A stretch of 64,000 nt of DNA. Origin: Flavobacterium sp. SCGC AAA160-P02. Its GTDB lineage: Bacteria; Bacteroidota; Bacteroidia; Flavobacteriales; Flavobacteriaceae. The stretch is from positions 62,962-126,961 of the forward strand of contig KB911135.1 in the NCBI GenBank assembly GCA_000383355.1, in the 5' to 3' direction. How positions within the stretch are numbered: the first letter of the stretch is position 1; every line of letters begins with the position of its first letter. Of the stretch, positions 1 through 64,000 are shown in pieces. The position numbers were made by a program, and so were the translations under genes. The notes under the pieces are model-generated. The model was not told where the DNA came from. It ran no database searches and saw only the letters and a list, made by a program, of their open reading frames with translations.

Positions 1-1641
1 GACAGTTACCATAGCTCTAGCTTGTTTTGTTACTTTTTCAAGATCACTTAAGGCTCCTGTTGAAATTTTATTGAAAATTATTTTTTCAGCTGCTCTACCT
101 CCTAGTGTAGCACACATTTCATCTAGCATTTGCTCGGTCTGAACAATCATCCTTTCTGCTGGTAAATACCAGGCGGCTCCTAAGCTTTGTCCTCTTGGTA
201 CTATTGTAACCTTCACTAATGGTGCAGCATGTTCTAACATCCAACTTACGGTTGCATGTCCTGCCTCATGAAATGCTATTGTCTTTTTCTCTTTTGGAGT
301 AATTACTTTATTTTTCTTTTCTAAACCTCCAACAATTCTATCTACAGCATCTAAGAAATCTTGATGGTGTATGGCTTTTTTATTACCTCTTGCTGCAATT
401 AAAGCTGCTTCGTTACACATATTTGCGATATCAGCACCAGAAAAACCAGGAGTTTGTTGTGCTAAAAATTTAATCTTAACATCATCAGATAATTTTAATG
501 GTTTTATGTGTACTTCAAAAATTTCTTTTCTTTCTTTAATATCTGGTAAATCTACATAGATTTGTCTATCAAAACGTCCTGCTCTCATTAAAGCTGAGTC
601 TAATACATCTGCTCTATTGGTTGCTGCTAATACAATAACATTTACATCTGTACCAAAACCATCCATTTCGGTTAATAGTTGATTTAATGTATTTTCTCGT
701 TCATCATTACCACCAGTCATACTGTTTTTACCACGAGCTCTTCCAATAGCATCTATTTCATCAATAAAAATAATTGAAGGTGACTTTTGGGCTGCTTGTT
801 TAAATAAATCTCGAACTCTAGAGGCTCCTACTCCAACAAACATTTCTACAAAATCTGATCCTGATAATGAGAAAAATGGAACTTCTGCTTCACCTGCTAC
901 TGCTTTTGCCAGTAATGTTTTACCTGTTCCTGGAGGTCCAACTAATAATGCCCCTTTAGGTATTTTACCTCCTAAAGCTGTATATTTTCCTGGATTTTTT
1001 AAGAAATCTACAATTTCTTGCACTTCCTCTTTAGCACCTTCTAAACCTGCAACATTTTCAAAAGTTGTTTTTACTTTTGTGTCTTTATCAAATAATTTAG
1101 CTTTAGATTTTCCAATATTAAAAATCTGGCCACCTCCTCCGCCACTACCTGCACCTCCAGACATTCTTTTCATGAAGAAAATCCAAATAGCAATTAATAA
1201 GATGAAAGGCAAAAAACCAATGATAGACTCAAAAAAGCTACCTCTAGAATCTGAATCTACATCAAAATCTAAATTTTTTGATACTCTGTATTGATTTAGT
1301 TTATTTTCAAAATTCTGTAAATCTCCAAAGTCATATTGAAATAAAGGAGATCCTTTTCTAAACAGAGGCGATGTCGCTTGTTGTTTGTATTTCTCTTTCG
1401 TTTCAACTTCTTTTTTGATGTAAACCTCAGCTATATTTTTATTTATGATGATAACTTTACTTACATCATTAGATTCTAAAATTTTAAAAAATTTGTTAGT
1501 AGAAATTTTCTTCGTAGAAAAAGAAGCATCATTTATAAAACTAACTCCTATTAAAACAACAAATATTGCACCATAAACCCAGTACATATTGAACTTAAAT
1601 TTAGGCACATTTGGTGTTGAGTTTTTATTCTTTTCGCTCAT
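1..1641 (-). CDS. ftsH: ATP-dependent zinc metalloprotease FtsH (3' end beyond the left edge)
   Basis: Membrane-anchored AAA+ protease that extracts and degrades misfolded or regulatory membrane proteins; it works as a hexamer facing the cytoplasm. Seen: an N-terminal membrane segment at about residues 19-36, a periplasmic domain, a second membrane segment near 125-145 ending FFMKRM, a Gly-rich linker, Walker A GPPGTGKT, Walker [10 protein letters not shown], the second region of homology (MRAGRFDRQ) and the zinc motif HEAGH. About 547 codons are present; family members usually exceed 600, so only the C-terminal end of the peptidase domain is missing. The ATG at 1641 lies 10 bases after the rsfS stop, so the two are probably co-transcribed. 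Confidence 0.97.
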
Positions 1642-1651
1642 CTATCTATTT

Positions 1652-2020
1652 TTAAACAGGGTTGATTTCAGTTATTTTTGCATCTCCCCAAAGGCTTTCT
1701 ATATCATAGAATTCTCTTATTTGCTTTTGGAAAACATGTACTACTACATTAACATAATCCATCAAAATCCATTCTGAATTATTTTGACCTTCAATATGCC
1801 AGGGTTTGTCTTTTAATTCTTTACTAACTAATTTTTGAATAGATCCAGTTATTGCATTTACTTGAGTATTTGAATTTCCTGAACAAATAATAAAATAATC
1901 GCATACAGTGTTTTCTAATTCTCTTAAGTCTAACAATTGAATGTCATCTCCCTTTACATCATCAATACCCTTTATGATTACAGATATTAGCTCATCTGTA
2001 CTAACTGGTTTTTTTACCAT
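1652..2020 (-). CDS. rsfS: Ribosome silencing factor RsfS (YbeB/Iojap family)
   Basis: Family role: binds ribosomal protein L14 on the 50S subunit and blocks joining of 30S, reducing translation in starvation. Seen: a 122-residue protein of the normal family length, with the core around CDYFIICSGNS, then WHIEG, WILMDY and VVVHVF, which are typical RsfS blocks. It sits directly upstream of ftsH with a 10-base gap, a frequent pairing in Bacteroidota. A TAACTTTG -7 box lies 20-27 bases upstream of its ATG. Confidence 0.95.
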   Translation of the reverse strand: MVKKPVSTDELISVIIKGIDDVKGDDIQLLDLRELENTVCDYFIICSGNSNTQVNAITGSIQKLVSKELKDKPWHIEGQNNSEWILMDYVNVVVHVFQKQIREFYDIESLWGDAKITEINPV

Positions 2021-2040
2021 TAATTTTTTTATATTTAAAA

Positions 2041-2048
2041 CAAAGTTA
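2041..2048 (-). promoter_or_regulatory. -7 box of the rsfS-ftsH promoter
   Basis: TAACTTTG on the minus strand fits the Bacteroidota -7 consensus TAnnTTTG exactly and lies about 20 bases before the rsfS start. No clear TTG -33 element is visible at the usual spacing. Confidence 0.5.
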
Positions 2049-2105
2049 TTATTTTTTTGCGAGTATATTGCGTAGTATTTAATTAGTTTACACTTTCTTT
2101 AACAC

Positions 2106-2846
2106 TTGAGATTAATCAAAATTAATGCCACTAACTCCACCAATTCTTTTTTAAAAGAATTGGCTCAAAATTCTTCGCTTGAAGAGTACACTATTGCTGT
2201 TGCAAACACTCAAACTTCTGGACGAGGACAGATGAGTAACTCTTGGATATCTGAACCGTATAAAAACCTAACATTCAGCATATTCACTCCTTTAACAAAA
2301 CTCAAAATAAAACACCAAGCGTATCTAAACTTTGCTGTTTCACTGGCTATCTATGATACTCTTTTATCATATAATGTACCAAAATTAAGCATTAAGTGGC
2401 CAAACGACATTATGTCAGCTGAAAAAAAAATCTGTGGAATTCTAATTGAAACTACGTTTTCACATCTAGAAATTAAAAATACTATTATTGGAATTGGGTT
2501 AAATGTAAATCAGGAAAAATTTCCTAAAAAACTTTTTAACGCTAGCTCTTTAAAAAATATTTTAAAAAAAGAAATAGACCTTGAGCCTCTGATGAACATA
2601 ATAGTAGAAAAAATTAAATATAGAGTCTCTTCTATTGAATTAGGGAAATTTAGTAAAACCCATGAGGAGTATCATGAAGCTTTATACAAAAGAGGAATTC
2701 CAACTGCTTTTATAGATAAAAAGACGAAACTACTTTTTATGGGTATCATTACAGGAGTTTCATCTATTGGAAATTTACAAATACAACTAGAAGACGATAC
2801 GATTGTTAAATATGGACTTAAAGAAATTTCATTTGCTAAAGTTTAG
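2106..2846 (+). CDS. birA: Biotin--[acetyl-CoA-carboxylase] ligase
   Basis: Activates biotin to biotinyl-AMP and attaches it to the carboxyl-carrier subunit of acetyl-CoA carboxylase. Seen: the substrate-recognition block TQTSGRGQMSNSW near residue 35, SIKWPNDIM near 97 with the catalytic-region Lys, and GIGLNVN near 130. There is no N-terminal helix-turn-helix, so this is the enzyme-only class, not a repressor. The start used is TTG at 2106 (reading MRLIKINATNSTN); no upstream ATG in frame fits. It is divergent from rsfS, and its last 11 bases overlap the 3' end of the convergent SRPBCC gene. Confidence 0.93.
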   Translation: MRLIKINATNSTNSFLKELAQNSSLEEYTIAVANTQTSGRGQMSNSWISEPYKNLTFSIFTPLTKLKIKHQAYLNFAVSLAIYDTLLSYNVPKLSIKWPNDIMSAEKKICGILIETTFSHLEIKNTIIGIGLNVNQEKFPKKLFNASSLKNILKKEIDLEPLMNIIVEKIKYRVSSIELGKFSKTHEEYHEALYKRGIPTAFIDKKTKLLFMGIITGVSSIGNLQIQLEDDTIVKYGLKEISFAKV

Positions 2847-3225
2847 CAATATTCTCTGTAAGAGTATCTATAAAACTGGTTAATGGTTTTTTAACCATCA
2901 TTGCCATCATTGGATTAAAATCTCCTTCAAATTGTAATTGAACATCACTAGAATTATCAGAAATAGGCGAAATGTTAGCTTCTAATGTAAACGCTAATTT
3001 ACTGCTAGCAGCACCTAAACTTACTTTAGAATATTCAACACTGTTACCTAAAACAAGTCTTATTTCTGGCATTCCTTTTAATGCAAATAAAAATGAATCC
3101 CCATCGACTTCAAATTTTTGAGTACTAGAAGGCATAAGTAATTCAAAATTTTCTAGCGTCATAAAAAACTCATAGGCTTCTTTTGATGATTTCGCTATCT
3201 CTACTTTTTTTCCTTCAATATTCAT
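2836..3225 (-). CDS. SRPBCC-fold protein (START/polyketide cyclase-like), unknown ligand
   Basis: A 129-residue protein of the SRPBCC hydrophobic-pocket fold. It has an N-terminal strand with SKEAYEFFMTLENFELLMPS, the usual first block of this fold, and a long C-terminal amphipathic helix (MMVKKPLTSFIDTLTENIAKL region). No catalytic residues can be assigned. It follows pyrE by 4 bases, so the two are likely one transcript, but nothing links it mechanistically to pyrimidine synthesis. Confidence 0.8.
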   Translation of the reverse strand: MNIEGKKVEIAKSSKEAYEFFMTLENFELLMPSSTQKFEVDGDSFLFALKGMPEIRLVLGNSVEYSKVSLGAASSKLAFTLEANISPISDNSSDVQLQFEGDFNPMMAMMVKKPLTSFIDTLTENIAKL

Positions 3226-3229
3226 ATGC

Positions 3230-3871
3230 TTATGATTTCCAGTTTCCAGGGTCTTTTCTCCACTCAGACAGTGTTTCTAATTCTTTTTCAGTAATATATT
3301 TGCTATCCATAGCTTGTTCTAACAAATGAGAATAATTACTCAAAGTAGTTAAAGCTACATTGCTATTTTTAAAATTATCTGAAGCAATATCAAATCCATA
3401 AGAGAAAATAGCAACCATTCCTTTTACTACAGCTCCAGCTTCTTTTAAAGCTTTCACAGCATTTAAACTGCTTTTTCCTGTACTTATTAAATCTTCAATT
3501 ACTACTACATTTTGGCCGCTTTCTAAATGACCTTCTATTTGATTTTTACGACCATGATTTTTAGGTTCTGGTCTTACATAAATGAATGGAACACCTAATT
3601 CTTGAGCTACTAAAATACCAATAGCAATGGCTCCTGTGGCTACTCCTGCAATTACATCTGGCTTGCCGTATTGTAACTCTACTATTTTTGCAATTTCTTC
3701 CTTTAAAAACACACGAACAGGAGGGTAAGATAATGTGACTCTATTATCGCAATAGATTGGAGACTTCCAACCCGAAGCCCATGTAAATGGCTCTGATGGG
3801 CTTAGCTTTATAGCTTTCACTTTAAGTAAAACTTCTGCTGTTTTTTTTGCTGTATCTTTGTGTAAAATCAT
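3230..3871 (-). CDS. pyrE: Orotate phosphoribosyltransferase
   Basis: Transfers phosphoribose from PRPP to orotate, giving OMP in de novo pyrimidine synthesis. Seen: 213 residues, an N-terminal orotate-binding block (FTWASGWKSPIYCDNR), the flexible-loop region (VRPEPKNHGRKNQIEG) and the PRPP motif VVVIEDLISTGKSS near 120-133. All key parts are intact. The ATG at 3871 is only 8 bases from the start of the divergent NUDIX gene, so its promoter must lie inside that gene: a TACATTTG box covers 3877-3884. Confidence 0.97.
   Translation of the reverse strand: MILHKDTAKKTAEVLLKVKAIKLSPSEPFTWASGWKSPIYCDNRVTLSYPPVRVFLKEEIAKIVELQYGKPDVIAGVATGAIAIGILVAQELGVPFIYVRPEPKNHGRKNQIEGHLESGQNVVVIEDLISTGKSSLNAVKALKEAGAVVKGMVAIFSYGFDIASDNFKNSNVALTTLSNYSHLLEQAMDSKYITEKELETLSEWRKDPGNWKS
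3853..3860 (+). promoter_or_regulatory. -7 box of the NUDIX gene, inside the pyrE coding start
   Basis: TATCTTTG matches TAnnTTTG and lies 19 bases before the preferred NUDIX ATG at 3880. It overlaps the first codons of the divergent pyrE. Confidence 0.5.
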
Positions 3872-3876
3872 ATAGG

Positions 3877-3884
3877 CAAATGTA
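3877..3884 (-). promoter_or_regulatory. Possible -7 box of pyrE, overlapping the NUDIX start codon
   Basis: TACATTTG on the minus strand matches TAnnTTTG and ends 5 bases before the pyrE ATG. If used, the pyrE mRNA would be leaderless or nearly so. Confidence 0.4.
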
Positions 3885-4479
3885 TAAAGTTTTTATTAAT
3901 GAAAGACCTATTATTTTAACAGATTCTTTGTTTGTAGAAAGTGATTTTGATCTACTAAACTACAAAAATACCATCATCTCAGAAATCATTCATAATTTAA
4001 CAGAAGGAAACACTAAAGGTATCATATTGCTGTGTGCTGATCTTCAAGAAGCTTGGGGAGATTTTAAAAGTCATTTTAAAGTGATTAGCGCATCGGGTGG
4101 TTTAGTTATTAATAAACAACTAGAATTTTTATTTATTTTTAGAGGCGGTAAATGGGATCTCCCCAAGGGAAGAATTGAAAAAGGAGAACAAATTAAAGAA
4201 GCAGCTCTAAGAGAAGTTAAAGAAGAATGTGGCATTTCTAAACTTAAATTAGGGGAATTTTTAATTACCACCTACCATATTTTCTTTCAAAACAATCAAA
4301 ATAGATTAAAAGAAACTCATTGGTTTCAAATGGAAACAACAACCAAAGAAGTTTTAATACCTCAACTAGAAGAAGGAATTACCATTGCCATATTTAAAAA
4401 CAAAGAAGATTCTGTAAGAGCATTAGACAATAGCTATGGAAATATTCATTTGGTTTTTAAAGCGTATTATCAAAAGTAA
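3880..4479 (+). CDS. NUDIX hydrolase, substrate unknown
   Basis: Hydrolyses a nucleoside diphosphate linked to another moiety. Seen: an unassigned N-terminal stretch of about 65 residues, then a NUDIX domain with a full Nudix box, G-x5-E-x5-[KA]-x-REVKEECG (GRIEKGEQIKEAALREVKEECGI region, residues about 88-110), preceded by WDLPKG. The open frame extends upstream to a TTG at 3847, but ATG 3880 is preferred: it gives MYKVFINERPI and leaves room for the TATCTTTG promoter box. Neighbour pyrE is divergent. The domain alone does not give substrate identity. Confidence 0.9.
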   Translation: MYKVFINERPIILTDSLFVESDFDLLNYKNTIISEIIHNLTEGNTKGIILLCADLQEAWGDFKSHFKVISASGGLVINKQLEFLFIFRGGKWDLPKGRIEKGEQIKEAALREVKEECGISKLKLGEFLITTYHIFFQNNQNRLKETHWFQMETTTKEVLIPQLEEGITIAIFKNKEDSVRALDNSYGNIHLVFKAYYQK

Positions 4480-4549
4480 CATTCTAATTATTAGTTCTTT
4501 CAATACTGTAATTTCATATGGCACTCTATGAGTGTTTCATTTATTCTAT

Positions 4550-4557
4550 TATCTTTG
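4550..4557 (+). promoter_or_regulatory. -7 box of the SulP transporter gene
   Basis: TATCTTTG fits TAnnTTTG and lies 26 bases before the ATG at 4584. Confidence 0.5.
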
Positions 4558-4583
4558 CCGACTTCTAAAAAAAACCAACAAAC

Positions 4584-6212
4584 ATGAATGCATTCGTTAG
4601 AAAAAGAGTAAAAAACGCACAAAATGATATTCTTTCGGGAATCACAGTAGCTTTAGCACTGGTTCCAGAAGCAGTAGCTTTTGCATTTGTTGCTGGTGTA
4701 GATCCTCTGGTTGGTTTGTACGCAGCATTTATGGTAGGGTTAATTACTGCTGTTTTTGGTGGAAGACCTGGTATGATTTCTGGAGCAACAGGCGCATTGG
4801 CTGTTGTAATGGTGAGTTTAGTGAGCGAAGGAAATGCCATGGGAGAAGCAAGTGAAAATTTAGGTTTGTACTATCTTTTTCTTACAGTAATTTTAATGGG
4901 TATTATTCAGGTATTGGCTGGGGTTTTAAAACTCGGGAAATTTGTTCGTTTAATTCCACACCCAGTAATGATGGGCTTTGTGAACGGATTGGCTATTGTT
5001 ATTTTCTTATCTCAACTTGGCATGTTTAAAACTACCGTTGGTGGTGAAAAAGTTTGGCTAGAAGGTCAGAACCTTTATATGATGATTGGTCTAGTTGGGC
5101 TAACGATGTTGATTATGTGGGGATTGCCAAAAATAAAAGCAACAAAAAAATTACCTGAAGCATTAATTGCTATTTTGGTGGTAGCCGGTATTGTGATCTT
5201 TTCTAATCTAGATGTTGCAACTGTTGGATCTTTTATAAGTGATGGTGGTGGAGACGGTTTAAAAGGTGGGCTTCCAGTTCCAGTATTAGATACCTTTTCT
5301 AAAATTCCAATGAATTTAGAGACTTTCTTATTTATTCTTCCGTACGCAGGGATACTTGCTGCTATTGGATTAATAGAATCTTTAATGACTCTTAATTTGG
5401 TAGATGATTTAACAGAAACACGTGGTAATTCTAATCGTGAGTGTATTGCACAGGGTAGTGCAAATATTGTTACAGGCTTCTTCGGAGGAATGGGTGGTTG
5501 TGCTATGATTGGGCAATCTATCATCAATATTAAAGGCGGTGGTAGAGGACGTTTGTCTGGAATTACCGCTGCAGTAATGTTATTAATCTTTATATTATTT
5601 GCTTCTTCCTACATAGAACAAGTTCCAATTGCCGCATTAGTAGGAGTAATGTTTATGGTTGTTATTGGCACCTTTGCTTGGTCTAGTTTTAGGATTATGA
5701 ACAAGATTCCTATTTCAGATCTCATTGTTTTGATTTTAGTTTCTGGACTGACTGTTGTTTTTGATCTAGCAATTGCTGTAATTGCAGGAGTAATTGTAAG
5801 TGCCTTGGTTTTCTCTTGGGAAAATGCAAGACGTATTAGAGCTAGAAAACGCATTAGAGAAGACGGAACAAAAGTATATGAAATATGGGGGCCATTGTTC
5901 TTTGGAAGCATTACTGCTTTTAATGATAAATTTGATGTGAAAAATGATCCAGACTCAGTAGAAATTGATTTTGTAGAATCTAGAGTCTCTGATCATTCTG
6001 CTTTGGAAGCAATTTTCGTACTCGTTGAAAAATACCAAGCTGCTGGAAAAAAAATCACGCTAAAACATCTGAGTGCAGATTGTAAGATATTATTATACAA
6101 AGCAAGCCCTATTTTTCATCAAATAATTGAAGAAGATATTGATGATCCTCGGTATCATTTGGTGGCAAATCCAGAAAAATTTCCAAAATCACTTTCTGAA
6201 TATAAGTTTTAA
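4584..6212 (+). CDS. SulP (SLC26) family anion transporter with STAS domain
   Basis: Inner-membrane carrier for sulfate, bicarbonate or related anions. Seen: 542 residues; the SulP signature near the start (ILSGITVALALVPEAVAFAFVAGVDPLVGLYAA), about ten to twelve hydrophobic segments up to residue 420, and a cytoplasmic STAS domain after about 430 (VEIDFVESRVSDHSALEAI). SLC26 transporters of this length in marine bacteria are often bicarbonate or sulfate carriers; the sequence alone does not choose. It is a single-gene unit. Confidence 0.94.
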   Translation: MNAFVRKRVKNAQNDILSGITVALALVPEAVAFAFVAGVDPLVGLYAAFMVGLITAVFGGRPGMISGATGALAVVMVSLVSEGNAMGEASENLGLYYLFLTVILMGIIQVLAGVLKLGKFVRLIPHPVMMGFVNGLAIVIFLSQLGMFKTTVGGEKVWLEGQNLYMMIGLVGLTMLIMWGLPKIKATKKLPEALIAILVVAGIVIFSNLDVATVGSFISDGGGDGLKGGLPVPVLDTFSKIPMNLETFLFILPYAGILAAIGLIESLMTLNLVDDLTETRGNSNRECIAQGSANIVTGFFGGMGGCAMIGQSIINIKGGGRGRLSGITAAVMLLIFILFASSYIEQVPIAALVGVMFMVVIGTFAWSSFRIMNKIPISDLIVLILVSGLTVVFDLAIAVIAGVIVSALVFSWENARRIRARKRIREDGTKVYEIWGPLFFGSITAFNDKFDVKNDPDSVEIDFVESRVSDHSALEAIFVLVEKYQAAGKKITLKHLSADCKILLYKASPIFHQIIEEDIDDPRYHLVANPEKFPKSLSEYKF

Positions 6213-6254
6213 CAAATAAGCTTTTTGTAGAAGGTTTTCTTAAGTCTTAAATTA

Positions 6255-8468
6255 CTAAACCATTCCATGATCAGACAACGGTAAAGATCTTACTCGTTTC
6301 CCTGAAGCATTAAAAACAGCATTGGTAATAGCAGCTGAAACTGGCGGTACTCCGGGCTCTCCAACTCCTGTTGGATCTTCGTCATTATCAACTAAGTGAA
6401 CATGAATATTTGGCGCATCTATCATTCGTGTCATTTGATAATCGTGAAAATTACTTTGTTCTACAGCACCATTTTTGGTAGATATTTTTCCAAACATAGT
6501 GAGAGACATTCCAAAAATTGCTGCGCCTTCCATTTGGTTGATTACAGCATCTCTATTAACATACATTCCACAATCTAATACAGAATAGATATTTTCTACT
6601 TTCACTTTTTCGCTTTTTACAGAAACCTCTACTACAGTTGCTACATAACTATAGAAACTATAATGAATGGCAACTCCCATACCATGACCCTCTGGTAATT
6701 TTCTTTCCCAATTTGATAACTTTTTTGCTTCTATCAAAACATTTTTTAATCGTGCTACATTGAATGGATGAGGAGATGCTGCCGTTGAAACTTTATCTTT
6801 CCCTAACAAATCTAATCGGAACTCAATAGCGTCTTTTCCTGAAGCGATTGCTAATTCATCCACAAAAGAATTGACTCCAAATCCACTAATAATATTAGAA
6901 ACCGAACGCAACCAACCAATTCGTAAATGAGATGCTGCTTTGGCATTTTCTATTTGTATATTTTCTATTTCGTATGGATTGTTGGTAAACCCCATTCCTA
7001 ACTCAAAACCAGCTATATAATTAGACATTGGCTTAAAACTAGAAGTAATAGATGGAAATGCAACGCGGTGCAACCACCCTGTTACTTTCCCCTTTTCATC
7101 TAATGATCCTTTTAAATATTGCGCATTTTGAGCATGGTAAAAACTATGTTGAATATCATCTTCACGAGTCCAAACTACTTGTACAGGTGCTTTTATTTTT
7201 TGAGACAATGCAACAGCCTCCACTACAAAATCTGATTTTGATTTTCGCCCAAAGGCACCTCCTAACATCATTACATTAATGGTAATATCTTCTATTGCAA
7301 ACCCAAAGAAATGAGCAATTTCAGCTTGTACTGTTTGTGGATCTTGAACTGGCGCCCAAACATCACATTGTCCATCATGAACCCAAGCCAAAGCATTTGG
7401 CACTTCCATTGGTGCGTGAGCTAAATGAGGCATTGTATAAGTTGCTTCAATTACTTTATCAGCATTCTTAAAAGCCTTCTCTATACTTCCTTTGAAAGGC
7501 GGAACTACTTTTGCTTTATTGTGAATTCTACTGATTAATTTTTCTTTAAACTTCTCTGTATCATACGATTCATTTATACCAGACTCCCACTCAACATTCA
7601 AATTATTTTTTCCTTGAAAAGCAGACCATGTATTGTTTGCAATTACAGCTACACCACCCAACATACCAAAAAACTGTCCTGCCGGAGGTATTAATCTATC
7701 TAATTGAACCACCTGTTCTACTCCAGTAATTTCTGTTGCTTCAGAAGTGTCAAAACTTTTTACAGATCCAAAAGTAACGGGGCTTCTAGCTATCGCTGCA
7801 AATTTCATGTTTGGTAATCGAGCGTCTAATCCGTAGTTGGCTTTTCCATGAAGGAAATCTTCCATATCTATTCCACGAACTACTTTTTTTCCTATATATT
7901 TAAAATCCTTTTTGTCTTTTAATATGATGTTTTCATCAGAAGGAATAGCAATTGTTTTTGCTTCTTCTACCAAATCACCAAAAAATACTTTTTCTCCTGT
8001 TGTATTATTTACTACAAAATGATTTTCTGCTTTACAATCTGAAGCGGCTATGTTCCATTTTTTAGCAGCTGCTTGTTCTAAGATAGAACGAGCCATTGCT
8101 CCCATTTTTCGCATGGGTTTTAACAGTGTTCTAATACTTCTTGAGCCGTCTGTATTTTGATTTCCAAATTTTGCATCACCTGTTGCTTGTTGCACGGTAA
8201 CATATTTCCAATCTGCCTCCAAATCTTCAGCAATAGCTGAAGCCATAGAAGTTCTTATGCCTTGTCCCATTTCTGAACGCGCAACAACAATTGTTACTGT
8301 ACCATCTTTCTGCAATTGAATAAAAAGATTTGGAACAAAAGAAATTCCATCCTCTAAAGTATTCACAACTACTTTATCTGCAGAAACATTACATCCAAGA
8401 AGTAGACCTCCAGTTGCTAAACCAAATATTTTTACAAAATCTCTACGTTTCATTTCTATCTTTTCCAT
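6255..8468 (-). CDS. Molybdopterin-binding large subunit, xanthine dehydrogenase family (isoquinoline oxidoreductase beta-like)
   Basis: Large subunit of a molybdenum hydroxylase that inserts water oxygen into an aldehyde or N-heterocycle. Seen: an N-terminal RRDFVK twin-arginine motif followed by a hydrophobic stretch ending LLLGC, suggesting Tat export with possible lipid anchoring; GGAFGRKSKSD and the Moco-site Glu in GVGEPGVPP near the C-terminus. The 737-residue length is as for IorB-like enzymes. Its ATG abuts the stop of the [2Fe-2S] subunit, so the two form one operon. The substrate cannot be told. No XdhC-type maturation chaperone is visible beside the pair. Confidence 0.92.
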   Translation of the reverse strand: MEKIEMKRRDFVKIFGLATGGLLLGCNVSADKVVVNTLEDGISFVPNLFIQLQKDGTVTIVVARSEMGQGIRTSMASAIAEDLEADWKYVTVQQATGDAKFGNQNTDGSRSIRTLLKPMRKMGAMARSILEQAAAKKWNIAASDCKAENHFVVNNTTGEKVFFGDLVEEAKTIAIPSDENIILKDKKDFKYIGKKVVRGIDMEDFLHGKANYGLDARLPNMKFAAIARSPVTFGSVKSFDTSEATEITGVEQVVQLDRLIPPAGQFFGMLGGVAVIANNTWSAFQGKNNLNVEWESGINESYDTEKFKEKLISRIHNKAKVVPPFKGSIEKAFKNADKVIEATYTMPHLAHAPMEVPNALAWVHDGQCDVWAPVQDPQTVQAEIAHFFGFAIEDITINVMMLGGAFGRKSKSDFVVEAVALSQKIKAPVQVVWTREDDIQHSFYHAQNAQYLKGSLDEKGKVTGWLHRVAFPSITSSFKPMSNYIAGFELGMGFTNNPYEIENIQIENAKAASHLRIGWLRSVSNIISGFGVNSFVDELAIASGKDAIEFRLDLLGKDKVSTAASPHPFNVARLKNVLIEAKKLSNWERKLPEGHGMGVAIHYSFYSYVATVVEVSVKSEKVKVENIYSVLDCGMYVNRDAVINQMEGAAIFGMSLTMFGKISTKNGAVEQSNFHDYQMTRMIDAPNIHVHLVDNDEDPTGVGEPGVPPVSAAITNAVFNASGKRVRSLPLSDHGMV

Positions 8469-8926
8469 TAGACTTGTTTTTTAAGTTCAACTGCTTCTTT
8501 TATTGCCTTTTTAATTCTAACATAGGTTCCGCATCTACAAATATTTCCACTCATAGCATTGTCTATATCATCATCTGTTGGGTTTTCATTGGTGTCTAAT
8601 AATTCAGCTGCAGATATTAACTGACCAGATTGACAATAACCACATTGTGGTACGCTATTGTCTCGCCAGGCTTGTCGTAAAGCTATAAGACTATCTGAAG
8701 TGCCTTCAATGGTTGTAATATTTTTACCAACACCTTGGCTAACCATAGTGCTACATGAACGAACAACTGTTCCATCTATCATAATAGAACAGGCTCCACA
8801 TTGTGCAACCCCACAACCAAACTTGGTTCCTGTAAGCCCTATTAAATCTCTTATTGCCCATAATAAAGGCATGCTTTCTGGGGCATTAACTTGATAGTCT
8901 TGTCCGTTTATTGTAAGTGTTTGCAT
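8468..8926 (-). CDS. [2Fe-2S] small subunit of the molybdenum hydroxylase (IorA-like)
   Basis: Carries two [2Fe-2S] clusters that take electrons from the molybdenum site. Seen: 152 residues; the plant-ferredoxin-type Cys set CGVAQCGAC with a further Cys in VRSCSTM, and the helical-domain set GYCQSGQ and NICRCGTY. It ends at the start of the large subunit. It has no signal of its own, as expected for hitchhiker Tat export with its partner. An 8-bp inverted repeat lies upstream (8945-8982). Confidence 0.94.
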   Translation of the reverse strand: MQTLTINGQDYQVNAPESMPLLWAIRDLIGLTGTKFGCGVAQCGACSIMIDGTVVRSCSTMVSQGVGKNITTIEGTSDSLIALRQAWRDNSVPQCGYCQSGQLISAAELLDTNENPTDDDIDNAMSGNICRCGTYVRIKKAIKEAVELKKQV

Positions 8927-8944
8927 GGTAGGTTTTATTAGATG

Positions 8945-8982
8945 AACAAGTTAGTGAAAATAATGCTTTATAAAAACTTGTT
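8945..8982. repeat. Inverted repeat AACAAGTT ... AACTTGTT upstream of the hydroxylase operon
   Basis: Two perfect 8-base arms separated by 22 bases lie 19-56 bases upstream of the small-subunit start. They could be an operator; the loop is too long and no T-run follows, so a terminator is less likely. Confidence 0.35.
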
Positions 8983-8986
8983 TTGC

Positions 8987-10735
8987 CTATTCATAGGCTT
9001 TATAAATAGGTAGTAATAAGTGTGCTTTTTCGTAATGTAAACTTCTTTTGTAAATAAAGTTTAACTGAGCTCTTGGGTTTTTCTCAAAATCTTTATCTGT
9101 AACCATCTTAGCTTCAAAGGCGTCTTTAATAGTGGTATTTTCTTTTAAAATTTGTTCGGCAACATCTTCAAAAACATAACCAGAATAGCCTTCTTTTTGC
9201 TGTAAAACACTATCAAAAAAGTTCCAATTAAAAAAAGAATCAGTAGCTTCTGGTTCTAAGGTTTCCATTATATATCTTGCTCCTTTCTGATGAACGGGTA
9301 TATATAGATCTCCTTTTGAAAAATGAACAGCATTCGAATCAATTTTTACTGATGTATTATAATGTAAATAATGCCCCTCGTATGCACTTGTTCTTGTTTT
9401 ATAATCATCTATATGAAGTGTTTCAACAACTAAAGTGGTGTCTTTTTTAAACTGAGTATAAAAAATCTGATTGTTTTTTAAACGCTCTACTACACGATGC
9501 CATCCTTGTTTTAAAATATACGCTTTTGGAATAGTAATTTCTTTTGTTGGTCTATATTCATTGAAATAATCTACAGGCTCTAAATATGGTTTTGAAGCAT
9601 CATATAACAAACGTTTTCCGTTAGTTACTTTACTATCAATTATTTCTCCTTCATAACCTCTAAATTGAATAACAGAAGGATCTTTTTTTGGGTTAATTTC
9701 AAATGTAATTGGATAGATCTTCTTTTTTAAAATTTTATCAATCGCATTTTTACGAACTATTTTTATATCTACAGAACGTTCTTCAGTAAAATCTAACATA
9801 GATAAAAGCAACTCATAGGTTTGCTCTACACGAATTTTATAGGGCTTTAACATATGTGTCTCAACCATCATTCCTAAAGTATTAAACAAGGTTGTGTATC
9901 CTGTAGAATATCTAGGAGAGTCATAAAATTGTGACCATCCTTCTTTTGGAGTACCGCCCCAAACATTTACATAAGGTGTTATTGGTATCTTTTTTTGCAT
10001 CATAGAACTTTCTAAAGCAGGTCTCATTTGTGTTTCTATAAACTTCCCCAAAGCACCACCTAGTTTGTTGTGCTGAGTAAATAAATGAGAAATCGCATAT
10101 TGGTAATCTGCTCCATTACTAACATGATTATCTATAAATACATCTGGTTCTATAGTATGGAAAATTTCTGCAAAAGCAGCTGCATTTTTAGTGTCTTGCT
10201 TTACAAAATCTCTATTTAAATCGTAGTTTCTGGTATTTCCACGAAACCCGTATTCTTTTGGTCCATTTTGGTTAGCTCTGGTATGTGAATTACGGTTTAG
10301 TGAACCACCAATATTGTATATAGGGATGACCACAATGAGTGTATTTTGATAGCTTTTTTTCAAAGAATCATTCTGTACAATATCTCTAAGTAATAACATA
10401 GATGCATCTATTCCATCAGATTCTCCAGGATGAATACCATTATTGATTAATACGCTGTTTTTAGAGGAGTTCTTAATACTATTTAATTGTGTTTTACCAT
10501 CAGTATTAAAAACTACAATATGTAATGGTAAACCAGCATCTGTTTCACCCATCTCAAAAAAGGAAATTTCTGGATATGAATTAGAAAGCTGTTTGTAATA
10601 ACTAATAACATCTATGTATTCTGATGTTTCTGTACCTCCAGATTTTTCAAATTGAGTGATGAAGTTATTATTGCTGTTTTTTTGTTGACATGTTAAACAT
10701 GAAAGAGCTAATAAAAGAATCCCTAATTTTTTCAT
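8987..10735 (-). CDS. M14-family zinc carboxypeptidase, predicted lipoprotein
   Basis: Exported metallopeptidase that removes C-terminal residues from peptides. Seen: a lipoprotein signal ending LSCLTC then QQ; the zinc pair H-P-G-E in NNGIHPGESDG near residue 95; the Arg/Asn-rich substrate block NRNSHTRANQNG; the third zinc ligand in DNHVSNGADYQY near 203. The catalytic domain is followed by about 250 residues of C-terminal extension typical of Bacteroidota members. It lies 3 bases downstream of coaD on the same strand. Its true substrate is unknown. Confidence 0.9.
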   Translation of the reverse strand: MKKLGILLLALSCLTCQQKNSNNNFITQFEKSGGTETSEYIDVISYYKQLSNSYPEISFFEMGETDAGLPLHIVVFNTDGKTQLNSIKNSSKNSVLINNGIHPGESDGIDASMLLLRDIVQNDSLKKSYQNTLIVVIPIYNIGGSLNRNSHTRANQNGPKEYGFRGNTRNYDLNRDFVKQDTKNAAAFAEIFHTIEPDVFIDNHVSNGADYQYAISHLFTQHNKLGGALGKFIETQMRPALESSMMQKKIPITPYVNVWGGTPKEGWSQFYDSPRYSTGYTTLFNTLGMMVETHMLKPYKIRVEQTYELLLSMLDFTEERSVDIKIVRKNAIDKILKKKIYPITFEINPKKDPSVIQFRGYEGEIIDSKVTNGKRLLYDASKPYLEPVDYFNEYRPTKEITIPKAYILKQGWHRVVERLKNNQIFYTQFKKDTTLVVETLHIDDYKTRTSAYEGHYLHYNTSVKIDSNAVHFSKGDLYIPVHQKGARYIMETLEPEATDSFFNWNFFDSVLQQKEGYSGYVFEDVAEQILKENTTIKDAFEAKMVTDKDFEKNPRAQLNFIYKRSLHYEKAHLLLPIYKAYE

Positions 10736-10738
10736 TTT

Positions 10739-11203
10739 TTAAGACTCTATTTTAGAAGGAACAGAACTGGGTACTAAAGAAGAAACATCTCCTCCATTAA
10801 TTAAAACCTCTCTTACAATAGATGATGACATATAAGAAGTTTTTGCTGCAGTTAATAAAAATATAGTTTCTATGGGCGCCAAATCTCTGTTGGTATGGGC
10901 AATGGCTTTTTCAAATTCAAAATCTGCTGGATTTCGTAGACCTCTTATGATATAATCTATTGCGTGTATTTTGCAAAAATCTACAGTTAAGCCTTTGTAT
11001 GCAATAACTTTTACATTGTCATATTCTTGAAAGCATTCTTCAATAAATTTAATTCTTTGCTCTAAAGAAAACATATATTTCTTATTAGAATTAATTCCAA
11101 TAGCTATAATGATTTCATCAAACAAAGGAATTGCTCGTGTAATAACATCTTCGTGCCCCAGTGTAATTGGATCAAATGAACCCGGAAAAACTGCTTTTTT
11201 CAT
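10739..11203 (-). CDS. coaD: Pantetheine-phosphate adenylyltransferase
   Basis: Adenylates 4'-phosphopantetheine to dephospho-CoA, the penultimate step of CoA synthesis. Seen: 154 residues; the nucleotidyltransferase motif PGSFDPITLGHEDVI (T/HxGH), the RGLRNPADFEFE block at about 88-99, and the C-terminal SYMSSSIVREV motif. It sits 5 bases after ddl; the ddl-coaD-peptidase order looks like one transcript. Confidence 0.97.
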   Translation of the reverse strand: MKKAVFPGSFDPITLGHEDVITRAIPLFDEIIIAIGINSNKKYMFSLEQRIKFIEECFQEYDNVKVIAYKGLTVDFCKIHAIDYIIRGLRNPADFEFEKAIAHTNRDLAPIETIFLLTAAKTSYMSSSIVREVLINGGDVSSLVPSSVPSKIES

Positions 11204-11208
11204 ATGGT

Positions 11209-12180
11209 TTAATTTAGTGCCATTTGAATGGCATTATCAAATAAATCTGCAAGACTAATGGAGGCTTCTTTTGCTTGTTGGGGCAATAAGCTTTCCTCTG
11301 TCATTCCAGGTACTGTATTTATTTCTAAAAAATAAGGTGCTCCATCAACAATTATAAATTCGGAGCGTGAAAATCCTTTCATATTTAAAACTTGATACAC
11401 TTTTGTTGCCAAGCTAACTACTTTCTCTTTTTCAGCTGCTGATATTCTTGCTGGAGTAATTTCTTGAGACTTTCCTTCATATTTAGCTTCATAATCAAAG
11501 AAATCGTTTTCAGAAACAATTTCTGTAATTGGCAAAACGGTTAACTTTCCTTGATATTCAATAACACCAACGGAAACCTCTGTACCATCTAAAAAAGATT
11601 CAATCAAAATCTCTTCATCTTCTTGACATGCTTTTTCTATGGCTGCTTTTAAATTTTCTTCTTCATATACTTTAGAAATCCCAAAGCTAGAACCTGCTCT
11701 ATTTGGCTTCACAAAACATGGTAATCCAACTTTTTTAATAATTCTATCCGTAACTATTTCATCTCTTTGATGCATATAAAAAGAGGTAGCTGTTGGTATC
11801 CCGTATTCTTTTACAACACTTAAAGTGTCTCTTTTATTAAAAGCAAGAGCCATTTGATAAAATGGTGCCGAAGTATGATTCATTCCTATCAAATCAAAAT
11901 AAGCAATAAGCACTCCGTTTTCTCCTGGATCTCCATGGATTGCATTAAAGACACAATCAAATTGTATGTGTTCTTCATCTATAATTACTGAAAAATCATC
12001 CTTAATAATCTGGTATTCTTTTTTGTTATGTATAACAACCCATTTCTCTTTTAAAATATAAACTTTATACAAAGCATATTTATTAGCATCTAATGAATTA
12101 AAGACTACCTCACCGCTTTTTAAAGAAATTTCTACTTCGGAGGAATACCCTCCCATGACAATGGCAATGTTTTTTTGCAT
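11209..12180 (-). CDS. ddl: D-alanine--D-alanine ligase
   Basis: Joins two D-Ala for the peptidoglycan stem peptide. Seen: 323 residues; N-terminal GGYSSEVEISLKSG; ATP-grasp motifs including CFVKPNRAGSSFGISKV; and the metal-binding C-terminal block FLEINTVPGMTEESLLPQQA. It is divergent from the PASTA protein, and coaD follows on its own strand. Confidence 0.97.
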   Translation of the reverse strand: MQKNIAIVMGGYSSEVEISLKSGEVVFNSLDANKYALYKVYILKEKWVVIHNKKEYQIIKDDFSVIIDEEHIQFDCVFNAIHGDPGENGVLIAYFDLIGMNHTSAPFYQMALAFNKRDTLSVVKEYGIPTATSFYMHQRDEIVTDRIIKKVGLPCFVKPNRAGSSFGISKVYEEENLKAAIEKACQEDEEILIESFLDGTEVSVGVIEYQGKLTVLPITEIVSENDFFDYEAKYEGKSQEITPARISAAEKEKVVSLATKVYQVLNMKGFSRSEFIIVDGAPYFLEINTVPGMTEESLLPQQAKEASISLADLFDNAIQMALN

Positions 12181-12199
12181 TTATCTATTGGTTTACACA

Positions 12200-12207
12200 C
12201 AAACTTA
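12200..12207 (-). promoter_or_regulatory. -7 box of ddl
   Basis: TAAGTTTG on the minus strand matches TAnnTTTG, 19 bases before the ddl ATG. Confidence 0.45.
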
Positions 12208-12265
12208 GTTAAAATTTCGTTGATAGATAAAAGAATTGTCAATTCGATTAATTCTATTTTTACAC

Positions 12266-12273
12266 TACATTTG
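12266..12273 (+). promoter_or_regulatory. -7 box of the PASTA gene
   Basis: TACATTTG matches TAnnTTTG, 22 bases before the ATG at 12296. Confidence 0.45.
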
Positions 12274-12295
12274 TCTCATCTAAAAAAAGAAAAAA

Positions 12296-12850
12296 ATGAA
12301 TTTCTTTAGATTTTTAAAAAGTAAGTCCTTCTTTATTCAAATTGGAATAGCTATTGTAAGCGTTTCACTATTGATAATGGGTATAAAATGGTGGCTGAGT
12401 TTCACAACCAATCACGATCAAAAAATACAGGTTCCTGACTTAAATAAAATGTCGTTATCTAATGTTGAAACAAAATTAAAAGAACTGAATTTAGATTTTT
12501 TAGTCATAGATTCTGCAAGTTACAACCCTAAATATCCAAAAAGATCTGTAATTGAACAAACTCCTGAATCTGGAAGTTTTGTAAAAGAAAAACGTAAAGT
12601 TTATCTTACTCTAAATCCTTCAAAATACAGAGATATTACTATTCCTGATTTAAATGGACGCTCAAAACGCCAAGCTATAACTCAATTACAATCTGTAGGA
12701 TTTAAAATTGGGCAGTTCTCGTACGTCTCTGATATTGGTAAAGATGTGGTTCGTGGATTAAAATCTGACGGAAAAAAATTAAGGCCAGGCGCAAAGCTTG
12801 CAAAAAATGCAATCATTGATCTAATATTAGGTGATGGAAAGCGACGATAA
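12296..12850 (+). CDS. Membrane-anchored PASTA-domain protein
   Basis: Short cell-envelope protein of 184 residues: a membrane segment at about 12-32, then two PASTA repeats (about 40-105, starting IQVPDLNKMSLSNVETKL; and about 110-184, starting DITIPDLNGRSKRQAI). PASTA domains bind peptidoglycan or muropeptides in other proteins. Here there is no kinase or penicillin-binding domain. It sits between ddl and an rluD-type gene; the ddl-PASTA-pseudouridine synthase arrangement hints at a wall-related role by position only. The stop is 3 bases before the next ATG. Confidence 0.88.
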   Translation: MNFFRFLKSKSFFIQIGIAIVSVSLLIMGIKWWLSFTTNHDQKIQVPDLNKMSLSNVETKLKELNLDFLVIDSASYNPKYPKRSVIEQTPESGSFVKEKRKVYLTLNPSKYRDITIPDLNGRSKRQAITQLQSVGFKIGQFSYVSDIGKDVVRGLKSDGKKLRPGAKLAKNAIIDLILGDGKRR

Positions 12851-12853
12851 ATT

Positions 12854-13882
12854 ATGACAGAAGATTTCACTCCAGAATTAGAAAATGATGAATTATATGA
12901 ACATCACAGAGTTATTGCTACCGAGGGCCAAGTTCCGCTTCGTGTAGATAAATTTCTCATGAACTTTATTGAAAACGCCACTAGAAATAAATTACAACAA
13001 GCCGCAAAAGCAGGTAATATTTTAGTGAATGATGTTGCCGTTAAATCTAATCATAAAGTGAAGCCCAAAGATGTTGTTAGAATTGTACTAGCGCATCCGC
13101 CACATGAAAATTTATTAGTTGCCGAAGATATTCCTATAGATATCGTATATGAAGACGATACCTTAATGGTAGTCAATAAACCTGCTGGCATGGTAGTTCA
13201 TCCTGGTCATGGAAATTATTCTGGCACCCTAGTAAATGGGCTAATTCATCATGTAGAGAATTTACCTACAAATAGTAATGAACGCCCAGGTCTAGTTCAT
13301 AGAATAGATAAAGACACCAGTGGTTTACTAGTTGTTGCTAAAACAGAATTTGCCATGGCGCATTTGTCAAAACAATTTTTCGATAGAACAACAAATCGTA
13401 AATACCTTGCATTGGTTTGGGGAAATATGGAAGATGATGAGGGAACCATTGAAGGAAATATTGGTCGTAGTTTTAAAAACCGTCTACAAATGGATGTTTT
13501 TCGTGAAGGCGACTATGGTAAACATGCAGTTACTCATTATAAAGTAGTAGAGCGTTTTACTTATGTAACACTTGTGGAATGTAAATTAGAAACAGGGAGA
13601 ACTCATCAAATTAGAGCACATTTTAAATACATTGGTCATACCTTATTTAACGATGAACGATATGGCGGAAATGATATTTTAAAAGGAACCACCTTTACAA
13701 AATACAAGCAATTTGTAGAAAATTGTTTTAAGGTATTGCCAAGACAGGCTTTGCATGCAAAAACACTTGGCTTTAGACACCCAATCACAAAAGAAATGAT
13801 GCAGTTTGATTGTGAAATTCCTGAAGACATTACCGATTGTTTAGAGAAATGGAAAACATATACCCTCAATTCTAAGGAGTAA
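12854..13882 (+). CDS. RluA/RluD-family rRNA pseudouridine synthase
   Basis: Isomerises uridine to pseudouridine in rRNA, probably 23S. Seen: 342 residues; an N-terminal S4-like RNA-binding domain (RVDKFLMNFIENATRNKLQQA; about 28-90), then the catalytic core with HRIDKDTSGLLVVAK holding the catalytic Asp near 155, RKYLALVWG, and ETGRTHQIRAH near 250. RluD is the closest type by layout, but RluC cannot be excluded. It is cotranscribed with the PASTA gene. Confidence 0.93.
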   Translation: MTEDFTPELENDELYEHHRVIATEGQVPLRVDKFLMNFIENATRNKLQQAAKAGNILVNDVAVKSNHKVKPKDVVRIVLAHPPHENLLVAEDIPIDIVYEDDTLMVVNKPAGMVVHPGHGNYSGTLVNGLIHHVENLPTNSNERPGLVHRIDKDTSGLLVVAKTEFAMAHLSKQFFDRTTNRKYLALVWGNMEDDEGTIEGNIGRSFKNRLQMDVFREGDYGKHAVTHYKVVERFTYVTLVECKLETGRTHQIRAHFKYIGHTLFNDERYGGNDILKGTTFTKYKQFVENCFKVLPRQALHAKTLGFRHPITKEMMQFDCEIPEDITDCLEKWKTYTLNSKE

Positions 13883-13980
13883 TTTTAGCTATTAAAATTC
13901 TACTGATTAAAATTTTGATCACTTAAAACTTGACAAATTCTTTTAGTATCTTTATTTTTACGTGTTAATAAATTCGATCA

Positions 13981-14739
13981 ATGAAAATCATTATTTCTCC
14001 AGCAAAATCTCTAGATTTCGAAAGCAGTGCAAAAACCAGTGTTTACACGCAGCCTTCGTTTTTAAAAGAATCTTCACTACTAAATAAAAAACTAAAGGTT
14101 TTATCAAAAAAAAAGTTGAGTGATTTAATGAAAATATCTCCAGCCCTAGCAGATTTAAATTACGACAGAAATCAGAACTGGCATCAACCTTTTTCTTTAA
14201 AAAACTCTAAACAAGCCATTTATGCTTTTACAGGAGAAGTTTTTAGAGGCATCGATATTACATCACTTGCTGAAGAAAAAATACCCCTTTTACAAGACCG
14301 TCTTCGAATTTTATCTGGACTTTATGGTCTGTTGAAGCCTTTAGATTTAATTCAACCCTATCGTCTAGAGATGGGAACAAGAATAAGTGTTGGTAAAGCT
14401 GACAATCTTTACAAATTTTGGGATTCTAATTTAGCTGATGCGTTAAATAATGAAATGAAAGGCGGTGATTTACTCATAAATCTAGCTAGCTCAGAATACT
14501 TTAAAGCAGTTCCAGAAAAAGCGTTAAAAACTTCAATGATTACTCCAATTTTTAAAGAATTAAAAAATGGAGATTATAAAATTGTGATGACCTATGCTAA
14601 AAGAGCACGTGGTTTAATGGTGAGATATATAATTGAAAATGATATAAACACACTAGAAGAATTAAAAGGATTTAATACTGATGGCTATGCTTTTACCGAG
14701 TCTTTATCAACAGAAACAGAATTAGTATTTACCAGATAA
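13981..14739 (+). CDS. yaaA: Peroxide stress protein YaaA (DUF328)
   Basis: In E. coli, YaaA lowers free intracellular iron during peroxide stress and binds DNA. Seen: the hallmark start MKIIISPAKSLDF, GLYGLLKPLD and YRLEMG in the middle, and YAKRARGLMVRYI near 205-217; length 252 is normal. It is convergent with blh, with only 3 bases between the stops. Confidence 0.94.
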   Translation: MKIIISPAKSLDFESSAKTSVYTQPSFLKESSLLNKKLKVLSKKKLSDLMKISPALADLNYDRNQNWHQPFSLKNSKQAIYAFTGEVFRGIDITSLAEEKIPLLQDRLRILSGLYGLLKPLDLIQPYRLEMGTRISVGKADNLYKFWDSNLADALNNEMKGGDLLINLASSEYFKAVPEKALKTSMITPIFKELKNGDYKIVMTYAKRARGLMVRYIIENDINTLEELKGFNTDGYAFTESLSTETELVFTR

Positions 14740-14742
14740 CAC

Positions 14743-15589
14743 TTATTGTTTCATTCTATTCATCACCCATACATGAGGTGCTGTTACAGCAAATAGAACA
14801 ATAAATATAATAGAGTTAAAAAGACTTTCACTTAAGTAATAATAGGCCACAACCAAACCAGTAATACTTATCAACCAATAAACAAAAGCTGTTTTGAGGT
14901 ATTCCAAAATTGTTTTGAAAGTATATCCTCCTGATAAAAATTTTGTTTGATCTAAAATAGATGGAATACTATGCCATAACACAAAATAAATGGCAAAGCC
15001 AAAAATGAGAGAGCTTGTTTTAAAAACTAAATACAATAATAAAACATAAAACAATTCCCTAACAATTTGAATATTCGGTTTTACTTTTCTTGTAAAAAGA
15101 TAAGCAGTTAGAGTTATTAATAGCAAAGAAGAAGTAACTAACATAGTTTCAATCCAACTATTTGGGATAATTTTACCTGTTAAATTTCGCATGACAACCT
15201 CAACATCTTTAAGATTCTCTATAAAAATTAGAGAAAAAATAAGCATCCCATAGGCAGTATATAGCATAGATTTAAGAACCTTAGATCCGCTAATTTTATC
15301 TTCTAAATGCTGTTCTCCAAAATGATAAGAACTTAATATGATAAAAAATAAAAAAGAAATAAAAGGATGTATTAAGTAACTCATAATACATAAAATAATA
15401 AGAAATAAATAAAATGCCGTAGATTTTAAAAAACTAGTAGTGTTTTTTTGCTGTTTTTTTTAAGATTGTAAAATCATTTGAACCATGAATGATTCCAATA
15501 GAAAGCACAATAATATATGCGATAGAATCCTCTATGATTTGACCAAATTGAATGCTTATCCAAAATAGTAAAAATGTAAAAAAAATCAT
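14743..15589 (-). pseudogene. blh: Beta-carotene 15,15'-dioxygenase Brp/Blh, reading frame broken by one base
   Basis: Membrane dioxygenase that cleaves beta-carotene into two retinals, the chromophore of the neighbouring proteorhodopsin. The main open frame (ATG 15384, 213 residues) holds SSYHFGEQ, LWHSIPS and APHVWVMNRM, three His motifs of the family. The missing N-terminus is in another frame: from ATG 15589 (or TTG 15613) it reads MIFFTFLLFWISIQFG and then the fourth motif IIHGSND, and stops at 15434. The frames join if one A is dropped from the A8 run at 15454-15461 (or the A7 run at 15443-15449), giving about 281 residues, the usual size. Divergent from proteorhodopsin, as in other marine flavobacteria. 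Assembly error, real inactivation and slippage are all possible. Confidence 0.88.
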
Positions 15590-15714
15590 AAAATCTTGAT
15601 AATGTACTCTCAAAAGATAGTTTTTTTTTCAAAGTTAATATTTTTTTTGTATTTTCGTTCGGGTTTTAGTACAAAACCTTAAACAAAACTAATTACTAAC
15701 AAATCATTTTTTTT

Positions 15715-16431
15715 ATGAATTATTTAAACTTAATTGCAATGGCTGTCCCTACGGACGGTACAGGATTTACATTTTGGCTTGGAGCTATGGCTATGATGGC
15801 TGCATCTGTGTTTTTCTTCCTATCAATGAACAGTGTTGACGCTAAATGGAGAACATCTCTTTTAGTTTCAGGATTAATTACATTTATTGCCGCAGTTCAC
15901 TACATGTACATGAGAGATGCTCATGCTGCTGGAGACTCTACTACAGTATTTAGATATGTAGATTGGATTTTAACAGTACCTCTAATGTGTGTTGAATTTT
16001 ACTTGATACTTAGAGTAGCTGGTGCAACTAAATCACACATGTGGAAATTAATTGGATTTTCAACTATCATGTTAGTCACTGGTTTCTTTGGTGAATCAGG
16101 ATGGGACGGTGGATTATTAAATGCTTCTATGTGGGGATTACTTTCTGGTCTTGCTTACTTCTATATCGCATATGAAGTTTGGTTAGGAAGCCTAAAGAAA
16201 TTAGCTGTTGCAGCTGGTGGAAACGTATTAAAAGCTCACAAAACTTTATGTTGGTTCCTTCTTGTTGGTTGGGCAATTTATCCTTTAGGATATATGGCTG
16301 GTACTGATGGATGGTACAACGGTATTGAAACTGTTCTTCCTTCTATGGAGGTTATTTATAACATTGGAGATGCAATTAACAAAATTGGATTTGGTTTAGT
16401 TGTTTACACGTTAGCTGTAAGCAAAGACTAA
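15715..16431 (+). CDS. Proteorhodopsin, light-driven proton pump
   Basis: Seven-helix retinal protein that pumps protons out of the cell in light. Seen: 238 residues; His62 (the H75 equivalent in VHYMYMRD), the helix-C motif DWILTVPLMCVE with proton acceptor Asp83, Thr87 and donor Glu94 (DTE type), and retinal-binding Lys223 in AINKIGFG. Met91 occupies the spectral-tuning position (105 in the reference protein); Leu or Met there gives green absorption, Gln blue. The pump is thus predicted to be green-absorbing. blh is divergent upstream. A strong hairpin terminator follows at 16455-16491. Confidence 0.97.
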   Translation: MNYLNLIAMAVPTDGTGFTFWLGAMAMMAASVFFFLSMNSVDAKWRTSLLVSGLITFIAAVHYMYMRDAHAAGDSTTVFRYVDWILTVPLMCVEFYLILRVAGATKSHMWKLIGFSTIMLVTGFFGESGWDGGLLNASMWGLLSGLAYFYIAYEVWLGSLKKLAVAAGGNVLKAHKTLCWFLLVGWAIYPLGYMAGTDGWYNGIETVLPSMEVIYNIGDAINKIGFGLVVYTLAVSKD

Positions 16432-16454
16432 TAAATATTTCGGTTAGTTAAAAA

Positions 16455-16491
16455 AACCCAAGTAGTTAACATAACTACTTGGGTTTTTTAT
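16455..16491. terminator. Bidirectional terminator between proteorhodopsin and the membrane protein gene
   Basis: A perfect 14-bp stem (AACCCAAGTAGTTA with its complement), a 3-base loop, A-run on the left and T-run on the right. It serves both convergent genes. Confidence 0.9.
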
Positions 16492-16538
16492 TTATTTCAA
16501 TTAGGTAAATCGAAATAATTGATAGTAAATTAAAATTC

Positions 16539-17315
16539 TTATTTAGATCTAAATGGTAAATAAGGACTCTTAATAAAATTCACAAGACTTGAAATAATAC
16601 TATAGAAAAACTTATAGATCGCTAAAACCACATACAATTTAGCCAAAACTACAGCAACTCCAACATACTCCCAAGCCACAGACATTAGACCATCCCAGCT
16701 CCAAGCAGATCCTGAAGCCATCGTTGGATCCCAATTTGTCCAATCTTTAGCTAAAATATCTCCTATAAAAGAAAGATTTAAAAGATTAGCTAATTCTGCA
16801 GTAGCTGCCATTGGCAATGCATATGCATAATTTATATTTTCAATCCATCCTGTAGCAAAATCTCCCGAAACATTTAATGATGTAGCCCATGATAATGTCA
16901 TTGCAAATGCACCAAACAAGGCTACAATAGCAGCAACATGTCCTAGTACTTTAATATTTGCAAGTGCTAAATCTTTAAAAATAAAATCAATAGTTCCACT
17001 TTTGGAGGCAGCTAAGCTATCTCCAGCAGATCTAATAACCTGAGAAATAGGAAATGCAGCATACACCCATATAAGCATAGATAAAACATTTGCTAAAATA
17101 TCCATTTTCTCTCCCATTCCACCAGACCAAATAGGTGAAAGAATCACAACTAGTGATGTTAACAATACTACAAGGGCTGAAACTGTGTAAAATTTACCCA
17201 CCCAAGCTGGGATATTACCCTCTGAATCTTGAACCCAAGAATTAAAAGTGTTTCCTGGTAATTTTGAATTGACTACCTGAGGTAAGTCAAGTAATTTGTT
17301 TAAAATTTTCTCCAT
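16539..17315 (-). CDS. Unrecognised membrane protein next to proteorhodopsin
   Basis: I do not recognise the family. The 258-residue protein has a soluble N-terminus of about 38 residues containing a Trp- and Pro-rich stretch, then four to five hydrophobic segments at about 40-62, 72-93, 118-143, 162-183 and 210-245, rich in Ala and Trp. No catalytic motif or signal peptide is evident, and there is no conserved Lys in the last helix to suggest a rhodopsin. It has a good promoter of its own (TTG-N19-TATTATTG) and ends tail-to-tail with proteorhodopsin. A link to light use is suggested by position only. Confidence 0.75.
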   Translation of the reverse strand: MEKILNKLLDLPQVVNSKLPGNTFNSWVQDSEGNIPAWVGKFYTVSALVVLLTSLVVILSPIWSGGMGEKMDILANVLSMLIWVYAAFPISQVIRSAGDSLAASKSGTIDFIFKDLALANIKVLGHVAAIVALFGAFAMTLSWATSLNVSGDFATGWIENINYAYALPMAATAELANLLNLSFIGDILAKDWTNWDPTMASGSAWSWDGLMSVAWEYVGVAVVLAKLYVVLAIYKFFYSIISSLVNFIKSPYLPFRSK

Positions 17316-17747
17316 TTTTTAATAAATATTTATTGGTTAGTACTTCAATAATACAATTAATTAATTAATTAACAATAAATTAACTTTTTAACAACAAAAT
17401 TATCAATTATATAAAATTGATTATTAAATTTTAATAAGGTGTCAATTTATTAACATTTTTAGTAGCTAGGCCACATATTTAACTCTCTTAAAAAGAGAAA
17501 AAACCATGTTGATAACTTATTAAAAATAAGATTTTTAAAAAATTACTTTTTATTCAATTTTTGATCTTTCTGGGGGTCATTTAATTTTTTAAAGTTCTGA
17601 AGAAATTACACAAAAATAGAAAAAATAAAAATTTTGTTTTCAAAATAGAGGATGCAAGATTTATTTAAGGAATGTTTTTTTAGTGAAAAAAAAAATAAAA
17701 AACACCCTTAATAATCTTCTTTTAAAGAATAATAGAATAATAGAACT
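17316..17747. other. 432-base AT-rich intergenic region
   Basis: No convincing gene. Near the left end is the promoter of the membrane protein gene. The rest holds short AT-rich hairpins, for example CTTATT-aaa-AATAAG near 17516-17530, and a duplicated AATAATAGAA run just after the DUF2853 stop; none is a clear terminator. Confidence 0.5.
17346..17375 (-). promoter_or_regulatory. Promoter of the membrane protein gene (TTG-N19-TATTATTG)
   Basis: On the minus strand a TTG at 17375-17373 is followed after 19 bases by TATTATTG (17353-17346). This matches the Bacteroidota pattern TTG-N17-23-TAnnTTTG with one mismatch. It lies about 31 bases before the ATG. The spacer is a TTAA-rich repeat. Confidence 0.55.
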
Positions 17748-18089
17748 TTAGCTTAAAATTTTGGACTCTTGACCTAGCTCCTTCACAAGTAGATAATAAA
17801 AAATTGCTCTATACTTTACCCTATTTGTTTTCCCCATCAAAACACCTACTTTAGTAATGGCATTATCTAGATACTCACCATCTTTGAGGCCTAATTTATG
17901 TATTAAGAAATTATGCTTTACCGTAAAAACTTCTTTTTCATCAGAGGTAGATACAGATGCTGCATCTCTTTTAAAGATCGAAGGACCTAACCCTCTGGTG
18001 ATTTTATCAAATAATTCATCTTCATATGGCAACCCCATAGAATCCATATTTTCTTTGTAAAAACTAATTTTTTCATCAAACTTATTCAT
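17748..18089 (-). CDS. DUF2853 family protein
   Basis: Small soluble protein of 113 residues with the DUF2853 pattern: an N-terminal KFDEKISFYKEN helix, the central LFDKITRGLGPSIFKRDAASVS block, KHNFLIHKLGL, and YRAIFYYLLVKELGQES at the C-terminus. No function is established for the family. It is a single-gene unit, divergent from dnaK. Confidence 0.85.
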   Translation of the reverse strand: MNKFDEKISFYKENMDSMGLPYEDELFDKITRGLGPSIFKRDAASVSTSDEKEVFTVKHNFLIHKLGLKDGEYLDNAITKVGVLMGKTNRVKYRAIFYYLLVKELGQESKILS

Positions 18090-18249
18090 ATTTTTTCAAT
18101 TTTTTTTTATTTATTCAAGATTCAAATATAACTAAAAACTACTTTTAATAATAGCAGATAAATGGCTTTAAATATGTTATTTCTGTCAATATGTCATCAA
18201 AAAAGTATAAGAACACAAAAAAATATGACAAATTTTAAGTGAAAAACTG

Positions 18250-18266
18250 TTGGCATACAAATTGTC
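18250..18266 (+). promoter_or_regulatory. Sigma-54-like promoter upstream of dnaK
   Basis: The sequence TTGGCATACAAATTGTC resembles the sigma-54 consensus YTGGCACGrNNNTTGCW: TGGCA at -24 and TTG at -12 with the correct spacing. It lies about 50 bases before the dnaK ATG. Upstream, at 18183-18235, TGTCA and TGACA half-sites occur in both orientations and could bind an activator. This is a pattern match only. Confidence 0.45.
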
Positions 18267-18317
18267 AATAGATATGAAGTTAAAAAAAAGAAAATATAAA
18301 TTATATAAATAACAATT

Positions 18318-20216
18318 ATGAGTAAGATTATAGGAATCGATTTAGGAACAACCAACTCATGCGTTTCAGTGATGGAAGGAAACGAACCTGTTGTAATTCC
18401 TAATTCAGAAGGAAAAAGAACCACTCCTTCTATTGTTGCTTTTGTAGAAGGCGGAGAGCGTAAAGTTGGAGATCCAGCAAAACGTCAAGCAGTTACAAAC
18501 CCAACAAAGACAGTGTATTCTATTAAGCGTTTTATGGGTAATAAATTCTCTGAATCTACCCAAGAAGCAACAAGAGTTCCTTATAAAGTAGTAAAAGGAG
18601 ATAATGATACTCCACGTGTAGACATTGATGGTCGTTTGTATACTCCGCAGGAAATTTCTGCCATGGTTTTACAGAAAATGAAAAAAACTGCAGAAGATTA
18701 TTTAGGACATGATGTTTCTGAAGCTGTTGTAACTGTTCCTGCATATTTTAATGATGCACAAAGACAAGCTACTAAAGAGGCTGGAGAAATTGCTGGTTTA
18801 AAAGTAAGCAGGATCATAAACGAACCTACAGCTGCTGCGTTGGCTTATGGTTTAGATAAAGCTAATGATGATAAAAAAATAGTAGTATTTGATTTTGGTG
18901 GTGGTACACACGATGTTTCTATCCTTGAATTAGGAGATGGAGTTTTTGAAGTATTAGCAACAGACGGAGATACTCATTTAGGTGGTGATGATGTTGATGA
19001 AAAAATCATTAACTGGCTAGCTGAAGAATTTAAAGCAGAAGAAAACATGGATTTGAGAAAAGATCCAATGGCACTACAACGCTTAAAAGAAGCTGCTGAG
19101 AAGGCTAAAATAGAATTATCTAGCACTTCTTCTACAGAAATTAACTTACCTTATGTAACAGCTACCGCAAGTGGTCCAAAACACTTGGTAAGAACCTTAT
19201 CTAAAGCTAAGTTTGAGCAATTAATTGATGATTTAGTAAAAAGAACCATCAAACCTTGTCAGACTGCATTAAAAAATGCTGATTTATCTACCTCAGATAT
19301 TGATGAAATTATTTTAGTAGGAGGATCAACAAGAATCCCTGCAATTCAAGAAGCTGTAGAGAAGTTCTTTGGAAAATCTCCAAGTAAAGGTGTCAATCCT
19401 GATGAAGTAGTTTCTTTAGGAGCAGCAATTCAAGGTGGTGTTTTAACTGGTGAGGTAAAAGACGTTTTATTATTAGATGTAACGCCGTTATCATTAGGTA
19501 TTGAGACAATGGGGAACGTATTTACTAAATTAATTGATGCAAATACAACCATTCCAACAAAAAAATCACAAGTATTTTCTACAGCTGTAGACAACCAACC
19601 ATCTGTTGAGATTCACGTATTACAAGGTGAAAGAGCTATGGCTGCAGATAACAACACCATTGGTAGATTTCATTTAGATGGTTTACCTCCAGCTCAAAGA
19701 GGAGTCCCTCAAGTTGAAGTAACTTTTGATATTGATGCCAACGGGATTATTAAAGTTTCAGCCTTAGATAAAGGAACAAACAAGTCTCATGAAATTAGAA
19801 TTGAAGCTTCTTCAGGTTTATCAGAAGAAGATATTGAGAAAATGAAACAAGAAGCAGAAGCAAATGCAGATTCTGATAAAGTTGCAAAAGAAACCGCTGA
19901 AAAAATAAATGCTGCAGATGGAATGATTTTCCAAACAGAAAAGCAATTGAAAGAATTTGGCGAAAAGTTATCTGATGATAAAAAAGGTCCAATTGAAGCT
20001 GCTTTAGTAGAATTAAAAGCTGCGCATGAATCTAAAGACTTGACGCAAATTGATGCTGCAATGGAAAAGATTAATGAAGCTTGGAAAGTTGCCTCTGAAG
20101 AAATGTACAAAGCAGAACAAGAATCTGGAGCAAATCCTGAAGCAGACCAAGGCCAGCCAGAAGCTGCAGCAGAAGGTGATAATGTAGAAGACGTAGATTT
20201 CGAAGAAGTTAAATAA
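18318..20216 (+). CDS. dnaK: Molecular chaperone DnaK (Hsp70)
   Basis: ATP-driven chaperone that folds nascent and stress-denatured proteins with DnaJ and GrpE. Seen: 632 residues; [64 protein letters not shown]; a substrate-binding domain from about 385 ([14 protein letters not shown]); and an acidic C-terminal tail ending [10 protein letters not shown]. No dnaJ or grpE is adjacent. A hairpin terminator follows at 20239-20268. Confidence 0.98.
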
Positions 20217-20238
20217 ATAGTTAAAATTCAAATTAAAG

Positions 20239-20268
20239 AAACGCAATCATTAATTTGGTTGCGTTTTT
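20239..20268 (+). terminator. dnaK terminator
   Basis: AAACGCAATC pairs with GGTTGCGTTT (one G-T pair), 8-base loop, followed by a T-run. It overlaps the 5' extension of the next open frame, which is therefore probably not coding there. Confidence 0.85.
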
Positions 20269-20287
20269 ATTTTTAAATCAAAATCGA

Positions 20288-20818
20288 TTGGTTCCTTATC
20301 ACAAGAATACGTTTTTTAAACATACCTACTGCCAATTTAGGCAAATTGAAGATGTTATACTTCCAGAAAAAACTCACTTTAAAAGCAAGTACAATAGCCT
20401 TTACCACTTTACGAAAGAAGGTGTTTACAGGAAATCGAATCATTGGGGAAGAGTTGCTACCTGTAGGTGGAAATTGATTCCTAATGCAACATATAAAAAT
20501 CAGCAAACAGTATTGGGTTTTGCTAAATGGGAAGATTTTTATCCGTTAAATGAAACTGAAAAAATCTTTTATATTTTAGTAAATTTTGAAACAAAAAAAG
20601 CAATCATTAAGGCTAAACAAGCCGAAGAAACAGCTTTTTTATTTACCTTAAGTGGTGCCCAAGAAAGAGAAAAACAGATCAAAAAACTATATAAAGAAGA
20701 GAAATGGGCAATATATTTTAATCAATCTATAGAAGAGTTAAGGATTAAAATAATTTCAGAGCTAATAAATTCAGATATGACCTTGCAGCAAATTAAGCTA
20801 AATATGAAAAAGGCTTGA
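20288..20818 (+). CDS. Uncharacterised soluble protein downstream of dnaK
   Basis: I do not recognise the family. The open frame runs back to a TTG at 20255 inside the dnaK terminator hairpin, so a later start is preferred: TTG 20288, giving about 176 residues beginning VPYHKNTFF. The first half is aromatic and basic (HTYCQFRQIEDVI, KSNHWGRVATCRWKLIP); the second half is a charged helical region rich in Lys/Glu ending in KKA. No signal peptide or membrane segment. With a non-ATG start and no visible promoter after the terminator, the start is uncertain. Confidence 0.6.
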   Translation: MVPYHKNTFFKHTYCQFRQIEDVILPEKTHFKSKYNSLYHFTKEGVYRKSNHWGRVATCRWKLIPNATYKNQQTVLGFAKWEDFYPLNETEKIFYILVNFETKKAIIKAKQAEETAFLFTLSGAQEREKQIKKLYKEEKWAIYFNQSIEELRIKIISELINSDMTLQQIKLNMKKA

Positions 20819-20944
20819 TTACATCTTTAAAAGATGACAGAATTAAAAAGAATCTAAAAATGAAGATTCAATCCTAAAATTTGGGAATTTTTTATCGTAA
20901 AAATTAAAAAAAACATGAGATATTTGAGATATCATATATAAAAA

Positions 20945-21370
20945 ATGAAAACATTCTTTATCTCCTTCATAGTAATCTTAGGTGCATTCTCAACAATAGC
21001 TGCTCAAGAAAATGAAACCATAACGCTAACCCTAGAAATATCTTCCACTAAATACAACAAGGGAAGTATCCTCTTAGCTTTGTATGATTCTGAAGAAAGT
21101 TATATGAAAGAAATCTACAAAAGTGCTGAAATATTTATAAGAGATAATAAAGCTCAAATTGTTTTTAGTGCTTTAAAAAAAGGAGTGTATGCTTTTACAT
21201 TTTTTCATGATTTAAATAAAAATAAAAAATTAGATACCAATTTTTTGGGAATTCCTAAAGAGCCTTACGGTTTTTCTAATGAAAAAAAAGGACGATTTGG
21301 ACCACCTCAGTTTAAGGAAGTATCGTTTAAATTGAACAAAAGCAGCATTTTTAAAATAAGCATCGAATAA
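20945..21370 (+). CDS. DUF2141 domain exported protein
   Basis: Secreted protein of 141 residues: signal peptide about 1-20 (MKTFFISFIVILGAFSTIAAQ) and then a DUF2141 beta-sandwich with GSILLALYDSEESYM, KKGVYAFTFFHDLNKNKKLD and IPKEPYGFSNE. The family is common in Bacteroidota and of unknown function. The Asp/Asn-rich DLNKNKKLD stretch resembles a calcium-binding loop. Single-gene unit. Confidence 0.85.
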   Translation: MKTFFISFIVILGAFSTIAAQENETITLTLEISSTKYNKGSILLALYDSEESYMKEIYKSAEIFIRDNKAQIVFSALKKGVYAFTFFHDLNKNKKLDTNFLGIPKEPYGFSNEKKGRFGPPQFKEVSFKLNKSSIFKISIE

Positions 21371-21490
21371 GTATTTAATTATCGGTTAGTTAAATAATTA
21401 TTTAGGAATCCTTAGCAATTTGTCTAGGGCATATATTCTTGTCAAGAATTAAAACTAAGAGGATTTTAAAACTTCTATCAGCAATATTCT

Positions 21491-22573
21491 TTACGATAAA
21501 ATCTTAACAATCAATTCTTGCTTTGCTTTTTCATCATTTCCAAACAACCAACGTAAAGTATTGTCTTCCCAAATTTCATGGTATTGTTGTTCATTAATAA
21601 TTGCTCGTTCCATGGCTAAATCTAAAAGCTTTCCTGGATATGATGATTGCGCATCACTTTCCATTTCTCCTAAAGGATACGGATCATCTAATCCCATAAT
21701 TACCTGATTAGACCCTTGCCTCTCTATCATTAACTTAAGGGAGTCTGTATCATGTACCAAGGTGTCAAAATAAATATTTGGGTGCCCTACTGCTTTTCTA
21801 GGGTGTGTTTTTCCTTCAAACAAATCCGGTCTTCCGTCAAAGCCTTGAATTCTTCTTCCTAAGTTCATTTGCGCCAATTGACCACCATGAGCAAAACAGG
21901 TTCTAATATTCGGAAAACGTTCTTGCATACCATTCAAGGTATAAAAATGATAGGCATCTCCACATTGTGCCAACATCCAAATTAAATGAAAGCGCCAAGA
22001 AGTATTTTCTAATTTTATCATTTTATCGCCGTCATATGGATGAATTTCAATAGCCAACTTATACTTGTCTGCCAATTCAAAAATTGGATCGTTTTCTTTA
22101 TCAAAAACACAACGCCACTTCCCTATAGAATCCATAAAATGCGTTGGTAAACACAGAACTTTTAATCCTAATTCCTCAACACAACGCTCTATCTCCCATA
22201 ATGCTCCTTGAATAAAACCAGGATGCACCACAAAACCACAGGTAAATTTAGATGGATAATCTTGCTGTACTTTAGCATTAAAATCATTTTGAAAACGCAA
22301 TGCTTTTTTCATCTCTTCTAATCGCAATCCGTTGCCATACAACTGAGAAAGGTTTAAGACTACTGCATGATCTAAGCTGTTTTTTTCCATCCACAATAAT
22401 TTCTCATCTAAAAAGAAACTAGAATCTGTAACAGGTCTTCTCCATCCTTTTTGTAGCATATGCTTCCGTTCATCATCTACCCAAAAAATTTCCTTTTCTT
22501 TCATAAAGCTAGGAATTTGTTCTGGGTATGGAAGCAAATGAGAATGCCCGTTAATTCTTAATTTGCGCTTCAT
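21491..22573 (-). CDS. 2-amino-3-carboxymuconate-6-semialdehyde decarboxylase (amidohydrolase family)
   Basis: Decarboxylates ACMS to 2-aminomuconate semialdehyde, keeping it from cyclising to quinolinate. Seen: amidohydrolase-2 fold of 360 residues; zinc-binding HSHLLP near the start, HPGF near 155, HP in IEIHPYDGD, CFAHGG near 240 and the late Asp in GLDDPYPLGE. ATG 22573 is preferred over the upstream ATG at 22627 because it overlaps the stop of the dioxygenase gene by 4 bases (ATGA), which indicates translational coupling. Last gene of the kynurenine cluster. Confidence 0.92.
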   Translation of the reverse strand: MKRKLRINGHSHLLPYPEQIPSFMKEKEIFWVDDERKHMLQKGWRRPVTDSSFFLDEKLLWMEKNSLDHAVVLNLSQLYGNGLRLEEMKKALRFQNDFNAKVQQDYPSKFTCGFVVHPGFIQGALWEIERCVEELGLKVLCLPTHFMDSIGKWRCVFDKENDPIFELADKYKLAIEIHPYDGDKMIKLENTSWRFHLIWMLAQCGDAYHFYTLNGMQERFPNIRTCFAHGGQLAQMNLGRRIQGFDGRPDLFEGKTHPRKAVGHPNIYFDTLVHDTDSLKLMIERQGSNQVIMGLDDPYPLGEMESDAQSSYPGKLLDLAMERAIINEQQYHEIWEDNTLRWLFGNDEKAKQELIVKILS

Positions 22574-23100
22574 GATGTTATTTTTTTTGGAGCTTCCATT
22601 TTTGTTCCACAAGTAGAGCAGGTACATTTTTTATGATCTGTATAATAGGCATCGAATATTTTTGGCATGTCTGTCTCAATATTATCAAGTGCAAACGCTT
22701 CTCTATATAGCTGAGAATTACATTGCTCACAATACCATTCTAAGGCATCCATCATTCCTTCAGCTCTTGGATATTCTATGACTAAGCCAACAGTATTCTC
22801 TTTCCTTTGAGGAGAATGAGGCACTTTTGCTGGCAATAAGTAAATATCTCCCTCATTAATAGCCACATCAACTTGTTTTCCATTATCTATGATTTTTAAC
22901 ACCATATCTCCTTCAACTTGGTAAAAAAATTCTGGAGTTTCATTATAATGATAATCTTTTCTTGAATTTGGACCACCAACAACCATCACAATATAGTCTC
23001 CATTATCCCAAACACATTTGTTTCCAACTGGCGGTTTTAACAGGTGTCTATGTTCGTTAATCCATTTTTGAAAATTTAAAGGCTGTACTAAATTGCTCAT
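22570..23100 (-). CDS. nbaC: 3-hydroxyanthranilate 3,4-dioxygenase
   Basis: Opens the ring of 3-hydroxyanthranilate to ACMS using ferrous iron and oxygen. Seen: 176-residue cupin; iron ligands His51, Glu57 (HYNETPEFFYQVEGD) and His96 (VPHSP); the C-terminal rubredoxin-like second iron site of bacterial enzymes, with Cys125/Cys128 (CEQC) and Cys162/Cys165 (CSTC). The length is normal. Coupled to the decarboxylase by a 4-base overlap and separated by 168 bases from the SDR gene upstream. Confidence 0.96.
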   Translation of the reverse strand: MSNLVQPLNFQKWINEHRHLLKPPVGNKCVWDNGDYIVMVVGGPNSRKDYHYNETPEFFYQVEGDMVLKIIDNGKQVDVAINEGDIYLLPAKVPHSPQRKENTVGLVIEYPRAEGMMDALEWYCEQCNSQLYREAFALDNIETDMPKIFDAYYTDHKKCTCSTCGTKMEAPKKITS

Positions 23101-23268
23101 ATTAATAGTTTTTGTGCGTTCCCTAAAGGTCGGGATTTCCGCTATATCTTTTTATATTTTCGATTCATTTTATTGTTTATTTGACTTCAAACTAACTGAT
23201 AATAAAACACATATCCATAAACATAAAAAGGATGCCGCTTCTATCCCTAACGCAAGATTTTGTCTAAT

Positions 23269-24045
23269 TTACAAACTTTTTGTTCTTCCACCATCTACTG
23301 GTAAATTAACTCCTGTAATATAACTTGCAGAATCACTTGCTAGAAATGTTACTGCATTGGCAGTTTCTTCTGGTTTTGCAAATCGTTTTGCTGGCACATA
23401 ATCTTTCATAATTTGAGCCATTTTCTCTTCAGAAGTATTTGCACCAGCTGCTTTTATTTTAATAATCTGATCTAAACGCGCTGTATCTGTAAACCCCGGC
23501 AATACATTATTCATGGTAATTCCAAATTCTGCCAGTTCACCTGCCATTGTTTTAGACCAATTAGCTACTGCGTTTCTTATGGTATTACTAACACCTAAAC
23601 CTGGGATTGGTTCTTTTACAGAGGTTGAAATAATATTTATAATTCTACCAAAACATTGTTTTTTCATGAACGGTACAACTGCTTGCACTAAAATTTGATT
23701 AACCAATACATGCATTTGAAAGGCTGCAGAAAACTCTTCTACGCTTGCATCTATGATTGCACCACTTTTAGGCCCGCCTGTATTATTAATTAGAATATGA
23801 AAACTATTATTGGTTGAAACAATATTCTTCACTTGGTCAGGCTTAGAAAAATCTGCCACTAAATATCCGTGTTTTTGTTGCCCGTTTTGTGGAAGTTCTT
23901 TTAAAACTTCTTGTAAAACTGTTTCATTTCTGGCAATTAAAGTAATATTTACTCCTTCCTTTGCCAAAGAAATTGCTGTAGCTTTCCCAATACCTTGTGT
24001 ACTGCCACAAACAAGTGCGTTTTTATTTTGTAATCCTAACTCCAT
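23269..24045 (-). CDS. SDR-family oxidoreductase in the kynurenine cluster
   Basis: NAD(P)-dependent short-chain dehydrogenase of 258 residues: cofactor motif CGSTQGIGKA near 13-22, NNTGG near 87, catalytic Ser in IISTS near 141, and the C-terminal GVNLPVDGGRTKSL. The usual YxxxK is altered: the expected place reads SNTIRNAVANWSKTMAG, so Tyr is not evident although Lys is. It lies between the semialdehyde dehydrogenase and the dioxygenase, but no standard step of the pathway needs it; the substrate is unknown. Confidence 0.88.
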   Translation of the reverse strand: MELGLQNKNALVCGSTQGIGKATAISLAKEGVNITLIARNETVLQEVLKELPQNGQQKHGYLVADFSKPDQVKNIVSTNNSFHILINNTGGPKSGAIIDASVEEFSAAFQMHVLVNQILVQAVVPFMKKQCFGRIINIISTSVKEPIPGLGVSNTIRNAVANWSKTMAGELAEFGITMNNVLPGFTDTARLDQIIKIKAAGANTSEEKMAQIMKDYVPAKRFAKPEETANAVTFLASDSASYITGVNLPVDGGRTKSL

Positions 24046-24076
24046 ATGTATCTTTTATATCTATCTATATTGCTCA

Positions 24077-25519
24077 TTAATTGTACTTAATACAAATATT
24101 TTTAGGTTCTGTAAAAAAGCGCAATGCTTCAAAACCACCCTCTCTTCCTACTCCAGAATTTTTCACACCTCCAAACGGAGTTCTTAGGTCTCGTAACAAC
24201 CAAGTATTTACCCAAACTATTCCTGCTTGAATTTGTTTAGAAACTCTCATAGTTCTTTTTAAATCGTTTGTCCATAAAGTTGCAGACAATCCGTAAGAAA
24301 CATCATTTGCCATGGCTACTACTTCATTTTCATCATTAAATGGCATGATGGTAACTACAGGTCCAAATATTTCTTCTTGATTTAAGATACATGAATTGTC
24401 TTGTACCTCTATAATTGTTGGCTCTAGATAATACCCATCTTCAGAATTATCTACAGAAACTGTAGCGCCTCCAAAAATTACTTTCCCACCATATTTCGCC
24501 GCATTATCTATATACATTTTTACTTTCTCTAAGTGTGGTCTTGAAACCAAAGCACCTATATCTGTATTAGTATCAAAAGGATTTCCTACTTTTAATTTAG
24601 ACACAGCAGCTATAAAATCTATTTTAAATTTTTGATACATAGATGCTTCTACAAAAATTCTACTTCCGCATAAACAAATCTGCCCTTGATTAGCAAATGA
24701 AGATCTAACAGTGGTTTGTAGCATCTCATCATAATCACAATCTGCAAAAATAATAGCTGGATTTTTACCTCCTAACTCTAATGATAATTTCTTAAACATT
24801 GGCGCAGCAACTTTAGCAATATGTGCACCTGTTTGTGTGCCTCCAGTAAATGAAATTGCTTTAATGCCTGGATGAGCTACAATGGCTTGTCCTGTGGTTG
24901 CTCCTAAACCGTGAACAATATTTAAAACTCCTTTAGGAAGACCTGCTTCTGTAAGGATCTCACCTAGTAAATAAGCGGTCATTGGTGTTATTTCGCTTGG
25001 TTTTGCTACTACACAGTTTCCAGCAGCAATTGCTGGGGCAATTTTCCATGTAAATAAATACAAGGGTAAATTCCAAGGCGAAATACATCCCACAACCCCA
25101 ATAGGCTGGCGAAGCGTAAAATTAATCGCATTGTGCCCAACACTTTCATGAGCTTCTGAAGCAAATTGAGTAATTGCATTTGCGAAAAATTGAAAGTTAG
25201 CAGCAGCTCTAGGAATATCAATTGACTTAGCTACATGCAGTGGTTTTCCATTGTCTTTTGCTTCAGCCGCAGCTAACTCTGGTAATTTTTCGGTAATTAG
25301 CTGAGCAATTTTAGAAAGTATTTGTGATCTTTCTTCTAAGCTTGTCTCAGACCAACTTAGAAAGGCAGTTTGTGCTGCTTTATAAGCAGTTTCTACATCT
25401 TCATTTATAGAGTCTGGAATCTGACCATAAATTTCTCCGTTAGATGGATTGTAATTATCTATCCAACTATCTGAAACTGGGTTTACATATTCACCATTAA
25501 TATAGTTTTTAATATTCAT
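24077..25519 (-). CDS. Aldehyde dehydrogenase, probable 2-aminomuconate 6-semialdehyde dehydrogenase
   Basis: Oxidises 2-aminomuconate semialdehyde to 2-aminomuconate with NAD. Seen: 480 residues; GCISPWNLPLYL, SFTGGTQTG, general-base Glu248 in LELGGKNPA, and catalytic Cys282 in NQGQICLCGSR. The substrate is inferred from position between the ACMS decarboxylase and RidA genes; by family alone it could also be a 2-hydroxymuconate semialdehyde dehydrogenase. 31 bases separate it from the SDR gene. Confidence 0.92.
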   Translation of the reverse strand: MNIKNYINGEYVNPVSDSWIDNYNPSNGEIYGQIPDSINEDVETAYKAAQTAFLSWSETSLEERSQILSKIAQLITEKLPELAAAEAKDNGKPLHVAKSIDIPRAAANFQFFANAITQFASEAHESVGHNAINFTLRQPIGVVGCISPWNLPLYLFTWKIAPAIAAGNCVVAKPSEITPMTAYLLGEILTEAGLPKGVLNIVHGLGATTGQAIVAHPGIKAISFTGGTQTGAHIAKVAAPMFKKLSLELGGKNPAIIFADCDYDEMLQTTVRSSFANQGQICLCGSRIFVEASMYQKFKIDFIAAVSKLKVGNPFDTNTDIGALVSRPHLEKVKMYIDNAAKYGGKVIFGGATVSVDNSEDGYYLEPTIIEVQDNSCILNQEEIFGPVVTIMPFNDENEVVAMANDVSYGLSATLWTNDLKRTMRVSKQIQAGIVWVNTWLLRDLRTPFGGVKNSGVGREGGFEALRFFTEPKNICIKYN

Positions 25520-25579
25520 ACTAAATTCTATCTCTTGTCTAGCGGATTCTAGATCTTATTTATTCGTTGGTTTAAACAG

Positions 25580-27091
25580 CTACTCGTTAAAACTGGTATT
25601 CAATATCGCAAGACAAATCTTAATGCCTTGTCTGATATTTCCAATTCGTATGTTTTCATTCGGGTTATGCTGATTGTTATCCATATTTACCATTGGAACT
25701 ATAATAGCAGGAATATCTAATTCATTAATAGCCGGTATAATTGGTACAGTTCCACCCATTGTTCTAATACTTACTGGTTCTTTTCCAAAATATTTAGTGA
25801 GAGCACTTCGTAGTTTTTCTCCAAAAGGATCATTTAATGCTGTTCTAAATGCATTGACACCAGAATTTGCTTTAAAAGTAGCAATTTTGTCATAAGACAA
25901 TCGTTCTTTGTCGGTTGGTGCTCTATCTAGTACTAAATATCCTTGCCCCTTTATGTGGTTTTTAATTTTCTCTAACTGTATTTTACCATCTGTTTCTTCC
26001 ACCAAACGAATGTCTAGATGGGCTGTTGCATATTCTGGAATAATTGTTTTTAATGCTTTTCCTTTCCAGGAAGTTTCAATTTGCCGAACATTTAATGATG
26101 GATATTGTAATGATTCTTGGTAATTCTCACCAACACTTTCTTGTTGGAAGATCATCAAAGCATTGTTTATTTCCTCTTTATTGTCTGGTACAGATTTTAA
26201 AATAGTAGATACCTCATCATTGATAGTAATTCCTTTATAGTAATCATCAATGAGCACCTTTCCAGTTTCTGATTTCATGGAGCTTAGTAATCTAGAAAGT
26301 CTAAACACAGGATTGGGCACATAATTTCCATAATGGCCACTATGCTGGGGTAATTTAGAACCATAGGTGGTAATACTGCAATTAGCAACTCCCCTACAAC
26401 CAAAAGTTAATGTTGGCTGGTTAGAATTATGAGCAGGACCATCCATAATAACCATATAATCAGCTAGATAATTCTTCTTGTATTTTTGCAGCGTAGATAA
26501 AAAGCCATTAGATCCATATTCTTCCTCTAAATCAAAAATAATTTTGATGTTAAATTTTGGAGTTTGTTTTGCAGATTGTAATAATTCTAAGGCTGACAAA
26601 AACATTACAATAGGCGCTTTATCATCTGCTGCTGCTCTTCCAAAAATTCTCCAATCATCCTTCATTTTCTCATCTGCTCTAGACCATGCAATTTCATCCC
26701 ATTGCCCTGCTTCATTTTGCTCTTTTAATACAGGCTGAAAAGGATCTTTTTGATCCCAACTTTTTGGATTTACCGCCTGACCATCTAAATGAAAGTAAAA
26801 CAAGATCGTTTTAAATGCTGGATTAATTATTCGTTCGGCAAATAAAACTGGCAATGTTGAAGATTCTAGCGATTTTAATTCAAAGCCAACCTTACTATAG
26901 TGCTCCTTAACCCAAGCAACATTCCTGTACATTTTTTGAATGTCTGAAGGTAGGTTTGGAATACTCACAAATGTTCTATGACTTGAGATTACTTGAGGTA
27001 ATTTAGCGTCTATTTGTTGATTCCAATTTTCTTGAGCAAACAAAGAAATTGTGGTAAAAAAGAAGATAAATAATGTATGTTGTTTTTTCAT
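25580..27091 (-). CDS. Exported M20-family metallopeptidase
   Basis: Zinc dipeptidase/carboxypeptidase-type enzyme of 503 residues with a signal peptide (1-19, ending SLFAQ). Seen: the metal motif YFHLDGQ (first His/Asp pair, near 104), DDKAP near 157, DLEEEYGS near 192 with the catalytic Glu pair, a dimerisation domain, and the late metal His in NQHNPNEN near 470. It lies 10 bases after RidA, so within the kynurenine cluster; it may supply amino acids from peptides, but that is inference. Confidence 0.88.
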   Translation of the reverse strand: MKKQHTLFIFFFTTISLFAQENWNQQIDAKLPQVISSHRTFVSIPNLPSDIQKMYRNVAWVKEHYSKVGFELKSLESSTLPVLFAERIINPAFKTILFYFHLDGQAVNPKSWDQKDPFQPVLKEQNEAGQWDEIAWSRADEKMKDDWRIFGRAAADDKAPIVMFLSALELLQSAKQTPKFNIKIIFDLEEEYGSNGFLSTLQKYKKNYLADYMVIMDGPAHNSNQPTLTFGCRGVANCSITTYGSKLPQHSGHYGNYVPNPVFRLSRLLSSMKSETGKVLIDDYYKGITINDEVSTILKSVPDNKEEINNALMIFQQESVGENYQESLQYPSLNVRQIETSWKGKALKTIIPEYATAHLDIRLVEETDGKIQLEKIKNHIKGQGYLVLDRAPTDKERLSYDKIATFKANSGVNAFRTALNDPFGEKLRSALTKYFGKEPVSIRTMGGTVPIIPAINELDIPAIIVPMVNMDNNQHNPNENIRIGNIRQGIKICLAILNTSFNE

Positions 27092-27101
27092 AAGTCTCTA
27101 A

Positions 27102-27503
27102 TTACTGTTTTTTGTAGGCTGTTACTTTAATTTCTACTACCAAATCTGGGTGTGGCAATTGATGAACAGCTACTGTTGTTCTGGTTGGGCCTGTTTCTTT
27201 TTCAAAAAACTCTCCGTATGCTTTATTATATCCTGCAAAATCATTCATGTTTACAAGAAATGAAGAAACATCAACCACGTCTTTTAAACTAGCACCAACA
27301 GTCTGTAGGTTTTTGTCAATATTTTGTAAAACTTCTCTAGTTTGTTCTTCAATATTTAATTGTTTGGTTCCCATTTCATCAATAATTGCAACACCTGCAA
27401 TACTATTATCTGCTCTTCTAGAGCTGGTTCCTGAAACAAAAATAAAATCACCCACTACTTTTACATGAGGATAGGCTCCTCTTGGCGATACTTTAGTGCT
27501 CAT
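27102..27503 (-). CDS. RidA-family deaminase, probable 2-aminomuconate deaminase
   Basis: The RidA (YjgF) family hydrolyses enamines and imines. In this cluster the expected job is 2-aminomuconate to 4-oxalocrotonate plus ammonia. Seen: 133 residues; [22 protein letters not shown] resembles the 2-aminomuconate deaminase subgroup, and the C-terminal core [14 protein letters not shown] has Glu in place of the Arg107 region seen in archetypal RidA. It is followed closely by the M20 gene. Confidence 0.9.
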
Positions 27504-27784
27504 TTTTTTATTTTTTTTATCAACGTTTACTAGTTCAACAATGTTTTAAACCCTTTTTAGCTGGTCTTACATCTTATTTATTTCAACTACAACAATACTT
27601 TAATTCTTATTTTTACTTCACTAAAAAGATAAATATACACAAGTTCGTTTATAAAACAATCATCATTATTTTTGCTTTAAATGTCTCTATTAAAGAAACT
27701 CAAAACTGTAGCCTTCCTAAAGTTTAGATTTCTTTTCAGAAAACTACCACATTAATTTTACTCAAAATAGTTTTACAATCAGGT

Positions 27785-29170
27785 TTATTTCAATAATTTA
27801 TTGGTCTCTTCTTGAACCTTTTCTAAAAGAATTGTCATCTCTTCTTTAGTGGTCTTTGGTGAGGCAGAAAATTTAGACTCTTCTACCATTTTTAGTAAAA
27901 CCTTGTCTTGCGCTCTTCCTTTGGTCATAGCTTCATGATATCCAATATGTTCATTAAAGGTTACTAAAGAATATTTTGAAAAATATTCAGTCGGAAAAAA
28001 CTTTTCTAAGCCCATCTCCACAATTCTCTTCTCTTTAAACAATGGATTTGCTACATGATCTCGCATTTCATAATAATTATCAATGGCTAAATCTGCAATA
28101 GCATCTGCATCTATTTTTCTTTGTTTTTGAAATTCTGAAAATACTGTAGCCCAATCACCTTCAAACTGGTTTAAAACGCTGTCAAAAACAAAAACATCTT
28201 CAAAGGAAGCATTCATACCTTGTCCGTAAAAAGGAACAATTGCATGTGATGAATCTCCTAACAATAAGGTATTTCCTTTGTAAGCCCAAGGATAACATTT
28301 TACAGTACCTAACTTACCTGTTGGGTTGTTTTCAAATTCTTTTAACACATCAGGAATTAATGCTAGGGTATCTGGAAAATCTTTTTCAAAAAATTCTATA
28401 ATTTTTTCTTTTGTGATGAGATTGTCAAAATTATAAGAACCTTCTGAATAGCTTAAAAATAATGTTACGGTAAAACTACCATCCATATTTGGTAAAGCAA
28501 TTAACATATAGTCGCCTCGTGGCCAAATATGAAGATGCTCTTTGCTAATTAAATGACCTCCGTTTTTATCTGCAGGAATTTCCAACTCTTTATAACCGTG
28601 TGTTAAAAATTCTTGTGAAACTTTAAACGCTGGAAATTGTTTTTCATAGCTTTTTCTTAATGAAGACCCAGCCCCATCTGTTCCAAAAATAACATCAGCT
28701 TGCACTGTAAATTGTTCTTTAGAATCAGATGATTGAAAATGAACTATTTTAGATTCTATGTCTATCTCTAAACATTTAGTATTAAAATGAATGTTTACAT
28801 TAGGGTATTTTTCGGCCTCAGTAAGTAACAAGCCATTTAAATTTCCTCTAGAAATAGAATTAATACATTCTCCCTGTCTTCCAGAATAGTTAGACTCGAA
28901 AGTATTTGATGCTGAATCATGCATTAAACGTCCTTTCATTGGAATGCACAATGCTCTCGCCTTTTTCTCAAGACCCGCCATCCGCAAAGCTTTTAACCCT
29001 CTATCAGATAATGATAAATTAATAGATCTTCCTGCTGAAATAACAGAATTCCGAAGGTCTGAACGACTTTCGTAGACCTCTACTTGATAGCCTCTTTGAG
29101 CCATTCTTAATGCTAATAAAGAGCCACATAAACCTGCTCCAACTATGAGTATTTTTTCTTTTTTATTCAT
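27785..29170 (-). CDS. kmo: Kynurenine 3-monooxygenase
   Basis: FAD-dependent hydroxylase turning kynurenine into 3-hydroxykynurenine with NADPH and oxygen. Seen: 461 residues; FAD Rossmann motif VGAGLCGSLLALRMAQRGYQVEVYE at the N-terminus, RSINLSLSDRG near 49, GTDGAGSSLRKS near 163, and the second FAD motif LLLGDSSHAIVPFYGQGMNASFED near 305-328. Its ATG directly follows the kynU stop (TAA then ATG), a coupled pair. Confidence 0.97.
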   Translation of the reverse strand: MNKKEKILIVGAGLCGSLLALRMAQRGYQVEVYESRSDLRNSVISAGRSINLSLSDRGLKALRMAGLEKKARALCIPMKGRLMHDSASNTFESNYSGRQGECINSISRGNLNGLLLTEAEKYPNVNIHFNTKCLEIDIESKIVHFQSSDSKEQFTVQADVIFGTDGAGSSLRKSYEKQFPAFKVSQEFLTHGYKELEIPADKNGGHLISKEHLHIWPRGDYMLIALPNMDGSFTVTLFLSYSEGSYNFDNLITKEKIIEFFEKDFPDTLALIPDVLKEFENNPTGKLGTVKCYPWAYKGNTLLLGDSSHAIVPFYGQGMNASFEDVFVFDSVLNQFEGDWATVFSEFQKQRKIDADAIADLAIDNYYEMRDHVANPLFKEKRIVEMGLEKFFPTEYFSKYSLVTFNEHIGYHEAMTKGRAQDKVLLKMVEESKFSASPKTTKEEMTILLEKVQEETNKLLK

Positions 29171-30433
29171 TTACAATAAGCTTTCTAACACATTTACCAT
29201 TCTATATACATCTTCAAAACTAGTATACATTGGTACTGGCGCACATCTAATAACATCTGGTTCTCGCCAATCTGTAATAATATTGTTTTCTGTTAATTTT
29301 TTATGTAAATTCTTATCTGCATTTGCCACCTGAACAGACAATTGACAACCTCTTTCATTTGGATTGCTTGGTGTTATTATTTTAATAGAATCTGATGCTA
29401 TTTGATTGACCAGATACTCGAAAAAACCAGTCAGTTTTTTAGACTTTTCAAGCAATACATCCATCCCTACTTTCTCAAACATATCTAACGATGCTCTAAT
29501 AGCCGCCATAGATAAAATAGGTGGATTACTCAATTGCCAACCCTCTGCTCCTGACATTACGTCAAAAGGCTGCCGCATGTTAAATCGTGTTTCTTTGTTA
29601 TGGTTCCACCAGCCAGCAAACCTTGGTAGGTCTTTTCTATATGCATGTTTTTCGTGCACAAATAGTCCAGACAAACTTCCCGGCCCTGAGTTTAAATATT
29701 TATACGTACACCAAGCTGCAAAATCTACTGAACTGTCGTGTAAATTTGGTTGAATATTTCCTGCTCCATGTGCTAAATCTATTCCAACAATGCAATCTTT
29801 GGCATGACCTAAATCAGCAATCTTTTTGATATCTAAATACTGACCTGTATAATAATTTACTCCGCCAATTAATAACAAAGCAATCTCATCTCCTTGGGCG
29901 TCCAATATAGCTTCTAAATCTTCTAGTTGAAGTAAGACCTCTCCTTGTCTAGGCTTCCACTCTATTAAAGCTTGGTCAGGGTCAAATCCGTGAAAAGCTA
30001 ATTGTGACTGAACTGCGTATCTATCTGAGGGGAAAGCATCACTTTCAATAACTATTTTATACTTAGTTTTTGTAGGCTGATAAAAAGACACCATTAACAA
30101 ATGAAGATTGGTTGTTAAGGTATTCATTACTACTACTTCTATGGGTTTTGCGCCAACAATTTTAGCCATTGTATCGGTTAAAAACTCATGATACGATATC
30201 CATGGATTTTTAGCTTCAAAATGCCCTTCTACACCAAATTTTGCCCAATCATCTAACTCTTGTTTAATATATTTTTTGGTTATTTTAGGCTGTAATCCTA
30301 AAGAGTTTCCAGTGAAATACAGCCATTCATTTCCCTCTTTATCTGTTGGAATATGAAATTCTTTTCTAAGGTAAGAGATTGGATCATCTCTGTCTAATTG
30401 TTTGGCGAACTCTAGTGAATTTTGGTAAGTCAT
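29171..30433 (-). CDS. kynU: Kynureninase
   Basis: PLP enzyme cleaving 3-hydroxykynurenine to 3-hydroxyanthranilate and alanine. Seen: 420 residues; FTGNSLGLQP near 41, MNTLTTNLHLL, GIDLAHGAGNIQ, and DFAAWCTYKYLNSGPGS carrying the PLP Lys near 237; then FMRQPFDV-like FNMRQPFDVMSGAEGWQLSNPP. First gene of the kynurenine unit; a TATCTTTG -7 box lies 23 bases upstream of its ATG. Confidence 0.97.
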   Translation of the reverse strand: MTYQNSLEFAKQLDRDDPISYLRKEFHIPTDKEGNEWLYFTGNSLGLQPKITKKYIKQELDDWAKFGVEGHFEAKNPWISYHEFLTDTMAKIVGAKPIEVVVMNTLTTNLHLLMVSFYQPTKTKYKIVIESDAFPSDRYAVQSQLAFHGFDPDQALIEWKPRQGEVLLQLEDLEAILDAQGDEIALLLIGGVNYYTGQYLDIKKIADLGHAKDCIVGIDLAHGAGNIQPNLHDSSVDFAAWCTYKYLNSGPGSLSGLFVHEKHAYRKDLPRFAGWWNHNKETRFNMRQPFDVMSGAEGWQLSNPPILSMAAIRASLDMFEKVGMDVLLEKSKKLTGFFEYLVNQIASDSIKIITPSNPNERGCQLSVQVANADKNLHKKLTENNIITDWREPDVIRCAPVPMYTSFEDVYRMVNVLESLL

Positions 30434-30455
30434 CTAATAAAAAAACGATTGCTCT

Positions 30456-30463
30456 CAAAGATA
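30456..30463 (-). promoter_or_regulatory. -7 box of the kynU-kmo operon
   Basis: TATCTTTG on the minus strand, exact TAnnTTTG match. GATTG and CAATC arms flank it (about 30447-30471) and could be an operator or a weak hairpin. Confidence 0.5.
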
Positions 30464-30539
30464 GAACAATCATTTTTTAGAAAATAATTTTTATATATTT
30501 TTTGACGAAACACTAAAACCAGTTGAAAGTGACTCGTTT

Positions 30540-32432
30540 TTAATATAAAACTCGAAACTTGATAGTTCCATCAATATTTTTCAAGGCTTTAATTACTTTC
30601 TTATTGTATTCTTTATCAATGTCTGTAATTACATAACCAACTTTAGCATCTGTAGATAAAAACTGGCCTGTAATATTTAGTTTAAACTCTGCCAAAACTC
30701 TATTAATATTGGCCATTACTCCTGGCACATTTTTGTGAATGTGTAAAAACCGATGTGCTTTTGTTTGTCTAGGCAATCTAATATTTGGAAAATTCACTGC
30801 ATCTACAGTATTTCCTGAATTTATATAGGCCATAATTTTTCCAGGAACAAAATCTGCAATATCTCGTTGAGCTTCTTCTGTACTTCCACCTACATGCGGT
30901 GTTAATATAACATTGTCTAACCCCTTTAAATCTGTATAATAATCTCCATTAGCTCTAGGCTCTTCTGGATATACATCTACAGCTGCTCCAGCTAATTTTC
31001 CAGATTCTAATGCGTCTTTAAGAGGTTTAATATCTACCACAAATCCTCTAGAAAGATTTACTAAATAAGCCCCATCTTTCATTTGAGCTAACTCCTCTTT
31101 TCCTATAAAATCTTTATTAGCAGCATTGTCATCTATATGCAATGTAATTACATCTGAGATTGCTAATAAGTCTTCTAAGTTTTGAATACGAGTTGCGTTT
31201 CCTAATGCCAATTTATCTTCAACATCATAATAATACACATCCATTCCTAAAGCTTCTGCCAAGACAGATAGTTGTTTTCCTATGTTACCATAGCCAATTA
31301 TCCCTAATTTCTTTCCTCTCACTTCTCTAGAACCCTGTGCTGTTTTATTCCATTGGCCATTATGTAGTTCTGTGCTTCTTTGAAAAACAGAACGCATAAG
31401 CATGATAATTTCTCCAATAGCTAACTCTACTACAGAACGTGTATTGCTATAGGGTGCATTAAAAACAGTGATGCCATTTTCTTTACAAGCTTCTAAATCT
31501 ATTTGTTTGGTTCCTATGCAAAAGGCTCCAATACTCATTAATTTAGTAGCAGATTCTACTACTTTTTTTGTCACTTGAGTTTTAGAACGAATTCCTAATA
31601 CATGAACTCCTTCTAATTTTTTTATAAGCTCCTGCTCAGATAAACTGGTTTTTACAGTCTCCACAGTAAAACCATCCCCAGATAATTTCTCAAAAGCATC
31701 TGGATGTACATTTTCTAACAATAAAATTTTGATTCTATTTTTTGGATATGAAATATTTCTTGGCAGTTTGTTTACATATAAAAATTCATCAAAATTTGGC
31801 GTAATATGATCCGCATTTTCAATGGTTTTCTCTCTAGAAACATTTTCTGTGTACGCAAAGAAGGTATCTGCTACACCAGCCTCTCTTGTAACATAGTCAC
31901 TATAGCCATCACCTATAACTTGTATCTCCCCTTCTAGTAACAAATCTTTTAAACACTGTATTTTTCCGTTATGGGTAGACAAAACATTGTTGGCGTCAAA
32001 ACCAACAATCACTTCATTTTCATCAAACTCAAATGTATTTGCATAGACTCTTTCTGTTGGGATGTTGTAATCTTTTACAATATCATCTATAAATTCTTTG
32101 AAACCACATGAAATTACATAAATATCATCAGAGAATTTTTCAAAAAACTCTTTATTTCTTTCAATAGATACAGAAACCTTCTTGCGCAATTGACTGATAA
32201 GTATTGGTAAATCAGATTTTTTTGCGTTTAATAGTTTTATTCTTCGCTCTAATGATTCTGTAAAAGAAATCTTTCCATCAATTCCTAAATTGGTGATGTC
32301 AATAATCTCGTCAATAATTTGATCTTTATCAGGATTATTTACCAACGTAATTTCTGCCAACACATCTAAAGCTTCTACGCTTGTTAGCGTACTATCAAAA
32401 TCAAATACAAAATTTCTTTTTGTCTGAATCAT
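30540..32432 (-). CDS. serA: SerB-SerA fusion: HAD phosphoserine phosphatase-like domain plus 3-phosphoglycerate dehydrogenase
   Basis: Catalyses the first step of serine synthesis (3-phosphoglycerate to 3-phosphohydroxypyruvate) and probably also the last (phosphoserine to serine). Seen in 630 residues: an N-terminal HAD domain about 1-220 with DFDST (Asp11, Asp13), SCGF near 108 and GDGYSD near 173; then a D-isomer-specific dehydrogenase about 230-540 with GYGNIGKQ, NLSRG and HVGGST; and a C-terminal ACT domain (HKNVPGVMANINRVL) near 560-630 for serine feedback. A plain SerA is about 400 residues. Single-gene unit. Confidence 0.93.
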   Translation of the reverse strand: MIQTKRNFVFDFDSTLTSVEALDVLAEITLVNNPDKDQIIDEIIDITNLGIDGKISFTESLERRIKLLNAKKSDLPILISQLRKKVSVSIERNKEFFEKFSDDIYVISCGFKEFIDDIVKDYNIPTERVYANTFEFDENEVIVGFDANNVLSTHNGKIQCLKDLLLEGEIQVIGDGYSDYVTREAGVADTFFAYTENVSREKTIENADHITPNFDEFLYVNKLPRNISYPKNRIKILLLENVHPDAFEKLSGDGFTVETVKTSLSEQELIKKLEGVHVLGIRSKTQVTKKVVESATKLMSIGAFCIGTKQIDLEACKENGITVFNAPYSNTRSVVELAIGEIIMLMRSVFQRSTELHNGQWNKTAQGSREVRGKKLGIIGYGNIGKQLSVLAEALGMDVYYYDVEDKLALGNATRIQNLEDLLAISDVITLHIDDNAANKDFIGKEELAQMKDGAYLVNLSRGFVVDIKPLKDALESGKLAGAAVDVYPEEPRANGDYYTDLKGLDNVILTPHVGGSTEEAQRDIADFVPGKIMAYINSGNTVDAVNFPNIRLPRQTKAHRFLHIHKNVPGVMANINRVLAEFKLNITGQFLSTDAKVGYVITDIDKEYNKKVIKALKNIDGTIKFRVLY

Positions 32433-32559
32433 GTTTGTGTTTTAGATGCTATAAATTTACAAAACGAAGCGCTATAATCTAATTTTTGAATTAACTTTTT
32501 ACTACAACGTTTTCACAAATTAAAATTGGCGTTAAAACTGTAATTTTTCCCTATTTATT

Positions 32560-33372
32560 TTAAAATATTAAGAGTAAAACCCACCATAATATTGGTAAGG
32601 ATTCTACCCAAAATGAACTATAAAATTTAGATTGATTTTGAGAAGAACGCATCAAGAAAAACAATAATATAAAACAGATTGCCAGAAAAATATTTTTACT
32701 AGTGAAGGATGCCGTTAACAAAAACTCCATGGTTAAAGAAAATAGTAATAAAATAAAACCTACTTTTTTTGTTTTTTCTATCCCTATTTTTTGAGGGAGT
32801 GTTTTTATATGTTTAAAATCTAAATGCATATCTCTAATTTCAAATGGAAGAATTAAAACTAGAATAAAAAGCATTCGTTGTATAAAGAGTAATAGTATAT
32901 CATTCTCTATTTGATATTCACCAACAAGCAGCGGAATGGTAGAAGTAACTCCAGACCATACCCCGGCAACTATAAATATTTTCAGATAACTAACTTTTCG
33001 TAAATTCTTCTGAAAACCTCCTAAAAAAGGAACTATATACACAATTGTTAGCAATCCAAAAGGAATAAAATAAAGTAAGGTATTGGTAGATAACTTTACC
33101 CCATAATAAACCAACATACAAAAACTAAAAAATGAAAAAAGCTGAATCAATCGCATGCTTTTTGTCAGGCTCATATGATAAAATTTGGCCACCCCTGCAT
33201 ACTTGACAAAGTTATACCCAGTAATGGTTGCATAAAAAATAAAATAATCTAAGTTTTCATTATAGGGCAGCTTAAAATATAATTCGGTTATTCGAACAAA
33301 AGCATATACTGCTAATGCCACATGAATACTAGAATTAACATAGAAGTTGACGATTAATTTAAAGAAACTCAT
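32560..33372 (-). CDS. UbiA-superfamily-like membrane protein with a degenerate first Asp-rich motif
   Basis: Polytopic protein of 270 residues, about eight hydrophobic segments. Near residue 180 it has EIRDMHLDFKHIKTLPQKIG, which fits the second Asp-rich motif of UbiA prenyltransferases (D-x3-D then KTLP-x-x-[LI]G). The first NDxxDxxxD motif is absent: its place near residue 55 reads TGYNFVKYAG. It may be an inactive or altered relative. Divergent from gcvP. The substrate is unknown. Confidence 0.7.
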   Translation of the reverse strand: MSFFKLIVNFYVNSSIHVALAVYAFVRITELYFKLPYNENLDYFIFYATITGYNFVKYAGVAKFYHMSLTKSMRLIQLFSFFSFCMLVYYGVKLSTNTLLYFIPFGLLTIVYIVPFLGGFQKNLRKVSYLKIFIVAGVWSGVTSTIPLLVGEYQIENDILLLFIQRMLFILVLILPFEIRDMHLDFKHIKTLPQKIGIEKTKKVGFILLLFSLTMEFLLTASFTSKNIFLAICFILLFFLMRSSQNQSKFYSSFWVESLPILWWVLLLIF

Positions 33373-33467
33373 GTAGCAAAAATAAGAATTCTTTTATCAA
33401 CAATTTTTTGTTAATGAATTGATTGTTTTTTAGCATTTAATTAGAAATTAATCTCTCTTTTTTTTGT

Positions 33468-33475
33468 TATTTTTG
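33468..33475 (+). promoter_or_regulatory. -7 box of gcvP
   Basis: TATTTTTG matches TAnnTTTG, 23 bases before the gcvP ATG. Confidence 0.45.
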
Positions 33476-33498
33476 TAATAAAATTAAACAACACATTA

Positions 33499-36348
33499 AT
33501 GAACACTACTTCATTTCAAAGAAGACATATTGGACCTAGTGAAAATGATCAAAAGCAAATGCTAGATTTCATTGGGGTTGACAGTCTAGATCAATTAATT
33601 AATGAAACAATCCCTGAAGATATTCGTTTACAAGGAGCATTGCATTTAGACGCTCCAATGAGTGAATATGAGTATCTAAACCATATTGAAGAGCTTTCTA
33701 AAAAGAACAAAGTTTTTAGAAGTTACATTGGTTTAGGATATCATGAAGCAATTGTTCCTAGTGTTATTAAAAGAAATGTTCTTGAAAATCCAGGATGGTA
33801 TACTGCGTATACTCCATACCAGGCTGAAATAGCCCAAGGAAGATTAGAAGCCTTGTTAAATTATCAAACAATGATTTGCGATTTAACTGGAATGGAATTA
33901 GCAAATGCATCTTTACTAGATGAATCTACTGCAGCTGCTGAAGCCATGGCGTTATTGTATGATGTTCGTGAAAGAGCACAAAAAAAAGCAAACACACACA
34001 AGTTCTTCGTTTCAGAAGAAATACTTCCTCAAACCTTGTCTGTATTAAAAACCAGAGCAATTCCTATTGGAGTTGAATTAGTGGTTGGAAATCATCAAGA
34101 ATTTAATTTTTCTGATGAATATTATGGTGCTATTGTTCAATATCCAGGAAAACATGGCCAAGTTTATGATTATACTGATTTTATAGGAAAAGCGAACGCT
34201 AACAATATTAAAGTTGCTGTAGCTGCTGATATTTTATCTCTAGTCAAATTAAAAGCACCTGCAGAGTTTGGAGCTGATGTTGTTGTTGGAACAACACAAC
34301 GTTTTGGAATCCCACTAGGTTATGGAGGCCCTCATGCAGGATACTTCGCAACAAAATCTGCTTACAAGAGAAGTATTCCAGGAAGAATTATTGGCGTCAC
34401 CAAAGACAGAAATGAAAATCGTGCATTGCGCATGGCTCTTCAAACCAGAGAACAACACATTAAAAGAGAAAAAGCAACCTCTAATATTTGTACAGCTCAA
34501 GTATTGCTAGCAGTGATGGCAGGAATGTATGCCACCTATCACGGAAAAGATGGAATTCAATATATAGCAGACTCGGTTCACAGAAGCACTACTACTTTAG
34601 CAAATGCTTTAAGTAATATAGGTTTTATACAAACCAATACTCATTATTTTGATACTATTACGGTTAAAGTAGATGCTATTGTTTTAAAAGCAACTGCTGA
34701 AGTTCATGAAATCAATTTTAATTATATAGATAACAATACCATATCTATCTCAATAAATGAAACAGTTGGGCTAAAAGAGATTAATGCCATTCTAAAAACT
34801 TTTACAGAAGCTTTTAATCTAGCTAAAACAACAGTAACTGATTTTCTAGAAATAGATACCATACCAGGTTTAGCAAAAAGAAATACTCCTTTTTTAGAGA
34901 ATGAAATATTCAATTCATTTCAATCAGAAACTGAAATGATGCGCTACATCAAACGATTAGAGCGAAAAGATTTGGCTTTAAATCATTCTATGATCTCTTT
35001 GGGGTCTTGTACTATGAAATTAAATGCTGCTTCTGAAATGCTGCCTCTTAGCCTTGCTAATTGGGGAAATATTCATCCGTTTGTTCCATTAAATCAAGCA
35101 GAAGGATATCAAGAAGTATTAAAAAAACTAGAAGAACAGCTCAATGAGATTACTGGTTTTGCAGGGACTTCGTTACAACCAAATTCTGGCGCTCAAGGTG
35201 AATTTGCTGGTTTAATGACAATCAGAGCATATCACATAAACAATAAAGATCATCATAGAAATATCTGTTTAATACCCGCTTCTGCTCATGGAACTAACCC
35301 AGCTTCTGCTGTAATGGCTGGTATGAAAGTGGTTGTGACCAAAACAGCAGAGAATGGAAATATTGATATAGATGATTTAAGAGAAAAAGCATTAAAACAC
35401 AAAGACAACTTGGCTGCTTTAATGGTCACATATCCTTCTACACATGGTGTTTTTGAGAGTGCTATTAAAGAAATTACACAAATTATTCATGATAATGGCG
35501 GACAAGTTTATATGGACGGTGCTAATATGAATGCTCAGGTTGGGTTAACAAATCCTGCTACCATTGGCGCAGATGTTTGTCATCTAAACTTGCATAAAAC
35601 ATTTGCCATTCCACATGGTGGCGGTGGACCAGGAGTTGGCCCTATCTGTGTTGCCCCTCAGTTGGTTCCTTTTTTACCAACTAACCCAATCATTCCAACT
35701 GGTGGAGAAAAAGCTATTACAGCCATTTCCGCAGCTCCTTGGGGAAGTGCCTTAGCATGCTTAATTTCATATGGATACATAGCTATGTTAGGCGCACAGG
35801 GTGTTACTGATGCTACCAGAGTAGCCATCTTAAACGCAAACTATATTAAAGAACGTTTAGACGGGCATTACAAGACCTTATACAAAGGCGAAATGGGGAG
35901 AGCAGCACACGAAATGATTATTGATTGTCGTGATTTTAAAGAAAATGGAATTGAAGTTGTAGACATCGCAAAACGTTTAATGGATTATGGATTTCATGCT
36001 CCAACTGTTTCTTTCCCGGTAGCTGGAACCATGATGATTGAGCCAACTGAATCTGAAAACATTGTAGAATTAGATCGTTTTTGTGACGCCATGATTGCCA
36101 TCAGAAAAGAGGTAGCGTTTGCCCTAAAAGATGAACCAAATAATGTGCTGAAAAATGCACCACATACCATGGCAATGATTACTGCCGATGAATGGGACTT
36201 TCCATATTCAAGACAAATAGCTGCATTTCCGCTAGAATTTGTATATGATAATAAATTTTGGCCAACAGTTAGAAGAGTTGATGAAGCATTTGGCGATAGA
36301 AACTTAATTTGTTCTTGCAATCCTATTGAAGATTATATGGAAGTCTAA
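33499..36348 (+). CDS. gcvP: Glycine dehydrogenase (decarboxylating), P protein of the glycine cleavage system
   Basis: PLP enzyme that decarboxylates glycine and passes the aminomethyl group to the H protein. Seen: the single-chain form of 949 residues with both halves: N-terminal HIGPSENDQKQML and YTPYQAEIAQGRLEALLN; the central LGSCTMKLNA; the C-terminal PLP region DVCHLNLHKTFAIPHGGGGPG with the Schiff-base Lys near 700. No gcvT or gcvH is adjacent. The terminator at 36372-36402 is shared with rpmE. Confidence 0.98.
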   Translation: MNTTSFQRRHIGPSENDQKQMLDFIGVDSLDQLINETIPEDIRLQGALHLDAPMSEYEYLNHIEELSKKNKVFRSYIGLGYHEAIVPSVIKRNVLENPGWYTAYTPYQAEIAQGRLEALLNYQTMICDLTGMELANASLLDESTAAAEAMALLYDVRERAQKKANTHKFFVSEEILPQTLSVLKTRAIPIGVELVVGNHQEFNFSDEYYGAIVQYPGKHGQVYDYTDFIGKANANNIKVAVAADILSLVKLKAPAEFGADVVVGTTQRFGIPLGYGGPHAGYFATKSAYKRSIPGRIIGVTKDRNENRALRMALQTREQHIKREKATSNICTAQVLLAVMAGMYATYHGKDGIQYIADSVHRSTTTLANALSNIGFIQTNTHYFDTITVKVDAIVLKATAEVHEINFNYIDNNTISISINETVGLKEINAILKTFTEAFNLAKTTVTDFLEIDTIPGLAKRNTPFLENEIFNSFQSETEMMRYIKRLERKDLALNHSMISLGSCTMKLNAASEMLPLSLANWGNIHPFVPLNQAEGYQEVLKKLEEQLNEITGFAGTSLQPNSGAQGEFAGLMTIRAYHINNKDHHRNICLIPASAHGTNPASAVMAGMKVVVTKTAENGNIDIDDLREKALKHKDNLAALMVTYPSTHGVFESAIKEITQIIHDNGGQVYMDGANMNAQVGLTNPATIGADVCHLNLHKTFAIPHGGGGPGVGPICVAPQLVPFLPTNPIIPTGGEKAITAISAAPWGSALACLISYGYIAMLGAQGVTDATRVAILNANYIKERLDGHYKTLYKGEMGRAAHEMIIDCRDFKENGIEVVDIAKRLMDYGFHAPTVSFPVAGTMMIEPTESENIVELDRFCDAMIAIRKEVAFALKDEPNNVLKNAPHTMAMITADEWDFPYSRQIAAFPLEFVYDNKFWPTVRRVDEAFGDRNLICSCNPIEDYMEV

Positions 36349-36371
36349 AATAATAGTAGTTTATAAGTATT

Positions 36372-36402
36372 AAAAAAGCCTCGACAATGTCGAGGCTTTT
36401 TT
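36372..36402. terminator. Bidirectional terminator between gcvP and rpmE
   Basis: GCCTCGAC / GTCGAGGC stem with a 3-base loop, flanked by A-run and T-run on the two sides. Confidence 0.9.
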
Positions 36403-36420
36403 AATAATGTATTTCAAAAA

Positions 36421-36672
36421 TTATTTCTTGAATTTTGCATATTTCGTTTTGAACTTATCAATACGTCCTGCAGTATCTACTAATTTAGATTTACCAGTAT
36501 AAAATGGATGAGATGTTCTAGAAATCTCTAATTTTATTAAAGGATACTCAACACCATCAACCTCTAAGGTCTCTTTTGTGTTGGCAGTAGAACGTGTTAA
36601 AAAAACATCTTCATTAGACATATCTTTAAATGCTACCATTCTGTAATTTTCTGGATGTATTCCTTTTCTCAT
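36421..36672 (-). CDS. rpmE: 50S ribosomal protein L31 type B
   Basis: Large-subunit protein of 83 residues, with the start [15 protein letters not shown] and the block [25 protein letters not shown]. It lacks the zinc-binding Cys of type A L31, so it is the zinc-independent (type B) form. Monocistronic and convergent with gcvP. Confidence 0.96.
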
Positions 36673-36842
36673 GTTTACTATCTTTAAATATTCTACTATT
36701 TTGTTTTACAAAGAGTAAAGTTGGTAAAGCCTACTCCTAAATTTGTCAAAAAAACATATTTATCCTTTTGAGGATGCAAATTTAACCATATTTTTCAATT
36801 TACAAACAAATAAATTGTTTTATTTGTATAAAAATAACCTGA

Positions 36843-37886
36843 ATGAAAACCATCCATACATTTTCTATTTTATTGCTAACAATCATTATAGTAACTTCTT
36901 GTGAGCCTCAATATAAACTTACAATCAAAGCTCCTAAAAAAGCAGTACTTGAAGACAAAATAAAAATTAGTTTATCCGAAGAAAACAATTATCCAATAGA
37001 AGAAGTAACCTTTTTTGTAAATGGAAAAGAAGTTTCCTCTACCAATGCATCATTTACTTTAGACACTAAAAATTACGGAACTGGAAAACTTGTTATCTCT
37101 GCAATGGTAGTATATGGAAATCAAAAAAGTAAAAGAGTTAATAATTCTGTAGAAGTATTCTCTAATATTCCTTTTACATCCTATGATTTTAAAATCATAA
37201 ACACCTATCCGCATGATGGAAATGCCTACACACAAGGACTAGAATATTATAATGGTTTCTTGTATGAAACAACAGGTCAGAATGGAAAATCATCGCTGAG
37301 AAAAGTTGAATTAACAACAGGGAAAGTAGTGCGAAAAATTGACCTCGACAAAAGATATTTTGGTGAAGGAATGACTATTGTTGATGATAAAATATTTTTC
37401 TTGACTTGGAAAGCAAACAAAGGTTTTATCTATAATCTAGAAACATTTGAACTTGAAAATGAATTCCCATATAGCCGAAGCAAAGAAGGCTGGGGTTTAA
37501 CTCATTCAGAAACTGAATTAATTAAATCTGATGGAACTAGTAAAATTTGGTTTCTTGATCCTTCAACACAACAAGAAAAAAGATATATTGAAGCTTACAC
37601 AAACAAACAAAGCCTCGATAAATTAAATGAATTGGAGTTTATTAATGGAAAAATTTATGCAAACTATTGGCTAAAACCTCTAATCGCAATTATTAATTCT
37701 GACAACGGAATTGTTGAAGGAATCATTAATCTAACAGGTTTGGTAGAAGAAATGAAGAAAACTCAAAAATTAGTGAAAGATAATGATGTGTTAAACGGAA
37801 TTGCATTTGACGCAGAAAACAATCGAATGTTTGTGACGGGGAAAAACTGGAAAAAACTCTTCGAAATAGAACTTATCAAAAAATAA
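36843..37886 (+). CDS. Glutaminyl-peptide cyclotransferase (plant/bacterial beta-propeller type), lipoprotein
   Basis: Converts N-terminal glutamine of peptides to pyroglutamate. Seen: a lipoprotein signal ending IIIVTSC; an Ig-like N-terminal domain at about 25-108; then the glutamine cyclotransferase propeller with YPHDGNAYTQGLEYYNGFLYETTGQ, GEGMTIVDDKIFFLTWK, WGLTHSETELIKSDGT, LNELEFINGKIYANYW and LNGIAFDAENNRMFVTGK. The length of 347 is normal with the extra N-terminal domain. Single gene, presumably in the envelope. Confidence 0.92.
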   Translation: MKTIHTFSILLLTIIIVTSCEPQYKLTIKAPKKAVLEDKIKISLSEENNYPIEEVTFFVNGKEVSSTNASFTLDTKNYGTGKLVISAMVVYGNQKSKRVNNSVEVFSNIPFTSYDFKIINTYPHDGNAYTQGLEYYNGFLYETTGQNGKSSLRKVELTTGKVVRKIDLDKRYFGEGMTIVDDKIFFLTWKANKGFIYNLETFELENEFPYSRSKEGWGLTHSETELIKSDGTSKIWFLDPSTQQEKRYIEAYTNKQSLDKLNELEFINGKIYANYWLKPLIAIINSDNGIVEGIINLTGLVEEMKKTQKLVKDNDVLNGIAFDAENNRMFVTGKNWKKLFEIELIKK

Positions 37887-38001
37887 TAATCAACTCATTT
37901 TAAAGTTATACTTTTATAAAACCTAAATTGAGTTTGTAATTTACAACAGTTGCAAACGTTGAAAAATAATCAACATAAATTTCAAAAAAAAATCACTCGA
38001 G

Positions 38002-39534
38002 GTGACAAAAAAAAATATAATATCCCACGTATTTTCACTACTGTGCTTAGTACTAATACTGTCAATTTCATCTTGTCGTAAAGACTTTAGTACCATCCCT
38101 AGTTTTGGTCAATTAGAATTTTCTAGAGATACCGTGTTTTTAGACACCGTTTTTACTAATATTGGTTCTGCAACTTACAATCTAAGAGTATACAACAGAG
38201 GTGCTAGAGATATTACCATACCTGCCATAGCTTTAGAAAGAGGTGCTAGTTCAAATTACAGATTAAATGTAGATGGAATACCTGGTAAAGATTTTCAAAA
38301 TATAGACATCCTAGCAAAGGACAGCATCTTTGTTTTTGTTGAAACTACTGTAGATATATCATCGGTTTCAAGTCCATTATATACCGATAGAATTCTATTT
38401 GATAATGGAATGAACCAACAAAGAGTAGAATTGATAACATTAGTACAAGATGCTAATTTTATTTATCCTGGCAGAGATCCTTTTACCTTGAAAATTGATT
38501 CGCTAACATTGGATGGTGAGGCTACTACAATTAAAGGTCGTTTTTTAACAAATGAAGAGCTTACTTTTACCAACACAAAACCTACAGTGATTTATGGATA
38601 TGCAGCAGTTTCATCCAATAACACATTAACAATTTCATCCGGTGCAAAAGTTTATTTTCATGACAATTCTGGATTAATTATTGATAAGGACGCAAGCTTA
38701 AAGGTAAACGGCACACTAAATGAGAAAGTCGTTTTTGAGGGCGACAGGTTAGAAAATTCATTTAGCACCTTACCAGGACAATGGGGAACTATCTGGCTGA
38801 GAGCTGGCAGTAAAGAAAACGAAATTAATTATGCACAAATAAAAAACGGAAGTATTGGAATTCTAGTAGATTCTATAACCTCCTCCACCTCTCCAACATT
38901 AACATTAAAAAATACGGAGATATTTAATCATTCAAACTTTGGCGTGTTAGCAAGGGAAACTAGTATTCTTGGAGAAAATATTGTTATTGGAAATGCAGGA
39001 GAAGCATCATTAGCCTGCGTTATTGGTGGTTCATATAATTTCACACACAGTACTTTTGCTAATTACTGGAACAATGGAATTCGTTCTTTACCAGCTGTTT
39101 TAGTAAATAATTTTTATACCTATACCAATGCCAGTGGCCAAGAAGTCATAGAAACTAGAGATTTAATTGCAGCTAATTTCACCAACTGTATCATTGATGG
39201 AAACAATAATATTGAGTTTCTCCCAGACAGAGCCGATGGTAGTCTTTTCAATTTTAAGGTCGCAAACTCTTTGATGAAATTTACAGATATCAATAACTCA
39301 CTTGCTGGAGTATCTGAGGTAGACTTTAATAACACTAGTTTGTATGAAAACATTCTTTTAAATGGGGTTTCACATTTTAGGAATGTATCTAGCAATGATT
39401 TTATAATAGGACAAGATAGCCAAGCTATTAATTTTGGAAATTCTACAGGAGCCGGTCTTGTCCCTTTAGATATCTTAGGAGTTACTAGAACTATAAGCCC
39501 AGATGCTGGAGCCTATCAACATATAGATTTTTAG
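38002..39534 (+). CDS. Lipoprotein with Ig-like and right-handed beta-helix regions, function unknown
   Basis: A 510-residue lipoprotein: signal with lipobox ISSC near residue 25. Residues about 35-150 look like a beta-sandwich (FSRDTVFLDTVFTNIGSATYNLRVYN), akin to domains that carry choice-of-anchor or Ig folds. Residues about 190-490 are repetitive short strands such as NGTLNEKVVFEGDRL, NYAQIKNGSIGILV and LTLKNTEIFNHSNFGVLA, as in parallel beta-helices. The start used is GTG 38002, after GAGGT. No catalytic residues can be named. Confidence 0.75.
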   Translation: MTKKNIISHVFSLLCLVLILSISSCRKDFSTIPSFGQLEFSRDTVFLDTVFTNIGSATYNLRVYNRGARDITIPAIALERGASSNYRLNVDGIPGKDFQNIDILAKDSIFVFVETTVDISSVSSPLYTDRILFDNGMNQQRVELITLVQDANFIYPGRDPFTLKIDSLTLDGEATTIKGRFLTNEELTFTNTKPTVIYGYAAVSSNNTLTISSGAKVYFHDNSGLIIDKDASLKVNGTLNEKVVFEGDRLENSFSTLPGQWGTIWLRAGSKENEINYAQIKNGSIGILVDSITSSTSPTLTLKNTEIFNHSNFGVLARETSILGENIVIGNAGEASLACVIGGSYNFTHSTFANYWNNGIRSLPAVLVNNFYTYTNASGQEVIETRDLIAANFTNCIIDGNNNIEFLPDRADGSLFNFKVANSLMKFTDINNSLAGVSEVDFNNTSLYENILLNGVSHFRNVSSNDFIIGQDSQAINFGNSTGAGLVPLDILGVTRTISPDAGAYQHIDF

Positions 39535-39604
39535 ATCAATTAAAAGAGAAATTTTACAGAAAATTCATAGGAAAGAATTATTAATGTAAAAAAATAATCA
39601 TAAA

Positions 39605-40285
39605 ATGAAAAAAGTAATTATTACAGGAACAAGCAGAGGAATTGGTTTTGAATTGGCACAACAATTTGCTAAAAATAATTTTCAAGTACTGGCCCTTTCC
39701 AGAAATAAAAAGCCTTTAGACGATTTAAAACTAAAAAACATCACAACACTATCTGTAGATGTTTGCGACCAAGGTGACATAGAAAAAGTATCTAACTTTA
39801 TTCAAAAAAACTGGAAAGAGGTAGATGTTTTAATTCATAATGCTGGCTTTTTAATTAATAAACCTTTTGAAAATTTAACAAAAAATGATTTTTTAAGAGT
39901 CTATGATGTGAATGTTTTTGGAGTTGCTGAATTGACCCGAATATGCATTCCGTTTTTAAAAAAAGGGAGTCATGTAGTAACAATTAGTAGCATGGGAGGA
40001 ATTCAAGGAAGTCTTAAATTTCCCGGATTGGCAGCGTATAGTTCTGCAAAAGGTGCCGTAATTACCTTATCTGAATTACTTGCCGAAGAATACAAAAACC
40101 AAGAAATTGCTTTCAATGTACTAGCATTAGGAGCTGTTCAAACAGAGATGTTAGCGGAAGCTTTTCCAGAGTACCAAGCATCTTTACAAGCAGATGAAAT
40201 GGCAGATTATATTTATAATTTTGCAACTACTGGAAACAAATTCTATAATGGGAAAGTACTACAGGTATCTAATACAACCCCTTAA
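39605..40285 (+). CDS. SDR-family NAD(P)-dependent oxidoreductase
   Basis: Classical short-chain dehydrogenase of 226 residues: TGTSRGIGFELA cofactor motif at 8-19, NAGF near 79, catalytic Ser in VTISSMGG near 126-128, and YSSAKGA with the Tyr and Lys of the YxxxK motif at about 140-145. The substrate is unknown. It is followed after 39 bases by the SprT-like gene. Confidence 0.93.
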   Translation: MKKVIITGTSRGIGFELAQQFAKNNFQVLALSRNKKPLDDLKLKNITTLSVDVCDQGDIEKVSNFIQKNWKEVDVLIHNAGFLINKPFENLTKNDFLRVYDVNVFGVAELTRICIPFLKKGSHVVTISSMGGIQGSLKFPGLAAYSSAKGAVITLSELLAEEYKNQEIAFNVLALGAVQTEMLAEAFPEYQASLQADEMADYIYNFATTGNKFYNGKVLQVSNTTP

Positions 40286-40324
40286 CTTAGCAGCATATTT
40301 ATTTATCCATAGAATTAAAAAATA

Positions 40325-40930
40325 GTGACAACTAATTTTCATAAATACATTCCAGAAAACGCTATTAATTTAGCACAATCTCTTGTAGAGCTTCATGATA
40401 TAAATCTAAAGATTGTAAATCAGCGACAGACAAAACATGGTGATTTTAGACAGCTTACCAAAGGAAAATCTCAAATTACAATTAATAATAATTTAAATCA
40501 GTATCAGTTTTTACTGACCTTAATTCATGAAATTGCGCATCATGTAACTTTTAAAAAATATGGTAGGGTTCAGCCTCATGGAAAAGAATGGAAACAACAG
40601 TTTCAACATTTAATGTTGCCTTTCTTGCACCCATCTATCTACCCAAATTATATGTTAACACCCTTAGCTCATTATTTAAAAAAACCAAAGGCTAGCACAG
40701 ATAGTGATGTAAGACTATCATTGGCATTAAAAGAAAATACTGCAGAAAATGGAAAAAGTTTTGTTTTTGAACTACCTCTTAACAGTACTTTTGTTTTTAA
40801 AGATAAAGTATACAGAAAAGGTAACAAAAGGAAAACTAGAATTGAATGCTTACAGCTTGCAACTAAACGAATGTATCTTTTCAGTCAAAACGCGGAAGTG
40901 ATTTTTAAAGAAGATCAAATAACATCCTAG
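40325..40930 (+). CDS. SprT-like zinc-dependent protein
   Basis: Predicted metalloprotease-fold protein of 201 residues. Seen: HEIAHH near residue 70 (zinc motif HExxH), with NLNQYQFLLTLI before it and PHGKEWKQQF after it, as in SprT/Spartan-like domains. The C-terminus has basic KGNKRKTRIECLQLATKRMYLFS, but no complete zinc ribbon of four Cys. The start is GTG 40325. No DNA-binding module is visible, so a DNA-protein crosslink role is only a family guess. Confidence 0.88.
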   Translation: MTTNFHKYIPENAINLAQSLVELHDINLKIVNQRQTKHGDFRQLTKGKSQITINNNLNQYQFLLTLIHEIAHHVTFKKYGRVQPHGKEWKQQFQHLMLPFLHPSIYPNYMLTPLAHYLKKPKASTDSDVRLSLALKENTAENGKSFVFELPLNSTFVFKDKVYRKGNKRKTRIECLQLATKRMYLFSQNAEVIFKEDQITS

Positions 40931-40980
40931 TAGTATTTCTTGAGAATCATTTTTATTGTTGACTGCAAAGAATATAAAGC

Positions 40981-42444
40981 CTAATTTTCTCTCTTTACAA
41001 ATAATGTATCTAATTCCATTTCTGTTTGCAACCAGGCTCTTAATTCTAATTCTTTTAATGAAACAATGCTGTCATTTATATCAGAATTCCATTTAATAGT
41101 TACTACAGGTATTGTATCTATTTTTATAAAATCTTTTGATGACAATACATTTGCAAAACCTATTGATAGAATTTCATTGTAGCGAATCTTAGCGTCTTTA
41201 GAAATCCTACTAAAAGCAATTGCTTTTTGATTTTCATTAAGTGCATCTTGTTCTATCCTGTTATTTAAAGAAGAAATTATAAGTTCTAAATCTTTGATTT
41301 TTTGATGCAAGCCATCAATAATATTTTTACTCTGCTGAAGTTCTTCTCTCTTTTCTTTGTATGCCGTAGTAATGAGGTTAAAACTTTTAGTATCGCTTCC
41401 TTTAATGTCTATAACAATCTCTTTACAATCAGCATATCTAGGATCTGTAGACAAGCTATTTTGCAGTGAGTTTTTTTCAGCATCATTAACTTCATTAAAA
41501 AAATTCAAACTTAATGTTTTTTCTTTTTCATTATACTCTTGATCCATTAATTGATACAATCTGTTTGACTTAATTTCATTCTTTATAAAAAGAGAAATTT
41601 GGGTAGTTACTTGGTTCTCGTTATACACCTTAACAAAGGTAAAAATAGCAGGAATCATAACTACTAAGGCCACTAAAGAAGCAAATTGCGCTGTACGCTT
41701 TCTTCTTACCGAATTTACATACCGAAGCATTGGAAACTTTAAAAGTTTAAGTACTAAAAATGTGGCCAACGCTATAAAAATTGTATTTATTAAAAACAAA
41801 TACATAGCACCAAAAAAGTAATCCCAGTTACCTTGTGCAAGACCATAACCAGCTGTGCAAAGTGGAGGCATCAATGCTGTAGCTATGGCAACTCCAAAAA
41901 TTACAGAAGCAACTGTTCCTTTTTTTGTTCTGGCAACCATTAAGGCTAAGCCTCCAAAAAAAGCAATTAGAACATCTCTAATATCTGGACGAACTCTTCC
42001 TAATAATTCAGAATTGTCTTCACTTAATGGAAATATATAAAAGAATAAAAAAGCAGTAAGTAAACTTAAAATGATCATGGTAGCCAAATTGGAAAGTGAC
42101 TTCCGAAGCGTGTCAATATCATTTATAGCAATAGACATTCCTATTCCTAAAATAGGCCCCATTAAAGGAGATATTAGCATGGCACCAATAACTACTGCGG
42201 TTGAGTTTGCATTTAATCCTATAGAGGCTACAAATACAGCAAAAATTAAAATCCAGGCAGTAGCACCTTTAAAAGGAATATCTGCTTTTATGGCATCAAT
42301 GGTTGCAGTATGATCTGTGTCTTCTCTAAAATCTAATAATTCTATTAAAAAATATTTGATGCTTTGAAACAGCCCTTTGGCATCTTTCTTAACAGCATCC
42401 TTAGATTTTGTTGAAAATTCATCTTTTATAGAATCGTTGTTCAT
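40981..42444 (-). CDS. DUF389 membrane protein with long C-terminal coiled coil
   Basis: A 487-residue protein with a DUF389 core of five to six membrane helices at about 55-255 (NSTAVVIGAMLISPLMGPILGIGM and MPPLCTAGYGLA are family blocks). The C-terminal 220 residues are soluble and include a predicted coiled coil near 355-400 (LQQSKNIIDGLHQKIKDLELIISSLNN). No function is established. It is a single gene with an inverted repeat just upstream at 42483-42505. Confidence 0.9.
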   Translation of the reverse strand: MNNDSIKDEFSTKSKDAVKKDAKGLFQSIKYFLIELLDFREDTDHTATIDAIKADIPFKGATAWILIFAVFVASIGLNANSTAVVIGAMLISPLMGPILGIGMSIAINDIDTLRKSLSNLATMIILSLLTAFLFFYIFPLSEDNSELLGRVRPDIRDVLIAFFGGLALMVARTKKGTVASVIFGVAIATALMPPLCTAGYGLAQGNWDYFFGAMYLFLINTIFIALATFLVLKLLKFPMLRYVNSVRRKRTAQFASLVALVVMIPAIFTFVKVYNENQVTTQISLFIKNEIKSNRLYQLMDQEYNEKEKTLSLNFFNEVNDAEKNSLQNSLSTDPRYADCKEIVIDIKGSDTKSFNLITTAYKEKREELQQSKNIIDGLHQKIKDLELIISSLNNRIEQDALNENQKAIAFSRISKDAKIRYNEILSIGFANVLSSKDFIKIDTIPVVTIKWNSDINDSIVSLKELELRAWLQTEMELDTLFVKREN

Positions 42445-42482
42445 GGAAATAGATTGAGAATTTAAATATACAAAAAAGAAAA

Positions 42483-42505
42483 AATATCTTCTATCACAAG
42501 ATATT
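42483..42505. repeat. Inverted repeat AATATCTT-n7-AAGATATT upstream of the DUF389 gene
   Basis: Perfect 8-base arms around a 7-base loop, 39 bases before the DUF389 start. It may be an operator; no T-run follows on either strand. Confidence 0.35.
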
Positions 42506-42592
42506 CAAAATAAATCTATGTTGCATATCAATCAAAAAACATCTTTTATAGTGACTCGGAAAAAAGCATTTTAATGCATCATATTTATCCAT

Positions 42593-42625
42593 AAAAAAAC
42601 TCTAAACCTTCGTTTAGAGTTTTTA
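42593..42625 (-). terminator. tRNA-Lys terminator
   Basis: ACTCTAAAC pairs with GTTTAGAGT around a 4-base loop, followed on the minus strand by a T-run; it begins right after the tRNA 3' end. Confidence 0.9.
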
Positions 42626-42631
42626 GTTTTG

Positions 42632-42704
42632 TGACCGGGCTGGGGCTCGAACCCAGGACCCTCTCCTTAAAAGGGAGATGCTCTACCAACTGAGCTACCA
42701 GGTC
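42632..42704 (-). tRNA. tRNA-Lys (anticodon TTT)
   Basis: The minus strand gives a 73-base cloverleaf: acceptor arm GACCTGG with CCCGGTC (one T-G pair), D-arm AGCTCAGTTGGTAGAGC, anticodon stem TCTCC/GGAGA around loop CTTTTAA (anticodon TTT), T-arm CTGGGTTCGAGCCCCAG, discriminator A. CCA is not encoded. A terminator follows. Confidence 0.97.
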
Positions 42705-42763
42705 ATCTTATTCCTTAGCGGCTGCAAATATAAAAGCAAAATATCAATTTTCAAACTAAATTT

Positions 42764-43531
42764 TTACTTAGTTTCATTTAAATAGGTAAGTCTTACTTTT
42801 TTAAATAATTCAGAGCTGTAAACAAATTTCACAACAGCTTCATTATCAGTTTTAAAGATCTCTTTATTGGTTCCTTCCCAAGCTTTTATTCCATCCTTTA
42901 AAAAGACTATTTTATCACCAATTTGCATCACAGAGTTCATGTCGTGAGTATTAATAACGGTGGTTATTTGATATTCATCAGTAATTTCTTGAATTAAATT
43001 ATCAATTAAAATAGCTGTATTAGGATCTAGGCCAGAATTAGGCTCATCACAAAACAAGTATTTTGGATTCATCACAATAGCTCTAGCAATGGCAACTCTT
43101 TTTTGCATACCTCCAGAAAGCTCTGCAGGAAATTTAAAATTAGAATTTTCTAGATTTACTCGCTCTAAAACAAAATTTACTCGTTCTAGCATTTGTTCTT
43201 CAGATTGCTTTTTAAACATTTTTAAGGGAAACATTACATTGTCTTGGACGGTTTGCGAATCAAATAAGGCACTGCCTTGAAAAACCATTCCAATTTCTTG
43301 TCTCCATTGTCTTTTTTGTTCTGAAGTAAATTCTGTATTAATTCCACCATCAAAAGAAATTGTTCCACTTTCAGGCGTATGTAAACCAATCAATGATTTT
43401 AAAAACACCGTCTTTCCAGAACCACTTTGCCCAATGATTAAACTTGTTTTTCCTGGCTCAAAAGTTGTTGAAATACCTTTCAAAACTTGTGTACCTTCAA
43501 AACCTTTGTATAGTTTGTCTACAATAATCAT
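42764..43531 (-). CDS. MlaF-type ABC transporter ATP-binding protein
   Basis: ATPase of a phospholipid (Mla-type) transporter. Seen: 255 residues; Walker A GQSGSGKTVF, signature LSGGMQKR, Walker B YLFCDEP, and H-loop INTHD. Its start overlaps the stop of the MlaE gene by one base (TAATG). The MCE substrate-binding protein (MlaD) is not adjacent here; it must lie elsewhere. Confidence 0.93.
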   Translation of the reverse strand: MIIVDKLYKGFEGTQVLKGISTTFEPGKTSLIIGQSGSGKTVFLKSLIGLHTPESGTISFDGGINTEFTSEQKRQWRQEIGMVFQGSALFDSQTVQDNVMFPLKMFKKQSEEQMLERVNFVLERVNLENSNFKFPAELSGGMQKRVAIARAIVMNPKYLFCDEPNSGLDPNTAILIDNLIQEITDEYQITTVINTHDMNSVMQIGDKIVFLKDGIKAWEGTNKEIFKTDNEAVVKFVYSSELFKKVRLTYLNETK

Positions 43532-44271
43532 TAGGTTAGTAACATTTGAGTTAAAAAATAATTAGTAATAACAATCAAAATAATAGTCCAAACTACAGCT
43601 TGTGTACTTGCTTTTCCTACTGCTATAGAACCACCTTTTACATAATACCCATGATAAGATGGTACTGTTGCTATAAGAAATGCAAATAGTAATGTTTTGA
43701 TGAGTGCGTATTGAACTAAAAAAGGATTAAAATCTAATTGCAATCCTTGCATGTAATCTACTTCAGAAAACATGGATGAAGAAAGACCTGCTACCCAACC
43801 TCCAAAAATTCCAAGAAACATGGCTAATACAATTAAAAATGGGTAAAAGAAAACAGTTGCTAATACCTTAGGAAGTACTAGATAATTTAGAGAATTAATA
43901 CCCATAACTTCTAGGGCATCTATTTGTTCGCTTACCCTCATACTACCAATACTAGAAGTAATATAAGAACCTACTTTTCCTGCTAAAATAATGGAACAAA
44001 ACGTAGGTGCGAATTCTAAAATTACAGATCGCTTTGTTGCAAAACCAACTAGATATTTAGGGATGAGCGGATTTTCAATATTCAAGGCTGTTTGAAGAGC
44101 AATAACTCCTCCTATAAAAAAAGAAATAAAAACAACAATGCCTATAGACTTTACACCTAGTTCATCAAATTCTTTAAAGAGGGCTTCTTTAAAAACTCTT
44201 CCTTTTTGAGGTCTTTTAAAAACCTGTCCAAGCATCATAAAATATTTACCAACATGTCTTAGGTAAGCCAT
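43531..44271 (-). CDS. MlaE-type ABC transporter permease
   Basis: Inner-membrane permease of the Mla phospholipid transport family: 246 residues, hydrophobic helices, and the family core GVKSIGIVVFISFFIGGVIALQTA and PTFCSIILAGKVGSYITSSIGSMRVSEQIDALEVMG (residues about 95-130). Translated in tandem with the MlaF gene by overlapping stop/start. Confidence 0.93.
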   Translation of the reverse strand: MAYLRHVGKYFMMLGQVFKRPQKGRVFKEALFKEFDELGVKSIGIVVFISFFIGGVIALQTALNIENPLIPKYLVGFATKRSVILEFAPTFCSIILAGKVGSYITSSIGSMRVSEQIDALEVMGINSLNYLVLPKVLATVFFYPFLIVLAMFLGIFGGWVAGLSSSMFSEVDYMQGLQLDFNPFLVQYALIKTLLFAFLIATVPSYHGYYVKGGSIAVGKASTQAVVWTIILIVITNYFLTQMLLT

Positions 44272-44348
44272 TCTTTTTTTTCTTTATGCTAAAGTATTAA
44301 AATATCATTAACCTTACGAATAATAACAGCGATGAAACTAAAAATAAT

Positions 44349-44356
44349 TACTTTTG
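44349..44356 (+). promoter_or_regulatory. -7 box of the PafA-like phosphatase gene
   Basis: TACTTTTG matches TAnnTTTG, 25 bases before the ATG at 44382. Confidence 0.45.
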
Positions 44357-44381
44357 ATCTGTATATCAAAATATCTTCCTC

Positions 44382-46019
44382 ATGAAAAAATACTTATTGC
44401 TACTTCTTAGCATTACTATATTAATTTACAGTTGTGAAAAGAGAGATAAAAAAAATCAGAAACCAACCTTAGTTGTTGGTATCGTGGTAGACCAAATGCG
44501 ATATGATTATTTAACAAAATACGCCGATAGATATGGTGAACATGGATTCAAGAAGCTTTTAAATGAAGGGTTTTCATTAACCAACGCTCACTTTAATCAT
44601 CTAGGAACTTATACTGCCGTAGGACATGCCTCTGCATATACCGGAACAACTCCTAGTGATCATGGAATTATTGGAAATAATTGGTATGATAAGTATTTGA
44701 AAAAATCTATCTATTGTGTAGATGATTCAAATTACAACTCTATAGGAACAATAAGTAACTCTGGTAAGAAATCACCAAAAAGAATGGTAACTACTACTAT
44801 TACAGATCAAGTACGCTTAGGTCAGAACATGAAAGGAAAAACCATTGGAATTGCCATAAAAGACAGATCTTCTATTCTACCTGCGGGTCATACTGCTAGT
44901 GCCGCCTATTGGTATGAGGGAAAAGATGAAAACAATTGGATTACCAGCTCTTACTATATGGATAAACTTCCTAACTGGGTAATAGATTTTAATACTGTTA
45001 ATAAGGCAGATGAATATTTATCTAAGCCATGGAATACGCTACATGCAATAGATAGCTACACTCAAAGCCTAGCTGATGACAATCCTTATGAAGGAACTTT
45101 TAAAGGCGAAACTACTCCAACCTTTCCACATGATTTACCAGCTCTTAGAGAAAAGAATGGAAATTATGATCTCATTAAGGGAACTCCGTTTGGAAACGAT
45201 CTAACCTTAGATTTTACAAAAGCAGCTATTAAAGGAGAGCGCTTAGGAAAAGGTAATGCTACTGATTTTTTAGCTGTAAGTTTTTCTAGTACAGATTATG
45301 TAGGCCATCAATACGGAACAGACGCTATTGAAATTGAAGACACCTATCTGAGGTTTGATCAAAACATAGCCGATTTATTTAAATTTTTAGATACAGAAGT
45401 AGGTGTTGGAAAATATACTGTTTTTCTTACCGCAGATCATGGAGCAGCTCAAGTACCAGCATACCTTCAATCTCTAGAAATTCCTGCACCTTATTTTAAA
45501 TCTAAAGAATTTAAAAAATATTTATCAAAAGTTTCAAAGGTCAATTTTGGAGATGAATCTCTTGTTGAAAATGTTTCTAATTACCAAATTTTCTTAAACA
45601 AAGAAAAAATAAAAAAGTTACAATTAAATACAGAAGATGTTGCTGCTATTTTTGCTGAAGAAGCCTTATTATTTGATGGAATCTATAAAACTGTTACCTC
45701 AAAAACATTACAAACTACTCAATTTACCTCCGGAGTTTTAGAAAAGGTACAGCATAGCTATAATCAGAAAATTTCTGGTGATGTAATTCTAATTCCTACG
45801 CCTGGCGCTATTTCTAGAGGAAAAACAGGAACAACTCATGGTTCTGCATACAGCTATGACACACACGTACCCATTATCTTTTATGGTGCTGGAATAAAAA
45901 ATGGTTTTTCTCACAAAGATTATAACGTAAGAGATATTGCACCAACGCTGGCTACCTTGTTAGGAGTAGAGTTTCCAAATGGAAACTCAGGAAAGGTTAT
46001 TGAAGAAGTTTTGGAATAA
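44382..46019 (+). CDS. PafA-like alkaline phosphatase (lipoprotein)
   Basis: Exported phosphomonoesterase of the alkaline phosphatase superfamily. Seen: lipobox ending LIYSC near 18; first metal site VVGIVVDQMRYDYL; catalytic Thr in YTAVGHASAYTGTTPSDHGIIGN at about 80-95; later metal ligands in SSTDYVGHQYG near 305 and TADHGAAQVP near 353; and the last His in KTGTTHGSAYSYDTHVPI near 490. The length of 545 matches PafA, a phosphate-scavenging enzyme of Bacteroidota. The next gene starts 4 bases after its stop. Confidence 0.93.
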   Translation: MKKYLLLLLSITILIYSCEKRDKKNQKPTLVVGIVVDQMRYDYLTKYADRYGEHGFKKLLNEGFSLTNAHFNHLGTYTAVGHASAYTGTTPSDHGIIGNNWYDKYLKKSIYCVDDSNYNSIGTISNSGKKSPKRMVTTTITDQVRLGQNMKGKTIGIAIKDRSSILPAGHTASAAYWYEGKDENNWITSSYYMDKLPNWVIDFNTVNKADEYLSKPWNTLHAIDSYTQSLADDNPYEGTFKGETTPTFPHDLPALREKNGNYDLIKGTPFGNDLTLDFTKAAIKGERLGKGNATDFLAVSFSSTDYVGHQYGTDAIEIEDTYLRFDQNIADLFKFLDTEVGVGKYTVFLTADHGAAQVPAYLQSLEIPAPYFKSKEFKKYLSKVSKVNFGDESLVENVSNYQIFLNKEKIKKLQLNTEDVAAIFAEEALLFDGIYKTVTSKTLQTTQFTSGVLEKVQHSYNQKISGDVILIPTPGAISRGKTGTTHGSAYSYDTHVPIIFYGAGIKNGFSHKDYNVRDIAPTLATLLGVEFPNGNSGKVIEEVLE

Positions 46020-46023
46020 TCTG

Positions 46024-47181
46024 ATGAAAAAGTTTATTTATATTTTGTTTTTTATTTTTAGTCTAAGTTCTTTAGGACAAGAATATAGCCTTATGGAAAA
46101 ATTTGTGCTCCCATCTGAAGTTGAGGAAACTTCTGGACTCATATTTTTAAACGGTAAAATAATCACGCATAACGACAGCGGAGATGATCCAAATCTATAT
46201 GAAATTGATACTATTAGTGGAACTATCTTAAGAATAATTAATATCACCAATGCAACTCATATAGATTGGGAAGATATTAGTCAGGATAATACTTATATTT
46301 ATATTGCTGATATCGGAAACAATAACGGAGATAGAGATAATTTAATAATTTATAAAATTTTAAAATCTGATTTTATTTCCTCTACAAGTGTCACAGCTGA
46401 ACAGATTACTTTTTCTTACGAAGATCAAACAGATTTTACATCTCAACCAAACAATTCAAATTTTGATGCTGAAGCTATTGCGGTATATCAAGAAAATATT
46501 TTTATTTTTTCTAAAAACTGGGTAGATTTTAAAACCAATGCTTATGTTATTCCGACCGCTACTGGAAACTATTCTGCAGAAAAAGTAAGTTCTTATGATT
46601 CACAAGGCCTAATTACAGGAGTTAGTTACAATGCTAGTACTGATGGTTTTTTATTTTGTGGATATAATAATACACTTATACCTTTTTTGCTTTATGTAGG
46701 CCATGACAGACCATCTTCGCTAGATATTTTTGGAGGAAACCCAACAAAAATAGACTTAATAGATTCTATTTTTTTAGAACAAGGAAGTCAAATAGAAGGA
46801 ATTACTTTTTTTGAAGATTCAAAATATTATATTTCAAGAGAATTTTTCTCAACTAATATTGGTGCTGTTACTTTTGAGTTTCCTCAAAAGCTATATGAGT
46901 TTTACAATCCACTAGATAATTTGCTATCAATAACAGATAATGAGTTCTCAAATTTAATACATGTAGTTCCAAACCCCATTGAAGACTCTTTTAAAATTAT
47001 CCAAAAAAACAAATATCAAGAAATACAATCCTTCAGTTTATTTTCTTTAAATGGAAGAACTATTTTTTTCAAAAAAAAACAAGATGAAATTGATCTTAAA
47101 AATATTTCAAAAGGAGTATACCTTTTAAAGATTGAATTTAAAAATGATAGAAACGTTGTTAAGAAAGTTATTAAAAAATAA
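46024..47181 (+). CDS. Secreted beta-propeller-like protein with T9SS type A sorting domain
   Basis: A 385-residue protein with signal peptide MKKFIYILFFIFSLSSLGQ, chosen start ATG 46024 (an in-frame ATG upstream lies within the phosphatase gene). The body resembles SdiA-regulated or esterase-like propellers: EVEETSGLIF, ITHNDSGDDPNLYEID, IDWEDISQDNTYIYIADIGNN. The C-terminal about 80 residues (HVVPNPIEDSFKI ... LNGRTIFF ... LKNISKGVYLLKIEF ... VVKKVIKK) are a T9SS type A sorting domain, so it is exported through the type IX secretion system. It directly follows the phosphatase, suggesting a shared transcript. Confidence 0.88.
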   Translation: MKKFIYILFFIFSLSSLGQEYSLMEKFVLPSEVEETSGLIFLNGKIITHNDSGDDPNLYEIDTISGTILRIINITNATHIDWEDISQDNTYIYIADIGNNNGDRDNLIIYKILKSDFISSTSVTAEQITFSYEDQTDFTSQPNNSNFDAEAIAVYQENIFIFSKNWVDFKTNAYVIPTATGNYSAEKVSSYDSQGLITGVSYNASTDGFLFCGYNNTLIPFLLYVGHDRPSSLDIFGGNPTKIDLIDSIFLEQGSQIEGITFFEDSKYYISREFFSTNIGAVTFEFPQKLYEFYNPLDNLLSITDNEFSNLIHVVPNPIEDSFKIIQKNKYQEIQSFSLFSLNGRTIFFKKKQDEIDLKNISKGVYLLKIEFKNDRNVVKKVIKK

Positions 47182-47200
47182 TTATTCACAAAATTATTGC

Positions 47201-48136
47201 CTAGCCTCTAGGCAAAAAAACCTCTGCCATCATACATCGTGCACTTCCACCACCACAGGCTTCAATAGTATCTAATGAGCTAGAAATAATTTTACAATGA
47301 TTTCCTATTTGTGCTAATTGAGATTGAGTTAATGAATCATGTGCAGCTTTACTCATTACTAAAAATAACTCATCATTAGCTCCTCGAACTTGTAACATAT
47401 TTCCAGCAAAGTTATTTACTTGCTCTTCAGAAATTTCAATAACTTTTTTACCATCTTCTTTCAGGTGTTTCAATACATTCTTTCGCTCTTTCTTATCGTC
47501 TAAACTAGCCAAACATATAACCGCAAAGGTTTCTGCCAAACACATCATTACATTGGTATGATAAATTGCTTCTCTTTTAGTATTTACAGTCTGATTAGCG
47601 GAAAATAACACTGGTGTATATTCAAAATCTTCACAAAACTCAATAAATAGATCTTCATCTGCTCTTGGTGATAAAGCACAATATGCCTTTCTGTTGACTC
47701 TGTCTAGTAATAAACTTCCAGTACCTTCTAAAAAAACATTGTCTTGTTCTGCAGAAGAATAATCAATAGTATTTTTAATAACAAAACCTTTTTCTTCTAG
47801 TTCATCTAGAATATCTTCTCTTCTTTCAAAGCGTCTGTTTTCTGCAAACATTGGGTACAAAGCTACCGTACCATTTTCATGAAAAGAAATCCAATTATTT
47901 GGAAAGATAGCATCTGGAGTGTCTGAACCTTCTATATCCGAAATTACAATAACATGAACACCATGAGATTCAAGCTTCTTTACATAATCATCAAACTCTT
48001 TTTGAGCATTAACATTTACAGTAGCTGGTAAAAGGTCATCTAATACTCTTTGATAATAATTATTAACGGCTGTTTGCTCATTCATCCTAAAATTAATAGG
48101 ACGAATCATAAGAATTGAATTTGTAGTTTGTTGCAT
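47201..48136 (-). CDS. ctlX: Citrulline hydrolase CtlX (guanidino-modifying superfamily)
   Basis: Removes the ureido nitrogen of citrulline to give ornithine; pentein-fold enzyme. Seen: 311 residues; the start ILMIRPINFRMNEQTAVNNYYQ, PDAIFPNNWISFH near 86-98, EGTGSLLLDR near 140, HTNVMMCLAE near 195, and the catalytic Cys in ACGGGSARCMMAEVFLPR at the C-terminus. It belongs to the arginine/citrulline metabolism pair with the dimethylarginine hydrolase-like gene at 49394. Assignment to CtlX rests on overall resemblance. Confidence 0.88.
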   Translation of the reverse strand: MQQTTNSILMIRPINFRMNEQTAVNNYYQRVLDDLLPATVNVNAQKEFDDYVKKLESHGVHVIVISDIEGSDTPDAIFPNNWISFHENGTVALYPMFAENRRFERREDILDELEEKGFVIKNTIDYSSAEQDNVFLEGTGSLLLDRVNRKAYCALSPRADEDLFIEFCEDFEYTPVLFSANQTVNTKREAIYHTNVMMCLAETFAVICLASLDDKKERKNVLKHLKEDGKKVIEISEEQVNNFAGNMLQVRGANDELFLVMSKAAHDSLTQSQLAQIGNHCKIISSSLDTIEACGGGSARCMMAEVFLPRG

Positions 48137-48250
48137 AGTAGTTTATTTCCTCAACAAAACTATTACTTTTTTACTTCCAAAAAAAGTCAGGTTGAAATTT
48201 AAATTTTTAACAAGTCTTTTGGTCTAATTTAACAAAATTTAATATATGTT

Positions 48251-48282
48251 TTGTTTAACAATATAATATTTTTGTTGAACAA
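48251..48282 (+). promoter_or_regulatory. Paired TTGTTnAACAA palindromes around the fasciclin gene promoter
   Basis: Two 11-base palindromes, TTGTTTAACAA (48251-48261) and TTGTTGAACAA (48272-48282), repeat at a 21-base period, about two helical turns. A -7 box TATTTTTG (48267-48274) lies between and overlaps the second. The arrangement fits operator sites for a dimeric regulator controlling the promoter. Confidence 0.55.
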
Positions 48283-48299
48283 TATAAAAATTTATTATC

Positions 48300-49280
48300 A
48301 TGAAAAATTTATTTAAAATTATCCCAATCTTATTGATTTCACTTTCAACTTTACAATCTTGTAATGATGATACTGACGACGGATTACCCTATGGAGGAAC
48401 TGTTGAACCTGCAACTAATACTATAGTTGATATTGCTTCAGGGGCAGAAAACCTTTCAATTTTAGTATCAGCATTGGAAAAATCCGATCTTATTTCTACT
48501 TTATCAGGTCAAGGACCTTTTACAGTTTTAGCGCCTTCAAATGAGGCATTCAACACCTTTCTAAACGATAATGGATTCAACAATCTAGAGGATGTACCAG
48601 TTGATATTTTAACTAATATACTTCTAAATCATGTTGTTGGAGGTAGATTAGCATCTACAGATTTAACAACAGGGTATGCAACAACTTTTGCCATAAGTTC
48701 TGCTTCACAAGCATCTATGTCTATCTTTATTGACATTTCTAATGGAGTCAAATTTAATGGTGTATCATCAGTTAGTGCGGCAGATATATCTGCTGACAAT
48801 GGTATAGTTCATTTAGTTGATGCTGTTATCGGGTTACCAAATGTTGTTACTTTTGCTGTAGCCGATCCAACTTTTTCAACCTTAGTTGCTGCATTAACAA
48901 GAGATGATCTAACAACTGATTTTGTGGGTGTATTATCTACAGCAACAGGAACTTCTCCAGCACCTTTTACGGTATTTGCACCAACAAATGATGCGTTTGG
49001 GTCACTATTAAGTGAGTTAGGCATTGCAGGGTTAGCTGATATTGACGAGCCAACATTAGACGCAGTGCTCAAGAATCATGTTGTGGCAGGAGCAAATGTA
49101 TTTGATACTGATTTAACTGACAACTTAACTGTTTCCACCTTAGGTGGAGATATAACTGCCAATGTAACTGGTGGGGCTACTTTAACAGACAGTTCTGGAA
49201 GAGTGAGTGATATTATTGCTACAAACGTACAAGCAGATAATGGAGTTATCCACGCAATTAATAGAGTGATTTTACCCTAA
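48300..49280 (+). CDS. Fasciclin-domain (FAS1) lipoprotein, two domains
   Basis: Surface lipoprotein of 326 residues: lipobox near 21 (STLQSC), then two FAS1 domains at about 42-178 and 182-326. Each has the FAS1 pattern: PFTVLAPSNEAFNTFL / PFTVFAPTNDAFGSLL, then NHVVGG / NHVVAG, then the C-terminal IVHLVDAVIGLP / VIHAINRVILP block. FAS1 domains mediate adhesion in other systems; in bacteria the function is unsettled. A terminator follows. Confidence 0.93.
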   Translation: MKNLFKIIPILLISLSTLQSCNDDTDDGLPYGGTVEPATNTIVDIASGAENLSILVSALEKSDLISTLSGQGPFTVLAPSNEAFNTFLNDNGFNNLEDVPVDILTNILLNHVVGGRLASTDLTTGYATTFAISSASQASMSIFIDISNGVKFNGVSSVSAADISADNGIVHLVDAVIGLPNVVTFAVADPTFSTLVAALTRDDLTTDFVGVLSTATGTSPAPFTVFAPTNDAFGSLLSELGIAGLADIDEPTLDAVLKNHVVAGANVFDTDLTDNLTVSTLGGDITANVTGGATLTDSSGRVSDIIATNVQADNGVIHAINRVILP

Positions 49281-49301
49281 TTAGGTATTTTACAACAAAT
49301 T

Positions 49302-49336
49302 AAAAGTCCATCATTTTATGATGGACTTTTTTTATT
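49302..49336 (+). terminator. Terminator of the fasciclin gene
   Basis: AAAAGTCCATCAT pairs with ATGATGGACTTTT around TTT, followed by a T-rich run. Confidence 0.9.
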
Positions 49337-49393
49337 TAATTATATATTAGGACAGTCTAATTCTTATCAAGTATCAAATTATTAGAAATTTGA

Positions 49394-50308
49394 CTAATCT
49401 CTTACTAAAGGTAATGTAGAGCAACGTAATAAGCCCTCTTGTTTGGCTATTTCTGCATAAGGTACTTCTTCTACTGTAAACCCTTTTTCTACGAGCCAAA
49501 AATTTAACCTTGTAAAACTCTGTTCTGAAACTATAATATTTTCAGAAATAGAAAAAACGTTGCTATTCATCTGATACATTTCATCCTTAGATATTTCAAA
49601 AACATTTTCTTTACCAAAAAAATCTACCAACCAGTTGAATTCTTTTTCAACTAAAAATCCGTTTTTATGAAGAATTGCTTTGTCTTTTCCTATAGGTTGA
49701 AAACAACAATCTAGATGCAGTGCGTTTTCTTTAGCATTGTCGTTAGATTTTCTTAGTTCAAATGATTTTACAATTTTAGTTGGAAATAACTCTTGTATTG
49801 CTTTTACAGCATTCACATTTGTTCTAGCAGTAATATACTCTGGATAATCCTTCCCTGAATAAGTTCCTATAAAAATATAATTATTCCATGGCATTACATC
49901 TCCACCTTCTACATGACAGTCTTCTGGTAGAGAAATTCTATTTTCTTTTGGTATTTGATCCAAGACATGATCTATTGCTGAAATTTCTAGATCTCTGTCT
50001 GGAAGTATATTAGCTGTAATAAATTTGTCTTCTATCACAAAACCAATATCTCTTGAAAATATTTGATTGTAATTTTCTATAACTTTAGGTCGAAACACTT
50101 TTATACCATATTTTTCAAATACCTTCACAACTGATTCCATTTCAAAGATCATATCTTGTTCTTTAGGGTATGTACCTGCTATGACATGTATTTTACTTTT
50201 TGGATCGTAACACTCTTCTATAGTTGGTATAGGGCCATTATGAAATGCCGTTCCCAAAACAACAGTTCTTAATCGAGATGTTTCGTTTTGAATATTTAAG
50301 TCTAACAT
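49394..50308 (-). CDS. Dimethylarginine dimethylaminohydrolase / amidinotransferase family protein
   Basis: Guanidino-modifying (pentein) enzyme of 304 residues. Seen: EDCHVEGGDVMPWNNYIFIG near 123-142 (substrate-binding Glu/Gly-Asp), LHLDCCFQPIG near 193 with catalytic His, and catalytic Cys in GLLRCSTLPLVRD at the extreme C-terminus. The Arg- or dimethylarginine-cleaving activity fits the fold, but the exact substrate is not shown. Located 93 bases after gltA with a palindrome in the gap. Confidence 0.88.
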   Translation of the reverse strand: MLDLNIQNETSRLRTVVLGTAFHNGPIPTIEECYDPKSKIHVIAGTYPKEQDMIFEMESVVKVFEKYGIKVFRPKVIENYNQIFSRDIGFVIEDKFITANILPDRDLEISAIDHVLDQIPKENRISLPEDCHVEGGDVMPWNNYIFIGTYSGKDYPEYITARTNVNAVKAIQELFPTKIVKSFELRKSNDNAKENALHLDCCFQPIGKDKAILHKNGFLVEKEFNWLVDFFGKENVFEISKDEMYQMNSNVFSISENIIVSEQSFTRLNFWLVEKGFTVEEVPYAEIAKQEGLLRCSTLPLVRD

Positions 50309-50374
50309 ACGATAGTATTAAAAATAGTAAATCTAAAAAGAAAACTCAAAAACAAGTAAACTTGATATATTTAG

Positions 50375-50388
50375 TTTAGTTAACTAAA
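50375..50388. repeat. 14-base palindrome between gltA and the dimethylarginine hydrolase gene
   Basis: TTTAGTTAACTAAA is self-complementary over 14 bases, 67-80 bases upstream of the dimethylarginine hydrolase-like gene. Possible operator. Confidence 0.35.
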
Positions 50389-50400
50389 TGATTATACAAC

Positions 50401-51687
50401 CTATCTTTGAGATATATTATTAAACCCTCTGTGAGTTTCTCCTGTGTAAATTTGACGAGGACGACCAATAGGTTCTTTACCTAATCTCATTTCTCTCCAT
50501 TGAGCGATCCATCCTGGCAAACGACCTAATGCAAACATCACTGTAAACATTTCAACCGGTATTCCCATGGCTCTATAAATGATTCCAGAATAAAAATCTA
50601 CATTTGGATAAAGTTTTCTATCCACAAAGTATGGATCATTTAATGCTTCTTGTTCTAGTGCTTTGGCAACATCTAAAATAGGATCATTAATTCCTAAATC
50701 ATTTAAAACCTGATCAGCGGCAACTTTAATAATTTTAGCTCTTGGATCAAAGTTTTTGTAAACTCTATGACCAAATCCCATTAATCTAAAAGGATCATTC
50801 TTATCCTTTGCTTTTGCCATATACTTTTTAGTATCTCCTCCGTCTGCTTTAATAGCTTCTAGCATTTCTAAAACTGCTTGGTTTGCACCGCCATGAAGAG
50901 GCCCCCAGAGTGCAGAAATACCAGCAGATAAAGATGCAAATAAACCAGCATGAGATGAACCTACAATTCTTACTGTAGATGTAGAACAATTTTGCTCATG
51001 ATCTGCATGTAAGATTAATAATTTATTTAACGCATCTTTTACAATTGGATTGATTGTATATTCTTCATTTGGCTTGGCAAACATCATACTCATTACATTC
51101 TCTACATAACCTAAAGAATTTGATCCATAGTTTAATGGTAGACCATTAATCTTACGCATTGCCCAAGCTACCAATACTGGAAATTTTCCCATTATTTTTA
51201 CAATTGCACCATACATCTCTTCTTTAGAATCTACATTAACAGACGTAGGATTAAAAGCAGTTAAAGCACTTGTTAATGATGATAAAATACCCATTGGATG
51301 CGCTGTCTTTGGGAATGCATCTATAATCTTTCTAACATCATCATCTACTATTGCTTTGTCTTTAATATCTAGATGAAATTGAGCTAATTCTTCTTTTGTA
51401 GGCAATTCTCCAAAAATCAATAAATAAGCAACTTCTAAAAAGTCTGCTTTTTCGGCTAATTCTTCGATAGAATATCCTCTGTAACGTAATATTCCTTTTT
51501 CTCCATCTAAAAACGTAATAGCACTTTTACAAGCACCGGTGTTTTTGTATCCAGCGTCTATTGTAATTACACCATTAGAAAGACTTCTTAATGTTTTAAT
51601 ATCGATAGCAATCTCATTTTCAGTACCTTCTATCAATGGAAATTCATATGAATTTTCCCCAATCTGCAATTTCGCCTTATCTATCAT
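50401..51687 (-). CDS. gltA: Citrate synthase
   Basis: Condenses oxaloacetate and acetyl-CoA to citrate. Seen: 428 residues (the long, hexameric NADH-regulated type); LRYRGYSIEELAEKADFLEVAYLLI, catalytic His in LHADHEQNCSTST near 235, GPLHGGANQAVLEML near 267 with a second His, GFGHRVYK near 305, and Asp in NVDFYSGI near 365. A TATATTTG -7 box lies 33 bases upstream. Part of the conserved rplQ-carA-eno-gltA order. Confidence 0.98.
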   Translation of the reverse strand: MIDKAKLQIGENSYEFPLIEGTENEIAIDIKTLRSLSNGVITIDAGYKNTGACKSAITFLDGEKGILRYRGYSIEELAEKADFLEVAYLLIFGELPTKEELAQFHLDIKDKAIVDDDVRKIIDAFPKTAHPMGILSSLTSALTAFNPTSVNVDSKEEMYGAIVKIMGKFPVLVAWAMRKINGLPLNYGSNSLGYVENVMSMMFAKPNEEYTINPIVKDALNKLLILHADHEQNCSTSTVRIVGSSHAGLFASLSAGISALWGPLHGGANQAVLEMLEAIKADGGDTKKYMAKAKDKNDPFRLMGFGHRVYKNFDPRAKIIKVAADQVLNDLGINDPILDVAKALEQEALNDPYFVDRKLYPNVDFYSGIIYRAMGIPVEMFTVMFALGRLPGWIAQWREMRLGKEPIGRPRQIYTGETHRGFNNISQR

Positions 51688-51720
51688 GTTCAGTATATTT
51701 TTATTTGTTAAGAAGTCTTA

Positions 51721-51728
51721 CAAATATA
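51721..51728 (-). promoter_or_regulatory. -7 box of gltA
   Basis: TATATTTG on the minus strand, exact TAnnTTTG match, 33 bases before the ATG. Confidence 0.45.
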
Positions 51729-51808
51729 GCTATTTTAAAGGATTTTTAAAAAAAGCTAGGAGAGTTTTTGAATATGAAAAAATAAGGTTCTCTAATTATA
51801 AGATCAAA

Positions 51809-51841
51809 AAAAACCTCAACATATACATGAAGAGGTTTTGA
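51809..51841 (-). terminator. Possible eno terminator
   Basis: AACCTC pairs with GAGGTT around a long loop, with a T-run on the minus strand; a weak hairpin just after the eno stop. Confidence 0.5.
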
Positions 51842-51861
51842 TTAGATATTTGAATGTTAGT

Positions 51862-53510
<1,649 letters not shown>

Positions 53511-54608
53511 TTATTTAATATTTTCTATGAACTGATCGAACAGGTATTCTGCGTCATGTGGACCTGGGCTTGCTTCTGGATGGTACTGAACAGAAAAACA
53601 ATTTTTATTTTTTAATCGAATCCCTGCAACTGTTTGATCATTTAAATGAACGTGAGTTATTTCTATATCTGAATGAGCCTCTGTCTCTTCTCTATTGATA
53701 GCAAAGCCATGATTTTGAGAAGTAATTTCACCTTTACCAGTAAGTAAGTTTTTTACCGGATGGTTAATACCTCTGTGTCCATTGTGCATTTTATAGGTAG
53801 ATATTCAATTTGCTAATGCAATTACTTGGTGTCCTAAACAAATCCCAAATAAAGGCAGGTCTCTTTGAATAATTTCTTTGGCTAATCTTTGTGCTTCAAT
53901 TAATGGTTCTGGATCTCCAGGTCCATTAGATATAAAATATCCATCGGGTTTCCATGAATATAAATCCTCAAAAGAAGCATCATATGGAAATACTTTTATG
54001 TAAGCTCCACGTTTTACAAAATTCCTTAAAATATTTTTCTTAATACCTATATCTAGAGCTGCAATTTTAAATTCTGAATTTTCATCACCTACAAAATAAG
54101 GTTCTTTAGTGGAAACTTTAGAGGCCAACTCTAAACCTTCCATAGAGGGAACTTTAGATAATTGAGCTTTTAAATTGTCTATATTATCAATATCAGTAGA
54201 GATTATTGCATTCATTGCTCCATGATCTCTAATATAAGACACAAGTGCTCTTGTATCTACATCTGATATGGCTACTAGGTTATGTTCTACAAACCAATCT
54301 TTTAAATTACCATTAGAATCTACTCTAGAATGCTCAAAACTAAAATTTCTTACTATTAAACCAGATATTTTTATACTATTAGATTCTACTTCTAATTCAT
54401 TTACTCCATAATTTCCAATGTGTGCATTGGTCGTTACCATAATTTGACCAAAATAGGAAGGATCTGTAAAAATCTCCTGATAACCAGTCATACCTGTATT
54501 AAAGCAAATTTCTCCTGTTACGGTTCCTTCAATTCCAACAGATTTACCGTAAAAAATAGTTCCATCTGCTAATAAAACTAATGCTTTTTTTCTTTGTTGA
54601 TATTTCAT
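53511..54608 (-). pseudogene. carA: Carbamoyl-phosphate synthase small subunit, interrupted by an in-frame TGA
   Basis: Glutaminase subunit giving ammonia to CarB for carbamoyl phosphate (arginine and pyrimidine synthesis). The frame from ATG 54608 reads 267 codons and stops at TGA 53807-53805. The same frame then continues without shift to 53511, giving 365 residues in all, the normal size. The N-part holds CarA start motifs (LADGTIFYGKSVG, TGMTGYQEIFTDPSY) and the nucleophile Cys257 in FGICLGHQ. The part after the stop holds His343 and Glu345 in [10 protein letters not shown], the rest of the catalytic triad. The stop sits where Gly is expected (...ALAN-G-I...KMHNGHRG), so GGA to TGA, one substitution, explains it. 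Truncated product would lack the triad. Confidence 0.92.
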
Positions 54609-54645
54609 TGAATTCGTATTCTAATTTAATCTTAAAAGTTTTAAG

Positions 54646-54653
54646 CAAAAATA
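54646..54653 (-). promoter_or_regulatory. -7 box of carA
   Basis: TATTTTTG on the minus strand matches TAnnTTTG, 37 bases before the carA ATG. Confidence 0.4.
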
Positions 54654-54689
54654 GGGATATTTATTTTCAATTTAATTTTATGTCAAAAA

Positions 54690-54724
54690 AAAAGGCTAAT
54701 AAATTTATTACCTCTTTTTTTTTA
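54690..54724 (-). terminator. Possible terminator of the frameshifted paralogue
   Basis: An imperfect TAATAA/TTATTA stem bounded by A- and T-runs lies just past the stop at 54722; T-run on the minus strand. Confidence 0.45.
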
Positions 54725-55476
54725 AAGTGTATTGCAATAATAAATCAACTTTTTTAAATCAGTTTCATTTTTTATGGATAACTTTTTATCAGATATATAA
54801 TTTACAACTTTTTTTCTGGCGTTGGTATCTACTAAATTTAATATCATTGACTTTTTAGGTTTAATTTTTTTCATTTTATTTCCCTGTTTGATAAAATACC
54901 AATATTTTTTTTTGAATTCACTTCTAGGTCTGTTAACCATAGGATTATCAGAACCTGGAATAAATCTTACTGAATGTTTTTTAAATAATGATATTTTTTT
55001 TCCTTTGTGGAGTATTTCAAATACACTTTTTTTATTTTCATAAGGGTCTAATATTTCTACAAAATCTCTATTTTTATAGATATTTTTTTTATATTTTCGA
55101 AAGTATATAAAAAAACAGAATCATTTTCAATTTTTGTGAAAAACTGATCATTCTCAATATTGTAATTAATATTATCAATCTTTAAAACTTTATCCTTAAG
55201 ATAGACTAAACCTGGAGTTTCTGGATTGTCAAATAAAAAAACTGATCCATCTAGGCCTCTACTTTCAAAACGAATGTCATCAAATTGATAAAAAACACCC
55301 ATTACTTTTGACCATTCATTTGGATTACCAACCATGGTATTCTGTTCAGAAACTAAAGAGCCATTTAGGTTCTGTATGAAATCTTTTTGAAAAAGCTGAA
55401 GAGTTTCAACCCAACCTTGTGAAAAGGTTGTGGACATAATAAATAAAAACGAAAGTGATAAAATAAATTTTTTCAT
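54722..55476 (-). pseudogene. Unknown exported protein, frameshifted paralogue of the next gene
   Basis: Start ATG 55476 gives a signal peptide (MKKFILSLSFLFIMSTTFSQ) and 139 residues, stopping at 55057. The next frame continues at once with coding-like sequence (FVEILDPYENKKSVFEIL, then HSVRFIPGSDNPMVNR) to 54722. The two halves align in order with the intact 246-residue neighbour: FTKIENDSVFLYTFENIKKI with ISKIGQDSLFIFNMEKVNKI, and NPMVNR plus the Lys-rich C-terminus. The frames meet if one A is added to the A8 run at 55083-55090. That run contains A-AAA-AAA in frame, a classic -1 slippery heptamer. Function unknown. Confidence 0.8.
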
Positions 55477-55642
55477 AAAATGAGGTTATAATAGTACATA
55501 ATTACTTAATAGGTGCAATTTGAGTAAAAAGGTTGCTTATGATAAAAAATAATTCGAAAAAAATTGGACATTAATTATTAACACACAATAATTAAAAATA
55601 TTTAGTAATAATAAAAGACATCTATTAGATTGAGTTTAAAAT

Positions 55643-55675
55643 AAAAAAAAGACAACTTAAAAGTTGTCTTTTTTT
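55643..55675 (-). terminator. Terminator downstream of the intact paralogue
   Basis: GACAACTT pairs with AAGTTGTC, extended by A- and T-runs; T-run on the minus strand just past the stop at 55693. Confidence 0.85.
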
Positions 55676-55692
55676 ATGGTTCCGTTTTTTTG

Positions 55693-56433
55693 TTATAGAA
55701 TGTTATCTATAGTAGACAAAACTTGGCTTAAATCTTTGATGCTTTTGTAGGAAAGCTTATTTTTATTATAATAATCAATCAACTTATTTTCTTCTCTTTC
55801 ATTTGAAGCTAGTAATTTTAAGATGTCTTTTTTTCTGTATTTAAAATCAAAAACTTTGCCATCACGATATGCAAAAAAATTTTCTTTTTTTACAAACTTA
55901 TCTGTTTTTCTATTAACCATTGGGTTTGCAGAAGATTCAACTAATTTTACACTATGGAATTTTAAAATAGATACGTCTTTTGACTCATAAACTAGTTCAA
56001 AAATACGACCTCCAACTTCTGAATCTATCCTTTTAAAGGACTTCCCATCTATGATAATTTTATTTACTTTCTCCATATTGAAAATAAATAAAGAGTCTTG
56101 ACCAATTTTAGATATGATTCTATTCCTTCTCAAGTTCAGATTAACATTATTAATGGAGAATCTTTTCCTGTCTTTTGTTTCTACTATGGCATAATTTGTC
56201 CATTTATCGTATAAATATATTGATCCCTCGATTCTTGTTGGTGGGTTTACGAATCTAGTAGAGGCACCGTAAGAACTTTGAGTAAAATTAGCAGCACCAA
56301 CAAGTGTTTGTCCATTATTTAGAACTCCTTGGTTGGCTGTTTCATTAGTTTCATTTCGTTGGTTGGCATCTTGGGAGTAAGAATAACTAATTGATAATAA
56401 TAATAATACTGATAAGACAAATTTAATTTTCAT
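55693..56433 (-). CDS. Unknown exported protein, intact member of a tandem pair
   Basis: I do not recognise the family. The 246-residue protein has a signal peptide (1-20, ending SYSYSQ), then a Gln/Asn-rich stretch (DANQRNETNETANQ), a beta-rich middle (RIEGSIYLYDKWTNYAIVETKD and similar), a conserved-looking NPMVNR, and a Lys-rich helical C-terminus. No enzyme motif. Repetitive strands of the form SIYLYDK ... FSINNVNLNLRRNRIISKIG suggest a beta-sandwich. It lies between rplQ and carA, which are neighbours in related genomes, so the pair appears inserted there. Confidence 0.75.
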   Translation of the reverse strand: MKIKFVLSVLLLLSISYSYSQDANQRNETNETANQGVLNNGQTLVGAANFTQSSYGASTRFVNPPTRIEGSIYLYDKWTNYAIVETKDRKRFSINNVNLNLRRNRIISKIGQDSLFIFNMEKVNKIIIDGKSFKRIDSEVGGRIFELVYESKDVSILKFHSVKLVESSANPMVNRKTDKFVKKENFFAYRDGKVFDFKYRKKDILKLLASNEREENKLIDYYNKNKLSYKSIKDLSQVLSTIDNIL

Positions 56434-56528
56434 TTTTTTTATTTTTATTTATTTTTTGTTTAGATGAGAATAAAACAAAAAGATTGTGTCTATTTTATTT
56501 AAATAACACCCAACAAAAGTATTAAAAA

Positions 56529-56560
56529 AAAAGAGCAGGCTAAAATTTGCCTGCTCTTTT
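56529..56560 (-). terminator. Terminator of the ribosomal operon after rplQ
   Basis: AAAAGAGCAGGC pairs with GCCTGCTCTTTT around an 8-base loop; followed on the minus strand by a T-run. Confidence 0.9.
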
Positions 56561-56584
56561 TAACATTTATTTAAAAACTATTCT

Positions 56585-57067
56585 TTATTCTTCAGATTTT
56601 TCTTCTTTAGTTGTTTCAACAGTTTCAGCTGGAGCAACATCATCTGTCTTCTTTCTTCTTCCTCTACGAGTAGTTTTCTTGGCTTTTTGTCCTTTAGGAT
56701 TATATATTTCATTATAATCAACTAATTCAACCATTGCCATAGGAGCATTATCTCCCTGACGGTTTCCTAGTTTTATAATACGAACATAACCTCCTGGTCT
56801 ATCAGCTATTTTTACAGAAATTTCTTTAAATAATTCTGTAACTGCATACTTATCTCTAAGGTAACTAAAAACTGTTCTTCTATTGTGAGTTGTATCTGAC
56901 TTAGATTTTGTGATTAATGGCTCAACAAATACTCGTAACGCTTTTGCTTTTGCAACTGTTGTGTTAATACGTTTGTGTTCTATTAAAGAACATGCCATAT
57001 TAGCTAACATTGCTTTTCTATGCGCTGTTTGTCTTCCTAAATGATTGAATTTTTTTCCGTGTCTCAT
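56585..57067 (-). CDS. rplQ: 50S ribosomal protein L17
   Basis: Large-subunit protein near the exit tunnel. Seen: 160 residues with [29 protein letters not shown] at the start; [24 protein letters not shown] near 90-113; and a basic-then-acidic C-terminal tail ([14 protein letters not shown]...EEKSEE) longer than in E. coli but usual for Bacteroidota. Last ribosomal gene of the operon, before the terminator. Confidence 0.98.
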
Positions 57068-57127
57068 GACGTTTGTTTTATACTTTCATCTTGCTCAACT
57101 CACTATTGAGGGGCAAATTATGAAAGG

Positions 57128-58120
57128 TTAATCTCTATCTAATTTATATTTTACTAAATCCATTCCAAAATTTAATCCTTTAACATTTACTAATTCTTCT
57201 AGTTCTGTTAATGATTTTTTACCAAAATTTCTGAATTTCATTAAATCACTTTTATTAAAAGAAACTAAATCTCCTAAAGTATCTACTTCTGCAGCTTTTA
57301 AACAATTTAAAGCTCTAACAGAAAGATCCATATCTATTAATCTAGTCTTTAATAACTGACGCATATGTAATGATTCTTCATCATAAGTTTCAGTTTGTGC
57401 AATCTCATCTGCCTCAAGAGTAATTCTCTCATCAGAGAACAACATGAAGTGATGTATTAATATTTTAGCAGCTTCGGTTAATGCATCTTTAGGATTTATT
57501 GAACCGTCTGTTTCTATATCAAAGATTAATTTTTCGTAATCTGTTTTTTGCTCAACACGAAAGTTTTCAATTGCGTATTTGACATTCTTAATTGGAGTGT
57601 AAATAGAATCTGTAAAAATAGTCCCTATAGGTGCTCCAGATTTTTTATTTTCTTCAGCAGGAACAAAACCTCTTCCTTTTTCTATGGTAAGTTCCATGTT
57701 TAATTTCACAGACTTGTCCATATTACAGATTACTAAATCTGGATTTAAAACCTGAAAACCAGAAATATACTTCTGTAAATCACCAGCTGTTAATTGATCT
57801 TGTCCTGAAGTAGCAACAGAAACTGTTTCTCTATCTGACTCTTCAATTTGTTTCTTAAAACGAACTTGTTTAAGGTTAAGAATAATCTCAGTTACATCTT
57901 CAACAATACCTTTAATTGTTGAAAATTCATGTTCTACACCATCAACTCTTAATGAAGTAATAGCAAATCCTTCTAAAGAAGATAATAATACTCTTCTTAA
58001 AGCATTTCCTACAGTTAAACCAAAACCTTGTTCTAATGGTCTAAACTCAAATCTACCAGAAAAATCTGTAGATTCTATCATTATTACCTTATCGGGTTTT
58101 TGAAAATTTAAAATTGCCAT
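57128..58120 (-). CDS. rpoA: DNA-directed RNA polymerase subunit alpha
   Basis: Scaffold of RNA polymerase assembly. Seen: 330 residues; N-terminal domain with [28 protein letters not shown], the dimerisation block; and the C-terminal domain with [38 protein letters not shown] (about 275-315). Located between rpsD and rplQ as in the alpha operon. Confidence 0.98.
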
Positions 58121-58218
58121 ATGTTTTTCTTCGTTTTAATTGTTAGTTGGTTGCGCGGTTTGTAAGCGTGAAGAATTGCAAACATTCCCTTTGGCCAAAT
58201 ACCAATGTGATTAATTTA

Positions 58219-58824
58219 TTATTTAGAATATAATTCTACGATTAATTGCTCTTTAATATTTTCAGGAATTTGTAATCTCTGTGGAGTTTTAACATAAGTT
58301 CCTTCTTTTTTATCAGAATTCCAGCTTAACCATTCATAAACAGCGCTACTAGATGCCAATGCATTTTCTACAGCTAATAAAGATTTTGACTTCTCTCTAA
58401 CTGCAACTACATCACCTTCTTTTAAAGAATATGAAGGTATATTTACGATCTCTCCATTTACTGTTATGTGTCTGTGAGAAACTAATTGACGAGCTCCTCT
58501 TCTAGATTTTGCAATACCAAAACGGTACACAACGTTGTCTAAACGAGCTTCACATAATTGTAATAAAACCTCTCCTGTAATTCCTTTGGAAGAAGATGCT
58601 TTTTTAAATAAATTACTGAACTGACGTTCTAATATTCCATAAGAATATTTAGCTTTTTGCTTTTCCATTAGCTGGACAGCATATTCAGATTTTTTACCTC
58701 TTCTTTTAGCATTTCCATGCTGTCCTGGAGGGTAATTTCTTTTTTCGAAGCTCTTGTCTGCTCCAAATATTGCTTCGCCAAATTTACGAGCAATTTTAGT
58801 TTTTGGTCCTGTATATCTTGCCAT
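58219..58824 (-). CDS. rpsD: 30S ribosomal protein S4
   Basis: 16S rRNA-binding assembly protein. Seen: 201 residues; [21 protein letters not shown]; the S4 domain near 92-150 with [35 protein letters not shown]; no zinc-binding Cys at the N-terminus. Located between rpsK and rpoA. Confidence 0.98.
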
Positions 58825-58903
58825 TTCTGTTTTTGTTACAATAGGGATTATGAATTAAGGCTTAATCCTTCGATAATCTGTTTCCTATATATTAAAAATT
58901 TAA

Positions 58904-59287
58904 TTATACTCGTCTTCTTTTTGGTGGACGACAACCATTGTGAGGAGTAGGAGTAACATCAATAATTTCAGTTACTTCAATTCCTGAATTGTGAATGGCT
59001 CTAATAGCAGATTCTCTACCATTTCCAGGTCCTTTCACATATACTTTTACTTTACGTAAACCAGCTTCATGAGCTACTTTAGAACAATCTTCTGCGGCTA
59101 ATTGAGCTGCATAAGGTGTGTTCTTTTTAGAACCTCTAAATCCCATTTTACCAGCTGATGACCACGAAATAACATCACCTTTCTTATTTGTCAAAGAAAT
59201 AATGATATTATTAAAAGATGCTGTAACATGAGCTTCTCCGATAGACTCAATAATTACTTTACGTTTTTTTGAACTTGTTTTTGCCAT
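58904..59287 (-). CDS. rpsK: 30S ribosomal protein S11
   Basis: Platform protein at the mRNA/E-site region. Seen: 127 residues; [45 protein letters not shown]-terminal [17 protein letters not shown], where the N-G is the usual isoaspartate site. Between rpsM and rpsD. Confidence 0.98.
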
Positions 59288-59368
59288 AATAATTTGGTGT
59301 TTAGCTATAATGCTCTAGTAAATTGTGTTTGGTACACGGCACACTAGTTAATTAAAGCTATTTGTAAC

Positions 59369-59734
59369 TTATTTTTTCTTGTTAGCTACTGTTTTTCTCT
59401 TACCTTTTCTTGTTCTAGAGTTGTTTTTAGTTCTCTGACCTCTTAAAGGAAGACCTACTCTATGACGAATACCTCTCTGACATCCAATATCCATTAGACG
59501 TTTGATACTTAATTGTACCTCAGAACGCAATTCACCTTCTATGGTAAAAGTTCCAACTTGTTCTCTAATTGCAGCGATTTGATCATCAGTCCAATCTTGA
59601 ACTTTAACACTCTCGTCTACTTTTGCGTTTGCTAAAACTTCTTTAGCTCTACTGTTTCCTATACCAAAGATGTAAGTTAAAGCAATAACTCCTCTTTTAT
59701 TCTTTGGAATGTCTATACCTGCTATTCTTGCCAT
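59369..59734 (-). CDS. rpsM: 30S ribosomal protein S13
   Basis: Head protein contacting the P-site tRNA and L5. Seen: 121 residues; [58 protein letters not shown] at the C-terminus. Its ATG overlaps the rpmJ stop by one base. Confidence 0.98.
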
Positions 59735-59850
59735 TACCCTTGTCTTTGTTTAAATCTAGGATTTTGTTTATTAATCACATATAATCTACCTTTTCTGCGC
59801 ACTATTTTGCAGTCGGCACTTCTTTTCTTTACTGATGCTCTAACTTTCAT
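59734..59850 (-). CDS. rpmJ: 50S ribosomal protein L36
   Basis: Small zinc-type large-subunit protein of 38 residues, [21 protein letters not shown] ending NPRFKQRQG. The usual four-ligand set is incomplete: Cys14 is the only Cys, as in zinc-free (type-B-like) L36 of Bacteroidota. Stop TAA 59736-59734 overlaps the rpsM ATG. Lies between infA and rpsM. Confidence 0.95.
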
Positions 59851-59862
59851 TAGTTCTGTTTT

Positions 59863-60078
59863 TTAATATCTATAAGTTATTCTAGCCTTAGATAAATCAT
59901 AAGGACTCATTTCTAATTTTACTTTATCTCCTGGTAATAATTTAATATAATGCATTCTCATTTTACCTGAGATATGAGCCGTTACAATATGCCCGTTTTC
60001 TAATTCTACACGAAACATTGCATTTGATAATGCTTCTGTAATAGTTCCATCTTGTTCTATTGCTGCTTGTTTAGCCAT
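59863..60078 (-). CDS. infA: Translation initiation factor IF-1
   Basis: Binds the 30S A site during initiation. Seen: 71 residues; [41 protein letters not shown], an S1-type OB fold; [23 protein letters not shown]. It starts 3 bases after secY stops. Confidence 0.98.
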
Positions 60079-60081
60079 AAT

Positions 60082-61407
60082 TTACTTCAATGATTTTCTA
60101 TTACTATTTCCTGATTTCATTAAACCATCATAATGACTGTTCAATAAATATGAATTGATTTGCTGAATAGTATCTATCGCAACACCAACCATAATGATTA
60201 ATGAGGTCCCTCCATAAAATAAAGCCCAACCTTGCTGAACTCCAAATTGAACCACAATAGCTGGAAGTATAGATAAACCTGCAAGAAATAACGATCCTGG
60301 AAAAGTTATTCTAGATAATACAGAATCTAATCTTTCAGCAGTGTCTTTTCCTGGTCTAATTCCTGGAATAAAACCTCCACTTTTCTTTAAATCATCGGCC
60401 ATTTTATTCGTTGGAATAGTGATGGCTGTATAAAAGAAACTAAAAATTACAATTAGAAGTGCAAATATAACATTGTACCACAATCCAAATGGATCTTGTA
60501 ATTCTGATAATACTGGGAATTTTCTTGCCAAAGCCATTGGTAAAAACATAATTGCTTGAGCAAAAATAATAGGCATTACACCTGCAGCATTTAATTTTAA
60601 TGGAATGTAATCTCTAGATCCTGCTGTGTTCTGAATATTTCCAGCAACAGTTCTTCTTGCGTACTGAACTGCTATTTTACGAACAGCTGTTACTAAATAA
60701 ACACTTAACAGTATAACAACAAACCAAACGATAACTTCTATTAAAATCATCATAACACCACCTGCTCCAGCATTGGTAGTTTTTGCAACATACTCTTGTA
60801 AGAAAGATGCTGGGAAATTTGCAATAATACCAACAGTAATTAATAATGAAATACCATTACCAACACCTTTATCTGTAATACGCTCTCCTAACCACATAGC
60901 AAAAATTGTTCCTGCCGTTAATAATATCATCGATGAAATCCAAAACGTAGGACCAGTTACTAAAAATGCTTCTGGCGGTAAACCAAATGTATTCTGAATA
61001 GCTGCTATGTATGTAGGACCTTGAACCATTGTAATTAAAATGGTTAACCATCTAGTTATTTGTGTAATTTTCTTTCTACCACTTTCTCCGTCTTTTTGTA
61101 ATTTTTGCAAATAAGGAACTGCTATTCCCATTAGTTGCACTACAATAGAAGCAGATATATAGGGCATAATTCCTAACGCCATAATTGAAGCTCTAGAAAA
61201 TGCACCACCTGTAAATGCGTTTAATAATCCTAAAAGACCTGAAGAAGTACCCTCTTTTAACGCTGATAATTGTAATGGATCTATTCCAGGTAATGGAACA
61301 CCAGCCATAAAACGGTAAACAGCAATTAAACCAAGAGTTAGAATAATTTTATTCTTTAACTCTTCTATTTTCCAGATATCTTTTAATGTGGTTATAAAAT
61401 TCTTCAT
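60082..61407 (-). CDS. secY: Preprotein translocase subunit SecY
   Basis: Channel of the Sec translocon. Seen: 441 residues, ten hydrophobic helices; N-terminal MKNFITTLKDIWKIEELKNKIILTL, the plug-region FTGGAFSRASIMALGIMPYISASI, GISLLITVGI, GFIPGIRPG near 330-338. Between rplO and infA. Confidence 0.98.
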   Translation of the reverse strand: MKNFITTLKDIWKIEELKNKIILTLGLIAVYRFMAGVPLPGIDPLQLSALKEGTSSGLLGLLNAFTGGAFSRASIMALGIMPYISASIVVQLMGIAVPYLQKLQKDGESGRKKITQITRWLTILITMVQGPTYIAAIQNTFGLPPEAFLVTGPTFWISSMILLTAGTIFAMWLGERITDKGVGNGISLLITVGIIANFPASFLQEYVAKTTNAGAGGVMMILIEVIVWFVVILLSVYLVTAVRKIAVQYARRTVAGNIQNTAGSRDYIPLKLNAAGVMPIIFAQAIMFLPMALARKFPVLSELQDPFGLWYNVIFALLIVIFSFFYTAITIPTNKMADDLKKSGGFIPGIRPGKDTAERLDSVLSRITFPGSLFLAGLSILPAIVVQFGVQQGWALFYGGTSLIIMVGVAIDTIQQINSYLLNSHYDGLMKSGNSNRKSLK

Positions 61408-61418
61408 TTAATAGGTTC

Positions 61419-61868
61419 TTATAAAGTAACTACTTCTCCACCAGCAGCTTCAATAGCAGCTTTAGCAGTAGCAGTAAATTTATGTACAGTAACATTTAAT
61501 GTAGCTTTTAACTCACCACGACCCAAAATTTTCACTAAGTCGTTTTTCCCTACAACACCATTTGCTACTAAAATTTCTAAACTAACTGTATCAGTTATCT
61601 TTTTATTATCAACTAATTCTTGAAGTTTGTCTAAATTGACACCTGCATATTCCTTGCGGTTTATGTTTGTGAAACCAAATTTAGGCACACGTCTTTGAAG
61701 TGGCATCTGACCACCTTCAAAACCAATCTTTCTAGAATAACCTGAACGAGATTTTGCTCCGTTGTGACCTCTGGTAGATGTTCCACCTTTTCCAGATCCT
61801 TCACCTCTAGCAATTCTTTTTCCGCTTTTTACAGATCCTTCTGCTGGTTTTAAGTTATGTAAACTCAT
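61419..61868 (-). CDS. rplO: 50S ribosomal protein L15
   Basis: Early-assembling large-subunit protein. Seen: 149 residues; MSLHNLKPAEGSVKSGKRIARGEGSGKGGTSTRGHNGAKSRSGYS with the typical Gly/Lys/Arg-rich N-terminus; QMPLQRRVPKFGFTN near 53-67. Between rpmD and secY. Confidence 0.98.
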   Translation of the reverse strand: MSLHNLKPAEGSVKSGKRIARGEGSGKGGTSTRGHNGAKSRSGYSRKIGFEGGQMPLQRRVPKFGFTNINRKEYAGVNLDKLQELVDNKKITDTVSLEILVANGVVGKNDLVKILGRGELKATLNVTVHKFTATAKAAIEAAGGEVVTL

Positions 61869-61881
61869 AATATATCTTATA

Positions 61882-62064
61882 TTAAATTTCCGTTACAGAA
61901 ACTAAATGTTTAATTGTATTAACCATACCGATAATAGAAGGAGTTGCCTCATGTTCTACAGTTTGGTTCATTTTTCGTAAACCTAATGCCTCTAAAGTTC
62001 TTTTTTGATTTTGAAGGCGTCCGATTTGACTTTTTACTTGTGTAACTTTAATTCTTGTCATCAT
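61882..62064 (-). CDS. rpmD: 50S ribosomal protein L30
   Basis: Small large-subunit protein: 60 residues from ATG 62064, or 59 if the next ATG (62061) is used, as is more usual (MTRIKVTQVKS). Seen: IGRLQNQKRTLEALGLRKMNQTVEHEATPSIIGMVN. Between rpsE and rplO. Confidence 0.97.
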   Translation of the reverse strand: MMTRIKVTQVKSQIGRLQNQKRTLEALGLRKMNQTVEHEATPSIIGMVNTIKHLVSVTEI

Positions 62065-62071
62065 CTTAGGT

Positions 62072-62596
62072 TTATCCGTTAAATACTTTCTCTAAAGAAA
62101 TTCCTCTTTGTTTTGCAATTGCTGCAGCACTACGCAATTGTAACAATGCATCAAAAGATGCTTTTACAACGTTGTGTGGGTTTGAAGAACCTTGAGATTT
62201 TGATAATACATCATGCACACCAACAGACTCTAATACAGCACGAACAGCACCACCAGCGATAACTCCGGTACCATTTGAAGCTGGCTTGATAAAAACTTTA
62301 GCTCCACCAAACTTCCCTTTTTGTTCGTGAGGTACAGTTCCATTTAAAATAGGAATTCTTACCAAATTTTTCTTTGCGTCTTCAATTGCTTTTGCAATAG
62401 CTGATGCTACGTCTTTAGATTTCCCTAAACCGTGACCAACAACTCCGTTTCCGTCACCAACAACAACAATAGCAGAAAAACCAAATGCTCTACCTCCTTT
62501 TGTTACTTTAGTTACACGTTGTACTCCTACAAGTCTATCAACAAGCTCTAATCCGCTTGGTTTAACTCTTTCTACGTTTTTATATTTATGATACAT
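62072..62596 (-). CDS. rpsE: 30S ribosomal protein S5
   Basis: Small-subunit protein acting in decoding accuracy. Seen: 174 residues; [81 protein letters not shown]. Between rplR and rpmD. Confidence 0.98.
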
Positions 62597-62608
62597 ACTA
62601 TAGACTTA

Positions 62609-62959
62609 TTAAAATTTTAAACCAGCTTCTCTTGCAGCCTCTGCTAATACTTTTACTCTACCGTGATATAAATATCCGTTTCTGTCAAAAGCAACAGTTT
62701 CTACTCCAGCTTTAGTTGCTAATTCTGCTATTGATTTTCCAACAGCAGCAGCAGCTTCTTGTTTAGTACTTGCTTTAATATCTTTATTTCTTGATGAAAC
62801 TGAAGCAATTGTTGCCCCGTCTACATCGTTAACTAATTGAGCATAAATTTCTTTATTACTTCTATAGACAGACAATCTTGGTTTTGTTGCTGTTCCAGAA
62901 ATAATTTTTCTAATTCTATACTTAATTCTAGTTCTTCTTTGAAGCTTTGATAATGCCAT
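62609..62959 (-). CDS. rplR: 50S ribosomal protein L18
   Basis: 5S rRNA-binding protein of 116 residues. Seen: basic N-terminus ([19 protein letters not shown]), [21 protein letters not shown], and C-terminal [26 protein letters not shown]. Between rplF and rpsE. Confidence 0.98.
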
Positions 62960-62971
62960 AACTCTTATAAA

Positions 62972-63517
62972 TTATGCAGATTTACCTGCTTTTCTTCTTA
63001 ATACTTCACCTACAAATTTAACTCCTTTACCTTTGTAAGGCTCTGGTCTACGGAAACCGCGAATTTTCGCAGCAACTTGTCCAACCAATTGCTTATCGTA
63101 AGAAGTTAATTTAATAATTGGATTTTTTCCTTTCTCTGAAATAGTTTCAATCTTAACTTCTGGAGCTAATTCTAAAACAATATTGTGAGAGTAACCCAAT
63201 GCTAAATCTAGTTTTTGACCTTGATTTGAAGCTCTGTAACCTACACCGACTAATTCTAATTCTTTAGTCCATCCTTTACTTACACCATCAATCATATTAG
63301 AAAACAACGCTCTCATTAAACCGTGTTGGGCCTTATGATTTTTGCTTTCTGATGCTCTATCTAAAAAGATAGTAGCGTCTTCAATTTTTACAGAAATTCC
63401 ATCAGAAATTGTTTGTGACAACTCTCCTAATTTTCCTTTTACTGTAATAATATTTTCGTTTATGTTTACATCTACACCTTGTGGAATGCTAACCGGATTT
63501 TTTCCTATTCTACTCAT
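62972..63517 (-). CDS. rplF: 50S ribosomal protein L6
   Basis: Large-subunit protein near the sarcin-ricin loop. Seen: 181 residues; MSRIGKNPVSIPQGVDVNI; ELVGVGYRASNQGQKLDLALGYSH; RRPEPYKGKGVKFVGEVLRRKAGKSA. Between rpsH and rplR. Confidence 0.98.
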   Translation of the reverse strand: MSRIGKNPVSIPQGVDVNINENIITVKGKLGELSQTISDGISVKIEDATIFLDRASESKNHKAQHGLMRALFSNMIDGVSKGWTKELELVGVGYRASNQGQKLDLALGYSHNIVLELAPEVKIETISEKGKNPIIKLTSYDKQLVGQVAAKIRGFRRPEPYKGKGVKFVGEVLRRKAGKSA

Positions 63518-63526
63518 CTCTTAGGT

Positions 63527-63925
63527 TTAATGAACGTAACATAAAACTTCTCCTCCAACATTCTCTGCAATGGCTTTTTTATTTGTCATTACACCTTTTG
63601 AAGTTGAAACAATAGCAATTCCAAGTCCGTTTAATACTCTTGGCATCTCATTGGCGCCAACGTATTTACGTAAACCTGGTGTACTAATTCGTTGAATTTT
63701 TCTGATTACCGACTCTTTTGTGTCTTTGTCATATTTTAGAGCTATTTTAATGGTTCCTTGAACAGAACTATCATTAAATTGATAACTTAAAACATACCCT
63801 TGATCAAACAAAATTTTTGTCATTTCCTTCTTCAAGTTTGAAGCTGGAATTTCTACTACTCTGTGTCCTGCAGAAATTGCATTTCTAACTCTCGTTAGAT
63901 AATCTGCGATTGGATCTGTATACAT
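63527..63925 (-). CDS. rpsH: 30S ribosomal protein S8
   Basis: 16S rRNA-binding protein. Seen: 132 residues; MYTDPIADYLTRVRNAISAGHRVVEIPASNLKKE; RISTPGLRKYVGANEMPRVLNGLGIAIVSTSKGVMTNKKA with the family Ser-Thr-Ser-x-Gly block. First complete gene of the leftward ribosomal operon in this window. Confidence 0.98.
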   Translation of the reverse strand: MYTDPIADYLTRVRNAISAGHRVVEIPASNLKKEMTKILFDQGYVLSYQFNDSSVQGTIKIALKYDKDTKESVIRKIQRISTPGLRKYVGANEMPRVLNGLGIAIVSTSKGVMTNKKAIAENVGGEVLCYVH

Positions 63926-63960
63926 ATTTATTTAAATTTCGATTACGGTTTTCAATTACC

Positions 63961-64000
63961 TTATTTACCTACAGATTTCTCTGTGATAACTGAACCTATA
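63961..64000 (-). CDS. C-terminal fragment of an unidentified frame at the right edge
   Basis: A frame open to the edge ends at TAA 63963-63961 and reads IGSVITEKSVGK. It lies 35 bases upstream of rpsH, where rpsN (S14) normally sits. The residues do not resemble the usual S14 C-terminus, which ends in KASW. Only 12 codons are visible, so it may not be a gene. Confidence 0.3.
   Translation of the reverse strand, partial: IGSVITEKSVGK

Follow-up and report, generated by a model that had tools for sequence, protein, structure and literature searches.

Does the flavobacterium that carried this DNA, Flavobacterium sp. SCGC AAA160-P02, own a light-driven proton pump for which it can no longer make retinal? 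The window, that is, the whole stretch analyzed here (64,000 nucleotides, G000:C46:62962-126961), belongs to a draft whose 80 contigs sum to 2,544,614 bases (completeness, 88.8%; contamination, 3.2%), figures that suggest a metagenome-assembled genome, and in it an intact proteorhodopsin gene stands beside a blh gene that is split by one base. If the break is true, this is a flavobacterium with proteorhodopsin and without known retinal synthesis, which bears on marine retinal supply. We favor, at a probability of roughly two in three, the reading that the split is a consensus error of the draft and that the living population makes normal Blh and retinal. As judged here, one-base breaks in draft genomes can mimic metabolic loss.

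Between 15613 and 14743, a protein of the Brp/Blh family is encoded on the minus strand in two frames that are one base apart (Table 1). The upstream frame starts at TTG 15613 or ATG 15589, giving 59 or 51 amino acids, and ends in KKTAKKHY before its stop codon; the downstream frame is open from about 15459 (238 amino acids) and contains the motifs SSYHFGEQH, VLWHSIPS, and APHVWVM. ATG 15589 and ATG 15384 are 205 bases apart, which is 1 modulo 3, and the frames are thus out of register by one; the single open frame of about 280 to 300 amino acids expected for Blh is not found in the window. The preliminary description had reported a blh broken by a one-base frameshift, and its frames, its position for IIHGSND, and its A8 and A7 runs all read as claimed. 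Its naming of the gene also holds, with the 213-residue piece scoring 114.9 bits against the Pfam BCD family (PF15461; cut-off, 28) and the whole-genome BCD match in the draft reaching 126.1 bits.

Table 1. Positions of the blh pieces, the A runs, proteorhodopsin, and carA, counted from the first base of the window
Feature	Position	Strand	Basis
blh N-terminal piece, containing IIHGSND, the first of the conserved His motifs	15434..15613	-	ORF reading
blh C-terminal piece (BCD family, 213 aa), containing the three remaining invariant His	14743..15384	-	Pfam, alignment
A8 run, one base longer than in 5/5 near relatives	15454..15461	-	relatives' DNA, P0001 protein
A7 run; the comparison places the extra base elsewhere	15443..15449	-	relatives' DNA, P0001 protein
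Intact proteorhodopsin, 238 aa, divergent from blh	15715..16431	+	PF01036
carA, sole copy found in the draft, TGA at codon 268 (53805-53807)	53511..54608	-	census, homologues

Four histidines are invariant in 28/28 aligned proteins, namely, H43, H97, H214, and H280 in the numbering of P0001, an intact homologue discussed below. All four are encoded in the window, across two frames: H43 lies in the N-terminal piece and the other three lie in the C-terminal piece. Because H43 is absent from it, the 213-residue piece is predicted to be inactive. That an internal start at 15384 yields a product with enzyme activity of its own strikes us as scarcely credible; taken alone, the product passes the BCD cut-off comfortably, but it is without one of four histidines found in every aligned protein and without the N-terminal part.

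The neighboring rhodopsin gene raises no such doubt. Described beforehand as intact, it matches PF01036 (Bac_rhodopsin) at 134.9 bits (cut-off, 24.6) and contains DAINKIGFG, whose lysine we take to be the retinal-binding lysine of the seventh helix. Tail to tail with it is a gene for a 258-residue protein without a Pfam match (16539-17315, minus strand), and a strong terminator-like hairpin (16451-16489) lies between the two.

In its normal state, blh would specify one enzyme of about 281 to 289 amino acids carrying all four invariant histidines. This enzyme would cleave beta-carotene to retinal, a reaction known from the family, and the retinal would load the neighboring proton pump.

Where the extra base lies can be read from near relatives, a comparison that the preliminary description had proposed. 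In a DNA alignment, all five (L031-L035) have a one-base gap opposite the A8 run of the window, with no second internal gap within the shared stretch, and in four of the five the run is interrupted by a G. Restoring a single protein by removing one A, said beforehand to work at either run, is therefore only partly borne out: removal from A8 agrees with the five relatives and with P0001, and removal from A7 does not give the residues of the relatives.

P0001 is an intact Blh of 289 amino acids found on three other contigs, the longest of 180,083 bases. It agrees with the C-terminal piece at 212 of 213 residues, Met 1 of the window piece being Val in P0001. Compared as protein, its tract reads KKQQKNTTSF, which has room for A7 where the window shows A8. 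Since two residues differ between P0001 and the window outside the tract, P0001 is the allele of another strain. Two further Blh proteins, P0002 and P0003, are 95 to 96% like the window from HFGEQH on and strongly different before it, a pattern that may reflect recombination or chimeric assembly. Same-species DNA was also sought in viral contigs, and none was found there.

We next consider whether the gene shows signs of decay. Against the five relatives, dN/dS is 0.10 to 0.18 for the C-terminal piece and 0.01 to 0.07 for the N-terminal piece; among the relatives themselves, the C-terminal piece gives 0.04 to 0.13, with dS saturated. No second lesion is present in the blh pieces. The lack of decay in blh would be expected of an error as well as of a very recent loss, and the slight excess of dN/dS in the C-terminal piece of the window speaks weakly against an error. 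The run is not suspicious in itself, because the 456 kb of open reading frames in the draft contain 109 A8 runs (and 20 A9 runs).

To place the break among other genomes, we surveyed blh in the genus and in the family. The genus sample of 97 genomes has a BCD match in 29, of which 28 are over the cut-off. Besides the window, blh is open in 27/27 of the latter, at 290 to 341 amino acids, and all 28, including the genome of the window, have a rhodopsin over the cut-off. In family score, four histidines, total size, and divergent position, the locus is like the Brp/Blh genes (PF15461) that stand beside proteorhodopsin in marine flavobacteria, and it differs from them in that its frame is split by one base, whereas those of the 27 others in the genus are open. 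Otherwise, it is an ordinary flavobacterial blh beside an intact proteorhodopsin.

A 29th rhodopsin genome of the genus, G093, has no BCD match, and its rhodopsin gene (L189, G093:C17) is cut by the contig end on the side of blh. The cut end translates as DVYKRQ, which looks to us like the remnant of a sequencing adapter; the missing blh is therefore probably an assembly edge. G093 also carries a neighbor similar to the 258-residue protein of the window.

Among the 397 genomes of the family sample, 101 have a BCD match (99 over the cut-off), and a short blh over the cut-off occurs only in the window and in G393. We rejected G393 as a second case of the lesion in the window: it has a 5' stub of blh running into another gene, which is a different lesion. 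In this locus (L186, G393:C18, around 1873-2058, minus strand), the stub ends at TAA and is followed by what we assume to be a signal-recognition-particle gene. A rhodopsin was not found in G393, a genome that is 67% complete.

Homologues of the two pieces extend this picture. Among the 120 C-terminal homologues listed out of 656, 114 are 271 to 332 amino acids long and 6 are shorter, a count made with a query that would miss broken C-terminal halves. There are four short homologues of the N-terminal piece. Three of them (P0121, P0123, and P0124) have ends that do not coincide with the tract; the fourth, P0122, comes from a relative, and its end, set against P0009, looks frameshifted at that tract, which suggests that assemblies occasionally show one-base changes at the A-rich tract of blh. 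It is tempting to imagine the tract after HGSND as a hot spot, at which one-base slips would flip blh on and off in a wild Polaribacter-like clade, mixing retinal makers and takers around a constant proteorhodopsin; we regard this as highly improbable, and a search of one literature collection returned nothing on proteorhodopsin, retinal, and phase variation together.

Another line of evidence concerns the draft itself. For a census of gene breaks, 511 kb of draft sequence were set against 1.67 Mb from the relative G010, which covered 284 genes (282 kb coding; median identity, 87%); the census left out ORFs of <100 amino acids, nested ORFs, coverage of <70%, and any stop lying no more than 12 residues from the end of a match, with an identity floor for the best match of 65% in one run and 60% in the final run. 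Three of the 284 genes are broken by one base in the draft relative to G010: blh, an ExbD/TolR gene, and carA. Looser rules flagged 5/107, three of which (an end effect and two short frames) we took as spurious. G010 is itself error prone, because the reverse test flags 10/278 of its genes; where G010 has a broken gene, the census misses any lesion in the draft. With G016, a relative assembled into a single contig, the same test gave 0/133, and its proteins compared with the draft flagged 1/86, carA alone. The difference between 3/284 in the draft and 0/133 in G016 is not significant (Fisher P = 0.55). Likewise, 2/283 of the other draft genes are broken versus 0/27 of the genus blh genes (95% upper bound, about 10%), and break rates alone do not decide between error and loss.

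At codon 268 of carA, where the window has TGA, both G010 and P0125 have Gly. P0125, a whole CarA found on four other contigs, agrees with the window at every one of the first 267 residues and toward its end matches the second carA piece of the window; among the 120 CarA homologues listed out of 8,000 scored, all 120 are 365 to 374 amino acids long. CarA serves pyrimidine and arginine synthesis, and a free-living cell without it is implausible; therefore, gene-breaking consensus errors are very probably present in the draft, and the TGA in carA is a probable one. The same draft, then, has a one-base break in a needed gene besides blh, and the carA stop, also within the window, gives an inexpensive warning of mimicry of metabolic loss. 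The ExbD/TolR gene (G000:C3 near 10262, L084, minus strand) has T8 where G010 has T7; this lesion could be real, because the gene has two paralogues, ExbD-family genes on C6.

With further one-base breaks in the draft, the break in blh is most simply another consensus error, and we infer from the comparisons above that the extra base is absent from the cells. Errors of this type are known: homopolymer indels in draft and metagenome assemblies resemble the one-base changes in A/T runs of blh and the ExbD/TolR gene, and they are described for Nanopore data in the available part of PMC9262707. The match is incomplete, as the third lesion of the draft, in carA, is a stop in place of a Gly codon and not an indel, and Nanopore serves as a comparison only, since the platform of the draft itself may differ.

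The chief rival to a consensus error is a real and recent loss, in which replication slippage added one A and left a strain without a known retinal route, which would take retinal from its neighbors or keep an idle pump. We consider this unlikely, if well worth stating. A/T homopolymers do slip, the gene is otherwise undecayed, as expected of a recent break, and a rare true allele of this strain would look the same beside P0001. A rhodopsin bacterium that is without blh and needs supplied retinal is cited in the portion of PMC7734400 at hand. A search of the genome for a second blh or a retinal-forming dioxygenase, as proposed in the preliminary description, found neither: the draft, at 88.8% completeness, has one BCD match and no RPE65-type oxygenase. 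It does encode a full lycopene cyclase and, at a contig end, a piece of phytoene synthase. Therefore, a real break would remove the known retinal step, and carotene synthesis would probably remain.

Against a real loss stand the 27 open blh genes of the genus, the intact P0001, and the break of carA, a gene that a free-living cell is unlikely to lose; moreover, a draft that is 88.8% complete gives weak grounds for the absence of a second gene. The biological reading first given to this locus, a cell truly without Blh, is thus probably not right, given an intact protein agreeing at 212 of 213 residues elsewhere and a draft that also breaks its only carA. A search within one literature collection for proteorhodopsin, blh, and frameshift together returned nothing, as did one joining beta-carotene, Blh, conserved histidine, and rhodopsin, and the accessible sections of PMC2668756 and PMC5932025 contain no report of a broken blh.

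A real break could also be leaky, with slippage of RNA polymerase or of the ribosome on the A8 and A7 runs yielding some full-length Blh, as had been suggested. There are precedents. Poly-A frameshifts of Buchnera and Blochmannia, some of them conserved, are proposed to be rescued by transcription slippage in these insect symbionts (PMC3017870, in the text available), and an A11 run in tssM of Citrobacter offers another example (PMC4256274, in part). Like the symbiont genes, blh has a single poly-A indel and a rest that is intact, with low dN/dS in both pieces; unlike them, its break is not common to relatives, its run is only A8, and it needs a deletion. Rescue would take one base fewer (or two more), whereas the passages of PMC5574713 that we could draw on describe slippage on A/T runs in E. 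coli and Buchnera as mostly single-base insertion, with deletions rarely tied to runs. A -1 ribosomal shift would lead into a frame with an early stop. At A8, the run falls short of the A11 example, and runs of this length number 109 in open coding sequence; the G within the run in four of the five near relatives means that no slippery site is conserved. These points weaken the suggestion, and we hold a leaky break to be very unlikely. A conserved programmed frameshift was ruled out, as 0/27 other genes of the genus are broken and the run is not conserved.

Blh can also be found joined to the enzyme of the preceding step. In another genome, an open frame of 671 amino acids (L187:1340-3352, G299:C42) combines a lycopene cyclase (PF05834, residues 16 to 377) with a Blh (PF15461, residues 427 to 661), thereby uniting two consecutive steps of retinal synthesis in a single protein; a rhodopsin gene lies upstream of this fusion, on the same strand.
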